In this document: positions 1 to 64,000 of the stretch, piece after piece
How the letters are laid out: each line of letters opens with the position of its first letter
Numbering within the stretch: position 1 is the first letter of the stretch
NCBI RefSeq assembly: GCF_023159225.1
Contig: NC_063172.1
Coordinates: forward strand, 45,079,832 to 45,143,831
Direction of reading: 5' to 3'
Length of the DNA: 64,000 nt
Origin: Perognathus longimembris pacificus
Lineage: Eukaryota > Chordata > Mammalia > Rodentia > Heteromyidae
Position numbers and translations under genes: made by a program
Notes under the pieces: generated by a model
Database searches by the model: none
What the model was told of the DNA's origin: nothing
Seen by the model: only the letters and a program-made list of their open reading frames with translations

Positions 1-150
1 AGACTCATATCTCCACTAAACCACTAAAAAGTCAGAAGTAGAGCTGTGGCTCACAAGGTAGATTGCTAGCCTTGAGAAAAAAAAAAAAAAAAAAAGCCCT
101 CAAGGACGTCACCCAGACACTGAGTTCAAGCCCCACACAAAATAAAAACC
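1..150 (+). mobile_element. Dimeric SINE, 3' part, cut by the window edge
   Basis: The sequence matches the right half of the dimeric SINEs seen elsewhere in this window. It has the linker that ends in 'ctccactaaaccac', a tRNA-like A box (gtggctca), the 'tgctagccttgag' core, an internal A run, and a B box in 'gagttcaagcccc' followed by an A-rich tail. The left monomer lies outside the window. It is a Pol III-type retroposon relic, not a tRNA gene. Confidence 0.75.
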
Positions 151-1985
151 CATTTTTAAATTTATTTATATGTTTGGGCTTTTATATATTAATAGTTATT
201 TATATGTTTGGGTTTTGTTTTATATATAAATATATACATTTAGTTTATATATTTGGTTATATACATACATATATATGTACACACACACAGAAACACTTTC
301 GCTAACAACTAAGGTTTCCCTTGTCCCTGTTTCACACATTTTTAAGTTCATCAATGCAGACTTCTAACAGAAAGATTTTTTTTTCAACAACCCAACTCTC
401 AGCAAAGGGTATTACATATTCCCTGCATTCTCCTTGTACTTGATCTCTTCTATCCTTTTATTTATACTGAAATGCCTCGGGCACACACCCCTGTGCCTTG
501 CCACCTGGGTGGTTGGTCCCATCCCTCCAGGCCTCAAACCCTCCAGTCCTCCATAGTCAACATGCTTGTCCAACCTTTTCAGTGAAAGCTCTCTGCCTGG
601 ATGTAGCTCTCCATTGCACTTTTGTACCCCTTACATATCACATTCTGTTTTTTTTTTCCCCCAAACAAAATTCTACGTTTCTTAAACCTAGGAGCTATAT
701 CTGATTAATCATCAATCAAGAAGGAACTCTGGTTATGGGATTCACAGCTTGGTCCAAACAAGAAGTCAAGAGAAACAGCAGAGACCTGGGTGTAACTGAA
801 ATAGAGAAGGGAACTGGTACACCTAGCAAAGAGATGACTGCTGCTCCCAAGAAGGCTTCTAGCACCCTCTATCCTGTAACTCCCTGTAAACCAAAGGTTT
901 CCCAGCCCTGTTCTGCAGAGGTGAGGTGAGAATCAGACCAACAGTGTTCATCTGCTTTGTCCTGTGAGCCAGACTCCTGCACATAGACAGAAGCCAGCAG
1001 CCTTCCCCTACAACTACGTGTTGCACTAAAAATGAAGATGCCTTCCCCTAAAAAGTCTAAAATACAATCAATATATTTCTTCTTTGTGAATGTGTCCTTT
1101 CTATTTCAATGTAGCTGCTGAATCAGTCTTTGAATTAGGATGTATGGTCAGCAGAATAATGACCATCTTCCTGCTTGGTTTGGAATCTGAACACAGTAGC
1201 ACTTGCATAGCAGTTTAAGAGAAAAAACACTGCATGTTTTGGGCGGTTTTTTTTTTAAGTTGCTGTCTTTTTTACTAGAGAGATCACAAATAGGTAAGAC
1301 TGCCCATCACAGGTAGACAAAAGGAACAATTCAGACAAATGTTTCTCTTGGATTGTGCCATGTGAAACTATATGATTTCTTCTTAATTGGAATTAGTTTG
1401 TGATTTAAAATAGTTTACAAGCAGGACAATGACAGGACTTTTAGAGCAGCCCATACCCTGAACTTTAGCCTGGTCTTCACTTTTCCCCAACCTTCCCAGA
1501 CCTAAAGGCCACTATCAGATACCATCTACAACTTGTTTCCTTTGTTTTATCCAATCAGTCCCTCTAAGTGCTTGAGTTTGCAACTAACTTACTAAGGCTG
1601 TCTCCTTATGGAGTTTATTCCACAGTAAATGCAAGTTATGGTTAAGTACTATGAACCAGAATGCCACAGATGCTGATGTTAGAACAGGGGATAGGATAGA
1701 GTCCTCGCTCCCTGAAACATATATGTTAAGGGAAGTGTCCACATGAATACATACAGTACAACAGCATATGAAGAAAAGTAGTAACAGGAGACAATAAAAG
1801 ACAATGAGTAGAATCATGAACTACAGCTACGATTTTTCTTTTGTAACTTAGGACTCACACTTGGTATCTGATGCTTCCCCTACCACCTAGCCATGGCTCC
1901 AACCCCAGAGCCACCATTTTTGCTAAACTGCTCTAGAATGACTTTGATTATGAAGGCTTCAGTTATTTTGCTTTTGTTTGGTTTT
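151..1985. other. No gene recognised; AT-rich then unique sequence
   Basis: Positions 151-300 are very AT-rich with TATA/CACA runs, probably the decayed tail region after the SINE. From 300 to 1985 there is ordinary non-repetitive sequence. No reading frame here looks coding, and I saw no clear splice-site-bounded exon or recognisable repeat. Confidence 0.5.
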
Positions 1986-2011
1986 CTCTGTCTCTCTGTC
2001 TCTCTGTCTCT

Positions 2012-2043
<32 letters not shown>

Positions 2044-2092
2044 CTGTGTGTCTGTGTGTCTGTCTGTCTGCCTGCCTGTCTGTGTTTCTGTG
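1986..2092. repeat. (TCTG)n/(TG)n microsatellite
   Basis: Repeated TCTC/TCTG units grade into about 12 TG units and back into TGTC/TGCC variants. The open frames across it on both strands are artefacts of the repeat. Confidence 0.95.
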
Positions 2093-2172
2093 TATGTTTG
2101 CTGAAGACTAAACCCAGAATCTTGTGCAAAGGAAATATGAGAACCTCTCACTGAGCTCCATCCTTATCCCAT
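2093..2172 (-). mobile_element. Old tRNA-derived SINE fragment (ID-like)
   Basis: Read on the minus strand, the stretch carries 'ggagctcagtgagaggtt' and, about 30 bases on, 'ctgggtttagtc'. These are spaced like the A and B boxes of an ID-type tRNA-Ala-derived SINE. It is diverged, and the microsatellite sits where its A-rich tail would be. Confidence 0.5.
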
Positions 2173-4385
2173 TAGATTAGTACTTACTTTAAAAGTAAAC
2201 ATTAATGAATTTAATATCAACCACTGTCAACCCTTCCTACCAAAAGAAAGAAATCTTGCTGTTACTTCTCTCTTCACCTATAAAATTTCTTCCCATTTCC
2301 CAAAGCCCGTCTCTTCACATCTCATGGTAAGACAATCTCTCTAATTCTTAACTGAATTGTACATTGTTACTTGCCTTTATTATTCTTTGCTACAAAATAT
2401 AACATGACATAAACTTCCAGGAAATTTTTCCAGATACTTATTTAACATCCTTTATCATTGATTTTCTACTTATCTTTATCATCATTCCAAGAGGATCAAA
2501 ACTATCTCAAGGGTCGGGTGTCTGTTACTCCCCATCTGGTGTATGGCAAACAACTCAAGACTTTGGAGGCAGATAAGGTGTGAGTTTAAGCCAGGCCTAG
2601 TAGCAAATGTATATACTTCTTGATACTGTGAGACTTGCATCCCAGAGTTCAAGACTAGCATGGGCAACATAGCATAACAAAACTTCTCACATGTATGTGT
2701 GCATGTGTGTGTGAGAGAATTTTGTTCCTATATGCTTAATTCTGGGTTTCACCACTTGATAGTTCTCTGACATTAAGAGCAAGTGGCAAATTTCTTTTTC
2801 AGTTTCGCCATTAGTTGCAAATCTTATTTTCCTGTTTCAATACTTTCTCATGGAAGTAATACAACCTCTCAGCTGCTAAAGGCTTTGATCTACAGAAATC
2901 TTTACTGAAGTTGATCCTTACTTTGTAAGAAGAGCACACCACTCTGACAGATCCACAGTTTGGGGTCACCATTCTGTTTGGTTAACTCTTTTTATGAAAC
3001 ATTCACTATGTACTGACCTCATGCTGAAGATGGAGATAAAATCAAGGCCCAGAACAAAGCAAACAAACAGCTATAGCCCACCAAAGGAAACAAACACTTA
3101 CATATACTTGACACTAGACTCTCACCTTGTCATAGATCAGAAGTAGGTCTAGCAAGCAAGAAGCTGAGGGCTATAACATTTCCACCTTGCACCCACATCT
3201 GAGTTAATCTGTACATGATTCTCAAACCAGCTAGGCATCCATACCTATACCTCTTCCCATTGACTGCACCTACCACTGCTAGTCAAAAACTTAGTCACAT
3301 TAACCAGACTCCTACTAAGTGCCAGGCACTGTAAGAAATACCTATAATTCTAGAGTAAAAACAAACATAGGCCATTTCCAGGTGTGGGTCATAACTGGCT
3401 TAACAGGTACCAATATAAAAGCACTAACAGTGTTCCATTTGTCTTTTCACTGGTGATAAACAGCCATTAGGCTCAAGGCAAAGATGGCACCCTTGCCTTT
3501 CACAAAAGAGGTCTACCCTATGGTGTCCTATTCTACCAAGACATTTGGTCTACTTGCTCTCTACATGTTTCTTCAAATCTCAATGTCAGAGAGACTAGAG
3601 AGTCAGTCCCCCACATGCCAGACTGATATAGCAAGTCTTCAGGAACAAGACGAACAACAAGGAAACATTACCTTTAAATATTTTCTTTTCAGAAACAAAT
3701 TATTAGAAAACAGTGTCATCTGGACTGTTGCATCTCCTCAAGCTGCTTCTGCCTCTATGCTACAGCTGATCTCCTGTCTTCAATCTCACATACTTCAGAA
3801 TTCACTTTTATTCTTATTTTGGAGATGAGAATGTGAGATTCAGAGACACAATTAATAGGGTTTTTGGTGCTTCTTTAAGAATAATAGGAGTCTATGAGGG
3901 TTGTGAGCTAGCAGGATCTCAGTGAGTGTACTATAGGTATCTTGAGGACTTCCAAAGACTCCAGGCTAGTTCACATTCTCACAAGAGACCCATCTCAGCA
4001 TGCTCCACTTAGATAAGAAGAGCCTCCTGGGGAGGGAAGTTACTAGAGAATAAGGAAACACGACCATGCCCAAACTGAAAAGCGGATTCCTCCTTTGATG
4101 ATTTTTCCAAAGCATTTTAGAGAAATCATGATAGTCTCTGCCACCACTAACTTTAATAGCCACAGTTAAAGGTGCACCTAATTTGTTCACATTTACCTTT
4201 TTTAGTGGTTCCATGTATAAAACATGGGTGTACCCTATATTTCTAACACCTAAGTAGAAGGAAAGGATTGATTTTCTGTTCAATAAGTAGCCCACCCAAA
4301 GAGAAGTGAAAGTTCTAAGTGAGCTACCACAGCCAGCTGGAATTCCCAACATCTGACTCTCCATTACTCACAGGGGGTTCAGGGG
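2173..4385. other. Mostly unique sequence, no gene recognised
   Basis: I saw no exon. Positions 2565-2690 include 'gttcaagactagcatgggcaacatagc', which resembles a decayed 7SL-derived SINE. Around 3300-3350 ('ctaagtgccaggcactg') and 3808-3860 there are short L2/MIR-like matches. A 114-codon frame at 3484-3828 has no recognisable domain and I do not call it a gene. Confidence 0.4.
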
Positions 4386-4389
4386 AGGA

Positions 4390-4545
4390 AGTGAAGAGCA
4401 CTGCCCTTCAGGATCAGGTGGGTCTGGGTCTGAATTCTGATGCTAATACTATCTCTGAGTACTTACTCCAGTTAATTTGTTTCTCTGAGTCTTAGTTTCC
4501 TCAATCATAAAATGGTGATTTCTCTCATAGGCTCTAATGAACATT
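4390..4545 (+). mobile_element. MIR SINE relic
   Basis: The order is 'gagcactgcccttcaggatcaggtgggtctgggt', then 'cttagtttcctcaatcataaaatgg', then a 'ctcataggctctaatga' end. This follows the MIR core layout closely, with substitutions. MIRs are pre-placental Pol III SINEs, so this is ancient and immobile. Confidence 0.8.
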
Positions 4546-4699
4546 GGTCTGCCTTTTGATGGGTGAGCTTGGGTGGGTAGGGGATAACATTGCCTCTTTT
4601 ACCTTTTGGTTTTGTGAATGAAGTGATTATTAGCAAACTTCCACTGTCCTTTCATAGAATATAGTCATCTCTCCAATCGGTCTTTCCTACATAATGACA

Positions 4700-5255
4700 T
4701 CCCTTATAGAGCAAGGAAATGTGACATATACAATGAATTTTACTCATCCATTAGAAAGAATGATATTGTATAATCTGCAAAGAAATGGAAGGACCTGGAA
4801 AAACATTACATTAAGTGAAGTAAGTCAGGTCCAGAGAGACAAAGGTTGCAAATTTTCCCTTTTCTGGGAGCTAGAATTGGTTTATAAACATATAAGTGTG
4901 AGTGGTATGTAAGTGTATATAAATGTATTAAATGAAATATGGTAGATTCAGGGAGAACTTAAATAGTGTTAAGTTCAACAAACTAAACACCAGGAAGTGG
5001 GTACTTAAATGGGGTAAGGTGGTATCAAAGGAAGATAGGTAGACCAATGAAGAGAAGAAGGGGGAAAATGCAGTGAAGAATTCAATTTATACCCCCACAA
5101 AATTAAGGAAAGTTAGGGAAGGGGTGGATTTGCAGGGCTGGATGAGAATGTTGAAAGGGGTGACATTGATCAAGATGCGTTGTATTCACAAACTGCTTTG
5201 TGAAATGGCAACTCCTCTGTACAACTACTTGAAGATAATAATAAAACAAAATGAC
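4700..5255 (+). mobile_element. L1 3' end (ORF2 tail and 3' UTR)
   Basis: It begins with the typical L1 terminal region ('ccattagaaagaatg', 'gaaatggaaggacctgg', 'gtgaagtaagtcag'). It continues through a 3' UTR that is shared with the L1 sequence flanking the retrocopy at 28.8-30.3 kb, and ends in 'aataataataaaac'. It is 5'-truncated and has no coding capacity. Confidence 0.8.
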
Positions 5256-5874
5256 ATGGCCTTTGCATCTAACCTACGCACATTCTTTTGTACACTTTAA
5301 ATCATCTGTAGCTTACATAATACGAAGTACATGTTCGTAGATATTCAATTTGCAGGTACCCAGTACAGACACAATTTTTTCTAAGTATTTCAGTGGTTGA
5401 GTTGAGTGGGCAGAAACAGAAGCCAGAGCTATGAAGGGTTAACTGTACGAGGCCGAAGATGTGTTGCCACTTAACAGTCCCAGGAAGGTACTATGGAGCA
5501 GTTAGTAAGCTTCATGGTGTATAGTGTCTCAGGCAGGTATTCCTAATCATTCCATGGAACTCATTAGGTCTAATGTTTATTTTTAATTGCTTAATTGCAA
5601 GAATTTTGGCTTTCTTTGCAGTTTGAAGAATTGGGTTTCATGATTAATGATGACACTTATTACAAACTTCACGAGCCCAAATTCTCGATGATTGTTCTTT
5701 CTATCTCGATTAGTTGAAAAAGTTTCTCTCCATGGATAAAACAGCTATTGATTGAACCAGCCAGCAGTTCCTGAGTAACTATTGGCAGGTACAGTGCTGG
5801 GAACAAGGTCGATGGATGAGAAAACAAAAAAAGTGAAAGAGTTTTTAGCCCCAAGGAGCTTACTCTATACTTTT

Positions 5875-5998
5875 CAGGTGGGTACCAGAGCAGCAGAGGG
5901 GGCTGCACCTAGGGGATTATTAGAAATGTAAATTCTCAAGCCAACTGCAGGCAGGGTGAATCAAATTCTGGAGGTGAGCCCCAACTCTCCCTTTGAAT
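5875..5998 (-). mobile_element. MER5-like DNA transposon relic
   Basis: 'attagaaatgtaaattctcaagcc' followed by 'gaatcaaattctggaggtgagcccc' resembles the minus-strand consensus of MER5A (hAT-Charlie, non-autonomous). It is short and diverged, so the assignment is from pattern only. Confidence 0.55.
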
Positions 5999-8279
5999 AA
6001 TCCCTCTTCAAATAAGGGTCATCCTCATCAAATGTCAAGGCAACACATAAGTCAGAGGGTTTTGAGCTAAACCTGAAAGTGTCATCTCTCCTTTGAGGAA
6101 AGAGAAGCCTAGTGGCCAAAGGCCCCATGGGTAGTTGATGGTTGCAACCAGAACTCAGGTCTCCCACCCAGAATGGCCAGTGTTTTTCTACTTCCTTGGC
6201 ACTTTGCTGCCTAAGTCTAATGGGAGACCATCCATATTCCAGCCCAAAGTACAAATATTCATTTTTGACAAGTAGAGAAATGGAGAGCCTACTTCTTTGA
6301 AAGTAACAATGTTTAAAATTTAAGTCTGGTCTATCAAATCATCTAGTAAAGCAGCAATCCTTTCTCAAGCCTTCAACATATATCCAAGTTCTATTTATAA
6401 GATCTGAAGACCAGGGAAAGGTAAAATACAATGAAGATAGAATTCAAATAAACATCTGGAGGGATGTCAATTGAAGAAATGTTAATAGACGTTCTCTTGG
6501 CTGTAGAGGATTACAGATAATCTTCATGAGGTTTTTTTTTTCCAGATTGTTCTAAATAAATGTTACCTTTTATAATCAAAAAACATAAAACTGATTTTGG
6601 AAATGTTATATCCATGTCACTCAGCATGGAGGTTTATTTTGTATTTCTATTTCTTTCCATATAGCTGGACAGTGTGTGTATAGTAATTATTTATATCATG
6701 CCATATGTTATAATGAAGATGAAATTCAGTAAATACATTCCTTCCAGCTGGCCTTGAAAACTGAAGAGGTTAAATGCATTCCTAAGTTCAAAGCACTAAG
6801 AATTAAGACAAGCTGTGAGGCTGAAGGAAAAATTAATCCCAGTATTGAGATCTTTGAAGAAGCATCCCTTTCAAAAATAAAAAAAAATGTTTATGTGACA
6901 CACAGCTCTTTACTCAAAGCTCCCTGGTGTTTAACCCCTGGCATGAAACAGAATGTTCAGCCATGCCTGGCAAAGTCAGGAGTTCAGAGGATAAAATGCA
7001 TGGGGAAAGATCAGAATGAGAAGACAGAATGATCCTACCTTCACATAAAATGTTTTCCCTGCAGGATAATAAAACATTCAAAATGACTGGCAAATTCCAC
7101 TATCAAAAGTACTTTGATTTTGTTTTTTTGTTTTTTTTCTCCAATATTTGCTCACTTAAAAATCTTTATGTTGGAGATCTTATTCCACAAATAAAATTAA
7201 ATACAGAAGCAGGTCACACTGAAAATAATATTTCTGCTACAAAAACATTGGTGATAATGTTATATTGAAGAAGGCCTTGATTGCTTCCATGAGAAACTAG
7301 CATTGCTTTATCAAAACAGCAGAAATTCAGTGAATATTAATTGAAAAATTTTTATGGGAAACAAGAATCACTCCAATGACCTCAAAAGATACATCACCAA
7401 ACACTGACTGTCTCCTTTACCAGGACCTGACACTTTTAGAATCTGCAGGCTCTTTCTGGAAAGGATGACTTATTAGGAAGACTGTCTTGAAGTAGTTAAT
7501 AGTACATGAGATCACCACATTTACACAACACTTTAGCTTAATAGTAGTATCAGAGAACACAGGAAGTATTTATTTATACTGGCTTTGCCAGTTTAATTAC
7601 GTATGCTTTAGTTTACAAGGCTGTCTGTCCATGTCTCCAGTTTCCTCTACACTCTTCCACAACATAAACCTATGCCCATTGCAAAACCAATAAATTCAGA
7701 ATTAGAATAAAGAACATACAACTCACAGAAAGTTTCCCACCAATACCCAGTTCGGAATCCATGAAATTACCCATCTGTGCAAATGGTTCTACAAGAGCCT
7801 AGTTGTGTACATATCAAGCTAAACTTAGGATTTTCCTCCAGTCTGACAATTTTGGAAAGAACCCACCCCCCACACCTGACACACACATGAACTTGTGGCC
7901 ATTGTGTATGACCTGCCTGATTCTTTCCCAACTCAATTCTTATCCTTCCATTTTTTCATTCTCTTGGGTGAGAAAAGGTTCTGTTATTGGATTTCACCTC
8001 ACCCTGATTATTATTTTTTTTTGTAGTTTTACCTGGGGGCTGCACCAAGATATTGATCAGAAGTTTCCAGTCTTTCCAACTCCTAAGCATAACACATGCA
8101 GGGAGAACAATTCCAAGCCAAGAAAAAGACCCCAAGTAAATTCAGTGTGCCATAGAAAAATGCCACTTGTCTTCCACGAGAGAAAGTAACGTCCCCACTC
8201 TATCAGCCTTTTTTTTTTTTTGCATTAAATATTGTACAGCAGCTTTCATTCTGAACAAAATTAAATTTTCTGGGTCACT
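5999..8279. other. Unique sequence, no gene recognised
   Basis: I saw no exon, RNA gene or clear interspersed repeat. It is AT-rich with short T runs (6532-6541, 7126-7138, 8209-8221). Frames of up to 128 codons (7803-8189) have no recognisable domain. Confidence 0.4.
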
Positions 8280-8992
8280 TCCCGGCTCTCACTGAGCCAC
8301 TTTCCACCCAGCCTGACAGCGACTGTGGAACGCGGTCTGCACACTTAACCCATCCGTCGCTCGTCCTCTCCTAAGATGCTTTGGGTTTCCTTTCCTAAGC
8401 ACGATTCACACCCCACACACCCCAAAATAAATCAAAGCTCACCACCCCGCGCCTGCCTTCCAGGCCTCGCCACCCAACCTCGCTGTTGGAGAAAAAGTTC
8501 CGGGCATGTCTGCGGGTGCGGTGCGCGTGCCATACCTGCAGTGGGGAAGCCGGCGGGCGCCTGGGAAGTGCTTCCAAGCACCTGGGCTCCAGTGTCCCGG
8601 GCAGAGAGAGCTTCACACCCCAAGCCAGGAGCAATCCCTCTGCAGACCTGCTCCCATCGCCCATCCCACACAAGTCCGCTTGCCAGCTTGCCCCAAGCCT
8701 TATTATGTAAGATCCCCTCCACCGGAGGTCCCAGCTGCAGGCAAGCACCCTCACCGGTCACGCATCTGAAACGGACCCGCGCCCACACCCGCGAGATGAA
8801 ATCAACACCTCCGAAGGGCGGGGGACGTGAGGGGTGCGGGGCTGTCTCACATCATCTCCCTCCCAATCGCTTCTTACAGGGGAATATATATATATATATA
8901 TATTTATTATTTTTATTTATTTTGCCACAACTACAATTACCTTAACAACCAAATTGCTTGAAGCCCTCTCCCTCCAGCTCCGGAATTTCTCC
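8280..8992. promoter_or_regulatory. Left part of a CpG-rich region, interrupted by provirus A
   Basis: CpG density and GC content rise sharply from about 8285 compared with the AT-rich sequence before it. Overlapping open frames appear on both strands, as expected of GC-rich DNA. A (TA)n tract sits at 8884-8902. The region ends at the CTCC (8989-8992) that is duplicated around the provirus. Its continuation is at 12481-13370, so the two halves were adjacent before integration. No exon could be named. Confidence 0.55.
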
Positions 8993-9348
8993 TGAAGTGC
9001 CAGACTTTGAAGTCAGGCTCCATTTTACCACGTGAACCCCATTTTACCACGTGAACCCCATTTTACCACTTGAACCCCATTTTAGAATCAAACCCTGAGC
9101 CAATCAGATTTGTACCTGTGTCCTAATCTTGCTTGCTTGAACACCTGATTCCTGTAACCTTGTTCTTTGCCTATATAAGCCCTGTGTAATCACAGCTCGG
9201 GGCTTCCTCCTAACCTCCACTGTGTCGGTGGGTAGGACGAGGCCTGAGTTACAGCTCGCTTAAATAAAGCCTTGCCTTGCTTTTGCATTTCGGAAATGTC
9301 TGAGTGTTGGTGGTCTTCTTGGTGGTGGTCTTGCGACTTGGCACAACA
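8993..9348 (+). repeat. 5' LTR of provirus A
   Basis: It is 356 bp, TG...CA. U3 carries three tandem copies of a 19-bp unit containing CACGTG (the third reads CACTTG), at about 9020-9080. A TATA box (TATATAAG, 9172-9179) and an AATAAA poly(A) signal (9263-9268) follow in the usual order. The 3' LTR of the same provirus has only one copy of the 19-bp unit. Confidence 0.93.
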
Positions 9349-9350
9349 TT

Positions 9351-9368
9351 TGGGGTTTTGTCCGGGAT
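9351..9368 (+). other. Primer binding site, tRNA-Pro type
   Basis: Two bases after the LTR comes TGGGGTTTTGTCCGGGAT. This matches the tRNA-Pro primer site of gammaretroviruses with a few changes. Copy B keeps a closer match. Confidence 0.8.
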
Positions 9369-9919
9369 GGCCCCAGAGACCCCCGAGACCCCAGACTCCG
9401 AAGGTAAGAAAATAGGGCAGTTCATTCTGTGTGTCTGTGTCTGTGTGATTTGTAGTTTTGTTTTCTGTTTAGGCCAGCCGCTTGAATCTGAACCTGTAGG
9501 TAGTGAAGGACGAGCCGGAGTGGACATGCTTATATGGGCAGTCCTGGAGGACTTGGGGGACACCTCAAGCCCTCCACAGGGGGCTCAGGCTTCCCACTAC
9601 TACTCTGAACCTGAAGGACTGGACCGAGAGGCCCTTCTAATAGGTGTCCGTCTAGTCCACTCTATATTTGGGGTTGTCTGGTCCGCTCCTACACAGGAAC
9701 AGGAGAGAGCGAGCCTCAAGACTGTGGTCTGCCCCCTCACAGGGGCAGGAGAGGCACAGTGAGATTGTGTGGTCTGCCTCCTCACAGGGGCAGGAGAGAC
9801 ACAGTCAAACCTGTAAGCCGCGGCTCCCTAAGTCTGTCTGTAAGTGTTGTCTGGTCTTTGTGCCTGTGATTATTTTTGGGTGTTTCTTTCTTGCACTATG
9901 CCTGACTGACAAACGGATG
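9369..9919 (+). other. ERV leader with splice-donor-like site
   Basis: The non-coding leader lies between the primer site and the gag remnant. 'GAAG|GTAAGAA' near 9401 looks like a retroviral splice donor and is also present in copy B. It contains near-tandem 'cctcacaggggcaggagag' segments. The open frame over part of it is unlikely to be a protein. Confidence 0.6.
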
Positions 9920-10040
9920 ATGGGGAACATTCCCTGGACTTGACTTTAGCTCACTGGAAAGATGTACAGGTGACAGCCCACAATCAGTCAATCAGTGAGA
10001 ATGTCCACAAAAAAGAAATCTAGGGGGACCCCCACCCAGC
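9920..10040 (+). pseudogene. gag: Gag start remnant, broken
   Basis: An ATG-GGG start (Met-Gly, the myristoylation context of retroviral matrix) aligns with the gag start in copy B. A small deletion then shifts the frame, and translation stops after seven codons. The rest of gag is missing. It cannot encode a matrix protein. Confidence 0.65.
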
Positions 10041-10765
10041 CTTCTTAAGCAGAAAATTGTTTGGTGGGCTAAAATGTTTTACTACGACTAAAAATGTTTT
10101 ACTAAAACTATCAAGCCCTGGAAAATGAGGCTGGAGAATGCTAAAATCATTTGTTAAAAGTTTTTGTCTTAAAATGTACAGCCGATGCTTATTCAGCGCG
10201 CTTTAAGATCTTTTGAAAATGTATGTGTGTGTGCATGTGTGAGTGTGAATATGTTCAAGACTGCAGTATGATGCAAAACTAAGTTTAAATTGAAAGGTCT
10301 TCATGCCATGCAGTAACTGGGACTGAAGAAAAGAAAAAAAAGAGGCTCTTTTGAAACAAGCAGTCTGTAGGCAAAGGGCAGCACCTGGTTTCAGAATGCC
10401 TGTGAGCTTCAGTTTTTCCAATGCAGATAAAAGCTAAAATGTTGTGTTAGTGTTAAAAAGGCTTTGGAAATCAAGAATACATTTCTAGATAAGAAATTTG
10501 GAAGTAAAACTGTCCTAAATAATTATTGCAAAGTGAGAAAAGGAGAATTATGGCTACCAAAATGTTTAATTGCCATTCCAGCTTCTTTGTAGGTTTTTTG
10601 TAACAGTTTCCAGCAGGCCCACAGAGAAACACAGGTGATTTCTACAAGTTTGTCGAGATCTAATACTGACCCTTAATAAGTTCCAGGTAAGAGAGCATGC
10701 TTAAAAACTACTTCTGTGTGGACCACCTTGTTGCTTCTAATTGGAGTAAAGTGGCCTCTTATAAG
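10041..10765 (+). other. Non-coding ERV interior of unknown origin
   Basis: This AT-rich stretch occupies the place of gag and pol and is closely matched by copy B (about 40560-41580). It has no gag or pol motifs in any frame. Near 10283-10295 copy A lacks about 320 bp that copy B has. Its origin is unknown to me. Confidence 0.7.
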
Positions 10766-10950
10766 ACTCACTGATCTGAATCTGCGGTTCGAAGCCAGCC
10801 CGGGCAAAGAAAGGTCCCTGTGAGAGACTTGTCTCTAATCAGCCAGCAGAGTGCAGGAAATGGAGTTGTGTGGAGCTCAAAGTGGTAGGGTGCTAGCCTT
10901 GAGCTGGAGATCTGGGGGACAGTGCTCAGGCCCTGAGTCCAAGTCCAGTG
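10766..10950 (+). mobile_element. SINE embedded inside provirus A
   Basis: 'gcggttcgaagccagcccgg' is followed by 'gtggagctcaaagtggta', 'gtgctagccttgagct' and 'cagtgctcaggccctgagt'. This matches the 3' two-thirds of the 7SL-like/tRNA-like dimeric SINE found elsewhere in the window. It lies at the same place in copies B and C, so it was carried by their common ancestor. Confidence 0.85.
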
Positions 10951-11215
10951 GAAAGTCACTCCTCCTGGGACAAAAGTGATGGAGCATCCAGAGGCAGTAA
11001 GCCACTGCTTGGATGGCGGAGATGGTGTCAGATCCTAGAATCACTCCTGTTTGGCCTTTCAAAAGTTAATCAAAGCCGGGAAGTCCCAGAAGAATAGTTC
11101 ATAAGCATGCCTTTCCAATGCCCATGTCTGTCTACTGGGCAGGAACTTGCAAGTCATCTATGATAGTGGTTAGTAAGGGGAAGTTTGTCAAATGAGAGGA
11201 TAGATTAAAATCTCA

Positions 11216-11228
11216 CCCCCCCCCCCCC
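11216..11228. repeat. Poly(C) run inside provirus A
   Basis: There are thirteen consecutive C. At the same place copy B reads only 'caccctcccac', so the run expanded after copy A diverged, or is a sequencing length error. Confidence 0.9.
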
Positions 11229-11333
11229 GCATTTACTCAAAGTTCTGACTGGCAGTAAGAATTTTAAGCTGATACATCTGTTTAGGAAAGAAAGCTTGTA
11301 GACCTGAGATTGTGTCCTTATTGAGATCTGTTA

Positions 11334-11544
11334 AAGGCCTGTCAGCTTGCCAATGCCCCCAATCAACAGATTAACCACGGTGGAAGGGACCCTAGACGGC
11401 ATTGCCACTTGGGTTCATTGCTTCCACGCCAGGCCAGCTGACCCCTTTGCCCTGGATGACAACTACCGTGATGGAACATGGGAAGTTTCCAAGCACCCAA
11501 CTCAGCCGCTTTGCCTTCGCCTCAAGAAAAGAAAGTTAGACTGA
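11334..11544 (+). pseudogene. pol: pol 3' end remnant (integrase), internally deleted
   Basis: A few codons of the integrase zinc-finger region (CQLANAPNQ) run straight into the integrase C-terminal region (WVHCFHARPAD), which ends at the TGA at 11542-11544. The catalytic core present in copy B is missing, and the join is out of frame. The last residues (LRLKKRKLD) match copy B. It is non-functional. Confidence 0.8.
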
Positions 11545-12150
11545 ATATTGTTATAATTTTCTTTTTGCCTTCTTTCCTCACTACCCTGGCTAGTGTTGAT
11601 GTTATTTTGGCAGCTCACTCCAAAGTGAGGTGACCCCCTTATTTTAGGTAGTTTGGGGCTTGCTCAGGAATACGGGTATAGCCACCCAACCCTTAGAGCA
11701 CAGTTGAGAAGTTTATGTATTATTTTGTTGCTTACATTTGGATACTAAACACTATACAGCTAATGGTAAGTCTGTATAGCTGAAAGTTAATTTTCAGTTT
11801 GCAGTAATCCTGCAGTCCCTTGGTAAAGTAGACTAAGGTTATAGGTTCCTGGCTAGGTAAGGTCTACGCCCCTGAGTCAGCCTGAAGAAGTTACAGAAGA
11901 TGGATGATCTTCACCCATCAGCCCCCCTTTAAAATCAAGGGACCAGAGTTGTTTTTGGGAAGATGAGGCAGGATAAACTAGAGGCATGCAAAACAGAGGT
12001 ACAGAGACTGTACGTGTAAGAAATTGTGACAAGCCCTTTGGTTACTACATTGGGCCCTACTGGCCCATGCCTTACCTCTATGTCATCCCCTAGACATGCA
12101 AGCCATTGAAATGGACAGAATGGAGCCATGATTGGCTCCCAAGGTACCAA
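11545..12150 (+). other. ERV 3' interior, env absent
   Basis: It matches copy B 43726-44250. Just after the pol stop there is a short leader-like stretch rich in hydrophobic codons, where a gammaretroviral env would begin. It stops soon after and no env surface or transmembrane region follows. The rest is non-coding sequence up to the polypurine tract. Confidence 0.65.
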
Positions 12151-12167
12151 AAAGAAAAAGGGGGAAA
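12151..12167 (+). other. Polypurine tract of provirus A
   Basis: The unbroken purine run AAAGAAAAAGGGGGAAA abuts the 3' LTR, as needed to prime plus-strand DNA synthesis. Confidence 0.9.
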
Positions 12168-12480
12168 TGAAGTGCCAGACTTTGAAATCATGCCCCACTT
12201 TACCATGTGAACCCCATTTTAGAATCGAACCCTGAGCCAATCAGATTTGTACCTGTGTCCTAATCTTGCTTGCTTGAACACCTGATTCTTGTAACCTTGT
12301 TCTTTGCCTATATAAGCCCTGTGTAATCACAGCTCCGGGCTTCCTCCTAACCTCCGCTGTGTCGGTGTATAGGATGAGGCCCGAGTTGCAGCTCGCTTAA
12401 ATAAAGCCTTGCTTTTGAATTTCGGAAATGTCTGAGTCTTGGTGGTTTTCTTGGTGGTGGTCTTGTGACTTGGTACAACA
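12168..12480 (+). repeat. 3' LTR of provirus A
   Basis: It is 313 bp, TGAAGTGCC...ACAACA, with the same TATA box and AATAAA order as the 5' LTR. It has only one copy of the 19-bp U3 unit (with CATGTG in place of CACGTG) and a 5-bp deletion in 'gccttgccttgc'. CTCC follows directly as the target duplication. Confidence 0.93.
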
Positions 12481-13370
12481 CTCCTACCGCCCAGCTTGAG
12501 CCAGATTCATGGCCCAGCTTGGAGAAGCCTGGGGAACCGAGGAGCGGCCACCCCTTGGGGGCAGGAAGGGAGTCTAGTCTGTGTCCCCGCGGCTGGACGA
12601 CGTGTCGCCTCCACTGTCAGCGTGCGCCTGGGAGCCCAAGCGCTGGGGCTCAGCAAGCCGAGAGCGCAGCCCCGGGCCTGGGGGGAGGCGCGGCAGGTCG
12701 CATGGTGCCCAGGCGCGCGGCGCACGGAGGTCTCCCGTGCACTCCCGGCCGGTTTTGGTTTTCCACGCTCCTCGCCCGCCGGAGGGTGGGTCCGCTCCCA
12801 TGGCGCCCGTCGGCTCCCGGAACTGGGGGAACCCCGAGAGCAAGTGGGCGGGCGGACGGAGCTGCCACTGCCGAGCGAGCAGGGCCGAGCGTTAGGAGCT
12901 GCCCCAACTCACCGAGGCGCTCCGCTTGCTCGGCGGCCCAGGAACTGCGGCTGCGGCTGCGGCTGCGGCTGCGGCACCAGCCGTCAGGTGCCAAGCGGAG
13001 CTGCAGCCCTGCGCCCAGCACACCTGGGCGCCGGCACCTGGATCCCCGCCCACGCCAGGCGAGGCGGGGCCGGCGGCCAGGGCGAAGTGGAGGCACCTGT
13101 GCGCGTTCCAAGGGCACCGCTGCTGGGCTCACCTGATCCCGGCGCCGCCGGAAGTGTGGATCCGGATTCCCCAGGGGAAGGGGAAAACGGGAAATGTCTC
13201 TGCACCTTCAGCAGCCACCGAGAGGCTTGCTGGACCCGCGGGTGGCTCCTTCTGACCCTTCTAAGCAGGGCCGGTTCAGGAACTCGAGGAGTGGCAAGGA
13301 CTCTCTGGGTGCTGTGCCCCCTGGTTTGGGGATTCCTCTTCCAGCGTGAGGTTAGCGCCTTCTGAATTAA
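12481..13370. promoter_or_regulatory. CpG island, right part; possible minus-strand first exon
   Basis: This is the most CpG-dense stretch of the window. It has a (CTGCGG)n-like run at about 12948-12975 and a GC box (GGCGGGGCC) near 13064. Read on the minus strand there are two strong splice-donor matches, ATCAG|GTGAGC (intron from 13132) and CCTCG|GTGAGT (intron from 12912). This is compatible with a minus-strand promoter and first exons. Open frames of up to 289 codons overlap in many frames here, which is a GC effect, and none looks like a known protein. Confidence 0.55.
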
Positions 13371-13618
13371 AAATGGGCCACAGTGATCCTCAGTGATACT
13401 GTTCCTCGTCGTGTTTATTTAGTCAAGATTTGGAGTGCTTTGTGAATGTTCCTATCTTAAAACACGACCAAAAAAAAAAAAAAGCATTGGAGAAAATGTA
13501 TGCAAATATCGTTGGGAATGAAAAAAAAAAAGAAGTTTAAAGAGAAAATGACAAAACTGGAAGAGACCCACTTTCATGTGGGAGTTTTGAAATCTGATGT
13601 TTAAAGATTCCGGAAGCA

Positions 13619-13830
13619 GGGCTGGAAATATGGCCTAGTGGTAGAGTGCCTGCCTTGCATACATGAAGCCCTGGGGTCTATTCCACAGCACCGCATAGAT
13701 AGAAAAAGCCACAAGTGGTGCTATGGCTCAAGTGGTAGAGTGCTAGCCTTGAGCAAAAAGAAGCCAGGAACAGTGCTCAGGCCCTGAGTTCTAGGCCCAG
13801 GACTGGCAAAAAAAAAAAAAAAAAAAAAAG
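13619..13830 (+). mobile_element. IDL-Geo-type dimeric SINE
   Basis: The left monomer is ID-like (ggctggaaatatggcctagt...). The right monomer is tRNA-like (gctatggctcaagtggtag...), and a 20+ A tail follows. Near-identical 15-base flanks (AAAGATTCCGGAAGC at 13603-13617, AAAGATTTCGAAAGC at 13827-13841) are the target duplication. It is full length. Confidence 0.9.
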
Positions 13831-13841
13831 ATTTCGAAAGC

Positions 13842-14006
13842 TGTGGGTGGAGACAGGACAAGATGGTTGGTGCTGGATGATAGCCATCTGATAAACTTGA
13901 GAGGACCTGTGGGGAGGAAGAGGAGGGAGATTAATGGAAGGGGTGACACTAACGGAGATACATTGTAAGCATAAATTGACATGTTGAATGGAAACCCTTT
14001 GTTGAG
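13842..14006 (+). mobile_element. L1 3' UTR fragment
   Basis: 'ggggaggaagaggagggagattaatggaaggggtgacactaacgg' and 'ttgtaagcataaattgacatgttgaatgg' match the L1 3' UTR tail copies elsewhere in the window. It stops abruptly at the LTR at 14007 without its own A-rich end. Confidence 0.6.
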
Positions 14007-14649
14007 TGTTATGCCTAGATTTCTGGTCCCCAAAGACCACCAAGGAGCCAATACCGATGAAAATGCAGGAGAGTATTGCAAGCTCGAGCCTGGACTCCCA
14101 ACCGTCACTGACACAGCGGATCTGGATTAAGAGTCCCGACTCTCAGATAGGCAGGGTTTTTATTGTGATTACAACAGGGGCAGGGTATTTCCAACTTGCA
14201 GATGGCATTTAGCAAGCAAGTCTTGTCCTATTTCTATTGGCTATCTACCCTTTCAGTTATCTATTTTGGCTTTGATATCAGGAACTGGCCTTGATATCAG
14301 GAATTGACAACAGGTGGTCACGAAGCACTGATGCAGGGGGTTAATGCAGGGGGTAGAGCAAGTCACAAATGGGTTAAGCAAGCCGTTTACAGAAGCAGAA
14401 TCTTGTGGTCAGGCTGACCTAGTACCAACTTTATTTTAACGATTGCGACCATGTTTCCCCATTACCACCAAGCAAGCTTGAGCGGGCTAAAACAATCCAG
14501 TACTCAATCATAAGTAAACCAACCCAACAGTTACCATGGCATTTCTACTACTATTATGGTTATTTCTATAGTCTATGACTATGATCATTTTTTACTGTCC
14601 GTTACCATGATTGTTACCCAGGTATAGAGGTGAACAAGTGCTCCCTACA
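14007..14649 (-). repeat. Solo LTR, ERV of a different family
   Basis: On the minus strand it begins TGTAGGGAGC and ends GGCATAACA, so it has TG...CA ends over 643 bp. An AATAAA signal (plus-strand TTTATT at about 14159-14164) is followed by a long U5-like stretch. No direct repeat is visible at its ends (GTTGAG on the left, TTTTTA on the right). I cannot name the family. Confidence 0.6.
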
Positions 14650-15309
14650 TTTTTAAATGTCAAACTACAAGAAACTAGTCTCACGGGTGGGGGTGCAGCC
14701 CTCTAGCATGGAGTCATCACCAGAGTTTAGAAGCTGTTATAATTTTAACACTAAAACTTCCATTTAGTTACTCCAGTTTTCAGGTCAGCTCTAACAGCAG
14801 CTATTTAATAAAAATGTAACTTAAAAAAAATAAATAAATCCTAAATTTATTCTTGAATTGTATTATGTCATTGGGGTTGAGGGAGGTTTGTGTTTACCTA
14901 AATGTCTATGCCTTTAAGGAAATGGACTCTCCATGCATGTGATTCCACAGGCTGAAATCTTCTTTGTCAGTACTTAGAATGCATGAGTACAGAAGTCATG
15001 AGGAAACATCAAACAGATGCCAACAGAGAGAAAATCAAGTGACTGGCCTGTATTCTTTGAAAATGTCCAGACTATGGAAGATGGCTCTGGGTTGAAAGAG
15101 ACAACTCAATGCAGCAGATGATCTTGAATGGGATATAAGATCATCAGTAAATGACAGGAATGGCAGGCACCACCATGCAATTTCAAAAAATCCTATAGAT
15201 ACCAGGGAACCCAATTAGGTTGATGTTATCTTCTTAACATGCAGGCTGCATTCTAGTTACCCAAAGAACTTTCTGTTTTTAGCAAGTATACATGGAAGTA
15301 GGAAAGAGT
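14650..15309. other. Unique sequence, no gene recognised
   Basis: It is AT-rich with a short TAAAAAAAATAAATAAAT run near 14820. I saw no exon, RNA gene or named repeat. Confidence 0.4.
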
Positions 15310-15800
15310 AAAGAGGTACTCTAGTTTGGACCTGGACTATCTCCTAAGGGCCCATGTGTGTAAAGATTCATCTCTAGCCTCTGGCACCGGGGGAGGGGGG
15401 GGCGGTGGGAGTAGTGACCCTTTAGAAGGCGGGGCCTAGTGGGAGGAAGTTAGGTCATTGGAAGTGTGTCCTTGAAAGGATATTAGGAACCCCCTCCTCA
15501 TTTTCTCCCTAACTCTTTTTATTTCTCTCCCTCCTTTTTTGTCTCTCCTTGTCTCCTTCTCTCTTCCTTCCTCCTCCTCCTCCTCTCTTTCTCTCTCTTT
15601 TCCCCTCCCTCTCTCCTTCCAGCTTCCTTGAGTGGTCAGTCCTCTGTGTAGCCCCACCATGATATACAAAGCATGGGCCAAGAAACTATGGAATGAAACC
15701 TCTAAAACCATGAACCAAAATAAACCTTTCCTCTTTTTAAGTTGTTTGTGTCAGGTATATTGTCACAGCAAAGGAAAAGTGGCCATTTGCAACTTCTTCT
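15310..15800 (+). repeat. MaLR-type LTR (MLT1-like) with pyrimidine tract
   Basis: The order fits MLT1/MaLR LTRs: 'agtttggacctggactatctcc', then 'ggcggggcctagtgggagg', 'ttaggtcattgg', a CT-rich tract (15480-15615), and 'aataaacctttcctc...tcaggtatattgtcacagca'. The poly(A) signal AATAAA is at 15719-15724. The CT tract has grown into a microsatellite. Confidence 0.75.
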
Positions 15801-16645
15801 CACATGAGTTCAGAAACATAAATACCTGAATGTAAGGTGTGAGGGAACTCTGTGATCCAAGAATGCAATTTATTTTATAATTTAAAATGATTTTAAAATG
15901 AGAGGTTTAAGAGGACACATTAAGAAATAATTGTTCTCCTGAACCAAACAAACAGCAACAAAAACCCGTCACTTTTCAAAAGCATTCATCCACCCTAAGT
16001 TTCCTTTAAGAATCACTCTGCTGCAAATAGGATTTGATCTGTATCCAACACCTTGTGCATATATGCAATAATCAGATTCAGCTCAACTGTTCACTCATCC
16101 ACCAAACCATTATTTATTAAGGTCATGCTGCATACAAGACAGTTTCCTGAAACTCATCTAAAATATAAAATGAAATATGCTTGAAGGTAAAATCCTGAAT
16201 CTTTTGATTACTTCATTACCAGGTGAGGAGCTGCAGAAAAGAGTGGGACAAAATTGATTGTCATATAGCTCTTGAATCAGGTGACAATTGAGCAGAAGAG
16301 CAGAAATGAGTTGGAAATTGAGTGTTTAATAACTGCATTGAAAGACGAAGTTAGAAAAATGGTATTGGAGACAATGCCTTTCAAGCATCTCAACACAATG
16401 GATTTGGGTAGATAATGACCCATTCCCAGGACTGTGTTTTTTGAAATTTGACAGCTATTGCTACTTTTCCTCAAACCCCTACTTTTTTTTCCTTCACTAT
16501 TTTGTGCAGACTTTTTCTTTTCCTGAGAGCTAAGAATAAGAACTGTATTCTTTATGTTTGGGCAGTAAAAGAAGAAAAGATTTCAGCTCCATTTTTCCTT
16601 GTGTTCTGATAGGTACACTAGAAAAGGATCTTCTCCAAGCTTTTG
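15801..16645. other. Unique sequence with an L2-like fragment
   Basis: Around 16080-16155, 'catccaccaaaccattatttattaaggtcatgctgc' resembles an L2 or MIR 3' region. The rest shows no recognisable gene or repeat. Confidence 0.35.
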
Positions 16646-16885
16646 AAGCTGCCTGTGGTAACACACACCTAATTCCAGCTGTTGAGGAGGCAGAGGCAGG
16701 AAGACTGTAGGTTTGAGGCGAGATAGCCAGGAAGTCAATGACAACCTATCTCAGCAACAACAAAAACAAAACAGACAAAAGAGCTGGGCACATGATTCAA
16801 GTGGTAGAGTACTTGATGTACAAGACCCTGAGTTCAATCCACAGGTTAAAAAAAAAAAGCACAAAAAAGAAATAAAGAAAAAAAA
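16646..16885 (+). mobile_element. Old 7SL-like/tRNA-like dimeric SINE
   Basis: The left monomer (ctgtggtaacacacacctaattccagctgttgaggaggcagaggcagg) is B1/7SL-like. The right monomer (gattcaagtggtagagtacttg...gagttcaatcc) is tRNA-like. A long A-rich tail follows. It is more diverged than the IDL-Geo copies. Confidence 0.7.
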
Positions 16886-17954
16886 GATGGCTAGAAGACC
16901 ACAACATCTCTATCACCTGGTGTAAGGAGTTGGAAATACTTATTGAAACCTACTAATAAAGATTAGGAGACCTCTTCAGAGCCCCTAAGTCTACATTTCC
17001 AGTGGTGAGACCTGGGGTTCTACTACTGAACCAAGGATGTGTGAGCCATCTTGCAGGATGCTTTCTTCTCAAAAGGGGGAACATCTTTAGTAGTTAATCA
17101 CATTCTCTCCTCAGTCTCAGGAGGGGTCCACAGCAACCACGCTGGCAATGTTCTGAAGCAGTAGACTTCCTCTTTCCAACGTTAGCACTGGATCTATGGC
17201 TTTAAAAGCTGTGTATCTATGAGCAGATGTGTTTTTGTCTTGCTGCCAGAATGGCGATGTTTGCAAGTCAGAAGTCATGCTATGTCAATGTGGAATGCAT
17301 GTTTACAAAGTCCTGGAACTTAATATCAAGATGCAAGCATATGTTCATGTCCAACCAATACACATCTGCAAAAGTTCACATCACCAGTAACAAACTTTTT
17401 AAAAAGCTGCACAAAGCCCCAAAGAACCACAGCATTTGTGTGGACCAACTTGCTTCATTTAGGTACCTTCTAGGAAACCAGCACTGACTTCCAGAAGGGA
17501 CACAGAATAGACAGATGCCTGCGTGTGTGACCTAAGGGTTAAACAGGTTCTTTGCCAGAAACATCTACTCCTACCTCCCTCTTGCAATTTCTGGGATTCC
17601 CACAATTCATCAGAGTCAATTTTAAAAGGGTTGATTCAAACCACAGTAGGACAAGAATATGCTTCCACAAGAAGAATCCTTTATTGAAGAGCCAATAAAA
17701 GACCCTTTGTCGAGTCAAATGTGTCAGTTACAAACTCTATAAAAAACTCTGAAATATATGACCACAGGTCCCCCAAGAACTTGAAAATCTAATGCTTAAC
17801 ACTCCCACATAAAGCATGACAACAATTTCTTCTTAAAAACAACCATGTTTTAATTTCTGTATATCTTTTTGTGGGTACTTAAGAACCAGAGCTCAACTCA
17901 GCTCTCTTCTGAGTCTTGTTTGCTAATTCTTCATTGGTATTCTTCAAGAACATT
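16886..17954. other. Unique sequence, no gene recognised
   Basis: No exon or named repeat was seen. An 86-codon frame at 17227-17487 lacks any recognisable domain. Confidence 0.35.
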
Positions 17955-18411
17955 AAAAAAAATGAAATCTGCAGTATAATATGAAATCAGGAAGTATAAG
18001 GCTTCAGGTTTTTTTCCTCTCTCAAGATTACTTTACTATTTAGTGTCTTCTGTGATTATAGATGAATTTTAGAATTTTCATTTTCTGTTTCTATGAAAAA
18101 AATGCCATTGGAATTTTGGTGGCAATGACACTGAGATTGTGGGACCCTTTGGGTAGTGTAGAGAACTAACGATAATTAATTCTTCCAAACCACAGACACA
18201 AGATATATTTCCATTCCATATTAACTATGGACAAAAGATATCTTATCATTTTCAGTGTCTAGGTAGATCTTTTACTCCCTGGATTGTTTATTCCTAAGTA
18301 TGTTAATTTTGTATGGTCACAAATTAGATTGATTTATTAACTTGTTTCTTAGCCAGATCACATCATTGGTGTAAAGAACTTGGCCTGACTTCTGTATGTT
18401 GATTTTGTAAG
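17955..18411 (-). mobile_element. L1 ORF2 fragment, inverted 5' part
   Basis: The minus strand matches L1 ORF2. Diagnostic plus-strand phrases are 'aatgccattggaattttggtggcaatgacactgag', 'ttattcctaagtatgtta' and 'tctgtatgttgattttgtaagc'. It directly adjoins the plus-strand L1 segment that would follow it in a normal element, so the two form one insertion with a twin-priming inversion. There are many stops, so it is not coding. Confidence 0.8.
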
Positions 18412-19700
18412 CTATAGTCATCAAACAGTGTGTTACCAGCATAAAGACTGACACACAAACTAATGGAATAGAATGGGAAATACAGATATAAACCTAGCAA
18501 TAGCTATCCAAGTAACTTTTGACTTGAACATCAAAAAACACAATGAAGAAAAAATAAAATTTTAATAAATGGAAAAATTATAGAAATGGAGGGATAAAAG
18601 GTGAACAAATGCAGCAGTGGTTCTTACTGGATACTGTATTGAACATGAACTATACAACCTGTGTGTGGGGACAGGAGGGAAAAACTGGAAGAGACTGAGG
18701 GAAGGGGTGATATTAGCCAAAAGGAAATGTACTTATTACCTGACTTAGGTAACTATAACCCCTCTGTATATCACCTTTATAATAACAATTTTTGAAAAAA
18801 AAATAAATGGAAAAGTTGGCTATACATGTGGTAAAGATTACTCCTTTCTTTTAGCATACACAAGTATCAACTCAAATTAATGAAAACTATAATTATAAGA
18901 CATGAAACCATAAAACTCCCAGAGGAAGTTATAAAGGGAATGTTTCTTGAAATTATCCTAGGCAATGGATTTATTTTAATGATATCACACCAAAAGTCAA
19001 GCAACAAAAGCGAAATATTTAAGTAGAAACTACATTGAAATAGAAAACTTCTGCACAGTAATGGAAACAATTGGCAAAGTAAGTGGATACCCTCTGAGTG
19101 GGAGAAACTATTTGTAAATTATACCTTTATGAAAGGTTAACACTCAAGGTATAACAGGGGCTAAACAAAAAGCAAATAAAAACCTAACTTCAAAACAGGC
19201 AAAAGAACTGAATAGACATTTCTCAAAATAAAATATCGGAATGACCAACAGGTATACACACAACTAATCAGCCTCAACAATCATCAGGAAAATAAAAATT
19301 ATAAAGCACAATGAGATATCACCACAAGGCAGTTGGACTAGCATGACTGGCATGGTTGTTATCAAAACAAAAGATAACAAATGTTGGCATGCAGGGAAAA
19401 GGGAACTTCATACACTGTTGGTGGGAATGCAAATAGTACCACCATTGTAGAAAACAGTATGGAGACTATGAAAAAAAAAATAACATTATCCTCCTATGTC
19501 ACTGTAATCTTCTTGGTACTAAAACAGAAGATAGAAAATCAGTAGAGATAGCTGTGCTCCTGTGTCTGCTGCACCATCATTCATAGCAGTTGAACATTGG
19601 AAGCAGCTTAATATCCATCAGTGGACAAATGCATTTAAAAACTATGATTCATACAGACAGAGAAAAGAGGGGGGAGATTATCAAGCCTTTAAAAATGAGA
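18412..19700 (+). mobile_element. L1 ORF2 3' part and 3' UTR, forward part of the inverted L1
   Basis: It continues the L1 from 'gctatagtcatcaaacagtgtgttaccagcataaag' through 'actaatggaatagaatggg' and on to the terminal 'ccatcattcatagcagttgaacattggaagcagcttaatatccatcagtgg'. It is interrupted at 18580-18801 by a second, younger L1 tail. Frames are broken throughout. Confidence 0.8.
18580..18801 (+). mobile_element. Truncated L1 3' UTR nested in the older L1
   Basis: This 222-bp L1 tail ('ggtgaacaaatgcagcagtgg' ... 'aaatgtacttattacctgac' ... 'cctctgtatatcacctttataataac', then A's) is flanked by AATAAATGGAAAAATT (18564-18579) and AATAAATGGAAAAGTT (18802-18817). That is a 16-bp target duplication with one change. 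Related tails lie at 37.9, 49.5 and 60.2 kb. Confidence 0.85.
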
Positions 19701-19885
19701 CTCTCAGGCATCATCAGTGCTTTATATCTATAATCCTAGCTACTCAGGAGGCTGAGATCTGAAGATTGCAGTTCAAAACTAGACCAAATAGAAAAGTCCA
19801 TGAGATTCTTATCTCCCATTAACCACTGAAAAGCTGAAATGGAGCTGTATCATAAGTGGTAGAGCACTAAGGAAAAAAAAAAAGC
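19701..19885 (+). mobile_element. 7SL-like/tRNA-like dimeric SINE, degraded
   Basis: The 7SL-like part is seen in 'tataatcctagctactcaggaggctgagatctga'. The linker and the start of the tRNA-like right monomer (gagctgtatcataagtggtagagcac) follow. The right monomer is cut short by an A run. Confidence 0.75.
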
Positions 19886-20130
19886 TCTCACTTTCTGCTT
19901 CCTGACCACCCTGAGGTGAGCAGTTTTGCTCTCTTACCATCATGCTCTGGGCCAGGGTGTACTACCTAACCATAGCCCAGACACAACAAAGACAGGTCAC
20001 CCAGTCACCATTTTACCAACTAAACATGGATTGAGCCTCTGAAACTATGAGCCAAAGTCCTCCTTTAAGTTGGCTTATGCCAGATATTTTGTCCCAGCAA
20101 CAGGAAGGTGATGAACACATGAACCATTGG
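19886..20130 (+). repeat. MaLR-type LTR, 3' part
   Basis: It contains 'gagcctctgaaactatgagcc', then 'ctttaagttggcttatgccagatattttgtcccagcaacaggaaggtgatgaac'. This is the 3' end of the same MaLR family as at 15.3 kb. The U3 part is missing or unrecognisable. Confidence 0.65.
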
Positions 20131-21004
20131 GGGACAAACCATATACAAACCATAATAGTAATCATAGCACATTCATCAAAGCTACGAACTCAACATAGCT
20201 CTTATTAGGATATTACAAATGCTTTCCCTAACATCCATTTTCTGCTCTAGACCCAAACCAGAACATTTAGTCTTCACATCTCTTGAGCCTCTCCAGTCAG
20301 TTCCTCAGTCTTTGGTTTGTTGGTTGATTGGCTGGCTGTTTGAGTGTTGGCTTGCTTGTTGGTTGGGTTGGCTGGCTGGATGAATGGCTCATGGGTTAAT
20401 TTAGGCTTCTCATGATCGTGACAGTTTTCATTAGTATTGATTAGGTATGCTATAGAATGTACTCTACTTTTTTTATTTGTGTGATAGCCAACCAAATGGA
20501 ACCTGGGTTGTCCAGTTGATTAGGAAGAATAAGTCCTACAATTCTACAGCACAGGGGGTGACCATGATCTACAACAATGTTATAGACTTCAAAATAATCA
20601 GAAGAGAGGAGCTTGAAGGTTTGTAACCTAGGGAAATGATTCTAATTTCCCTTATATGATCATTATACATTTTATGCATGTGAATACATATTATATGGCA
20701 TTAAAGTACAGGAACGTTTTAGAAGTGAGTCAGTTCTCATCACAGCATCTTGATATAAAAGGTGCCATACACACACTTGGTCTCTTCTGCAAACTGCTGT
20801 CCCTTTTCGACATTTTCCTTGTGTTGTCAAGAGAGACCTCTGCAGCACCCCCATGCTGTTTGTACCATAATCATGAGTCAAATCAGTCTCCCTACTTACA
20901 AGGTACCCAGCCTCAGGTATTAACATTAGAGGAAGCTAGGTGAAAGACAGTAGGAACAATATAGTATCTTCACAACTTTTCTGTAAACCTGAAACAATGC
21001 CAAT
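20131..21004. other. Unique sequence, no gene recognised
   Basis: Around 20318-20375 there is a loose (TTGGTTGG/GGCTGGCTG) repeat. No exon or named repeat was seen otherwise. Confidence 0.35.
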
Positions 21005-21238
21005 TTTTTTTTTGGTGCTGGTCCTGGGGCTTGAACTCAGGGCCTGGGTATTGTCCCTAAGCTTTTCTCCTAACGGCTAGCTCTCTATCACTTGAGTCAC
21101 AGCTGCAGCTTTTTTGATAGTTAATTGAAGATAAGAGTTTCACAGGCTTTCCTGCCAGGTCTAACTTCAAACAGCAATCCTCAGATCTCAGCTCCCGGAG
21201 TAGCTAGGATTCTAGGCAGGAGCCACTGGCACCCAGAA
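21005..21238 (-). mobile_element. 7SL-like/tRNA-like dimeric SINE
   Basis: On the plus strand it reads T-run, 'ctggggcttgaactcagggcctggg', 'cacttgagtcacagctgcagc', then 'cagatctcagctcccggagtagctaggattctaggcaggagccactggcac'. It is a full-length minus-strand copy, moderately diverged. Confidence 0.85.
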
Positions 21239-23198
21239 CATTATGCCAATTTTTAAAGAAAAGTTTTAAGGCAATGAAGTCTTTTCAAAGGCATGGGCTC
21301 ATGTGATTTATTCTATGAAGGTGTCGCCTTACTATTCAATTCCAGCTATTGTGCTACTGTGTTTAGAATATACAGTAAAAGAGAGGAGATTATGGAGTTG
21401 AGTTATTGCAGAAATGCAGCATGTAAGAGATGATAGTATTTTGTCTTGAATTTCATCAGCAGAGGTGAAAGTAGTGAGAAATGGTTGAATTCAGGATAAA
21501 AACACAGGGAAAGGAGACTAGAGTAAGATGACATCTTAACTTGTCAGCTTAGCTTACATTTTCTTGGTAATTAGTGAGGCTAAACAGTTTCATGCTGTTT
21601 TTGAGGAATATATATATATATATATCTCCTTTGTCCAGTTTTAAAATGGGGAATTATGGTATTGAGATCATTATGCATTTTGGATATTAACCTACTGAAT
21701 ACATGGCTTGCAAATATGTTCTCTGACTCTAAGAGTTCTCTCAATCCTTTGGTGATGGTTCTTTTACAACATGGAAGCTTTTTAGTTGGATGCAATCCAA
21801 TGTGTGTACTTTAGCTTTTGTTGCCTGTGCTTGGGGGGCATATCCAAAAAAAGAATTTCCTAAGAACTGGTGCATTTTGACCTGAATTCCTGCAAGATGT
21901 CTTTCCATTAGGTTTAATATGCACATGAGCAGGTCGTTAGCATTTAAAATACCCTAACCAGAAATGCTTATTCTCTAGGGGAGTTCACCAACTAGATTTT
22001 ATTTTGCAAGAAAGAATTATAAGAAAGGTGTCTGGGTTCTTTTCAATTAACACAGAATGCAATTTTTATTCCTATTTCTCTCCCTTCTTACCTCTTTTTA
22101 AAGCACAGTCCTTGTTTTCTGCCTCTTTCTCATCAGTTGACCTCACTTCCATTATCCACTGTTCTCCCTTTTCTGCAGCCCCCCATCTCACCTGTTAGTT
22201 TTGGAGGAGGGGGAATTCTCTCCACTGTAGAGACTATAGCACTCTTTATTTACAAGTAATGAATCTACAGCAAATTGTGAAGGCAACCACAGCTACCAAA
22301 GTAGATAATTTTGTACATTCTTTGGCCAGCATGATAATGATACTGAGCTGGCTTGCAGATGCCCGCTGTTAGTACAGATTAATCAGGACTCCAGGATCAT
22401 CTCTATTCTGTGTGCAAAGAACCTCAAAGATGTGCATCTGAATTAGCAGGTGTTATGGCTGAGCCTAAGCCTAAAGCTTGTCTATGAGCTTATGCAGGAT
22501 GGGCTGCTTGTATGATAGTTCCAACCCATCTGCCTTGGAACTCATTTCACCAATGAAAAAGTTTTCTAATATGCATTTGCAGTTATGGACACATCTTCCA
22601 GTGTTGATTCGTGATACAGTTGAAGTTGTGTGTAGGATCCTCCTCCCACAAATGTGTGCTTTAGGTAGGAGTCTCCATAAACTCTTAGGCAAGTACTTTA
22701 AATATCTTCTTATCTACCCATTAAACTTAGCACACATACACACACACACATGCGCGCGCGCGCCTCTACATCTTGTTGACATACAGGTTTGTTTTTTTAA
22801 TTCCCAGAAATCTACTGAATCAGAACATCTGAAAATAGGAGCTAAACTCAGCATTGTGACAATCTCTGCAACTCGAGTCCTTCTGAGACACCCTAGCGTG
22901 TAAGGACAGCTGCCAGGGAGAGCAGGGGCATAAGGACCTACCCTGAGCCTCCACAGGCACTTCCCCTAGGAAAGTATGGACAGGCCAAGGGAAGATCTAG
23001 CCATTATTCTTCTCCCATTCCAAGATTGTGTCTGTGCCAGATGCCAGGGGCAGAGAGCTGGGAGCTACACAGAACAATCTACTCATCAGTAGACCCCGGC
23101 CTCTATAGTCACGTGAAATGAAGGAAGCTGAACTTGTCTCTTTTCTGCTTACCCCATCACTGGTGCACATGTATGTGATTTCGTTAGAAATATCATGT
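21239..23198. other. Mostly unique; short microsatellites; possible minus-strand transcript end
   Basis: A (TA)n run lies at 21608-21625, and a (CA)n(CG)n run at about 22732-22763. Between about 22225 and 22700 the minus strand reads like the end of an mRNA: a 73-codon frame (22692-22471), then about 240 nt of 3'-UTR-like sequence ending in AATAAA (plus TTTATT near 22245). I could not identify the protein. I saw no poly(T) or intron signal that would decide between exon, pseudogene and chance. Confidence 0.3.
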
Positions 23199-23406
23199 TA
23201 TTTTTTATTTTTTTGCCAGTCCTGGGCCTTGAACTCAGGGCCTGAGCACTGTCCCTGGCTTCCTTTTGCTCAAGGCTAGCACTCTGCCACTTGAGCCACA
23301 GTGCCACTTCTGGCCGTTTTCTGTATATGTGGTGCTGGGGAATCGAACCCAGGGCCTCATGTATACGACACAAGCTCTCTTGCCACTAGGCCATATCCCC
23401 AGCCCA
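23199..23406 (-). mobile_element. IDL-Geo-type dimeric SINE
   Basis: The plus strand shows a T-rich start, 'gccagtcctgggccttgaactc', then 'gccacttctggccgttttctgtatatgtggtgctggggaatcgaaccc' and 'ccactaggccatatccccagccc'. Both monomers are complete and little diverged. Confidence 0.9.
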
Positions 23407-24002
23407 CAATTGTTATTCTTTAGGAGTAAGGATGAGGAGAGTTTCCCAGCTTTAAGTTCCCCTGCCTAGAAACAACAGTTACTGGTGCCATTCAATGTGT
23501 TCCAAACAATCCTTTGTCATAATAACTCATTCCCACTGTTTCCCATACCTTTTATTTGCTTTCCTTGTAAGTGTATATCTTAGAATGCAGGTAAATTAGC
23601 CATAAAAATAGAGTAATGAACTAAAATTACTTTAAACCAATCGGTATGGAAATCACTAGAGTGGTCCAGTTTGAGGATGACAAGATGTTTCACAGGATTG
23701 CAAGCCATGAATAAAAACTAGTCCACATAAGGAGAAATAATTGGGGCTTTGGAAATTATAAATACTTACATATAAATACTTACATTGAGTGAGTATTCTT
23801 AGGTAGTACATCTTTTCTGTTAGCTGCTATATCAACTCCAACAGGAAGAGAAAATTATCTTTGAGTAAAATACATCTCTCTGTGTATCTCTTTCCTTAAA
23901 AAAAAAAGTACAGAATTTCTTCACAAAATCCCAATCACAACAAACTGTAAACTTCTATTCCCTTGAAGGGGTCTCTCAAACTAAGCAAAACTATGAGAAG
24001 GC
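23407..24002. other. Unique sequence, no gene recognised
   Basis: It is AT-rich, with a near-duplicate 'aaatacttacatataaatacttacat' at 23759-23785. Nothing else was recognised. Confidence 0.35.
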
Positions 24003-24090
24003 AGGCTAGGGGTGTGGCTCAGTTGCTAATGCACCTGCCTAACTGACACAAAGCTCTGAGTTACAATTCCACTACTACAAGAAGAAATTT
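24003..24090 (+). mobile_element. ID-type SINE monomer
   Basis: 'ggctaggggtgtggctcagttgctaatgcacctgcct' with 'gagttacaattccactac' is a single tRNA-Ala-like monomer with A and B boxes, diverged, without the second monomer. It is not a functional tRNA gene. Confidence 0.65.
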
Positions 24091-24384
24091 ATTGGCTAGT
24101 CCCTTTGTACAATAAGCACCTGATTTAATATATCCGCAAACTAAATGGTGAGTGTAGACTTTAATTTCACTGAGATGGTAAATATAAGCAGTGCTCACCA
24201 AATGAGATAAATGCTCTTAGACAAAAAGATCTAAGAGCCATCAAGATGAAAGTGTACGACAATTACATTAAGGCCTTTTCAAGCTGATCTTATATTACAA
24301 ATGCTTATACTGGCAAGAAAACACCAACAGTAAAGTTAGAAGTCCTAGATGATAATGCTTGCATGAATGAATCCCTCCCTGAAT

Positions 24385-24490
24385 CAACCAGATGAGGAAA
24401 GAGGCCCACAGAAAATCAGGAAACAAGCCAAGATTTCCAGGTGGATGATAGCAGAACAGACCCAGTTCTCCAGTTCCAGCCTGTATCCTT
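24385..24490 (+). mobile_element. MIR-like fragment
   Basis: 'accagatgaggaaagaggcccacagaaaatcaggaaacaagcc' resembles the MIR core region. It is short and diverged. Confidence 0.4.
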
Positions 24491-25240
24491 GCTAATGGCT
24501 CCTTTCCAAGTGTTGGGGTTGCATTGCTCTTTCTGGTTTAAAAAAAATAGCACTCAAGATTTAAGTAATGCTAGAAGCAGGTGGGTCACCTGAGTGTCTG
24601 CAGCCCAGGATGACCCTGAGCACTGATCTTGGCCTCTCAGGATCAGAGAGAAAACTGGGTGCTTCTCATATCCCTGCTGCCTGACCTTTGAGATGTCTTG
24701 ATTACTCTGTGCTCCTGGCTTTATGCATAAAACATGGTGGTTAAGATCTCTGCCCTGGTGACAAGAGATGAGAGTATGTGACAATGGCCAGGTACTCTCT
24801 GTGATGATACTATCACATGATCCATATGACTCCCCCACACACAGTTCTGAGGAGCTCTCATGGTAGTGGGGGCCATATACCATTTCCCTATGTCTCCCAC
24901 CATCAAAGCTGGCAGGACAGTCTAATGGGTTAAGAGAAGTACTAGGGTCACTTGTCACCATGAAAGGTGGTCCTAACACCAGATACTAAACTACTTTAAC
25001 ATCTGTCCTGACCCAGGATCTTTAACCAGCCTGACTCATGAGTATAGACTCAAAGTGATGGCTGGTGGCATGCTATTTCTGGAAGGAATAGAATCTTGAC
25101 CCTGGGCTATCTGGCTACCTGTTTTCAGCCACCTGGCTAGGGAATTGCTCTCTGTCTTAACCTGCTCACACTATGCATCATGCATTCTCAAGTGGTACTC
25201 GCCTAAGCAGCACCAAATAACCTCTTGAAATGCTTGTCTT
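24491..25240. other. Unique sequence, no gene recognised
   Basis: A minus-strand frame of 141 codons at 24554-24979 is one of the longer frames outside GC-rich DNA. It has no recognisable domain, no signal peptide and no conserved motif that I can see. Confidence 0.3.
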
Positions 25241-25305
25241 TAGGTTGTGCAACTAAGGATTCTGATTCAGTGACTTTGGTGTGTAGGCTGGGAATCTGTG
25301 TATCA
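25241..25305 (+). mobile_element. MER5-like relic
   Basis: 'ggattctgattcagtgactttggtgtgtaggctgggaatctg' closely follows the MER5A core (non-autonomous hAT). Confidence 0.6.
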
Positions 25306-26069
25306 ACAAAACCCACTCACCCTGCCCCCTATGCACTATATAGCTTATCCACACCCAGAAAAACTTGCTCACTGAACTGTTATCTAGATGGACCACACTG
25401 CACACTGGCCGGAGCCTCAGTTACCCTAATGATTCAATCCTTTTCATGCAATAACTTGGCCAGTCCTTCAGCAACCCCACACCTCTTCAATTGTGTCTCC
25501 AAGTAAGCACAGTCTCAGCCTCCAGAGAATTCCTAAAGCATTGCTTTCTGCCAGGCCTGCAACTTCACCCTGCAAATCAATGCTTGAAATTAGGCTAGTT
25601 TTCTTTCCAACCCTCAAAACACAAAGGATTCATTTCCCTTCCTTTAGGGGACAATAAAACTTACTTGCCTTGAGGAACCTAGACTTATAAAACACAGAGA
25701 CCTATTTACTAAAATATCTTAAGGACAGCTTCTTCTCAGTCTGTAAACAGAAAGCATAAACCATTCTATCTGTTGGGCTTTTGGATTGTGCTAATGGAAA
25801 CTTAATCAGCAATAAAGAGATTTCTTGGCCCAAGTAACTGGAAGGGCCAGCACCAGGCCAGCCCTCAAGCTGAGTTTGATTCAGCTCCTTCCCAGCTGCT
25901 CTTTTTGTTTTGTTTTCAGCCTTTCTCTTCTGCCTTCCATAGACAACACACAGATTTAGATGGGTGCTGCATGCAAGAAGAGACACATGTCAGCTGTAGC
26001 ACCCAAGCAAACAGTCCCCAATTCCAAAAATGGTCTTCCATTTTAGTCTCACCACTGGGTTATCTGCTA
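25306..26069. other. Unique sequence, no gene recognised
   Basis: No exon or named repeat was seen. The longest frame (25702-25986, minus) has no recognisable domain. Confidence 0.3.
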
Positions 26070-26158
26070 GAATTTCCATAACAAAATACCATAGAGTGGG
26101 TGGCTTAAATGAGATACATTTATTTCTCATAGGTCTAGGTTAAAAGTCTGAAATCAAA
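26070..26158 (-). repeat. MLT1-like MaLR LTR fragment
   Basis: 'tttccataacaaaataccatagagtgggtggcttaaatgagatacatttatttctcatagg' is the reverse complement of the conserved 3' end of MLT1 LTRs (poly(A) signal region through the end). Confidence 0.65.
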
Positions 26159-26400
26159 GCTAGAGGTTGGGAGCTCACGCCTGTAATCCTAGCTACTCAG
26201 GAGGCTGAGGTTTGAGGATCACAGTTTCAAGCCAGTCCAGGCAGAAAAGTTCATGAGACTCTTGCCTCCAGTTAAGCATCAGAAAACCAGAAGAGGTGTG
26301 GTGGCTCAGTGATAGAGTACTCGCCTTAAGCAAAAAAGCTCAGTGACAGCACCTAGGCTCTGAGTTCAAGCCTCACAACAGACAAAAAATAAAAAACAAA
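26159..26400 (+). mobile_element. 7SL-like/tRNA-like dimeric SINE
   Basis: The left monomer 'gctcacgcctgtaatcctagctactcaggaggctgaggtttgagg' is 7SL-like. The right monomer 'tggtggctcagtgatagagtactcg...gagttcaagcc' is tRNA-like, with an A-rich tail. It sits between two MaLR fragments. Confidence 0.85.
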
Positions 26401-26429
26401 AAGCAACAACAAAAACTACAGGTATCTTC

Positions 26430-27005
26430 TTGCTGTTGTTTGAATGTTCGCTCTAAAGCTCATGTTGGAACATGGGGAAGGTGGCTTGCTTTGTGGTGGT
26501 ACACAAGGGAGAATGTCTGAAGGGAGCTTAGTGTAAGGCTCTGGCCCCAGGATTGGATTAATGCTATTATCTTGGAAGTGGGTTAGCCCTTACCTTCTCT
26601 CTCTGATTCACTGTCTCTGTCTGTGTGTCTGTCTCCTCTTCTCCCTGTTCCCTGATTTATCTTCTTCTTTTCCCTCTCCCTCTTCGGTCTCTCCCTCTCT
26701 CTCTCTCCCCCTCCCTTCCTCTTTACCTCTTTTCCTCTCCTCTTCTCTCTCTCATCCTCTCTCTCTCTCTCCCCATCTCTCCCTCTTTCCTTTGCTCCCT
26801 CTCCCCCTCTCTCTTCACACATATTCACTTGCCTTTCCACTATGCTATGAAGCAGCTTGAAGGGCCCTCCCTGCTAGGTGCTGATTGTGTGCTCTTGGAC
26901 TCTTCAGGCCTTCAGAACTACAAGCCAAATCCATTTTTATCATTTATAAATTGCCCTGTCTGTGGCATTCTGTTATGGCAGAAGAAAATAGATGAAGACA
27001 CTCCT
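26430..27005 (+). repeat. MLT1-like MaLR LTR with long pyrimidine tract
   Basis: It runs from 'tgctgttgtttgaatgttcgc' through 'ttggattaatgctattatcttggaagtgggttagcc', a CT microsatellite (about 26595-26815), 'ttcagaactacaagccaaat' and 'aaattgccctgtctgtggcattctgttatggcagaag'. This is the MLT1 order from start to end. Long Ser/Leu/Pro or Arg/Glu frames over the tract are artefacts. Confidence 0.8.
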
Positions 27006-28770
27006 ATAGGAGTATTGTGTGTCTTCTTTGTGAACTTCAAAGTATGCTCAAGCAGAACAGACAGAAGTAAAATGGATGAAAACAACAGAGTGTTTGCCTA
27101 GCATTATTTTTCCTGTGAACAAATCGGTGCCATTTTTTTTTTGAGAAAACTCTTCTTTTAAAATGGGGTTGGGAATAAGCACTCCAAAAAAAAGGGCCAG
27201 CTTCCTTAACATAAAATAAAACGAAATACAACTGGTAGAATGAAATAAGCACTCAACAGCCACAAGAGACCTTAAGACTTAAGTCAAGTGAGGAAGGAAA
27301 TAAAAAAAATCAGATCAAAACAAGCTTCTCAGAGTCCATGAAACATTGCCAGGCAAAGGAAACATGAGAAAAGTGTAAGTAGTGGCTGGTCATTGGTTGC
27401 AGTAGGTTTCCCTAAACACATCCCACTCCAAAGATAGACCATGATGACCACAGCAACAGTCTCCATGGCTAGGGACATAGAAGTAGATATTGTTCCCTGC
27501 CTCCCAAATCATCTCTCCTCACTTCTCTAAAGACCCACAGGAAAGGCCAATGTCTCTTCTTCTACCAGGCATTGTATTGTTCACACATGATGCCTAGAAG
27601 TTGGCAGTCATCTGGTCTGAGGAAAAAATGCATTCTCAGCAGGAAGTATAAAAGAATCTTAGAGAAGCAAAGTCAGGTGCACCTGCCACCAAGCATGAAC
27701 CAAGGTGCTTCCAGCTATGTAGGTAAAGACTTCCTGAAGCTAAAGACTTCCATCAGCTGAAATCAGAATTTTGAATTCCTTACATTAATCAGAAAGAAAG
27801 CTTTCTTACACATCCATTGGATTTTTGAAAGCCACAATTCCTAACAGTTATGCTCTTCCACATGAATCAGGAAATTTATTTTAATTATCAACTGCAAATA
27901 GCAATATCCACAGAGAAAAGACTTTTAAGCGATAAGGGTATTGTTTACCTTGCTTAAAATGAAGCTGGAAGGGAGGTATATTTGGGCTATGTACTCAGAT
28001 GAGAGACAACATCAAAGAGCAGGAAGAAAGATATAGTTTCTTCCTCTATCTCCATTTTCTCACTATGTTCAATTTAATTTACACCAACACAAAAAGAGAA
28101 AGAATGAAAATGGAATCCAGTAGCCTCCATCTCATTACTTCTTAAGCCTCATTGGCCAAGACAGGTGGATTCAATATGGCCATTTCCCATCAAGCAAGCA
28201 CCTGACTTTCCAGGCTGGAGCATGTGGGTGATGAATAGTTCTGGACAACGTTTCCCATTTGCTCAGACAACATCCACACCCAATTTCCTCCACACTAACT
28301 TATGTCCCTATCTCTGAGGAAGCCCATGAAAGTCCCAGAACAGAAAATACATAACAGTGTACAAGTACCAATTTTCCATACTTAATGAAGAACTGGATGT
28401 CAAATTATTGGGAATACCCATTGGCTTGCCATTTGCTGGAGTGGAGTGTGTCCTCTCATAGAGAGAACTCCCATATATGTTTGAAGCTATTGGTTTGCTA
28501 AATTGGTCAATAAAAGGCAATTGGATCTCTCAAATATTTGAACTACAGAGAGTTTTATTCACATATGCAAAAGTTCTTGTGTCATTTGTATTTCTTCCCC
28601 TAAAACATAAGGTTTTTTTTCAAAAATAAATGTTTCTGAGCTGTTCTGTTCCATAGGTAGGCCCTTCCATAGACATTTGGGATATGGTTTAAGGCATTTT
28701 TCTGATAATGTCTTTTTTAAAGAAATGAAAGACAGAAGTGGAAACTTGTATTTTTAAGCATCTATATATG
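27006..28770. other. Unique sequence, no gene recognised
   Basis: I saw no exon, RNA gene or named repeat. Frames of up to 71 codons show no domain. Confidence 0.35.
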
Positions 28771-28861
28771 CTAGATTCTGTATATGGACTTGTCCTATTG
28801 CTCAAATGTATTATCTGACAGATGGTAGATTCAGGGGAGAACTCAAATAGTACCATTCCTT
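28771..28861 (+). mobile_element. L1 3' UTR, left of the ERV retrocopy
   Basis: 'atggtagattcaggggagaactcaaatagt' matches the L1 tail at 4938-4967. The rest of the same L1 3' UTR resumes after the inserted retrocopy. Confidence 0.75.
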
Positions 28862-29059
28862 AGAAAGGCCAAGTCATGACAAAACTCAGTAGATGTGATT
28901 AGTTTTAGCACAGATATATAGCTAGATGAACATATTAACAAATGACATTTACACAGACATACAAAATTCTGGCAAGCATTTGGTCAGTTCTTGACAAGGT
29001 ACAGGTAAGCTCTAGTCCCCTTTGTCTCCTTGTTGTTTTAATTGGAAATAAAAAAGGGC

Positions 29060-29296
29060 TTTTGTGGCAAAGACTCCTTGGATTGCAGTTCAAAGCCAGC
29101 CAGGGCAGAAAAATATCTCAAACTCCATCTCCCAACTAACCAGCGAAGAGCCAGGCTGGAAACATGGCTGAAGAGACTGATCTCTTACCAGCCAAATGCT
29201 GGAAGTGGAGCTGTGGCTCAAGTGGTAGAGTGCAAGCCTCGAGCAGAAGTGCTCAGGGACAGTGCCCAGGCCCTGAGTTCAAACCCCGTGAATGCC
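29060..29296 (+). mobile_element. SINE embedded in retrocopy C
   Basis: 'gattgcagttcaaagccagcc' opens it. The right monomer follows: 'ctgtggctcaagtggtagagtgcaagcc...gcccaggccctgagttcaaacccc'. Flanking ERV sequence on both sides aligns with the flanks of the SINE in copies A and B. About 60 extra bases lie between its two halves. Confidence 0.8.
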
Positions 29297-29752
29297 AATG
29301 GGGGCAAGCCATCCCAGCAACAAGCACTTAGACCCCTGGGACTCAGCCAGTTCAGGGAACAAGGATCATGGAGAGGAATAAAGGAGAATTATGTCACATC
29401 CTAAATGGAGTCACTTTGTCTTGCCCTTTCAAAATTAATCAGCCGGGGATCAAGAGATAGTAGCTTGTCCATCTAATGTCCATACCTGAGTATAAGAACT
29501 GTCCAAGTCATCCAATTTTTAATTTTGTGCCCTAAACCCTTCCTTTTGCCTTAATATTTTGTCCAGCCCCTGCCTCATGAGACTTCTTCCAGGCTTCATT
29601 CAAGGACTGGCATCTACCACCAAGGGCCCCTGCTGCTAGCCTTCTCCAGGAGGGGCCACATTTCTGCCTTTTACCCCTAATGCCAACACCCCTTGCCAGC
29701 AGGAAGCAGCCAGAGAGAGTCTTCGTCCTTCATAACTATTAAAAGGCTGGAA

Positions 29753-30018
29753 TGTTAGGTCCTCTTCCTGAGGGCTCCATGTAGATGCCCCCACCTCATT
29801 AAGTCTCCACCCAGTTACCTGGGTAACCAGCAGACATGGAGGCAGTTACCTCCCCTTTTCCTGAGGTCACTTCCTAATCCACCTGGCCACACCCTTTGCC
29901 CCTGCCCTAGATATAAGGCAGGGCCAGGTGGGGGTCTCCCTCTCTCTCCCTTCTCTCAGGCCATGGATCATCTTGGCCAAAGGCCAGCAGTTCAGTAATA
30001 AACTTTCTTTCCTGCCTG
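29753..30018 (+). promoter_or_regulatory. U3-R part of an ERV LTR in retrocopy C
   Basis: It starts TGTTAGGTCC after a purine-rich stretch (aaaaggctggaa). It has a TATA box (GATATAAGG, about 29911-29919) and AATAAA (29997-30002), and ends in the A tail. The sequence is unlike the LTRs of A and B, so the related interior is combined with another LTR type. Confidence 0.7.
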
Positions 30019-30049
30019 AAAAAAAAAAAAAAGAAGAAAGGCCAAGTCA

Positions 30050-30335
30050 AAGTTCAAACACCAGGAAATAAGTATTTGAAAGAGGTAGGGTGGGGTCAAG
30101 GGGTGGAGGATAGACAAATGAAGAGGAGAAAGGGGTAGAGAGGATGCAGTCAATAATTCAATGTATATCCTACAAAATTAAGAAAAGTGAGGAAAGAGGT
30201 AGATTGGGAGGGATGAGTGAGAATGTTGAAAGTAGGGACATTTATCATGATGCATTATATTCATAAACTGCTTTGTTAAATGGCACCTCCTTTGTATGGC
30301 TACCTAAAAATAACAAACTTTTAAAAAGAAAAAAG
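30050..30335 (+). mobile_element. L1 3' UTR, right of the ERV retrocopy
   Basis: 'aagttcaaacaccaggaaataagta' through 'cataaactgctttgttaaatggcacctcctttgtatggctac' continues the L1 tail from 28861. It aligns with 4973-5250. Confidence 0.8.
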
Positions 30336-31563
30336 AGTAATAGAGGCAGCAAATTTGATCAAAAACAATCACCAGAAAAACCCTTTTTATAGGTAATACT
30401 AATAAAAATAAGTAAAAATTAAAATATACCATAAAAAAGAATAAAGGAAACAGCCTAGTGAACAGTTCAGGGGCTAGCTGTACATCTATCCATGCACACC
30501 CATTCCTTAATCTCTCTTATGGGCAACTAATTTCAAGACTTTCAAAGACCTGCATAAGTAGGACAATTGGTATACCTCTTATGGTATGACACAGGTGTGA
30601 TATTTCTAATCTACCTACATATTTTAGACCCATTACATTTCTTTATCCCTGATATAGGAGTGATAACAATGTCAACTTTATATTAATGTTATGAGAAAAA
30701 ATGAGATAATCTAAAAGCTCAATGCTTAGCAGGCAGCAAGTACTCCAGGAATCACAACCAACCCCAATAAAGTTGGCATCATTACTGCCTATGGAGAACT
30801 GCACCTGGGGGCTCATCACAGTGGATTTGAAAATCAGTCATCATTTCTCAAGCTAGCTGTTCAAGCAGCTGTTAATTTGATGAGAGTATCTATCCCAGGG
30901 AAATCAGCAAGCATTAAAAAGCAAGATTTTATTTCTTAGCCTGTACAACCAGTGGTAAAATGCTTACCAGCACATCACTGGTTAGCACCATTTAATAAGA
31001 ATCAAGAGATTGAGTGATTTACCCAATGAATCAGTGGCAGAAATAGGACATGAACCCGGTTGTATAGATTTCCAAACCTGAGTTCTATCCCCTCATGTAT
31101 AACTACAAATAAAAAGTATTGCCTAATTTTCACAGTCACTCATTCTTTTGTTTAACTATTTGTGGAGCACTTGTGTATAGGCACAAGGCACTGTGATAGG
31201 ATTTACAGAATCTATATGCAAAGAATGTCACAAGTTGTCTTTATCATCACATTAAAACTAAACCTTCCAGTTCACTTCTCAGGAAGCAGTCAGATACTAG
31301 TAACCCAGGTGTTAACCTCCAAGTCTCGCCTTATGACCTCAACAAAACAGTGAGGTTGGTGAACAATTTTGGCATCTATTACTGTTCATCCCACAGCAGC
31401 TTCTAAGGTTACTCTCTCCTTCCTGGTCAGAGTATTAAAGGAACATTTAGAAATTTGCTTGGGTAATAATGCAACTCAATGGATAACGCATGGGCTTAAT
31501 GTGTGCAAAGATTCACTCTGCATCACCAAAACAAATAGAAAAAGATAAAACAATAAAATAAAA
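30336..31563. other. Mostly unique; MIR-like relic at about 30955-31100
   Basis: 'ttgagtgatttacccaatgaatcagtggcagaaataggacatgaacccgg' with 'aacctgagttctatcccc' follows the MIR layout. The remainder shows nothing I can name. Confidence 0.5.
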
Positions 31564-31810
31564 CAGCCAGACACTAGTGGCTCATGCCAGTAATCCTAGA
31601 TATTCAGGCAGCTGAGATCTGAGGATCTTGATTCAAAGCCAGCCCAGGCAGGAAAGAGTATGAGAGTATTTTCAATTAAGCACCTAAATACTGGAAGGAG
31701 AGCTGTGGCTCAAAGTGATAGAGTGCTAGCATTGAGGGGGCAGGGGGAAAGATCAGTGACCATGCTCAGACCCTGAGTTCAAATCTCACAACCAACAAAA
31801 AATAAAATTA
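31564..31810 (+). mobile_element. 7SL-like/tRNA-like dimeric SINE
   Basis: The left monomer is 'cagacactagtggctcatgccagtaatcctagatattcaggc'. The right monomer is 'gctgtggctcaaagtgatagagtgctagc...gagttcaaatctc', with a G-rich insertion (31733-31747) in the variable loop and an A-rich tail. Confidence 0.85.
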
Positions 31811-32845
31811 AACCACAGTCTCCTAGGATTATTTGTCATTTTAGAGACTAACCTTCTTGAGAGGAAAGCTACTATGATGGGATGACTTTATTGGGAAGGC
31901 TTTGTCTATAGGAAATCTCAAACCATGATAACTGTATCTTTTCTTCCTACTTCTCTACCAAACTAGAGTCCAAGTTATGAGGTTTCTCAAACTACATTCA
32001 TTCTAAAACTAGTGTTCTCTTTTCCCATATTCTGTTATACTTTAAAATACTCTTCTTTCTTTAAATCAACTCACTTTTGCCTAAAAAAACATGCTTTTAA
32101 AGAAAATAATGTGTCAGTGTCTTAAGCAGAAAACCATAATGAGTTGCCAAAGATACTAGTCATAACTAAAATAAATATGCAATCACTAAGAGACAAATCT
32201 TCATGTTTACCTCCAATGATTAGCTCACAGCGGTGGGTGTATTCCATTCTAAAAACACATTTCAAGACCTTCAAAGACCCACATCTGAACTGATAAGGTC
32301 TACCTTGGGTCTACCTAAGCATAAGTAGAACAACTGGTATAACACTTACAGCATAACACAGCTGTCTGTTAGTGGAAGATTTATAATCTACCTACATGTT
32401 TTGAGCCCCACTCATTTCACTAATGAATATCAAGATATCTGACCTGATAGGCCTCCCAATTCTGCTTGAAAATGTATGTCATATCTACCTTGACAAGTAG
32501 GATTGAATAAAAGATTTACAAAGATTTTGAGAAAATACAAATGTGTGGTGGTTCTTGACTGGGGATGTTGAGTAGCAAAGTAATGCCATAGGAATTAATC
32601 CTGTCAGAGGTCAGGCAGTGATACTGGCAATTCTGCAGCGAGATCTTTGCTGAGTACTGTGTAGTAAGGCAAAGGAGCTATACTCTCTGCCTATTTGGAA
32701 GCTAAGCATAATGATGACTCTGCTGTTTACACATTGCTTTTTTCCTGGACATAAATATTTATATCTGAGAAGACATTTACAAAGTGTGTTCATGGACACC
32801 ACCTTCTATTGATGGATAATCAAGCCACAGCAGGAAATACATCTT
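31811..32845. other. Unique sequence, no gene recognised
   Basis: Positions 30521-30640 and 32248-32400 share a similar string of words ('ttcaagac.ttcaaagac', 'taagtag.acaa.tggtata', 'cacagctgt', 'atctacctacat.ttt'). They look like two old copies of one repeat that I cannot name. Confidence 0.35.
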
Positions 32846-33054
32846 TTTTTTTTTTTTTTTTTGGCCAGTCCTGGGCCTTGGACTCAGGGCCTGAGCACTG
32901 TCCCTGGCTTCTTCGCGCTCAAGGCTAGCACTCTGCCACTTGAGCCACAGCGCCGCTTCTGGCCGTTTTCTGTATATGTGGTGCAGGGGAATCGAACCTA
33001 GGGCCTCGTGTATCCGAGGCAGGCACTCTTGCCACTAGGCTATATCTCCAGCCC
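32846..33054 (-). mobile_element. IDL-Geo-type dimeric SINE, young copy
   Basis: It is a complete minus-strand copy with a long T run. The flanking repeat CAGGAAATACATCTT (32831-32845 and 33055-33069) is an exact target duplication. CpG sites survive in it (ttcgcgctc, cagcgccgc), which also argues for a recent insertion. Confidence 0.93.
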
Positions 33055-33069
33055 CAGGAAATACATCTT

Positions 33070-33976
33070 ATAGACAGAGAAGAGACTCAGAGAAGTAAGC
33101 AAGTAAGATCAGGAAAGAATTTAAATATCACTGTTTCATACCCAGTCACTGTGCACACCAACACCAAGAAATATAGTTCCAAAAGAATCTCATGTTTCCA
33201 CAAATTGCATCCTTTTCCCTGACTTCTACCTCTGAGAATAGCACCCTTTCAAACACCCAGGCTGGAAATCTTAGTACCTGGCTAAACATGCATCTCCCTC
33301 TCATTTCCTACATCCTTCATCATCATATCCTTCTTAGTATGTCTCTCAAGGCCCTCTCTCCTCTTTCCCCTCCTCCTCTTCTTCTTTGTGTCTCATATAT
33401 ATATAATATGTATGTGTGTGTGTATGTATATTCTCTAAGCAGCTGTTCACCTTAATGGTTATCTTGTCCTAATGGTCAAAGGTAGTTTATTCACCCAACC
33501 ATGTGCTTTCCCAACTTGTTCTTTCTCAGAGAAGGACAGAATTTCTCTTTCCTTATTATGGAAGCAACAGCATACAGAGTCTCTACATGGAGCCACAAGA
33601 AGATCGACTTGGCCAATCCTTAGGTTTTATTTTAGGAAGATCTGGGAAATAAGCCTGGGTAGAAAAGGCCAGATGTGAAGAACAGCTGTTAGCACAGCAA
33701 GAGAGTTTAGAATCCGCTCACATTGAGTTTCTGAGGGATGGGTCTACATAGCATCATGATGGCATACAGGATGATTTTATTATAGACATAAGAAACAGAT
33801 GTATTTTAATTATGTGCTTATTTACATGTGTTACAAAATACATTAGCACATCAATTCCATGACTTCACATTGCCAACTTTTTATAAGCAAAATAAAAAAA
33901 AAAAAAACCTTAGGTAAATGAATCGACTTAAGGAAAAGATATTAGGACATTCCTAATATAAGTGGAAACCTATAGG
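33070..33976. other. Unique sequence with a TA/TG microsatellite
   Basis: A (TA)n(TG)n tract lies at about 33394-33430. No exon or other repeat was recognised. GAAACCTATAGG at 33965-33976 is the left copy of the direct repeat around the next LTR. Confidence 0.4.
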
Positions 33977-34483
33977 GGATGGCTATACCTTTAAGACCTG
34001 GGACTGTTGGCTGCTAGCCACTCCCACCTTCTCCCCGGGTCTGGAACCAGCTCCACCTCTCCTCTGCGAGCACATGTCTCCTAATGGCACCCGCCTGAGC
34101 CAGGGAACAGTCCTTGGAGGACTGTGGTCTCCTTCTCTGGGGAAGTTCCGTGACGTCATCGTGATAGACATGCTCAACAGCCTATCGTTAGCACCTGGTC
34201 AGTCCCTCCCCCTCCCTTGTCATTACTGTTATATAAACCCCTCCCCTGAATAAACTTTTGGAAATCGGTAATCCATCAGACGGCTCCCCCGAAATCTCCA
34301 TGTCCAGTGTCTGCTCTTAAACATAAGGGGGGCTTGGGACGGGTGGTTTCCGCAACCCTAATTCATCTCAGCTTAGCCCCAACCGGGACACTCTCTGCCC
34401 TCCCACCGGCGGGGAGTCCGAGTGTCCCCCACAATTAAAGGCTTGGCATCTCCCCAAAGGAGACGTAGAAATTTAGCCCGACA
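33977..34483 (+). repeat. Solo LTR of a second ERV family, with CRE site
   Basis: It has a TATAAA box (34232-34237) and AATAAA (34249-34254) close together, a perfect cAMP-response element TGACGTCA (34151-34158), a GC-rich U5-like part, and the end CCCGACA at 34483. The 12-bp repeat GAAACCTATAGG lies on both sides (33965-33976, 34484-34495). That is longer than the 4-6 bp usual for retroviral integrases. The expected TG start is at 33980, three bases inside the repeat boundary. Confidence 0.75.
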
Positions 34484-34669
34484 GAAACCTATAGGCCCAG
34501 TGCTGTGAGAGGTACCAGAATGCTATAGGTGAGAGACTTGTTGAGCTGGAGGAGTTGAAATAACTTTCTCCTGGTGAAATGGTGGAGGTCCTGGAGAGGT
34601 CATGTCATTAACTCAATGATAAGTCAGACACTGGCTATGCACACATGCACCTGTGTGTGTATGTGGTAT

Positions 34670-34862
34670 GTAACCTTGGGGCCTCATGTTTGCAAGGTGT
34701 GCACTGTATCACTTGAGCCACATCTCCAAGCCCTTTTTGCTTTAGTTATTTTTTCAGACAGGGTCTTGTGCTTTTGCCCAGACCAGCCTCATACCAGGAA
34801 CCTCATATCTCCATATCCCAAGTAGCTAAGACTACAGGCATATGCCACCATACCCAAGCTCT
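34670..34862 (-). mobile_element. Old 7SL-like/tRNA-like dimeric SINE
   Basis: The plus strand has 'gtatcacttgagccacatctccaagccc', then 'agacagggtcttgtgc' and 'caagtagctaagactacaggcatatgccaccatac'. The 7SL-like monomer precedes an ID-like monomer on the minus strand. Confidence 0.7.
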
Positions 34863-35612
34863 TCATTTTAATTTATGTAATGTAAAAGTACTCTAGTAAC
34901 AAAAAGAAATTATTAAAAAGCAATTTTAACTCCCAAAAACAATTGAAGACAGAAAAGAAAAAAAAGAGGAGGGAATCTTGACCTTCATCACTATGGCTGG
35001 TTCCCAAAGTAGCTATTTCCTACTTTTGCTTCAGAGACCATGGAAAAATGCATCCCGGAGAAATCTCCCCAGAAGACCCTGAAGTGATCAGTCATTCTGC
35101 TCTGTCCTCCCTGTTCTGCTTCATCACACTTGAACCTTTGCCGGCTGGGATTTTTTGCTGCCTTGGCAAACATGATGGTAGTGTCAAACCTAATGTTTCC
35201 TCAATTTCGGCAGAAACGCTGAGAAGACTTTTGTGCGGGCTCTTGTCAATTATCTGGTAAAAGAGAATTTTGCTGACATTAGCAGCAAGAACTGTGTGAG
35301 GTTAGCCTCTGGGTTTTAATGAGAAGAACTGAAATGAGAGTGTTAGCTGTTTCCTATAACTCGCTAAAAATAACCTGAGTGCCTCATGCTTTATGTTCAG
35401 TGCCTGCCCATGCTAAAGATGCACAAGGGCTGGGAAAAAGCTCGTTGGGATCTGGGACTGAGGTTGTTTGTTTAGATAAATGTTACTGAGCCTAATTATT
35501 GCTCCCTCTTGCTACCTTAAGTCAGGTTTACACTTGAAGGTAATAAGGCATGTGCAAACATCAAGCTCTGTTGATTTTAACTTTTGGTTTGTCTTGTTTG
35601 TTTGGTTGTCTG
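34863..35612. other. Unique sequence, no gene recognised
   Basis: Positions 35040-35400 have a more even composition than their surroundings, without repeats. A conserved non-coding element is possible, but the sequence alone cannot show it. Confidence 0.3.
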
Positions 35613-35842
35613 TTTGGGGGCCAGTACTAGAGCTTGAACTCAGAGCCCTTAGCTTTTTCCACTCAAGTCTAGCATTCTACCATGTGAGCCACACCTCCAT
35701 TTCCAGCTTTTTGCTGGATTACTAGAGAAAAGGTTTTCAAGGTCCTTACTACCTGGGCTGGCCTCATACCTCAACCTCAGATCTTAACCAGGTGAGTAGC
35801 TAGGATTACAAGCATTGAGCCACTGGCCCCTGTTTATTTTTA
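35613..35842 (-). mobile_element. 7SL-like/tRNA-like dimeric SINE
   Basis: The plus strand reads 'gccagtactagagcttgaactcagagccc', 'catgtgagccacacctcc' and 'gtgagtagctaggattacaagcattgagccactgg'. It is diverged but complete. Confidence 0.8.
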
Positions 35843-35945
35843 GAGACAGGGTCTCAGTAGGCAACTAAACTAGCCTTGAACTCATGATCAGCCTCTCAAG
35901 TACTGGGATTGCAGGTATGTATCACCACATGTAGACCTGATTTCA
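35843..35945 (-). mobile_element. B1-like (7SL-derived) monomer
   Basis: 'agagacagggtctcagtaggcaactaaactagccttgaactcatgatc' and 'caagtactgggattgcaggtatgtatcaccacatg' match a B1-type element on the minus strand, directly beside the dimeric SINE. Confidence 0.75.
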
Positions 35946-36049
35946 ACTTGAACATTCTTCATCCCATCACTGCCACCAACTCATCCCAAGCTTCCATAAT
36001 TTCTAACCTTTCTGCCTGCTCTTTCCTACCTTGAATCTGTATTCCTCAC

Positions 36050-36575
36050 TCACCTCCAATCGCATTGTAGCCAGAACAGCCATCTTCAACACAAATCTCA
36101 AAATGTCACCTATCATTTCCATCAGCATCACCAACAATTAAAATGGTTCAATGGTTCCTGGATGCCAGTATGTTGAAGACTGAAATCCTTGACAGTGTCT
36201 ACAGGCAAGGCTCACCCTAGGGCTTCTCCACTCTTCCTTGTTCCAGCGCCAGTCCTTACTCCAGTGCCTCTGCTCACTGTACCCCAGACCTCTACAAGGA
36301 CTAGCACATGCTTTTTCCTCCTTCTTTTGTTACTCTGAGCTCAGTCCAGTGGTCACCTAATAGCCATGATGATGTCATCACCGCTCCCCAATTGGCTTCC
36401 ATGTCCCATAGACCTCTGCTCCACAGCACAGATCTCAGCTGTATTTGCATGTTTAATGATTCATTAATAGGACTACCCTTCCAAATGACATCATGAAAAC
36501 AGAATCCACATCATTGTATCCTGAGAATCCAGTACCTTGCCTGACACACATAGGGCATTTGATATTTGTGGAAGG
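36050..36575 (+). mobile_element. L2 LINE 3' fragment
   Basis: The order of words fits L2: 'agccagaacagccatcttc', 'gttcaatggttcctggatgcc', 'gaagactgaaatccttgaca', and near the end 'atcctgagaatccagtaccttgcctgacacacatagggcatttgatatttgtgg'. It is ancient and not coding. Confidence 0.6.
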
Positions 36576-36659
36576 ACAGCTTTCATCTCATGGCTTGGTG
36601 GGAACCCAGCTCCCAAACTCATTTTGCAAGAAAGAAAACTTGATGACATCTAAGTGCAT

Positions 36660-36725
36660 TTTGGACTGAGTATGTCGCTCAGTGGTAGAACACTTGGCTC
36701 TTGAACATTTTCTCCACCCCAATCT
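36660..36725 (+). mobile_element. ID-like SINE fragment
   Basis: 'ggactgagtatgtcgctcagtggtagaacacttggctc' is the A-box half of a tRNA-like SINE. The B box is not recognisable. Confidence 0.45.
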
Positions 36726-37943
36726 GGCTCCGTGAAGGCCCTCATTTCCCTCACTTCCCATCCTTATGACCTTCCCGTAGACTTTTAAATTTTATTTCAG
36801 TTAGTAAATATCTGGGTACACTACACTAGGCAAATTTTTTCCTTGAATTTCCCTGTGATTCTGGCAATACAACAGTATTATGCTTTTCAACATGAACTAG
36901 TCTGGCTTTTGTCTGATCTCCTGAGATCAGGTCATCTAAACAAACTCCACATTGCCTCTCTCAATTTCCCAATTCAAAGAGAAAACCTCAGGTATCATTT
37001 TCTTTCTTAAGTTAAAGTCTTTTAGCATTCCAATCCAGGAGAAGTCTTGAGCAGTCTTTTGTATTGTGGAGGAGATTTACGAAGAGGAAGGAAGATTTAA
37101 AGGCATCAAGGGAAGAAACTCAGTGACTTAACAGAAAGCTTTAAGAAATCCAAGGACAGAAGGACAGACAGACGATCAACAGGACCTTCAAAGCAAAGGA
37201 AGGCAAAGGAAAACTCCTGGAAAGAATGAGAAGTCCTCCTTTGCTCAGGCCTCACACACTGTGAGGACCAGTCCTTTGGTTTGGGGAAAGGGGAATCTGT
37301 CCTCCTAAGTGGACAGCCAGCACCCCACCAACCTTCCCTGAAGGAACAACCTTCATCCCCTGCTGCTCTGCAAATCCAGCCCAGCTTATGATGAAACGAG
37401 CTATTATTGGCAAGTTTGTGGATTTTATCAAGTGTTTCAAAACTATGATTACTGGACAGAAACACAGAGGTCCGACAGAAGTCCATGAACACTGGGATAT
37501 TTCTTTATCTGCCTTGCTATGGCAGCTGGACCATTTTACACATGCCAAACATTCATGGGCAGGGTCAGATTGAGGCTTCAGATGATCCCAGGAAGGAGCT
37601 ACTATTTTGGGGGCACAGGTCATGGGAAAGGCTTACGGCTTAAAGTTGGCTTCTGGGCCTATTCCAAAACTATTCCTTCTCCTTCATGCATCAGATCCAC
37701 CCACAAAGCCCATCAAATGTGAGGAAATCCTTTGAAATCTTTAAAGACCCAGATGTAACTCACCTTTCAAGCCTGCAGACAATTGTGCTTACCTTATAGA
37801 AGACAATGCTGAGCCTCTCCTGCCTCTGTGGGAAGATGAGGAAAAATGGAAATGTTGAAACCTCTCAAGACATTCTATTTGAGCCTATATTTTCAGTGTG
37901 TCATTCGCCCTGGGTTTTAGTAATCCTATACCAGGCAACGAGA
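36726..37943. other. Unique sequence, no gene recognised
   Basis: Frames of 123-128 codons overlap on the minus strand at 37106-37623. Neither carries a domain that I recognise, and the two overlap in different frames, so I do not call a gene. Confidence 0.35.
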
Positions 37944-38062
37944 GACTGAAGGAGCCAATGACACTATATGAAAGGAAATGTACTTATCACCTGTTATATG
38001 TTAAGGTAACCATGCTGTATGTCATTTCTAAAACAACAGTAAGGTAAAGTTAAAAACAAACA
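37944..38062 (+). mobile_element. L1 3' UTR tail, short
   Basis: 'gagagactgaaggagccaatgacactatatgaaaggaaatgtacttatcacctg' and 'taaccatgctgtatgtcatttc' match the L1 tails at 18.7, 49.6 and 60.3 kb, followed by an A-rich end. Confidence 0.65.
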
Positions 38063-38504
38063 AATAAAAAATGCAGCTTCAAAAATAAATGGGAAAAACT
38101 ACTTGTTACTGAACTGCCTTAGAATGCATGTGTGCTAATTTCCAAGGGGTAAAGAGCTGAGTTTTAAATTCTTCCCTTGTTAAGTAAATGAATGAGGAAG
38201 ATCATGGTCCTGTGGTCTATGGGAGTTCATGTAACTTTATCATTTCTCCTCCATTTTCTATCTATATAGAGAAATAAAACAACCCAGAGGGACATAAGGT
38301 CTTTGAGGGAACAGCAGAAAGCAATCACAGATGAAGCTCTAGTGCTAGGTCTCTACTCTTCAAACTGCAATGCATAGCAGAACCTCCTGGGAATGTGACT
38401 TGCATGTCACATGCCCAGATGTCTGCATTTTTTGTGGAAATTTCATGAGACTCCAATGAAGCCTGAGGAAACTCGATTGGATTGCCTAATGATTTCAATT
38501 GGAG
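38063..38504. other. Unique sequence with MER5-like words
   Basis: Around 38350-38440, 'ctcttcaaactgcaatgcatagcagaacctcctggg' resembles the start of MER5/hAT elements. Nothing else was recognised. Confidence 0.35.
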
Positions 38505-39248
38505 GCCCCTAAAATATCCTGTGTTTGGGGGTTTGGTTTGGACACTTGGAAGTCATTGGATCCCAAGGCTTCTGGTGTAATCAATGAATTAACCCCTTGA
38601 TAAATTCATAATGTGAACATAATTTCATAATATTAGGAGTTGGTAGAAATGACGAGGTGGAACTTAGTTGAAGGAGCTAAGTCTCGGAACATGTTCTTGA
38701 AGACTATATCACGTGCCTAGGTCCCTTCTTTGTCCTTTTCTTTTCTTCCTGGATACCACTCTTCCTGGAATACCATTTTCCATTGTACTATGTCCCTCCT
38801 CCCATGATGCTCTACTGCACCATGGCCCCAAAACAATGAAGCAGCCAACCATGAACCAAAGCCTCTAAAATCATGGACCAACACCAGGTTTTCTTCCTTC
38901 CTTCTTCAATTTCTTCCTCCTCCTCCTCTTCTTTTTTCTTCTTTCTTGTGTCAGTACTGGGGCTTGAACTCAGGGCCTGGGCATGTCCCTTACTTAGCCT
39001 TTTCTATTCAAGACTGGCACATTAGCACTTGAGTCGCAGCTCTAGTTATGGCTTTTTAGTGATTAATTGGAGGTAAGTGTCTCACAGACTTTACTGCCTT
39101 GGGATGGTTTCAAACTTTGATGCTCAGATCTCAGCCTCCTAAATAACTAGGATTATAAGAGTGAGCCACTTGCACACAGCCAAATATTTGCTTTTTAAAA
39201 CTCTCTTTAATCTTGTCACCATGATAAGAATAACTAACACAAAGTACT
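38505..39248 (+). repeat. MaLR-type LTR split by a SINE
   Basis: The LTR runs from 'ggtttggacacttggaagtcattgg' through 'accatgaaccaaagcctctaaaatcatgg' and a CT-rich tract (38880-38943). A SINE then interrupts it at about 38945-39182, and the LTR end 'aatcttgtcaccatgataagaataactaacac' follows. Confidence 0.65.
38945..39182 (-). mobile_element. 7SL-like/tRNA-like dimeric SINE inside the MaLR LTR
   Basis: The plus strand reads 'tcagtactggggcttgaactcagggcctggg', 'gcacttgagtcgcagctc' and 'gatctcagcctcctaaataactaggattataagagtgagccac'. It is a complete minus-strand copy. Confidence 0.85.
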
Positions 39249-39501
39249 AGAAACTACAGCTTTAAAAAAAGAAAAAAGATAAAGATAAAGGAGTTCAGTT
39301 GTGCCGTCATTCCTAGAAACCCCATGGTAAAAGATAAATTTCAGGTAAAGTAGAAATCTAGAGGAAATCCTGGTTATTAGAATGCTGAATTTTATTCAAA
39401 TGTCAGACAAGACCAAAATGAGCTTAGCGGTAATTGCAAATAACTGCAAAGTAGTAAATGAGCACCAAATTTTGGTGCAAGTGAAAACAAATCACACTGC
39501 C
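39249..39501. other. Unique sequence before provirus B
   Basis: No repeat was recognised. It ends in TGCC (39498-39501), the left copy of the target duplication of provirus B. Confidence 0.5.
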
Positions 39502-39838
39502 TGAAGTGCCACACTTTGAAGTCAGGCCCCATTTTACCACGTGAACCCCATTTTACCACGTGAACCCCATTTTAGAATCGAACCCTGAGCCAATCAGATT
39601 TGTACCTGTGTCCTAATCTTGCTTGCTTGAACACCTGATTGTTGTAACCTTGTTCTTTGCCTTTATAAGCCCTGTGTAATCACAGCTCGGGGCTCCCTCC
39701 TAGCCTCCGCTGTGTCAGTTGGTAGGACGAGGCCCGTGTTGCAGCTCGCTTGAATAAAGTCTTGCCTTGCTTTTGCATTTTGGAAATGTCTGAGTCTCGG
39801 TGGTCTTCTTGGTGGTGGTTTCATGACTTGGCACAACA
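39502..39838 (+). repeat. 5' LTR of provirus B
   Basis: It is TG...CA, with two tandem 19-bp U3 units, each with CACGTG (about 39529-39566), a TATA-like TTTATAAG (about 39662-39669) and AATAAA near 39753. It closely resembles the LTRs of copy A and the solo LTR at 53.9 kb. Confidence 0.93.
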
Positions 39839-39840
39839 TT

Positions 39841-39858
39841 TGGGGGCTCGTCTGGGAT
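39841..39858 (+). other. Primer binding site, tRNA-Pro type
   Basis: TGGGGGCTCGTCTGGGAT differs at one base from the classic gammaretroviral tRNA-Pro site. It starts two bases after the LTR. Confidence 0.9.
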
Positions 39859-40414
39859 GGCCCCAGAGACACCCCCCCCCCCCAAGACCCCAGACTCCAA
39901 AGGTAAGAAAATAGCGCTGTTCATTCTGTGTGTCTGTGTCTGTGATTTGTAGTTTTGATTTCTGTTTTGGCCAGCTGCCTGAATCTGAACCTGTAGGTAG
40001 TGAAGGACCGGCCGGAGTGGACATGTTCGTATCGGCCATCCTGGAGGACTTGGGGGACACCTCAAGCCCTCCACAGGGGGCTCAGGCTTCCCACTACCAC
40101 ACTGAACCTGAAGGACTGGACCAGGAGGCCCTTCTAACGGGTGCCCATCCAGTCCACTCTATATTCGGGGTTGTCTGGTCTGCTCCTACACGGGAACGGG
40201 AGAGAGAGAGCCTCAAGACTGTGTGGTCTGCCCCCTCACAGGGGAAGGAGAAACACAGTGAGACTGTGTGATCTGCCCCCTCACAGGGGCAGGAGAGACA
40301 CAGTCGAACCTGTAAGCCGCGGCTCCCTAAGTCTGTCTGTAAGTATTGTCTGGTTTTTGTGCCTGTGATTATTTTTGGGTGTTTCTTGTGCTGTGCCTGA
40401 CTGACAAACGGATG
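39859..40414 (+). other. ERV leader with splice-donor-like site
   Basis: It aligns with the leader of copy A. A poly(C) run lies at about 39872-39882. 'AAAG|GTAAGAA' near 39901 resembles a retroviral donor. The 'cccctcacaggggcaggagag' phrase is repeated. Confidence 0.6.
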
Positions 40415-40495
40415 ATGGGGAACGTTCCTTCCACTCTCCTGGACTTGACCTTAGCTCACTGGAAAGATGTACAGGTGACAGCCCACAATCAGTGA
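40415..40495 (+). pseudogene. gag: Gag matrix start, 26 codons then stop
   Basis: ATG-GGG opens a frame with the matrix-like motif LTLAHWKDVQ that stops at a TGA (40493-40495). The Met-Gly start is the myristoylation context of gammaretroviral Gag. The Leu-Thr-Leu...His-Trp-Lys-Asp-Val motif is typical of the matrix N-terminus. Everything after it in gag (capsid, nucleocapsid) is missing. It cannot form particles by itself. Confidence 0.75.
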
Positions 40496-41585
40496 GAGTG
40501 TCCGCAAAAAAAGAACTCTAGGGGGACCCCCACCCAGCCTTCTTAAGCAGAAAATTGTTTGGTGTGCTAAAATGTTTTACTAAGACTAAAAATGTTTTAC
40601 TAAAACTATCAAGCCCTGGAAAATGAGGCTGGAGAATGCTAAAATCATTTGTTAAAGGTTTTTGTCTTAAAATGTACGGCCGATGCTTATTCAGTGCACT
40701 TTACGATCTTTTGAAAATGTATGTGTGTGTGCATGTGTGAGTGTGAACATGTTCAGGACTGCAGTATGATGCAAAACTAAGTTCAAGTTTAAAGTCAAAG
40801 GGTCATCAAGTTTTGGCATTACCAAATGCTTTAAAGGTATTATTGCATTGTTTTAAAGAGGAACTAGAGTTAAAAAAGGATTCTCAGGGTTTTTTAATTA
40901 AAATAAAAAAAAATCAGAGCTAAGTGTCAGAAATTTGGATTTAAAAGGATATGTATATACTAAACTAATGGGGATAGAAGTAAACTCTCATTAACTCTAT
41001 GTATGTAGGAAGAAATGGCAAAATGGGCCAATGTTTCTCACTAATATATTGAAAACCTGAATGGATAAGTATTTCTAATTGTAATTCTTGCATTAAGGAA
41101 AAATTCAAAGGTCTTCATGCCATGCAGTAAGTGGGACTGAAGAAAAAAGAAAAAAAAAAAGAGGCTCTTTTGAAACAAGCAGCCCTTAGGCCAAGGGCGG
41201 CACCTGGTTTCAGAATGCCTGTGAGCTTCAGTTTTTCCAATGCAGATAAAAGCTAAAATGTTGTGTTAGTGTTAAAAAGGCTTTGGAAATCAAGAATACA
41301 TTTCTAGATAAGAAATTTGGAAGTAAAACTGTCCTAAATAATTATTGCAAAGTGAGAAAAGGAGAATTATGGCTACCAAAATGTTTAATTGCCATTCCAG
41401 CTTCTTTGTAGGTTTTTTGTAACAGTTTCCAGCAGGCCCACAGAGAAGCACAGGTGATTCCTACAAGTTTGTCGAGATCAAATATTGACCTTAATAAGTT
41501 CCAGGTAAGAGAGCATGCTTAAAAACTACTTCTGTGTGAACCACTTTGTTGCTTATAATTGGAGTAAAGTGGCCCCTTATAAGAC
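40496..41585 (+). other. Non-coding ERV interior of unknown origin
   Basis: It is homologous to copy A 10041-10765, with about 320 extra bases (about 40790-41107). No retroviral protein motif was seen in any frame. It sits where gag-pol should be. Confidence 0.7.
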
Positions 41586-41770
41586 TCACTGATCTGAATT
41601 TGCGGTTCGAAGCCAGCCCGGGCAAAGAAAGGTCCCTGTGAGAGACTTGTCTCTAAGCAGCCAGCAGAGCGCTGGGAACAGAGTTGTGTGGAGCTCAAAA
41701 TGGTAGGGTGCTAGCCTTGAGCTAGAGAGCTGGGGGACAGTGCTCAGGCCCTGAGTCCAAGTCCAGTGGA
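41586..41770 (+). mobile_element. SINE embedded inside provirus B
   Basis: 'gcggttcgaagccagcccgg', 'gagctcaaaatggtagggtgctagccttgagc' and 'gtgctcaggccctgagtcc' match the copy A SINE base for base over long stretches. The ERV flanks on both sides are the same. Confidence 0.88.
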
Positions 41771-42261
41771 AAGTCACTCCTTCTGGGACAAAAGTGATGG
41801 AGCATCCAGAGGCAGTAAGCCACTGCTTGGATGGCGGAGATGGTGTCAGATCCTAGAATCACTCCTGTTTGGCCTTTCAAAAGTTAATCAAAGCCGGGAA
41901 GTCCCAGAAGAATAGTTCATAAGCATGCCTTTCCAATACCCATGTCTGTCTACTGGGCAGGAACTTGCAAGTCATCTGTGATAGTGGTTAGTAAGGGTAA
42001 GTTTGTCAAATGAGAGGATAGATTAAAATCTCACCCTCCCACATTTACTCAAAGCTCTGACTGGCAGTGAGAATTTTAAGCTGATACATCTGTTTAAATC
42101 TTGTAGACCTGAGATTGTGTCCTTACTGAGATGTGTTAAAGGCCTGCAAAGGTAAGTTTTTAGGTCATCAGAGATCAGTTCCCCAGACAATCAGGAAAAT
42201 GCTTTTACAAACTAGAATGTTAAAAGGCACAAATTTGTAAACCTGAAGTCACCCATCTGGG
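41771..42261 (+). other. Non-coding ERV interior
   Basis: Up to about 42146 it matches copy A 10951-11341. The last 115 bp, starting 'caaaggtaagttttt' (a splice-donor-like word), have no counterpart in copy A. Confidence 0.6.
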
Positions 42262-42467
42262 CCGTGGTGGAACATGGGAGGTCTCCAAGCACCCAACTCA
42301 GCCGCTTTGCCTTCGCCTCAAGAAAAGAAAGTTAGACTGAATATTGTTATAATTTTCTTTTTGCCTTCTTTCCTTACTACCCTGGCTAGTGTTGATGTTA
42401 TTTTGGCAGCTCACTCCAAAGTGAGGTGACCCCCTTATTTTAGGTAGTTTTGGGCTTGCTCAGGAAT
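42262..42467 (+). repeat. 206-bp direct repeat, upstream copy
   Basis: It is nearly identical to 43647-43852, which covers the last codons of pol and the sequence after the pol stop. This copy sits upstream of the integrase, out of its normal order, so it is a duplication within the element. Confidence 0.9.
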
Positions 42468-43725
42468 TCATATTAAAAGAGAGCAAGCGTTGGCTGTCAG
42501 ATGCACGTAGACTGTGCTGAAAATCCCTTTGCCTAAATCAGCCAGACAAGTCAGACTTCCTGGGAACAGACTTCAGTAGACCTTGGGCCACGAGCTTTGC
42601 CTCCTGTGCCCCAGTATTCCCAAGAAGGCTTGGAGTGGATAAAGAAAATTTCCATGGCCCACAAAAGGAGGAAGGAAACAATGACTGGTGGAAAACTTGT
42701 GAAGGGAAACTTATCCTGCCACAAGGGCTGGGTAAGGGGATCCTTAAGAGAATCTGAGCTTCTAACATGGGAACCCGAAAAATGCAGGACTGCTCCAACA
42801 AACCAAAGTGAAAATTAGACAAGGAGATCAACTTTATTGAAGATACTGTTAAAAATTGCAAGGCCTGTCAGCTTACCAATGCCCCCAATCAACAAATTAC
42901 TAAAGGAGCTCGCCTCTGGGGGAATAGGCCAGGTGTGTATTGGGAAGTAGATTTCACCGAAATTACAAATATTTGCTAGTTTTTGTAGACACCTTTTCAG
43001 GATGGGTTGAAGCATATCCAACAAAGCATGAGACTGCGAATGTAGTAGCTAAGAAGATCCTGGAAGAAATCCTATCCAGGTATGGCTTCCCATCCACGAT
43101 TGGGTCAGACAACGGACAGGCTTTCATGTCAAAAGTAAGTCAGGGAATAGCTGCAGCACTGGGGACGGATTGGAAATTGCATTGTGCTTATAGACCCCAG
43201 AGTTCAGGACAGGTAGAGAAAATGAATCAGGCTCTAAAAGAAACCTTAACTAAACTGGCCTTAGAGACTGGCGCAGAATGGGTGTGACTCCTTCCTTTTG
43301 CTCTGCTTAGAGTAAGAAATTCTCCCTATCAGCTTGGCTTTACTCCTTTTGAAATAATGTACGGGTACCCCCCAGCCCATTATCCCTAGCCTTCAGACTG
43401 AATTGGTTGCTGATTTGGATGATGCTGAATTTTTTTGTAAACTCGGTTATTTGCAGCTCATGCACAAGAATGTGACCCCAACTTAAGGCATTATATGATT
43501 CTTCTTCTGTCCCTACCCCCCATTTATTCAGACCAGGGGATTGAAATCCTTAGAACCATGGTGGAAGAAACCCTAGACAGCATCACCATTTGGGTTCATT
43601 GCTTCCACGCCAGGCCAGCTGACCTCTTTGCCCTGGACGACAACTACCGTGGTGGAACATGGGAGGTCTCCAAGCACCCAACTCAGCCGCTTCGCCTTCG
43701 CCTCAAGAAAAGAAAGTTAGACTGA
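42468..43725 (+). pseudogene. pol: pol 3' region: degraded integrase
   Basis: Pieces of a gammaretroviral pol 3' end lie in shifting frames. There is a zinc-finger part with CKAC (about 42857-42868), then VDFTE (about 42947-42961, first catalytic Asp), and a frameshift with a small deletion. The core has GSDNG (second Asp, about 43107-43121) and the region of the third catalytic acidic residue (GQVEK, about 43208-43222). A TGA at 43285-43287 ends the core frame. A C-terminal part has WVHCFHARPAD and ends LRLKKRKLD with a stop at 43723-43725. With a frameshift and a stop it is not functional. Protease and reverse transcriptase are absent. Confidence 0.88.
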
Positions 43726-43852
43726 ATATTGTTATAATTTTCTTTTTGCCTTCTTTCCTCACTACCCTGGCTAGTGTTGATGTTATTTTGGCAGCTCACT
43801 CCAAAGTGAGGTGACCCCCTTATTTTAGGTAGTTTTGGGCTTGCTCAGGAAT
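43647..43852 (+). repeat. 206-bp direct repeat, original position
   Basis: It spans the end of pol and the following leader-like stretch, in the same context as in copy A (about 11464-11671). This is therefore the original, and the copy at 42262-42467 is the duplicate. Confidence 0.9.
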
Positions 43853-44250
43853 ACGGGTATAGCCACCCGACCCTTAGAGCACAGCTGAGAAGTTTATGTA
43901 TTATTTTGTTGCCTACATTTGGATACTAAACACTATACAGCTAATGGTAAGTCTGTATAGCTGAAAGTTAATTTTCAGTTTGCAGTAATCCTGCAGTCCC
44001 TTGGTAAAGTAGTCTAAGGTTATAGGTTCCTGGCTAGGTAAGGTCAACACCCCTGAGTCAGCCTGAAGAAATTACAGAAGATGGATGATCTTCACCCATC
44101 AGCCCCCCTTTTAAACCGAGGGACCAGAGTTATTTTCGGATACTACTTTGGGCTCTACTGGCCCATGCCTTACCTCTATATCATCCCCTAGACATGCAAG
44201 CCATTGAATTGGACAGAATGGAGCCATGATTGGCTCCCAAGGTACCAAAA
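43853..44250 (+). other. ERV 3' interior, env absent
   Basis: It matches copy A up to the polypurine tract. A stretch of about 90 bases present in copy A (around 11958-12045) is missing here. No env domain was seen. Confidence 0.6.
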
Positions 44251-44265
44251 AGAAAAAGGGAGAAA
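44251..44265 (+). other. Polypurine tract of provirus B
   Basis: AGAAAAAGGGAGAAA lies directly before the 3' LTR. Confidence 0.9.
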
Positions 44266-44597
44266 TGAAGTGCCAGACTTTGAAGTCAGGCCCCATTTTA
44301 CCACGTGAACCCCATTTTACCACGTGAACCCCATTTTAGAATCGAACCCTGAGCCAATCAGATTTGTACCTGTGACCTAATCTTGCTTGCTTGAACACCT
44401 GATTGTTGTAACCTTGTTCTTTGCCTTTATAAGCCCTGTGTAATCACAGCTGATCCCTCCTAACCTCCGCTGTGTCGGTGTGTAGGACGAGGCCCGTGTT
44501 GCAGCTCGCTTGAATAAAGTCTTGCCTTGCTTTTGCATTTCAGAATGTCTGAGTCTCGGTGGTCTTCTTGGTGGTGGTTTCATGACTTGGCACAACA
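44266..44597 (+). repeat. 3' LTR of provirus B
   Basis: It is 332 bp, TGAAGTGCC...ACAACA, with two 19-bp CACGTG units, TTTATAAG and AATAAA. It is followed by TGCC, the right copy of the target duplication. Confidence 0.93.
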
Positions 44598-44601
44598 TGC
44601 C

Positions 44602-45568
44602 ATGTTAGGAAGAAGGAAGAGAGATTCATAAAGGAAAAGAGGGCTCCCTCAAGAAGCACAGACAGGAAGCCTTGTGACGTTTCCAGAGGTGGCTGCTGAG
44701 TGGAGGGAGGAAGATGGCAGTGAAATGTAGGAGCTTTGAAAGGCATTTCCCTTCTGCATTTCTAAGGAGAATACTGCGTTTGACAGGACCAGGTCTTGCT
44801 GCATCCCAGTTGCCCAGATTTCCTTTCAACATAGCATGGGGCTTGAATCTATCAAGACATAATGACCTGTCATTATGTCTTCTCTAGGCAGTAACAAAGG
44901 GACCAGAAATACATTTCGTTTATCCAGTGAGTCAGAAAATAGTCTGTCAACAAAAACTAAGGGTGAAAGATTTGTTCCCAGATTAGGAATCAGATACAGC
45001 ATTTGCCGGGTGCTCAATCTAGTAAAGTCTGCAGACTAGCTACATTATTTGTCCATCTATAACAGTTGTGGACAAATAGTCAATGCCTAATCTTATCTCA
45101 TATTGTCTGGGAGAGGGATTCATATGCCTATAAGTAAGTCACATGATCTGTTACTTTCAAAAGTCAACTAAACTTATACATTTGATGTACTTCTTTAATC
45201 ATAATATGGCTCAGGAGCTACAATCTAGTCTTCCTTCTGTTTCTCTAGCTATATCAGAAGCTGTGCGACTGAGTTTTTCTGACTGTCCCTAAGAAGGAAA
45301 TTGTTTTTCTGAATTCTCCATTCCCATTCACCTCTTGGAGGAACACACCTCAAAGGAAAACCTCTGTACGTCAGCATTCACTTCTAAAGCCTATACTGAT
45401 GAAATCGAATGTCCCAAGATACCAGGGACCTCTTTGAGGTGTCCAAGTCTCTACATATGACAGGAACAAAAAGATTTGCTTTCCTTTAAGCCAAATAAGA
45501 TTTTGTCACTTAGGTGACTATAAAAAATAGTGATTTAACAAAACCATCTCTGGCAGTTTTGAGTTTTG
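44602..45568. other. Unique sequence, no gene recognised
   Basis: No exon, RNA gene or named repeat was seen. Short frames of 63-68 codons on the minus strand have no recognisable domain. Confidence 0.35.
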
Positions 45569-45810
45569 TTTTCTGTTTTTGTCAGTCTAGGGCTTGAACT
45601 CACGGCCTGGGCACTGTCCCTGAGCTTTTGTGCTCAAGGCTAGTGCTCCAACACTTAACACCACAGCTCCACGTCTGGTTTTCTGGTGGTTAGTTGAAGA
45701 TAATGAATCTCATGACCCTTTCTGCCTAGGCTGGCTACTGACTTCAGTCCTTAGATCTCAGCCTCCTGAGTAGCTAGGATTCTAGGTGTCAGCCACCAGC
45801 ACCTGGCTAT
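45569..45810 (-). mobile_element. 7SL-like/tRNA-like dimeric SINE
   Basis: The plus strand has 'gtcagtctagggcttgaactcacggcctggg', then 'gctcaaggctagtgctcc' and 'gatctcagcctcctgagtagctaggattctaggtgtcagccacc'. It is complete. Confidence 0.85.
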
Positions 45811-46941
45811 ATTTGGACGTTTATATGTACAAAATGAGTGGAGAAATTTATTTTTTTCTCGGTTTAACATGTCCTATACTTTGATGATTTCCTTAATGAA
45901 AATAATAGAAAACTCAGTTCTAAATGTCTTAAATAATGAAGAGGTTTGATCTACAACAGAGCAAAAGGCACTGATGTAGTTTATCTACAATGTCATCAAG
46001 AACCAGGGTCTTTCTCCAGAGTCTTTGTTGACATTCTGTGAATGTCAACTTCCCCCTCAGCCTTGACACATTATGGCAGACAGACTGTGACTGCAACTTC
46101 AAACATCACAGCTCCATTTCTCAGCCCAAAGACAGGACGTTGAGATGTTCCATCCTGATTTTCACAATAGGAAAAAGGTTGTCTTCTCCTGGGAGCTGGC
46201 AAGAGACTATCCACACATTTTTATTGGCCCAAAATGTGTCCTACACCCATTTCTAACCCAATAACTGGCATGGAAACTGGAATTAATCAAGATTCCATCC
46301 CCCAAAGCACAGATGACAAATAACTAAAAAGTGGTTTTGAAGGACTCTTGAGACCTTCAAAAATGTGATTGGCCTGGGATTTCCACTACTGAAACCGTTC
46401 TTCTGGCATCTGAAACATAAGTCTTGAATTCAATGGAATCTGGTGGTAACTGAGGGTGTGGGAGGAAAGAATGGCCAGACACCAGGAACAAAGTTTCAGT
46501 TAGATGGGCGGATTAAGTTCTGGAAATGTATTTACAGCATAATGAAAACTGATAATTTATTGGATACTTGAAAATTGTTAGGAGAGTAGATCTTAATTAT
46601 TCTCATTACAAAAATAATGTATAACATGGTGATAAGTGTTCATTGCTTTAATCATTCCCCAATGTATACCTACATCAAACTTTGTATCCAATGGAAAAAA
46701 AATAAAGGGCGGGGGAGGGGAAAAACTTATTCATTGAAAAAATACAAATAAATCCCTTAAAACTTCAAACCCTCCTGTGGTATACCCTATTTATTCATCA
46801 GTCTGTTCATGGCTGATGCAAAATATCCAAGAGAGAAGAAGTTTAGAAGAAGACAAATTTTGGTTTGGGTTTTGGCTCATAGTTTCAGTCCATGATTCCA
46901 GGCCAGTAGTGAGGCAGAGCCTCATGGTGGAAGTGTGTGAT
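45811..46941. other. Unique sequence, no gene recognised
   Basis: Nothing recognisable apart from an A-rich/G-rich stretch (46693-46722). Confidence 0.35.
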
Positions 46942-46957
46942 AGAACAGAGCTGTTCA

Positions 46958-47149
46958 GGCTGGGGATATGGCCTAGTGGCGAGAGAGCTTTCCTCATATA
47001 CATGAGGCCCTGGGTTCGATTCCCCAGCACCACATATACAGAAAACGGCCAGAAGTGGTGCTGTGGCTCAAGTGGCAGAGTGCTAGCCTTGAGCAAAAAG
47101 GAAGCCAGGGACAGTGCTCAGGCCCTGAGTCCAAGGCCCAGGATTGGCC

Positions 47150-47175
<26 letters not shown>
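46958..47175 (+). mobile_element. IDL-Geo-type dimeric SINE, young copy
   Basis: Both monomers are complete, with a tail of about 27 A. The perfect 16-bp target duplication AGAACAGAGCTGTTCA lies at 46942-46957 and 47176-47191. The copy differs little from those at 60.4 and 32.9 kb. Confidence 0.95.
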
Positions 47176-47180
<5 letters not shown>

Positions 47181-47191
47181 AGAGCTGTTCA

Positions 47192-47620
47192 ACACATGAT
47201 CACCAGAAAGCCCCCCTGGGGCAAAACACAACCCCACAACCCACAAGGACATAATCCAAGTGCTAGATCATTTCTTCCAGCTAAGGCCCCCATCTCCTGA
47301 AATTTCCAGAAACTTCCAAAATGGTGCCAGCAGAACCAAGCCTTTAACACATGAGCCTGAGCCGTATTCAAAACACAACACATGCAAAGCTCCTAGTTGC
47401 TCCTTTGAGACTTTTTTAAAATGAGCATTATTCATTTGAAAGGAGTCACACATTATCTCCCCACATCCTCTGCTGTAAATATTCCTTTATGTAACTTAGC
47501 AATAGGCAAATGGGGACCAGTAGGTGTCATTCTGCTTCCCAGCTGGCTGCATGCTTCATAAACAACCCTGTTAGGCACATGACAATGTATTGGACTTAAA
47601 GTTTAACAAATCAATAAGTA
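47192..47620. other. Unique sequence, no gene recognised
   Basis: No repeat or exon was recognised. Confidence 0.35.
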
Positions 47621-47866
47621 AATTTTGTTGTTGTTGGTTTTTTGTGCCAGACATGGGACTTGAACTTAAGGCCTGCGCACTGTTCCTAAGCTCTTTTGCT
47701 CAAAGCTAGTGCTCTACCACTTGAGCCAAATCTCTACTTCCAGCTTTTTGCCAGAAGGTAAGCATCTCATGGGCTTTCCTGCCTGAGCTAGCTTCAAACT
47801 GCAATCCTCAGATCACAGCCTCCTAAGTAGCTAGGATTACAGTCATGAACCACTAGCACCTGACAA
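47621..47866 (-). mobile_element. 7SL-like/tRNA-like dimeric SINE
   Basis: The plus strand reads 'gccagacatgggacttgaacttaaggcc', 'ctctaccacttgagccaaatc' and 'tcctaagtagctaggattacagtcatgaaccactagcacctg'. It is complete. Confidence 0.85.
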
Positions 47867-48925
47867 TGAGTAAGCTTTATAATCTGCATTGCATAAAGCA
47901 GAAAATTAAAGCTTCGAGAGATTGTCATTTGCTAAGACCACAGCCTTTTAAGTATAAACAAGATTCAAACTTAATTATTTCTTATTCCAGAAGCCATGTT
48001 TCACTAATGTTGCATTTCTGGAAGACAGCCAGACATTCATACATTTCATTTGGCAAATAAGAAATGGGCACCTACTATTTGTGTGACCTCCTGCTAGGCA
48101 GGTTAGAGAGTTACATGCATTGAATCTCATAGATTTCAGTCACTGGGTGGCGTGGCTAGAAGATAATTACTTACAAATATATAATTATGAATGATGATAA
48201 GTGTGACAAGGGAGAATGACAAGGCAAGTTTACCTGCCCTAATTTAACCCTTCCCAGCCATGAAATATCCAAAAAAGATAACCTCTTCCTGGTAGCCACC
48301 ATGACCATGAAGTAAATTAAACAGTAAGTTTCGTACCAGGTGGTGACTTACAATAAAAGCAAGATCAAACGAGTTTCTGTTATACATACTGTGAAAGAAA
48401 ATTATCCCCGAATGTAGGCAGAATGTTATGGTGTAATGTGATTAAGCTACTCCATTCAAGAAGTAATTACCATTCCTGATCAATTGCATAAGCTATTTTG
48501 TGATCGCCTTTAATGAGTTCAAGAGTTCTTTCTAGGAAATTTCCTATGCCAGATCATTGCCCCCTTCCCAGTTTTACAGCCTACACTCTCCTTCTCCCTG
48601 AGTCCCAGAGCTGCTATATGGGCTGCAGATATGAGCTCCCTGGTCTTCCAGTTTAAGTTGAATTTAGCCAAAAGGAGATTGGAGGGCACATAGCAAGGAA
48701 TGGAGTTGGGACCACATCCCCTGACTCTCTCCCTTGCACAGATGCTGCCATATCCTGCCACTGAGGACCTTCCATGTAACTCCCTTCTTTGGGTTTATGC
48801 ACCAGCTCCTTTCCTATCACCCTGTGGTTCTCAGAGTAGGAAATGCTCCCCCTGTGGCTAGTCCTGAGAACTACACTTCCAAACTGCACACACCCTCTTC
48901 AATTAGTGTCTTCACACTACTCAAG
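47867..48925. other. Unique sequence, no gene recognised
   Basis: Around 48060-48130 there is a short L2/MIR-like phrase ('gcacctactatttgtgtgacctcctgctaggcagg'). Otherwise nothing could be named. Confidence 0.35.
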
Positions 48926-48936
48926 GAAAATGAGCC

Positions 48937-49733
48937 CTTTATCATTTATCATGTCCCACTGTGTTTCTTTTTTTTTTTTTTTGGCCAGTCCTGGGGCTTG
49001 GACTCAGGGCCTGAGCACTGTCCCTGGCTTCTTTTTGCTCAAGGCTAGCACTCTGCCACTTGAGCCACAGCGCCACTTCTGGCCATTTTCTGTATATGTG
49101 GTGCTGGGGAATCCAACCCAGGGCCTCATGTATATGAGGCAGGCACTCTTGCCACTAGGCTATATCCCCAGCCCCTCTGTGTTTCTTTTTATCATCCCGT
49201 GTTTACTTGTAGATTTATAGACACATTCTAGCTACCACAAATGAGGAAAACCAGGCAACCCATGTTTCTCTGGGTCTGTCTTATTTTGCTTAATATAATT
49301 GTTTCCAAGTCTTTCCATTTCCTTACTAATGGTACAGGTTGAGACCAAAAAGGATAATCTTATGAGGGGAACACAAAGGCACAATATCTGTGTGTTTCTG
49401 ATCATATAAAATAATATTTTCAAAATGAGCTACAGGAAATGGAAACAAGAAGGGTTTTGGTTGCTGTTTTGGTTTATTTTTATTTTGTGTATCTGTCTTT
49501 CGCAGGGTCAAGTGGGACAAAAATGGTGGGACAAAGGGTGAACAAATGCTGCAGTGGTACTCACTAGACACTATGTTGAAAACTAACTATACAACTTGTG
49601 GGTAGGGATGGGAGGGAAAAACTGGGAGAGACCAAAGGGTGACACTGTTCAAAAAGAAATGTACTATAAATTTAACTATAACCCTTTATACAGCACCTTT
49701 ACAATAGCAATAAAAATGCAAAAAACAAAACAA
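48937..49733 (+). mobile_element. Twin-primed L1 3' end, with a nested SINE
   Basis: It is flanked by GAAAATGAGCC (48926-48936 and 49734-49744). From 48937 to about 49340 the L1 tail is on the minus strand ('catgtttctctgggtctgtcttattttgcttaatataattg'). From about 49350 it is on the plus strand and ends in an A-rich tail. That is a 5' inversion. A minus-strand IDL-Geo SINE interrupts the inverted part. Confidence 0.75.
48971..49176 (-). mobile_element. IDL-Geo-type dimeric SINE inside the L1
   Basis: It is a complete minus-strand copy with a T run, flanked by CTGTGTTTCTTT (48959-48970 and 49177-49188) as the target duplication. It inserted after the L1. Confidence 0.92.
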
Positions 49734-49744
49734 GAAAATGAGCC

Positions 49745-50701
49745 TTTTTCTTTCTACCAAGATCTTGACACATATCCACTAACTGATTATCCACCTTGAC
49801 AGTTGCTTATCAACCATGGAGCCATCTCCCAGACTGTCTACTTGTCTTTATTTACTAAATGTAATCTTATAGTAATTTATTTACCTTCCTTTTGGTTTTC
49901 CTAAAAAAAAAAGAGTCTGCATCAAGTAAGGAATATTTAAGTTAGTTTGCTCATAAACCTCTTCTCTAACAGCAAGTTTGAGAAATATCTTTGGTATATG
50001 CTGATAATTAATTTTCTAAGAAGTTTCTTTAATGAACACAATGAAAGTTGTACAGTTTTATGTAAACTCAATGAAGTCTTTTTAAATACTGGGAGAAAAA
50101 TACATACATACATACATACATACATACATACATACATACATACTGGGAGAGATTCCCTGGTGAACATTTCTTGAAAGCACATGTGGAAATCAGCATGTGA
50201 ATCTACACAGAGTGTTGGCCTTGTTGGAGCTGTTTAGGATCATGAAGTTACATGCAAACACATCATCTTACCTGAGACTTGAACATGGCAGATTTTGGAA
50301 TGCCTGGAAGGAGAGGGGAACATGGGTGGCAACGCCTGATTCTCTTCAGATACTGACACATGGCTGTAATGTGTTGACACAAAAGTGGAAGCAACCAAAC
50401 AATGGTTCTAGAAAATCCACATGTTCAACAACCTTCATTTGATCAATGAAAAACTATTCTAGCTAGCCATGCACTATATTAATCAATTCCTCTAAGGTAG
50501 ATCAAAGGTAAGGAATGCTAAAGCCTGCCTGGGTAAGAGCTATCTCGAGAGTACAGACTTTATTTAGAATTAAAATGCTAAAACTATCCTTCAGCATATA
50601 ATTTCGCATGACTTTACTTCAGATACTAACTAAATACCTACATAATAGATAAGAACAATCCATACTGATTTTTTTGTGGAAATTTTTTAAAGGGAGATTA
50701 G
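49745..50701. repeat. Unique sequence with a (CATA)n microsatellite
   Basis: The microsatellite is at 50101-50143 (about 11 CATA units). The rest has no recognisable exon or repeat. Confidence 0.6.
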
Positions 50702-50915
50702 GTTTTTGTGTTTTTGCTAGTACTGAGGTTTTAATTCAGGGTCTTAAACTTGTTTGACTGGTGCTCCACCACTTAAGCTATTCCTCCAGTCCAACTTTTT
50801 GCAGGATATGGAATCTCTTGGATTTTCTACCTGGACTGCCTTTGAACTCTGATCCTCTGTATCTCAGCCTCCTGTGCAGCTGGGAGTATAGGTGTGAGCC
50901 CCTGGCATCTAGCTT
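50702..50915 (-). mobile_element. 7SL-like/tRNA-like dimeric SINE, diverged
   Basis: The plus strand has 'gctagtactgaggttttaattcagggtc', 'ccaccacttaagctattcctccag' and 'tatctcagcctcctgtgcagctgggagtataggtgtgagccc'. Both monomers are present but old. Confidence 0.75.
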
Positions 50916-51182
50916 ACATATCGAAGTGTTTCTAAATTATAGACAAGATAACAGTTAAAATCCTTGAGCAGATATAAAGCTGGCTCCATTCCTTTTTCAT
51001 TTGTATACAAAGTACATTATTGTCTTGTTATACTACTCCTATAAGAGAAAACTCACATAAAACAGTAATATAAAGTTACCATAAAATACCATTGTACTAC
51101 AGAAAGGCTTTTACATTTACAATCTCTACAATTCCAACTACTCTATAAACTATCTTTTAAATTCTAAAAATAATCCATGTTT

Positions 51183-51385
51183 ATTTCTTTCTGAAGTACT
51201 GGGGATTGAACCCAAGGGCCTTGAATATGCTAGACAAATATTCTAGCACTGAGCTATATCTCCAGTCCCTGGTTCGTTGAGACAGAGTCTCAATATGTAG
51301 CCCAGGCTGATGTGGTACTTGTGATCTTCCTACCACTACCTCCTGAGTACTGGGATTACAGACCTGAACCATCACACCTGGCTTG
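51183..51385 (-). mobile_element. B1-like plus ID-like composite SINE
   Basis: On the plus strand an ID-like part ('ctggggattgaacccaagggcc', 'gcactgagctatatctccagtcc') is followed by a B1-like part ('gagacagagtctcaatatgtagcccaggctg', 'tcctgagtactgggattacagacc'). It is an older type than the IDL-Geo dimers. Confidence 0.8.
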
Positions 51386-53909
51386 TTCATAATTATATTC
51401 TGTATTCCTGTTGTCACCTCAGTGGAATGCTATTTCTCCTTGATTTACCATTTCCTTGTGTTGGGATAACAGTTTAAATAATTTGTGGAAGTGCTCAGGT
51501 GATCCAGAAACATTTTCTTTTGACTGAGAAGGCCTATCTTCAGAACTGCCTCACACAGAAGTGATACTCTTGCATCCTGACTCAAGCAGAAGTACAAAGG
51601 GTCCAGTGTTGTTCCTATTTGTTTATTATTAAGCAACTCATAGGAGCATAACACTGAGGCTGACCTGAGAGCCCCAGAAAGGTAGAAAGCTGTACTCACC
51701 TGGCTGATGAATTACTGGTGGATATTCAGTTTTGAAAGCAAGAGTATGTTTTCAAGATACTTACCTATTAGTGGCCCATGGCTTGAAAATGCTAGATAGA
51801 ATGCAATTTCTTAGGTACTAAAGCAGCTCTCAATAGATTTTCTTTTCTAAGGCTGGTCCAACCCACTACCATTATTTCCAAATGACTATCCCTGGAGTTT
51901 TGTTGAGAAAGAATTTCATTCTATTATATGAAAGAAAAGGACAATTAGATGCCTGTAAACACCACAGAAACTCTTCATTGAAATGGTGTGTATTGTAAGA
52001 TTCATGTGTACTGTCCTCTAGTGAAAGATATTGCAAAGAGGAATTTAATTGTTTTTAGATCTTTACTTTGTAAAACATTAAAAAAAATTACTGCAGACAT
52101 TCTATGTGCAAGTTAGGATCTATTAACTGACTTGGAAAAAAAATCAACTAGCAAGAGGGAGAAGAGGAAGAAGAAGAGGGCAAAGAGGGAGAAGTGGAAC
52201 CTATGGTGATTTTTTTTCCCAAGTACAGAAGAGGATGAAAAGCCAAAGAGGTACAGTGAAGAAGCCTATGGTCAAGCGGATCTCACATGCTGAGTTAGAC
52301 ATGAGCTTGGGACAAATCCCCAGAGAAGGGTTCAAGGAAATCTGAAGGCTTGTGATCTCGGATGGTAGTAGTCTGGGTTTCTTTGAAATCGCTGCAATTA
52401 TCTCATCCTCTTTCTTTCGTGTGTTAGGTGTCTCAGCCTCCTCTTCGACTGTGGGCGGGCCTGTCACTGCATCAGCTAATACCATCACTGTCTCTGTCTC
52501 ACATCTGAAGCTGGGCTGGAAAATGTCAGTCGGATTCCACCTGGCTTGGGTTGGAATGTTTGTTCAGGGGGATTCTAGTAACCACACAAGAAGAAATCAG
52601 AGGGCTCAAAGGTTCCCCCATGTCAGGTTAGGCCACTCCTGCTCTACTATTTCAATTAAAGAGATAAGTAGTGGTGAAAGTCAAACAAAGGAGATGTTAT
52701 CATGGCCGTGCTGCCAGGGGGGAACAAGAGACTATGCCTTTAGGCACACATCCAGGGTACTGATCTGAGCTTTGGGTTTAAATACAGAAAGAATTGGAGC
52801 AATTAGTGAGAAGTCTGAAAAATATAGTAGTCCAAACTGGGGTATGTGGCCAGATGCATGGTGCTCCAATCTCAGGATAGGTACATCAGGGCTTTGTTTC
52901 TGTAAGAAAGCCCACAGTGCCTAGGGAGGAGATATGACTCTGGTCACGGTAATTTTACTGTTTTGCCTGGAACCCTCAGTGACAGCAAGAGAGAATGGCT
53001 CAGAGCAGAGCAGTGAAGCAAAGTGGAGGCCGAGATGCTGACTTTTCTCCTACTTGCAGGTACCCCTTGGACAGTGGCAGCCCAAATGAAGAATCAGTGC
53101 TTTTCTGTGTACTTGTTGTAGCATCAGCTGCCAGCCGTGCATGGAGCCTGCTTGCATGTTCTGTCCAATAAACCTTGCTGCTCATTGTGTCCTCAACAGA
53201 CATCTGACTACAAGATGTGTTTGATATCCAGTGAGAACCGCCCAGCCCAGGCCTTCCTGAAATTTTGGCCCAGGGAACCCAGAATGAGGACAAATTCACT
53301 AACAGGAGAGCTAAGACAGAATTCTACAAACCTTCAAACTTCGAGAGCTCCTTTAATGAAGCCTCAAAAATGTAAGGCTCTGAACGTATTGGCAGGCTCT
53401 GACAAACTATCTTAACGACAGTGGAACCTTCTTTTCTTTCTCAAGATAGTTAACTATCTTATCCCCCAGACATTCAAATAAACTCAATTAAGTCACCCCT
53501 TAACTGTACTTCCTCACATCTTGCATTCCCAGAATTGAGCACCAACATATTTTCTCAAAAGATATAGGTTTGAGATGTAAAGGGAAAAAAATCTAAAAAC
53601 AACATTGTGTGGTTTTTATTACAAAGGGAATCAAATCCTCCTTAATTGCTCCTGAGCTAAATCGTGTTAATTTTTTTTCTCACTAATAACAGTTTTACTC
53701 CTCAGGGTTTCACTAGCTGTGAATTAGATTCTGTTGTGACTCATGTAGGGTGTGGGTAGCAGCTGAAGACTTTCTAGAAGAGTAACTTACTACAGGAGAA
53801 ACATCCCCAGGGATTTGGGGAACACACATTGGCACAGTTACAAAAGTGAGCCAGGGTTCAGTCCACAGGCAACTCTGGAATGAACGGGGGTGAGGGTCAG
53901 CAGCAGGTA
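51386..53909. other. Mostly unique; purine tract; no gene recognised
   Basis: A GA-rich tract lies at 52144-52198. Around 53160-53175 'gtccaataaacc' followed by 'tgtcctcaaca' looks a little like an LTR end, but no matching start or flanking repeat was found. Frames of up to 138 codons have no domain. Confidence 0.35.
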
Positions 53910-53913
53910 GACA

Positions 53914-54249
53914 TGTTGTGCCAAGTCGCAAGACCACCACCAAGAAGACCACCGAGACTCAGACATTCCGAAATGCAAAAGCAAGGCAAGACTTTATTCA
54001 AGCGAGCTGCAACTTGGGCCTCGTCCTACCCACCAACACAGCAGAGGTTAGGAGGGAGCCCTGAGCTGTGATTACACAGGGCTTATAAAGGCAAAGAACA
54101 AGGTTACAACAGTCAGGTGTTCAAGCAAGCAAGATTAGGACACAGGTACAAATCTGATTGGCTCAGGGTTCGATTCTAAAATGGGGTTCACGTGGTAAAA
54201 TGGGGTTCACATGGTAAAATGGGGCCTGACTTCAAAGTCTGGCACTTCA
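53914..54249 (-). repeat. Solo LTR of the A/B ERV family
   Basis: It is 336 bp. On the minus strand it begins TGAAGTGCC and ends ACAACA, with two 19-bp U3 units (one CATGTG, one CACGTG), TTTATAAG and AATAAA. GACA flanks both sides (53910-53913 and 54250-54253). It arose by recombination between the two LTRs of a provirus. Confidence 0.95.
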
Positions 54250-54389
54250 GACAGAGATGAAATAAGCTGGAAAATAAGCTTTGTAAGGAGTGGGCTAGAG
54301 AAGAAGTCCATGATCATTACAAATTTCTTTTACTTGGCCTAAGAGGATGGCAGGAGCATAGAATTATTGAGTTGATCTTGGGGCTTGGT

Positions 54390-55930
54390 GATAGGCTAGG
54401 GTCTTCTTTGAGTTTTCTACATATGGCTACCCAGTTTTCCCAGAACCAGTAGTTGAAGAGGCTATGTTTTTTCCATTGTATGTCTTTAGCTCCTTTGTCA
54501 AATATCAGCTGACTGTAAGAGTGCGGTTTTATTTCTGGGTCTTCAATTCTATTCCATTGGTCTTCAGGTCTGTTTTTATACCAATACCCGGTAGGCTGTT
54601 TTTGTTATGATGGCTCTATAACAGAGCTTGAAATCTGGTATTGTGATACCTTCTGCATTGCTTTTTTAGCCTAGAATTGTTTTGGCTATTCTAGGTCTTT
54701 TGCTGTTCCATATAAATTTATGGGTTGCTTTCTCTATTTCAGTGAAGAATGTAGCTGGGATCTTGATGGGGATTGCATTGAATTTGTATAACAATTTGGG
54801 CAATATGTCCATTTTCACTATATTGATTCTGCCTACCCATGCGCATGGGAAGTCTTTCCATCTCCTTGTGTCTTCTTTGATTTCCCTTATTAGATTTTTA
54901 TAGTTCTTATTAAATAGGTCCTTCACGTCTTTAGTTAGGTTGATCCCTAGGTAATTTATTCTTTTTTTTAGCTATTGTAAATGGTATTATTTCCATAATT
55001 TCCTTTTCTGCTTGTACATTGCTGGTGTACAGAAAAGTTGCTGACTTTTGTGGATTGATTTTGTATCCTGCTACTTTGCCAAAATGGTTTATTAGGTGTA
55101 GGAGTTTGGGGACTGAGTTTTTTGGGTCCTTCAGATATAAGATCATGTCATCTGCAAATAGGGATAGTTTGATTTCTTCTTTGCCGATGTGGATCCCTTT
55201 GATGTCCTCCTCTTGCCTTATTGCTATGGCTAGGGATTCTAGCACTATGTTGAAAAGAAGTGGGAAGAGTGAGCATCCTTGTCTTGTTCCTGAGTTTAGG
55301 GGGAATGATTTTAGTTTCTCCCCATTTAATATGATATTAGCAGTTGGTCTGTTGTATATGGCTTTTATTGTTTTAAGGAATGTTCCATCTATTCCTGTTC
55401 TCTCCAGAGCTTTTAATAAGTATGGATGTTGTATTTTGTCAAAGGCTTTTTGGGCATCGACTGAGATAACAATGTGATTCTTGATTTTAGTTCTGTTTAT
55501 GTGGTGAATTACGTTGATTGATTTACGGATGTTGAACCATCCTTGTGTCTGTGGGATGAAGCCTATTTGGTCATGATTCATAATTTTCTTGATCAGTTTC
55601 TGGAACCTGTTAGCTAATATTTTATTGAGGAGTTTTGCGTCTGTGTTCATTAGTGATATTGGTCTGTAGTTCTCTTTTTTTGTTAGGTCTTTGCCTGGTT
55701 TGGGGATGAGTATAATATTAGAGGGAGAATTCCCAGACTCATTCTATGAAGCTGTTTCTATTTCGCGGAAGAGTTTGAGGAGTATTGGTATTAGCTCCTC
55801 ACTAAAGGTTTTATAGAAGTCACTGGTGAATCCATCTGAGCCTGGGCTTTTCTTTGTTGGGAGACTCTTGATTACCCCTTGTATCTCACTGTAAGTTATT
55901 GGTTTATTTAGTTGATTTATAAATAAAAGA
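54390..55930 (-). pseudogene. L1 ORF2 fragment with reverse transcriptase core
   Basis: It matches the L1 ORF2 protein from within the reverse transcriptase domain towards the C-terminal part. A 239-codon frame (55650-54931) has the catalytic motif FADDMILY and '[12 protein letters not shown]'. A 66-codon frame upstream (55944-55744) has '[13 protein letters not shown]'. An 86-codon frame downstream (54926-54666) has '[27 protein letters not shown]'. Frames are split by shifts and stops. Neither the 5' part nor the usual 3' UTR with A tail is present. Confidence 0.9.
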
Positions 55931-57410
55931 TGTACCATTAACATTCACTGAAAGCACTTGATTTTTGCCTACATTTCTTCCAACATGCTAAGCTCCATAG
56001 ATGAAGGAACAATGTTTGTCTTGCTTACTGTCTTATCTGCCATGGTTAATGTGCTCCCTGCCAAGTGTAACCAAATATATCTTGAGTACAAGGACTACTC
56101 CATGAAAGAACTGAAACACACTATTATCTACTTCCATGGATTACTCATTAGCACAAGGTGACTCATTCATACATTTGTATCCATTCAGCCAAGATAAATT
56201 GGTTGCCCTCTCTGTGAAGAGGTACACCATGATATTAATTGATGATGTGCTCATGAATAAGGCAAAGCCAGAACCCTTGAGGAGTTTATATATGTTCTAG
56301 TAGAGACACAATCATCTTCTAACTAGAAATGTGAGTTTCAGATAATGATATGTATGATCTTTTGTATGAGACTTTTACCTAGAGTGGCCAGGGAAGATAT
56401 CACTCAAGCATAAATCACTAGGATCCTATCAACATTACTTAAGGCCTAGTCACTTATCTAAATGATATAAGTCCTGAGAAATCATTGTATTGCTAGCTGT
56501 GAGGACAGGTATTATCAATTTCCCTTGCTTGTATTTAGGATCACATGCCTTTCTGAAGAAATCAAGGAAAGAAGAGGGGTGGAGGGGAGGAAAGAATTTC
56601 ATCCCAAGATTAAATAGCCTTCCACTTCTGAGGCCAAAGATACATATTATGTGTGTTAAAGAGAAGGTCAAAGGCAGGGTCTTGTCTAAAAGGAGACAGC
56701 ACTGGAAAGAATTGCTCTACATCCCACAAGGACAGCCTTCCAAGTCTTTTATGTTCAAAAAAAAGTGCTGAATTATTCATTTGGCTGCCCTTGTTTATGT
56801 TTCCAGATCCAACATTCTCAACCACTGCTGTTCCTGAAATCCACCTGGGATTCATTGATGGGATTGTTAAACTGAGCATCCTGATATCCTAGGAAAACCA
56901 TGGTGACTTTCCCACACTCTGTCCTCCCTCCACCACGGGAACTCCAGAACATCAGACTGTCCCTTTAGAACTGGCTTGCATCAGAATGGAAGTGATGGCT
57001 ACTTTGAATTCTTCAAGTCCAGAGACATTCTAGAAATTAATATCATATGTCTTTATATCCTGTGTTAACAACTCTTTGAAGAAGAAAAATATATAAAACT
57101 TGCTTAACGTTAGTAGAGCAGAAATGTTGGGGCTTCTGTTAGCGTTTAGTTTACTTTTAGTGTTGGTTAAATAGGATCTGTTTACAACTTGAATGTACTT
57201 GTCTTTCAATGGATGAGTTAAGGAAAGGCAGAGGCTATATCGGGCGAGTGAAAGAGGGATGGGTGGAAGCTGACAGTGCCCTGATGAAGACTCCATTGAG
57301 GAAGGAGAACTAGCTTCTACATTAGCAGTTCTATCTGTTCCTGAACGATGGGGAGAGTGAGGTCCAGGCACAGCATGAGCTAGAGGAGCAACTGGGGTAC
57401 AAAACCAAGG
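55931..57410. other. Mostly unique; L2-like fragment near 55990-56060
   Basis: 'ctaagctccatagatgaaggaacaatgtttgtcttgcttactgtcttatctgccatgg' resembles the L2 3' end. Nothing else was recognised. Confidence 0.4.
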
Positions 57411-57590
57411 GAGAAGGCTTGTGCTTGTAATCCTAAATACTCAGGAGTCAGAGATATCAGGATTGAGGCAGCCACAGCCTCCTGGAGATTCATATTCAAC
57501 TAATCAGCAAAAAGCTAGAAGTGGACCTTAAACAACCAAAAAAATCTAAGAAAGTACATGAAGTCCTGAGTTCAAGAACCCACCCCACCC
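57411..57590 (+). mobile_element. Dimeric SINE, heavily diverged
   Basis: 'ggcttgtgcttgtaatcctaaatactcaggagtcagag' starts a 7SL-like monomer. 'tagaagtgg' and 'gtcctgagttcaagaaccc' mark the remains of the right monomer. Confidence 0.6.
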
Positions 57591-58166
57591 CAAAAGCAAG
57601 GGAGTAGGCACTCAGGAAGACAAGGACAGAGAGAACTACTCACAGCACCCTAGTTCATCATCTGGTGCTGAGTAACTGAATTCTAGTAGGACAGCCAATG
57701 CAGCAAGAGGGTCTTAGATATTGGGATGCAGCCCCCAATATTAGACTGGTCAGTCTCCAGACCTGTAACACAAAGAGATGTGTACGGCTGGCAAGTGACT
57801 CAGTCTGTGGTATTCTGTAACATCAAGCACAAAATAAACAAGCCAAAGTCTCAGGCGAGGTGATAGAAGAAATGGGAATGTCACAGGGGAAAAAAGCCAT
57901 CTCAAATCTATGGCCACACTAATGTGGTGGGCGTGGGGGTGTGGTGAAGACAGGATTCATGGAAGATGACTTGGTCCTGAGCCTGCTGGTGACATGGCTA
58001 ACAGGAACAGCCATAGGGGAAAAGCCCAGAAGTATTATCTGGGGAATAAAGGCCTTGGGAATTATTTCAAGAAGAAAACAAAATGAGAGCAAAAAGCTGA
58101 AGACTGCACCCTTGGAATTCCATGAAGGATGGTAGAAAGAGGGAGAAGAGTGATCAAGAACAAGAA
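57591..58166. other. Unique sequence, no gene recognised
   Basis: No exon or repeat was recognised. Confidence 0.35.
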
Positions 58167-58420
58167 AGAGCTGGGCACTGGTGGCTCACACCTGCAATCC
58201 TAGCTACCCAGGAGTCTGAGATCTCAGAATCGCAGTTCAAAGCCAGCCCAGGCAGGTAAGTCCATGAGATGTACCTCCAATTAACCACAAAAAAAAAAAG
58301 AAAACAGAAGTGGAGCTGTGGCTCAAAGTGGTAGAGTGGTAGAGGGGTAAACAATAGCAGTTTAGGGACAGAGCCAGGCCCTGAGTTCAAACTCCACAAT
58401 TTCAAAAAAAAAAAAAAAAG
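58167..58420 (+). mobile_element. 7SL-like/tRNA-like dimeric SINE
   Basis: It begins 'agagctgggcactggtggctcacacctgcaatcctagctacccagg'. The right monomer is 'gtggagctgtggctcaaagtggtagagtgg...aggccctgagttcaaactcc', with an internal A run and a 16-A tail. It is the best complete example of this dimer type in the window. Confidence 0.92.
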
Positions 58421-60162
58421 AATTAGAACATGGGAATGACTCAGGCCACAGCAAGAGATGGATTTCAGGGTCTTTGAGAGGTTGTTTTGGCTTCTATGAA
58501 CAACATATCTGTAGATACTTCACTTGGCCATCAGTCAGTCCATTGAAAGACAAGTCAGCTTCCTTTGTTGAAAAAGCTTGCTAGGTTCAGATTTGGTCTC
58601 CACAGTGACTGTAATAATCATATCTTGAGCATCCTTTCTTTTCCCCAATTGCTGTGGCTCTCACATTATTCCCACCACAAAGCGAAGGAGAGAGAAATCT
58701 CCCCACCTCCACCTGGGAAAGGAGGCCTGCAACCACAGCCTTAGGGGTGTGCTGGGGCGGGACTGGAAAGAACTTCTTCCACTTTCTCCTGGCACATAAG
58801 GGAGCACTTGTAGATAGAACTTAGGAAGAAGGCAGCTCCCTCTCCCCTCCCCTCCCCTCCCATCCTCTGTCCTTTCCTCTCCAACCTCCTCTCCTCTCTC
58901 CCCAATTCTCTCCCCCCAGTCTCTTTCCCCCTCAGTCTCCCTGCCCCTCCCCTTTTCCTTTCCTTCCCCTTCTCCTACCCCTCCTCTCTTCTTCCCCTTC
59001 CCTCTCCCTGGGTCTGGAATCTCCAGAGCTAACATTTACAACATTTAAGTTGATTTTAAAGGCAAATCTGGCACAGACTCTTAGGACTGAACTCTGCAAA
59101 TGCCCTGCCAGTTCTCATCCCTATCTCAGCCAGAGCTCTCCAGAAGCAGAGCCCCAGGCAAAGCCTTATTAGGAAGGAAAAGAGGAGAGAGGCGGTGAAG
59201 AAAGATAGCTGGTGTCAAGCATGCTGACTTCTCAATTTCAAAGGCTCCCCTTGGCGGGGATGCCTCTGTCCCCACAGGAACCAGAACACATGTGTCTACA
59301 GGTGTCCTCTCTCACTGGTAGGAGGTTCACCCCACAGGGCATGAGCCCCACACTTGATCTCACAGTAGAATGAGGAGGAGGGGGAGGCTGTACATTAGGG
59401 CAGCATGCTCTTCTAAAGTTGCCAGGAATCCTTGAGAAAATGTTTGAGGTAGTAGTAGATCAAGGGGTGGAAGGTGCTGGGGACAGGTGAGGTGAGGAGA
59501 ATTCAGATGGCTCATGACACATGTCTAACACAAGGAGACACCAAAAACTGGTTTTCTAGAACTTTCTTCCATACTTGTCTAGGTGACTACCTGCCAAGCC
59601 TTCTGGGGAGCATCTTCCTTCATCTGGACAATTTTTCTTACAGGGAGAGAGTTGAATTTACAAAGAGAAAAATCCCATGGACATGTAAACCTGGAAGGGT
59701 TCTGAGATTCCAGTACCTTCTCTCTACCAGGCTTTGTTGAGCACACTAGAGCTATCCTGGTGACATTTCAGCTTCCACTCATACCTCTTCATTCACTTGG
59801 AGTTATCCTGTTCATCTCATTTCAACACTTCAGATTCAGTCTTATTCATTTCACCATTCTCACCAAGCCTGGTCACACAGAAGCATTCCTGGGGCCTGCT
59901 CTCTTCTCCTTGACACTTCTTGCTTCTGCTGTTCTCTTTGCAAGGCTTTGGCTCTTTGTTCCTTGGTGGTGGCTCTCACTGAGAAGGCTCATAACCCTGG
60001 AGTCAGCCAGCAGGAGCGGACTCTGTTTTCTGTACCTCTAGGAATGGAAGCTCGGAAGTGACAGCCCTTCTCGGCCTCTCCTTGCCCAGATCACCATTCA
60101 TCATTTGCTTTCCCAAGATTCTCTCTCAAGCCCTAACCAGAAGTTAAGATGTCAGCCTCAAG
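58421..60162. other. Unique sequence with a long pyrimidine tract
   Basis: The strand is C/T-rich at about 58830-59010. Long Arg/Glu/Gly frames on the minus strand there are artefacts. No exon was recognised. Confidence 0.45.
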
Positions 60163-60362
60163 AGTGAACAAATGGAGCTGTGGTACTCACTAGACACTAG
60201 GTTGAAAATGAACTATACAACTTGTGGGTGGAAATGGGAGGGAAAAACTGGGAGAGAGCCAGGGAAGGGCTGACATTGTCCAAAAAGGAATGTACTCATT
60301 ACATGCATTATGAAACTGTAACCCCCCATACATGGCCTTTATAATAGAAATTTAAAAATGTA
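60163..60362 (+). mobile_element. L1 3' UTR tail, 5'-truncated
   Basis: 'gtgaacaaatggagctgtggtactcactagacactaggttgaaaatg' through 'ccatacatggcctttataatagaaatt' matches the L1 tails at 18.6 and 49.5 kb. A SINE has inserted right behind its A-rich end. Confidence 0.75.
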
Positions 60363-60367
60363 CCAAG

Positions 60368-60578
60368 GGCTGGGAATATGGCCTAGTGGCAAGAGTGCTT
60401 GCCTCATATACATGAAGCCCCGAGTTCAATTCCCCAGCACCACATATACAGAAAACGGCCAGAAGTGGTGCTGTGGCTCAAGTGGCAGAGTGCTATCCTT
60501 GAGCAAAAAGAAGCCAGACACAGTGCTTAGGCCCTGAGTTCAAGCCCCAGGACTGACAAAAAAGTAGCAAAAAAAAGG
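60368..60578 (+). mobile_element. IDL-Geo-type dimeric SINE
   Basis: It is complete: 'ggctgggaatatggcctagtggcaagagtgcttgcctc' in the left monomer, 'ggtgctgtggctcaagtggcagagtgctatcc' in the right. The A tail is interrupted by GTAGC. Confidence 0.93.
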
Positions 60579-63075
60579 AGGTAAGGGGTGTCATAAGGTG
60601 TGAGCTTCAGCTTTCCATCCTTACCAGAATCCAGAAATCACTCCATTTCAGCATGTCATATGATTGACAATACTCAGTCAGCTGGCCGTTGTTCTCTGAA
60701 CTTACCATGTAGAAAAATAGAGGTTTTTGTTTTCAACTCCAACAAGAGGAGGAAGGAAAAAAGAAACAAGAAGCTTTAACTGGGGCCTCTCTTCATTCTG
60801 TCACTCCAATTTCTCTAATCAGTTACTGCTTTGTTTTACTTTAGCAACTCATGCTTTTGGGGGTGACTTTGCAGCTTCTGTGAGTTGTTGTCCATTGTTC
60901 AAATGTTTTCTTGTTTTGTTGAGGCAGTTTTGTTGCTTGTTTCTTTATCATTTAGTTCATGTCCAGGCAGCTCCCCAGATTTTGCTGTTGGTCTGTTAAC
61001 CATCACATCCATGTTCTTGGCAGGCGAACTGAAGCTATAAGAGTCCCTGATACCTTTTCTGGAATGTTCTGGGAAGATCACATATCCCCCTCTGCTGAGG
61101 TCAGAATCCAGCCCCAAGGCCCACTGACAGAGGCAGCCCTTGGCTGAGTCCAATGAGTTGGTGATGGAGAAGACTAAAAGTCTCCAACATGTCCAGAGAG
61201 AGTGATAATTCCAAACCATTTCCTTTTCGAGTACTACACAAGTTTTTAATATTAGTTTTCTCTAAAAAAAAAACACTGGATACTTGTTAAAGAGGGAGAA
61301 ACAAAGACAAACACAAAGAGCTCCCCATACCTATCCATGGGAACAAACCTTCCAGGTATGTGTCCCCTACATACTTTTCTATATGTGAAAAGACGACTTT
61401 TCTCTAAGATGAGTATCGATAAATCTTAGGTCTGAGTCTTCATAAATAGCTAATTTGAGATCAAGACATGGTACACAGTAATCATGGTAATTCCCGCGTT
61501 TGTAAGATTAACGTAAGAGGATTGAAGTTAAGTGAGTTTGAAGTTAACCCGTGCTACATAGCAAGACCTCACCTCAAGAAAAAAATAGCTAATTTAGGGA
61601 GATAGCCAAGAGTTACTTCTTTGAAACATACCATGATTAATTTAAGCAGTCTACCTATTGTTTGATGTAGAGAAATTTTAACTAATTCTGTTTTGCTAAG
61701 CATTTAAGATATTATTTCCAATCCCTTATTATCATATATGACATAAAGCTGGAATGATTTTTTTAAACTTAATTTCAAAAAATCAAAATATCAGAAGAAT
61801 AAGAAAAACACTCAGTACATTTTTAAAAGGCAAGGGAGACAAAACATGCCAAACAAATATATTAAAGGTTGCAAAACCTCCTGACAGTCTGCCAGGATAA
61901 TTAACAAATGAAAAATCAATGACTACAAAGCATTCATTTTTGACCAAAATTATCTAATTGGCCAATTTCTCTTTGCTCAAATTACTTTTGCAAAGATTGC
62001 TTTCAGACAAATCACCTGGAGCTTTGTTGACTAATTAAATTCTCTTAGAGGCATTTGAGGTGACCCATGTGGCATCATTTTAAAGCAGAGTTAGGGTAAA
62101 GTTAGCAGAATGTACTACCGCTCTTCCAGTCCAAATAGTAAAAGAATCTATGGAACACAGATTTTTTTAAAAAAATTAAATGTTATTATAAAGATTATGT
62201 ACAGAAAAATTGCAGTTTTGTAAGTCAGGTAAAGAGTACCTTTCTTTTTGGACAACAGAAGCAGGCACTTTTATTTCTTCATGCTATGTGTTTTGCTCAA
62301 ATAGGATACTAAAAAGTGTGATGCATGTCCTCAGAATAATCAACAGCAATGTTATGATATTCCTCAGAGGTGAGATGAGAGTGCTGGTCAGTAAACCTCC
62401 CCAGACCTGAGTTATTAGAAAGAGCAGGTTTTCAAGAGTCAGGCCCTTTATTCCCAGGCCAGAGAGAGAAGGAAAGTGGGGGAGAGCAGACACCTGCTTT
62501 CCCTTAGGATTTCTCAGAAGCTAAAATAAGTGTGACTCTTGTGCTCATGTGCCCTGATTCTTCTTTCCAAGGGTCTCTTTCCTTGCAAGGCAATAAAATA
62601 ACATCTTAAAGTAATAGCCTGGCTTTGTTATCCTTTTCTGCCTTAATTTCATTAACTTTAGCAATACAGTCCTCTCCAGAGGCAACCAGAAGTCAGTAAC
62701 AAGGAAAGAAAGACCCATCTGAGTCCCATTCATCCAAGCCACCCAGCTGAGCTTGGTGGAACATGCCCCCCCCCCCCCCCCAGCACAGCCCATCCATTCA
62801 AGTCCCCTTAAGGGCTTCACCCTGTAGAGAGGCTGTGACAATCAGACAGGAAACTGTTAAAGCAACAAGATTTTTTTTTAGGACCATAATCTTTTCCAAA
62901 ATCCATGTCATTCTTTCTGGTATTTTAAGTGGGGCATTTGGAATATAATTAAGCATTTTCTAGATTGGAATCATCTTATGGAACATCGTTTTAAACATTT
63001 ATAGAGAGCCAATTTCTTGTTCTGGGCATTGTGCTAAGGGGATACAAACATGAATAAGGCAAAACCTCAGGGCAA
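60579..63075. other. Mostly unique; weak B1-like remnant; poly(C) run
   Basis: Around 61487-61590 'gtttgaagttaacccgtgctacatagcaagacctcacctcaag' resembles the end of a B1-type SINE. A run of 16 C is at 62766-62781. Around 62990-63065 there are L2/MIR-like words. No exon was recognised. Confidence 0.4.
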
Positions 63076-63308
63076 ACCAGGTGATAGAGGCTCACACCTG
63101 TAATCCCAGCTACTCAGAAGGTTGACGTCCAAAGATTGTGGTTTGAGGCCAGCCCAGACAGGAGGGTCTTAACTCCAGCTAACCAGCAAAAAGCTGGAAG
63201 TAGAGGTGTGGCTCAAGTGGTAGATTGCCAGTCTTGAGTGAAAAAAAGCTAAGGAACAATGTCTAGGGCCTGAGTTCTAGTCCTGGTACTTGGAAAGAAA
63301 AAACAAAA
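63076..63308 (+). mobile_element. 7SL-like/tRNA-like dimeric SINE
   Basis: 'ggtgatagaggctcacacctgtaatcccagctactcagaagg' is the left monomer. 'ggtgtggctcaagtggtagattgccagtcttgag...gggcctgagttctagtcc' is the right monomer, with an A-rich tail. Confidence 0.85.
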
Positions 63309-63316
63309 CATAAAAC

Positions 63317-63905
63317 TGTCGGGCTGTCGGGCTCAGGTCACCTCCCCTGGTGTGGGGATCAAGGCTCAGCTACGCTTCTCACCACTCCCTTTCTCACCCT
63401 CTCTCCTGGTCACCCAGCCGGCAGGTAAGGCCAAGATGGGGCGGGGGAGCCAGCACTGACCTCACGTACATGCGGCCGAATGAGAACGCTTACCCACCTC
63501 CTTACCAGTAAAGAAAGCCAGGCATACTCGGACCTCGGAGAAGCTTCAAGAGTTATCTGATTTATTAAGGCAGGGGTAAAGGGAAGTGATAGGAAGGGAG
63601 GGCGATCGGCCAGGACGCTGATAGGCTGGGAGCTTATCACATGACCCCCTCATGAGCTAACGTCACTTGAAAGCGCCGCGCCAGAGAGAGACTGGGGGGC
63701 ACCTGGGCTGGCAAGAAAGTTGGGGGCTGGGTGCAAAGCCGGTTCTTCTGGTTCCGGACCCAGAGAATTGTGGCCTGCTTCCGCATCCCCCAGGGCTGGG
63801 GTGAAGGGCGGCGTCTCGGGTATGCTCTCCAATGCCCTTCACCCTGAAGTCCATAAAGCTGGACCCCAACATCTGGCAAAGAATTCTCAGTCTGATAAGA
63901 GAAAC
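63317..63905 (-). repeat. Probable ERV LTR, family unknown
   Basis: On the minus strand it ends in a tandem GCCCGACA GCCCGACA. It has AATAAA (plus TTTATT at about 63562-63567) and a GC-rich body with a CRE-like half-site (plus AACGTCAC near 63660). The start is uncertain and may lie near 63905. I see no clear TATA box or flanking duplication. The end resembles the CCCGACA end of the LTR at 34.0-34.5 kb. Confidence 0.45.
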
Positions 63906-64000
63906 AGACACCTCATTACCTAGGCACAAAATGTCTTGATAACTAGATGAATTGTGAAAAGGGTGTTTTGGGACTAGGGAAAGTAATGCAAATTTATCAA

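Follow-up and report, generated by a model that had tools for sequence, protein, structure and literature searches.

Defective retroelements that travel beside a coding relative are the closest described parallels to the elements analyzed here. VL30, in its relation to MLV, is a class I non-autonomous element that stands beside gag-bearing relatives, as ours do, and the likeness extends to the layout of primer site and polypurine tract, which we take to be MLV-like. To our knowledge there is no SINE in VL30. The two cases differ in that here one interior is found with two unrelated LTRs, and in that we infer mobilization by the gag class, whereas co-packaging of VL30 with MLV is described in extracts of PMC6466679 and PMC4997597. 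The pair ETn and MusD is similar in that an element without coding capacity is mobilized by a coding relative (extract of PMC6466679), but it belongs to class II while the present elements are gammaretrovirus-like. The parallel with VL30 and ETn had been drawn in an earlier note on this DNA, and it is apt, since gag-bearing relatives with the same LTR exist. An LTR in common is reportedly also a feature of ETn and MusD. The TRIMp3 elements (Helenus, Ajax and Cassandra) are LTR retroelements that contain small-RNA-derived sequence thought to be a SINE insertion; according to an extract of PMC10886601 this part is found within the LTR, where a role as Pol III promoter is proposed for it, and the elements reach at most about 1.3 kb. 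Here the SINE is internal in both types of element, outside the LTRs, and the elements measure about 2.5 kb or more. Membership of TRIMp3 was rejected, as the SINE is internal and not in the LTR. The elements described below thus differ from known hitchhikers in having a fixed SINE and the same interior under two LTR types. Within a limited library and set of terms, the titles and abstract openings that we searched described no ERV family in which a SINE is fixed in the interior and this interior stands under LTRs of two types; for rodent SINEs in general we refer to PMC5335264, seen as an extract.

The window, by which we mean the whole stretch of 64,000 nucleotides of Perognathus longimembris pacificus that was analyzed, contains two proviruses, A and B, and a further element, C, each with a SINE fragment. 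The genome searched comprises 2.21 Gb. The SINE occupies a common site in common flanks under two LTR types, both types include copies with identical LTR pairs, and the genome holds a gag-bearing class with the A-type LTR. Taken as a whole, these are probably hitchhikers of the VL30/ETn kind that followed one ancestral acquisition of the SINE, with exchange between two ERV lineages.

Proviruses A and B are gammaretrovirus-like. Provirus A, defined by its LTR pair and target duplication, extends over 8989-12484 (forward strand, as for all features below unless stated). It is bounded by CTCC target duplications at 8989-8992 and 12481-12484, and its LTRs (8993-9348 and 12168-12480) are 92.5% identical over 293 aligned bases. 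The primer site (9351-9368), which has some changes relative to the tRNA, is presumably tRNA-Pro-like, and the polypurine tract (12149-12167) adjoins the 3′ LTR. A frame at 11335-11541 contains the end of an MLV-type integrase (PF18697, E 1.6e-05, below the curated cut-off). Provirus B, defined in the same way, extends over 39498-44601 including its TGCC target duplications. Its LTRs (39502-39838 and 44266-44597) are 95.9% identical, and it retains a remnant of the integrase core at 42928-43284 (PF00665, E 6.7e-16); matches to the integrase end are weak in both proviruses, lying below the curated cut-off. The different duplications of A and B bear out the earlier view that they are independent insertions. 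A solo LTR of the same family lies on the reverse strand at 53914-54249, with the target duplication TGTC.

The LTRs of A and B have TG...CA ends, and each provirus has a primer site, a polypurine tract and 4-bp target duplications, in a layout that we take to be MLV-like. The structural features of a VL30/ETn-like element are all present, from paired LTRs and a target duplication to the primer site and the polypurine tract, and in the subset of frames tested in A and B there are only remnants of pol, without gag or RT. With LTR pairs that are only 92.5% (A) and 95.9% (B) identical, the two are not among the youngest insertions. Across the A-type loci the primer site takes two main forms, TGGGGGCTCGTCC and TGGGGTTTCGTCC, both of which are found in one locus (L026). 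The U3 region of these LTRs also carries a short tandem unit (CCATTTTACCACGTGAACC and variants) that varies in copy number (9020-9085 and 39527-39572 in the window).

The full SINE type, as seen in other copies in the window, is a dimer of a left and a right part, which we take to be B1-like and ID-like, respectively. In A about 50 bases of the left part are missing. The fragment runs from about 10773 to about 10950 (10773-10950), with a 5′-truncated B1-like part followed by the ID-like part, in the sense orientation of the ERV; a poly-A tail was looked for and is absent. The start had previously been put at 10766, but nucleotides 10766-10772 are ERV sequence outside the SINE. The fragment in B (41591-41768) has the same site and ends, and SINE plus flanks are 95.2% identical between A and B over 251 bases. 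In C the SINE (about 29080-29290) is shorter by about 7 nt at the 5′ end and contains an additional block of about 48 bases, and so is homologous to that of A without being the same. The statement of the earlier note that A, B and C have the same fragment in the same flanks is thus correct for A and B, and for C has to be relaxed to homology with different ends and the additional ~48 bases.

There is no significant target duplication around the SINE. The best candidate in A, AAGACTCACT / AAAGTCACT at the two ends, scores 11, which ~23% of random pairs reach (p about 0.23), and the best in C scores 10 (~51%, p about 0.51). Two marks of separate insertion had been proposed for these SINEs, different endpoints and target duplications of their own; the latter are not seen, and endpoints differ somewhat between A/B and C. 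A SINE that is 5′-truncated and has neither poly-A nor a significant target duplication may have been picked up as RNA, by a template switch of the retroviral reverse transcriptase onto a co-packaged SINE or SINE-bearing host transcript at the time when the defective element took shape. Small host RNAs, 7SL among them, are packaged into retroviral particles (extract of PMC4997597), and for this reason such a capture is a fair rival to insertion by L1. We hold it tentatively, as a possibility somewhat short of even: old duplications and tails decay, a weak candidate duplication exists at both ends in A, and the homology of flanks between A and C discussed below tells us of an old SINE but nothing of its means of entry. 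Capture as RNA would concern only the route of arrival, and it is compatible with our reading of a single ancestral acquisition.

Element C (28862-30049) is a retrocopy of L1 type, made from a transcript of a second ERV family and showing the pattern expected from twin priming. It is flanked on both sides by the 15-base duplication AGAAAGGCCAAGTCA, and its poly-A, from about 30019, follows the end of the U3-R part of a C-type LTR (29757-30018, beginning TGTTAGG...) that has no match to the A/B LTR. The first ~84 bases of C (about 28879-28963) have the opposite orientation at 25 of the 40 genome places scored, these being the best of 1126 first-look candidates in a left-flank search with C, and about 8 bases are missing at the joint in C. 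A 5′ inversion of this kind is the pattern left by twin priming. With a long target duplication, a poly-A tail and a 5′ inversion all present, the earlier view that C was moved by L1 stands. The same three features, with the poly-A placed after the end of U3-R, liken it to L1-processed copies of the HERV-W type; HERV-W is said to be mobilized by L1. Unlike these, C is a single event that has spread further by segmental duplication. The remaining 15 of the 40 places comprise the C locus and, on small scaffolds, 14 copies of it, and the left host flank of C is present in 14/14 of these at about 97-98% and the right flank in 13/14. Because they have the host flanks of C in common, the 14 are segmental duplications of one event. 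As an observation on the genome itself, the presence of the locus with its host flank (28100-30600) on 14 small scaffolds shows that this part is segmentally duplicated.

Fifteen of the 25 listed C-type loci were retrieved (L054-L068), and all 15 have C-type LTR sequence together with the SINE. The LTR pairs are of about 318 bases (TGTTAGG...CCTAACA). The primer site, TGGTGCCRTGACTCGG, which we assume to be tRNA-His-like, is exact in six of the ten loci with a recognized junction, and the remaining four show a single change each. Target duplications are of 5 bases (GTATG in L059, CTCTT in L067 and GCAAG in L066), and in L057 and L065 the flanks agree at 4/5 bases. Thus the C family differs from A/B in LTR, primer site and duplication length, and comparison of the A-type with the C-type LTR and primer site gave no match. 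C had been thought a third copy of a single ERV family with A and B; this is excluded, since its 3′ end is a different LTR.

The interiors are nonetheless related. About 1.1 kb of non-coding interior (10046-11158 in A), with the SINE inside it, is homologous in patches between A and the C-type elements, comprising 10726-11158 and a weaker patch at 10046-10320. When the weaker patch was compared with ten of the 15 C-type loci, 0/100 shuffles reached the real score in nine and 1/100 in L066, and reversed sequences scored below the real ones in all ten, although these loci belong to one family and are therefore not ten independent tests. The right flank alone, A against C, scores 44 where the maximum in 1000 dinucleotide shuffles is 22; the left flank scores 18, attained by 2/1000 such shuffles, and two negative controls lie at or below the shuffle scores. 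Nucleotides 11160-12165 of A have no homology with the C-type stretch before the 3′ LTR (111/200 shuffles as good), which places the end of the homology near 11158. At aligned positions A and C are identical in 74/90 for the ID part, 103/123 for the right flank and 36/43 for the left flank, so that by this measure conservation is no greater in the SINE than in the sequence on either side.

It might be supposed that the common interior is captured host DNA that already contained the SINE, and not ERV sequence that received it, given that no Pfam match was obtained for two frames examined in A, taken from the leader and the interior next to it. Among the best 40 matches scored with a DNA query, in what is a large family, we found no host locus from which it could have come, and we consider this origin unlikely. 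A second alternative, that two similar SINE fragments inserted independently at one place in the A-type and C-type interiors, would account for the lack of the 48-base block in A and of about 7 nt in C, and for the long branches of the SINE tree (0.23 for the A-type, 0.16 for the C-type). Yet in the same tree, which is unrooted and excludes B, one truncated generic SINE and the younger SINE type of the window, the A-type and C-type SINEs group together against nine generic copies, with modest support (71 by SH-aLRT, 89 by bootstrap). They further agree in their site within homologous flanks, in orientation and nearly in truncation, and two separate insertions appear distinctly improbable. The evidence supports the earlier proposal that the SINE was in the ancestor and spread with the element. 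On our reading of a single acquisition the SINE would be a heritable tag, marking one non-coding interior under two unrelated LTRs whose primer sites and duplication lengths differ.

How general is the filled site? The A-type pattern with the SINE in place occurs 799 times genome-wide (418 + 381) and the reversed-pattern control 0 times; it is therefore not due to chance. The search for an empty-site ERV that the earlier note had called for gave 0 A-type examples genome-wide, using a left anchor that differs from that of the filled pattern. A left-flank query free of the SINE, with 40 of 2144 first-look candidates scored, yielded 30 loci including A, and the SINE adjoins the flank in 30/30; besides A, four others repeat a junction row already present, among them L011, L013 and L018 with the row of L010. 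The junctions are identical in A, B and the other A-type loci of the alignment, from which five rows identical to earlier rows were left out. Ten further loci were found through the integrase, six picked because no filled site was listed nearby and four for an integrase frame of about 286 aa. Eight of them have the SINE. The other two, L071 and L074, have lost the SINE along with most of the flanking sequence; these are larger deletions, not empty sites.

Copies with identical LTRs are found in both types. Four A-type pairs (L019, L020, L022 and L028) have 0 differences over 308 bases each, with 4-base duplications GTAT, ATAG, AACT and AAGG, respectively, and so do the C-type pairs of L059 (321 bases) and L065 (317 bases). 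In L032 the 4-base flanks are out of register and do not match. Both combinations of LTR and interior thus occur with identical LTR pairs in one genome, and exchange between ERV lineages, which is usually argued from trees, becomes visible in the sequence and datable.

Which elements might have copied them? A search for gag p30 (PF02093), in which 150 of 926 candidates were scored, gave groups of about 404, 252 and 242 bits. The best-scoring group was rejected as a partner, with no match to an A- or C-type LTR, leader or segment in the retrieved stretch of 12/12 loci (L079-L090, E 1e-4). One copy from the 252-bit group, L091, was read at its 5′ end. It has an A-type LTR that is 97.4-99.7% identical over about 308 bases to those of nine SINE-bearing copies (L036, L019, L020, L022, L025, L032, L038, L034 and L028), and 86-90% identical to the LTRs of the window itself. 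Its leader agrees with several SINE-bearing copies for about 135 bases and then diverges; apart from this common leader, the 370 bases that were read downstream of the LTR contain no match to the SINE segment.

The exact pattern of the A-type LTR/primer-site junction occurs 451 times, of which 100 were listed, and the 69 on contig C1 and on contig C2 below 87.2 Mb were cross-checked. Thirty lead to the SINE within 4.5 kb and nine to gag p30, at a distance of 1084-1087 bases; no junction leads to both, and 30 lead to neither list, where the SINE places are those of the filled list plus matches from other genome searches, and both the SINE and the gag lists are lower bounds. The 30 junctions in neither list, for which these lower bounds may account in part, may include further deletion forms or a third class. 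With its 1045 bases in A, the SINE segment is too long for the space from LTR to p30 once the beginning of gag is accommodated there as well, and the gag class accordingly lacks it at this place. The LTR of the A/B type is thus also that of a gag-bearing class, known from p30 and from the 5′ end of one copy, and this class is likely to be the helper. Elements recovered by integrase matches were rejected as the autonomous partner: no unaligned gap of more than ~840 bases separates leader and integrase in 10/10 loci, out of 150 scored, and the space upstream is too small for gag or RT. With candidate gag-bearing helpers in the same genome, it could be studied how defective elements keep pace with the LTR of a helper. 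Many gammaretroviral gag frames are open, in at least three score groups, over half of the 150 scored rows having at least 600 codons, and their activity therefore looks recent.

The history that we propose would begin with a single event, in which a truncated dimeric SINE entered an internal, non-coding segment of a defective ERV. This SINE-bearing segment would then have become the interior of two non-autonomous families in the genome, probably by recombination between co-packaged RNAs that brought it under a second LTR. One would be the A/B type, with its MLV-like layout, Pro-like primer site and 4-bp duplications; the other would be the C type, whose LTR is unrelated and whose primer site is His-like, with duplications of 5 bp. 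Copying of the A/B type would have been the work of gag-bearing relatives that agree with it in LTR, primer site and the first ~135 bases of leader, and in which the SINE segment is absent between LTR and gag. The C type was presumably copied by another helper.

Does the SINE do anything for its carrier? A role of the segment as RNA, in packaging, export or as a promoter, could explain why it was kept and passed between families. It is retained in two families whose LTRs are unrelated and each of which includes identical LTR pairs, whereas leader, integrase and env parts differ from copy to copy; this comparison is biased, since a flank of the segment itself served to find the loci. The sequence itself suggests otherwise. 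Predicted folding of the SINE of A is no better than that of shuffles (z +1.5 and +1.3), and for C it is not significantly so (z -1.4, 21/200 as good). The Pol III boxes in the ID part of A have 2 and 3 mismatches, and its B1-like part has an intact B box but no A box; those in the ID part of C have 1 and 2 mismatches, within the range of generic copies. Among A-type copies with identical LTRs there are small deletions in the SINE or at its end, in 2/10 integrase-found loci (L071 and L074) the segment is mostly gone, and at the left-flank loci similarity to A is generally no higher in the SINE than in the flanks. No tRNA was found at 10700-11000, and the only Rfam match at 8900-12600 is far below the gathering score. 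The roles in packaging, promotion or export that the earlier note had considered thus find no support in folding or boxes, and retention for such a role seems quite doubtful. Judged by the folding of A, the mismatched boxes of its ID part and the deletions in identical-LTR copies, the SINE is most likely a passenger. Very improbable, in our opinion, is that the SINE segment is a transferable cis-acting cassette that would pass between unrelated ERV lineages, differing in primer tRNA and integration signature, and mark their RNAs for packaging or export, by which a host SINE would be turned into a common signal for retroviral hitchhikers.

Provirus B contains a direct repeat of 206 bases (99%) at 42262-42467 and 43647-43852, the copies being 1385 bases apart around the integrase remnant. 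Provirus A has a single copy of this repeat without the intervening stretch, as if that stretch had been lost or gained between repeats.
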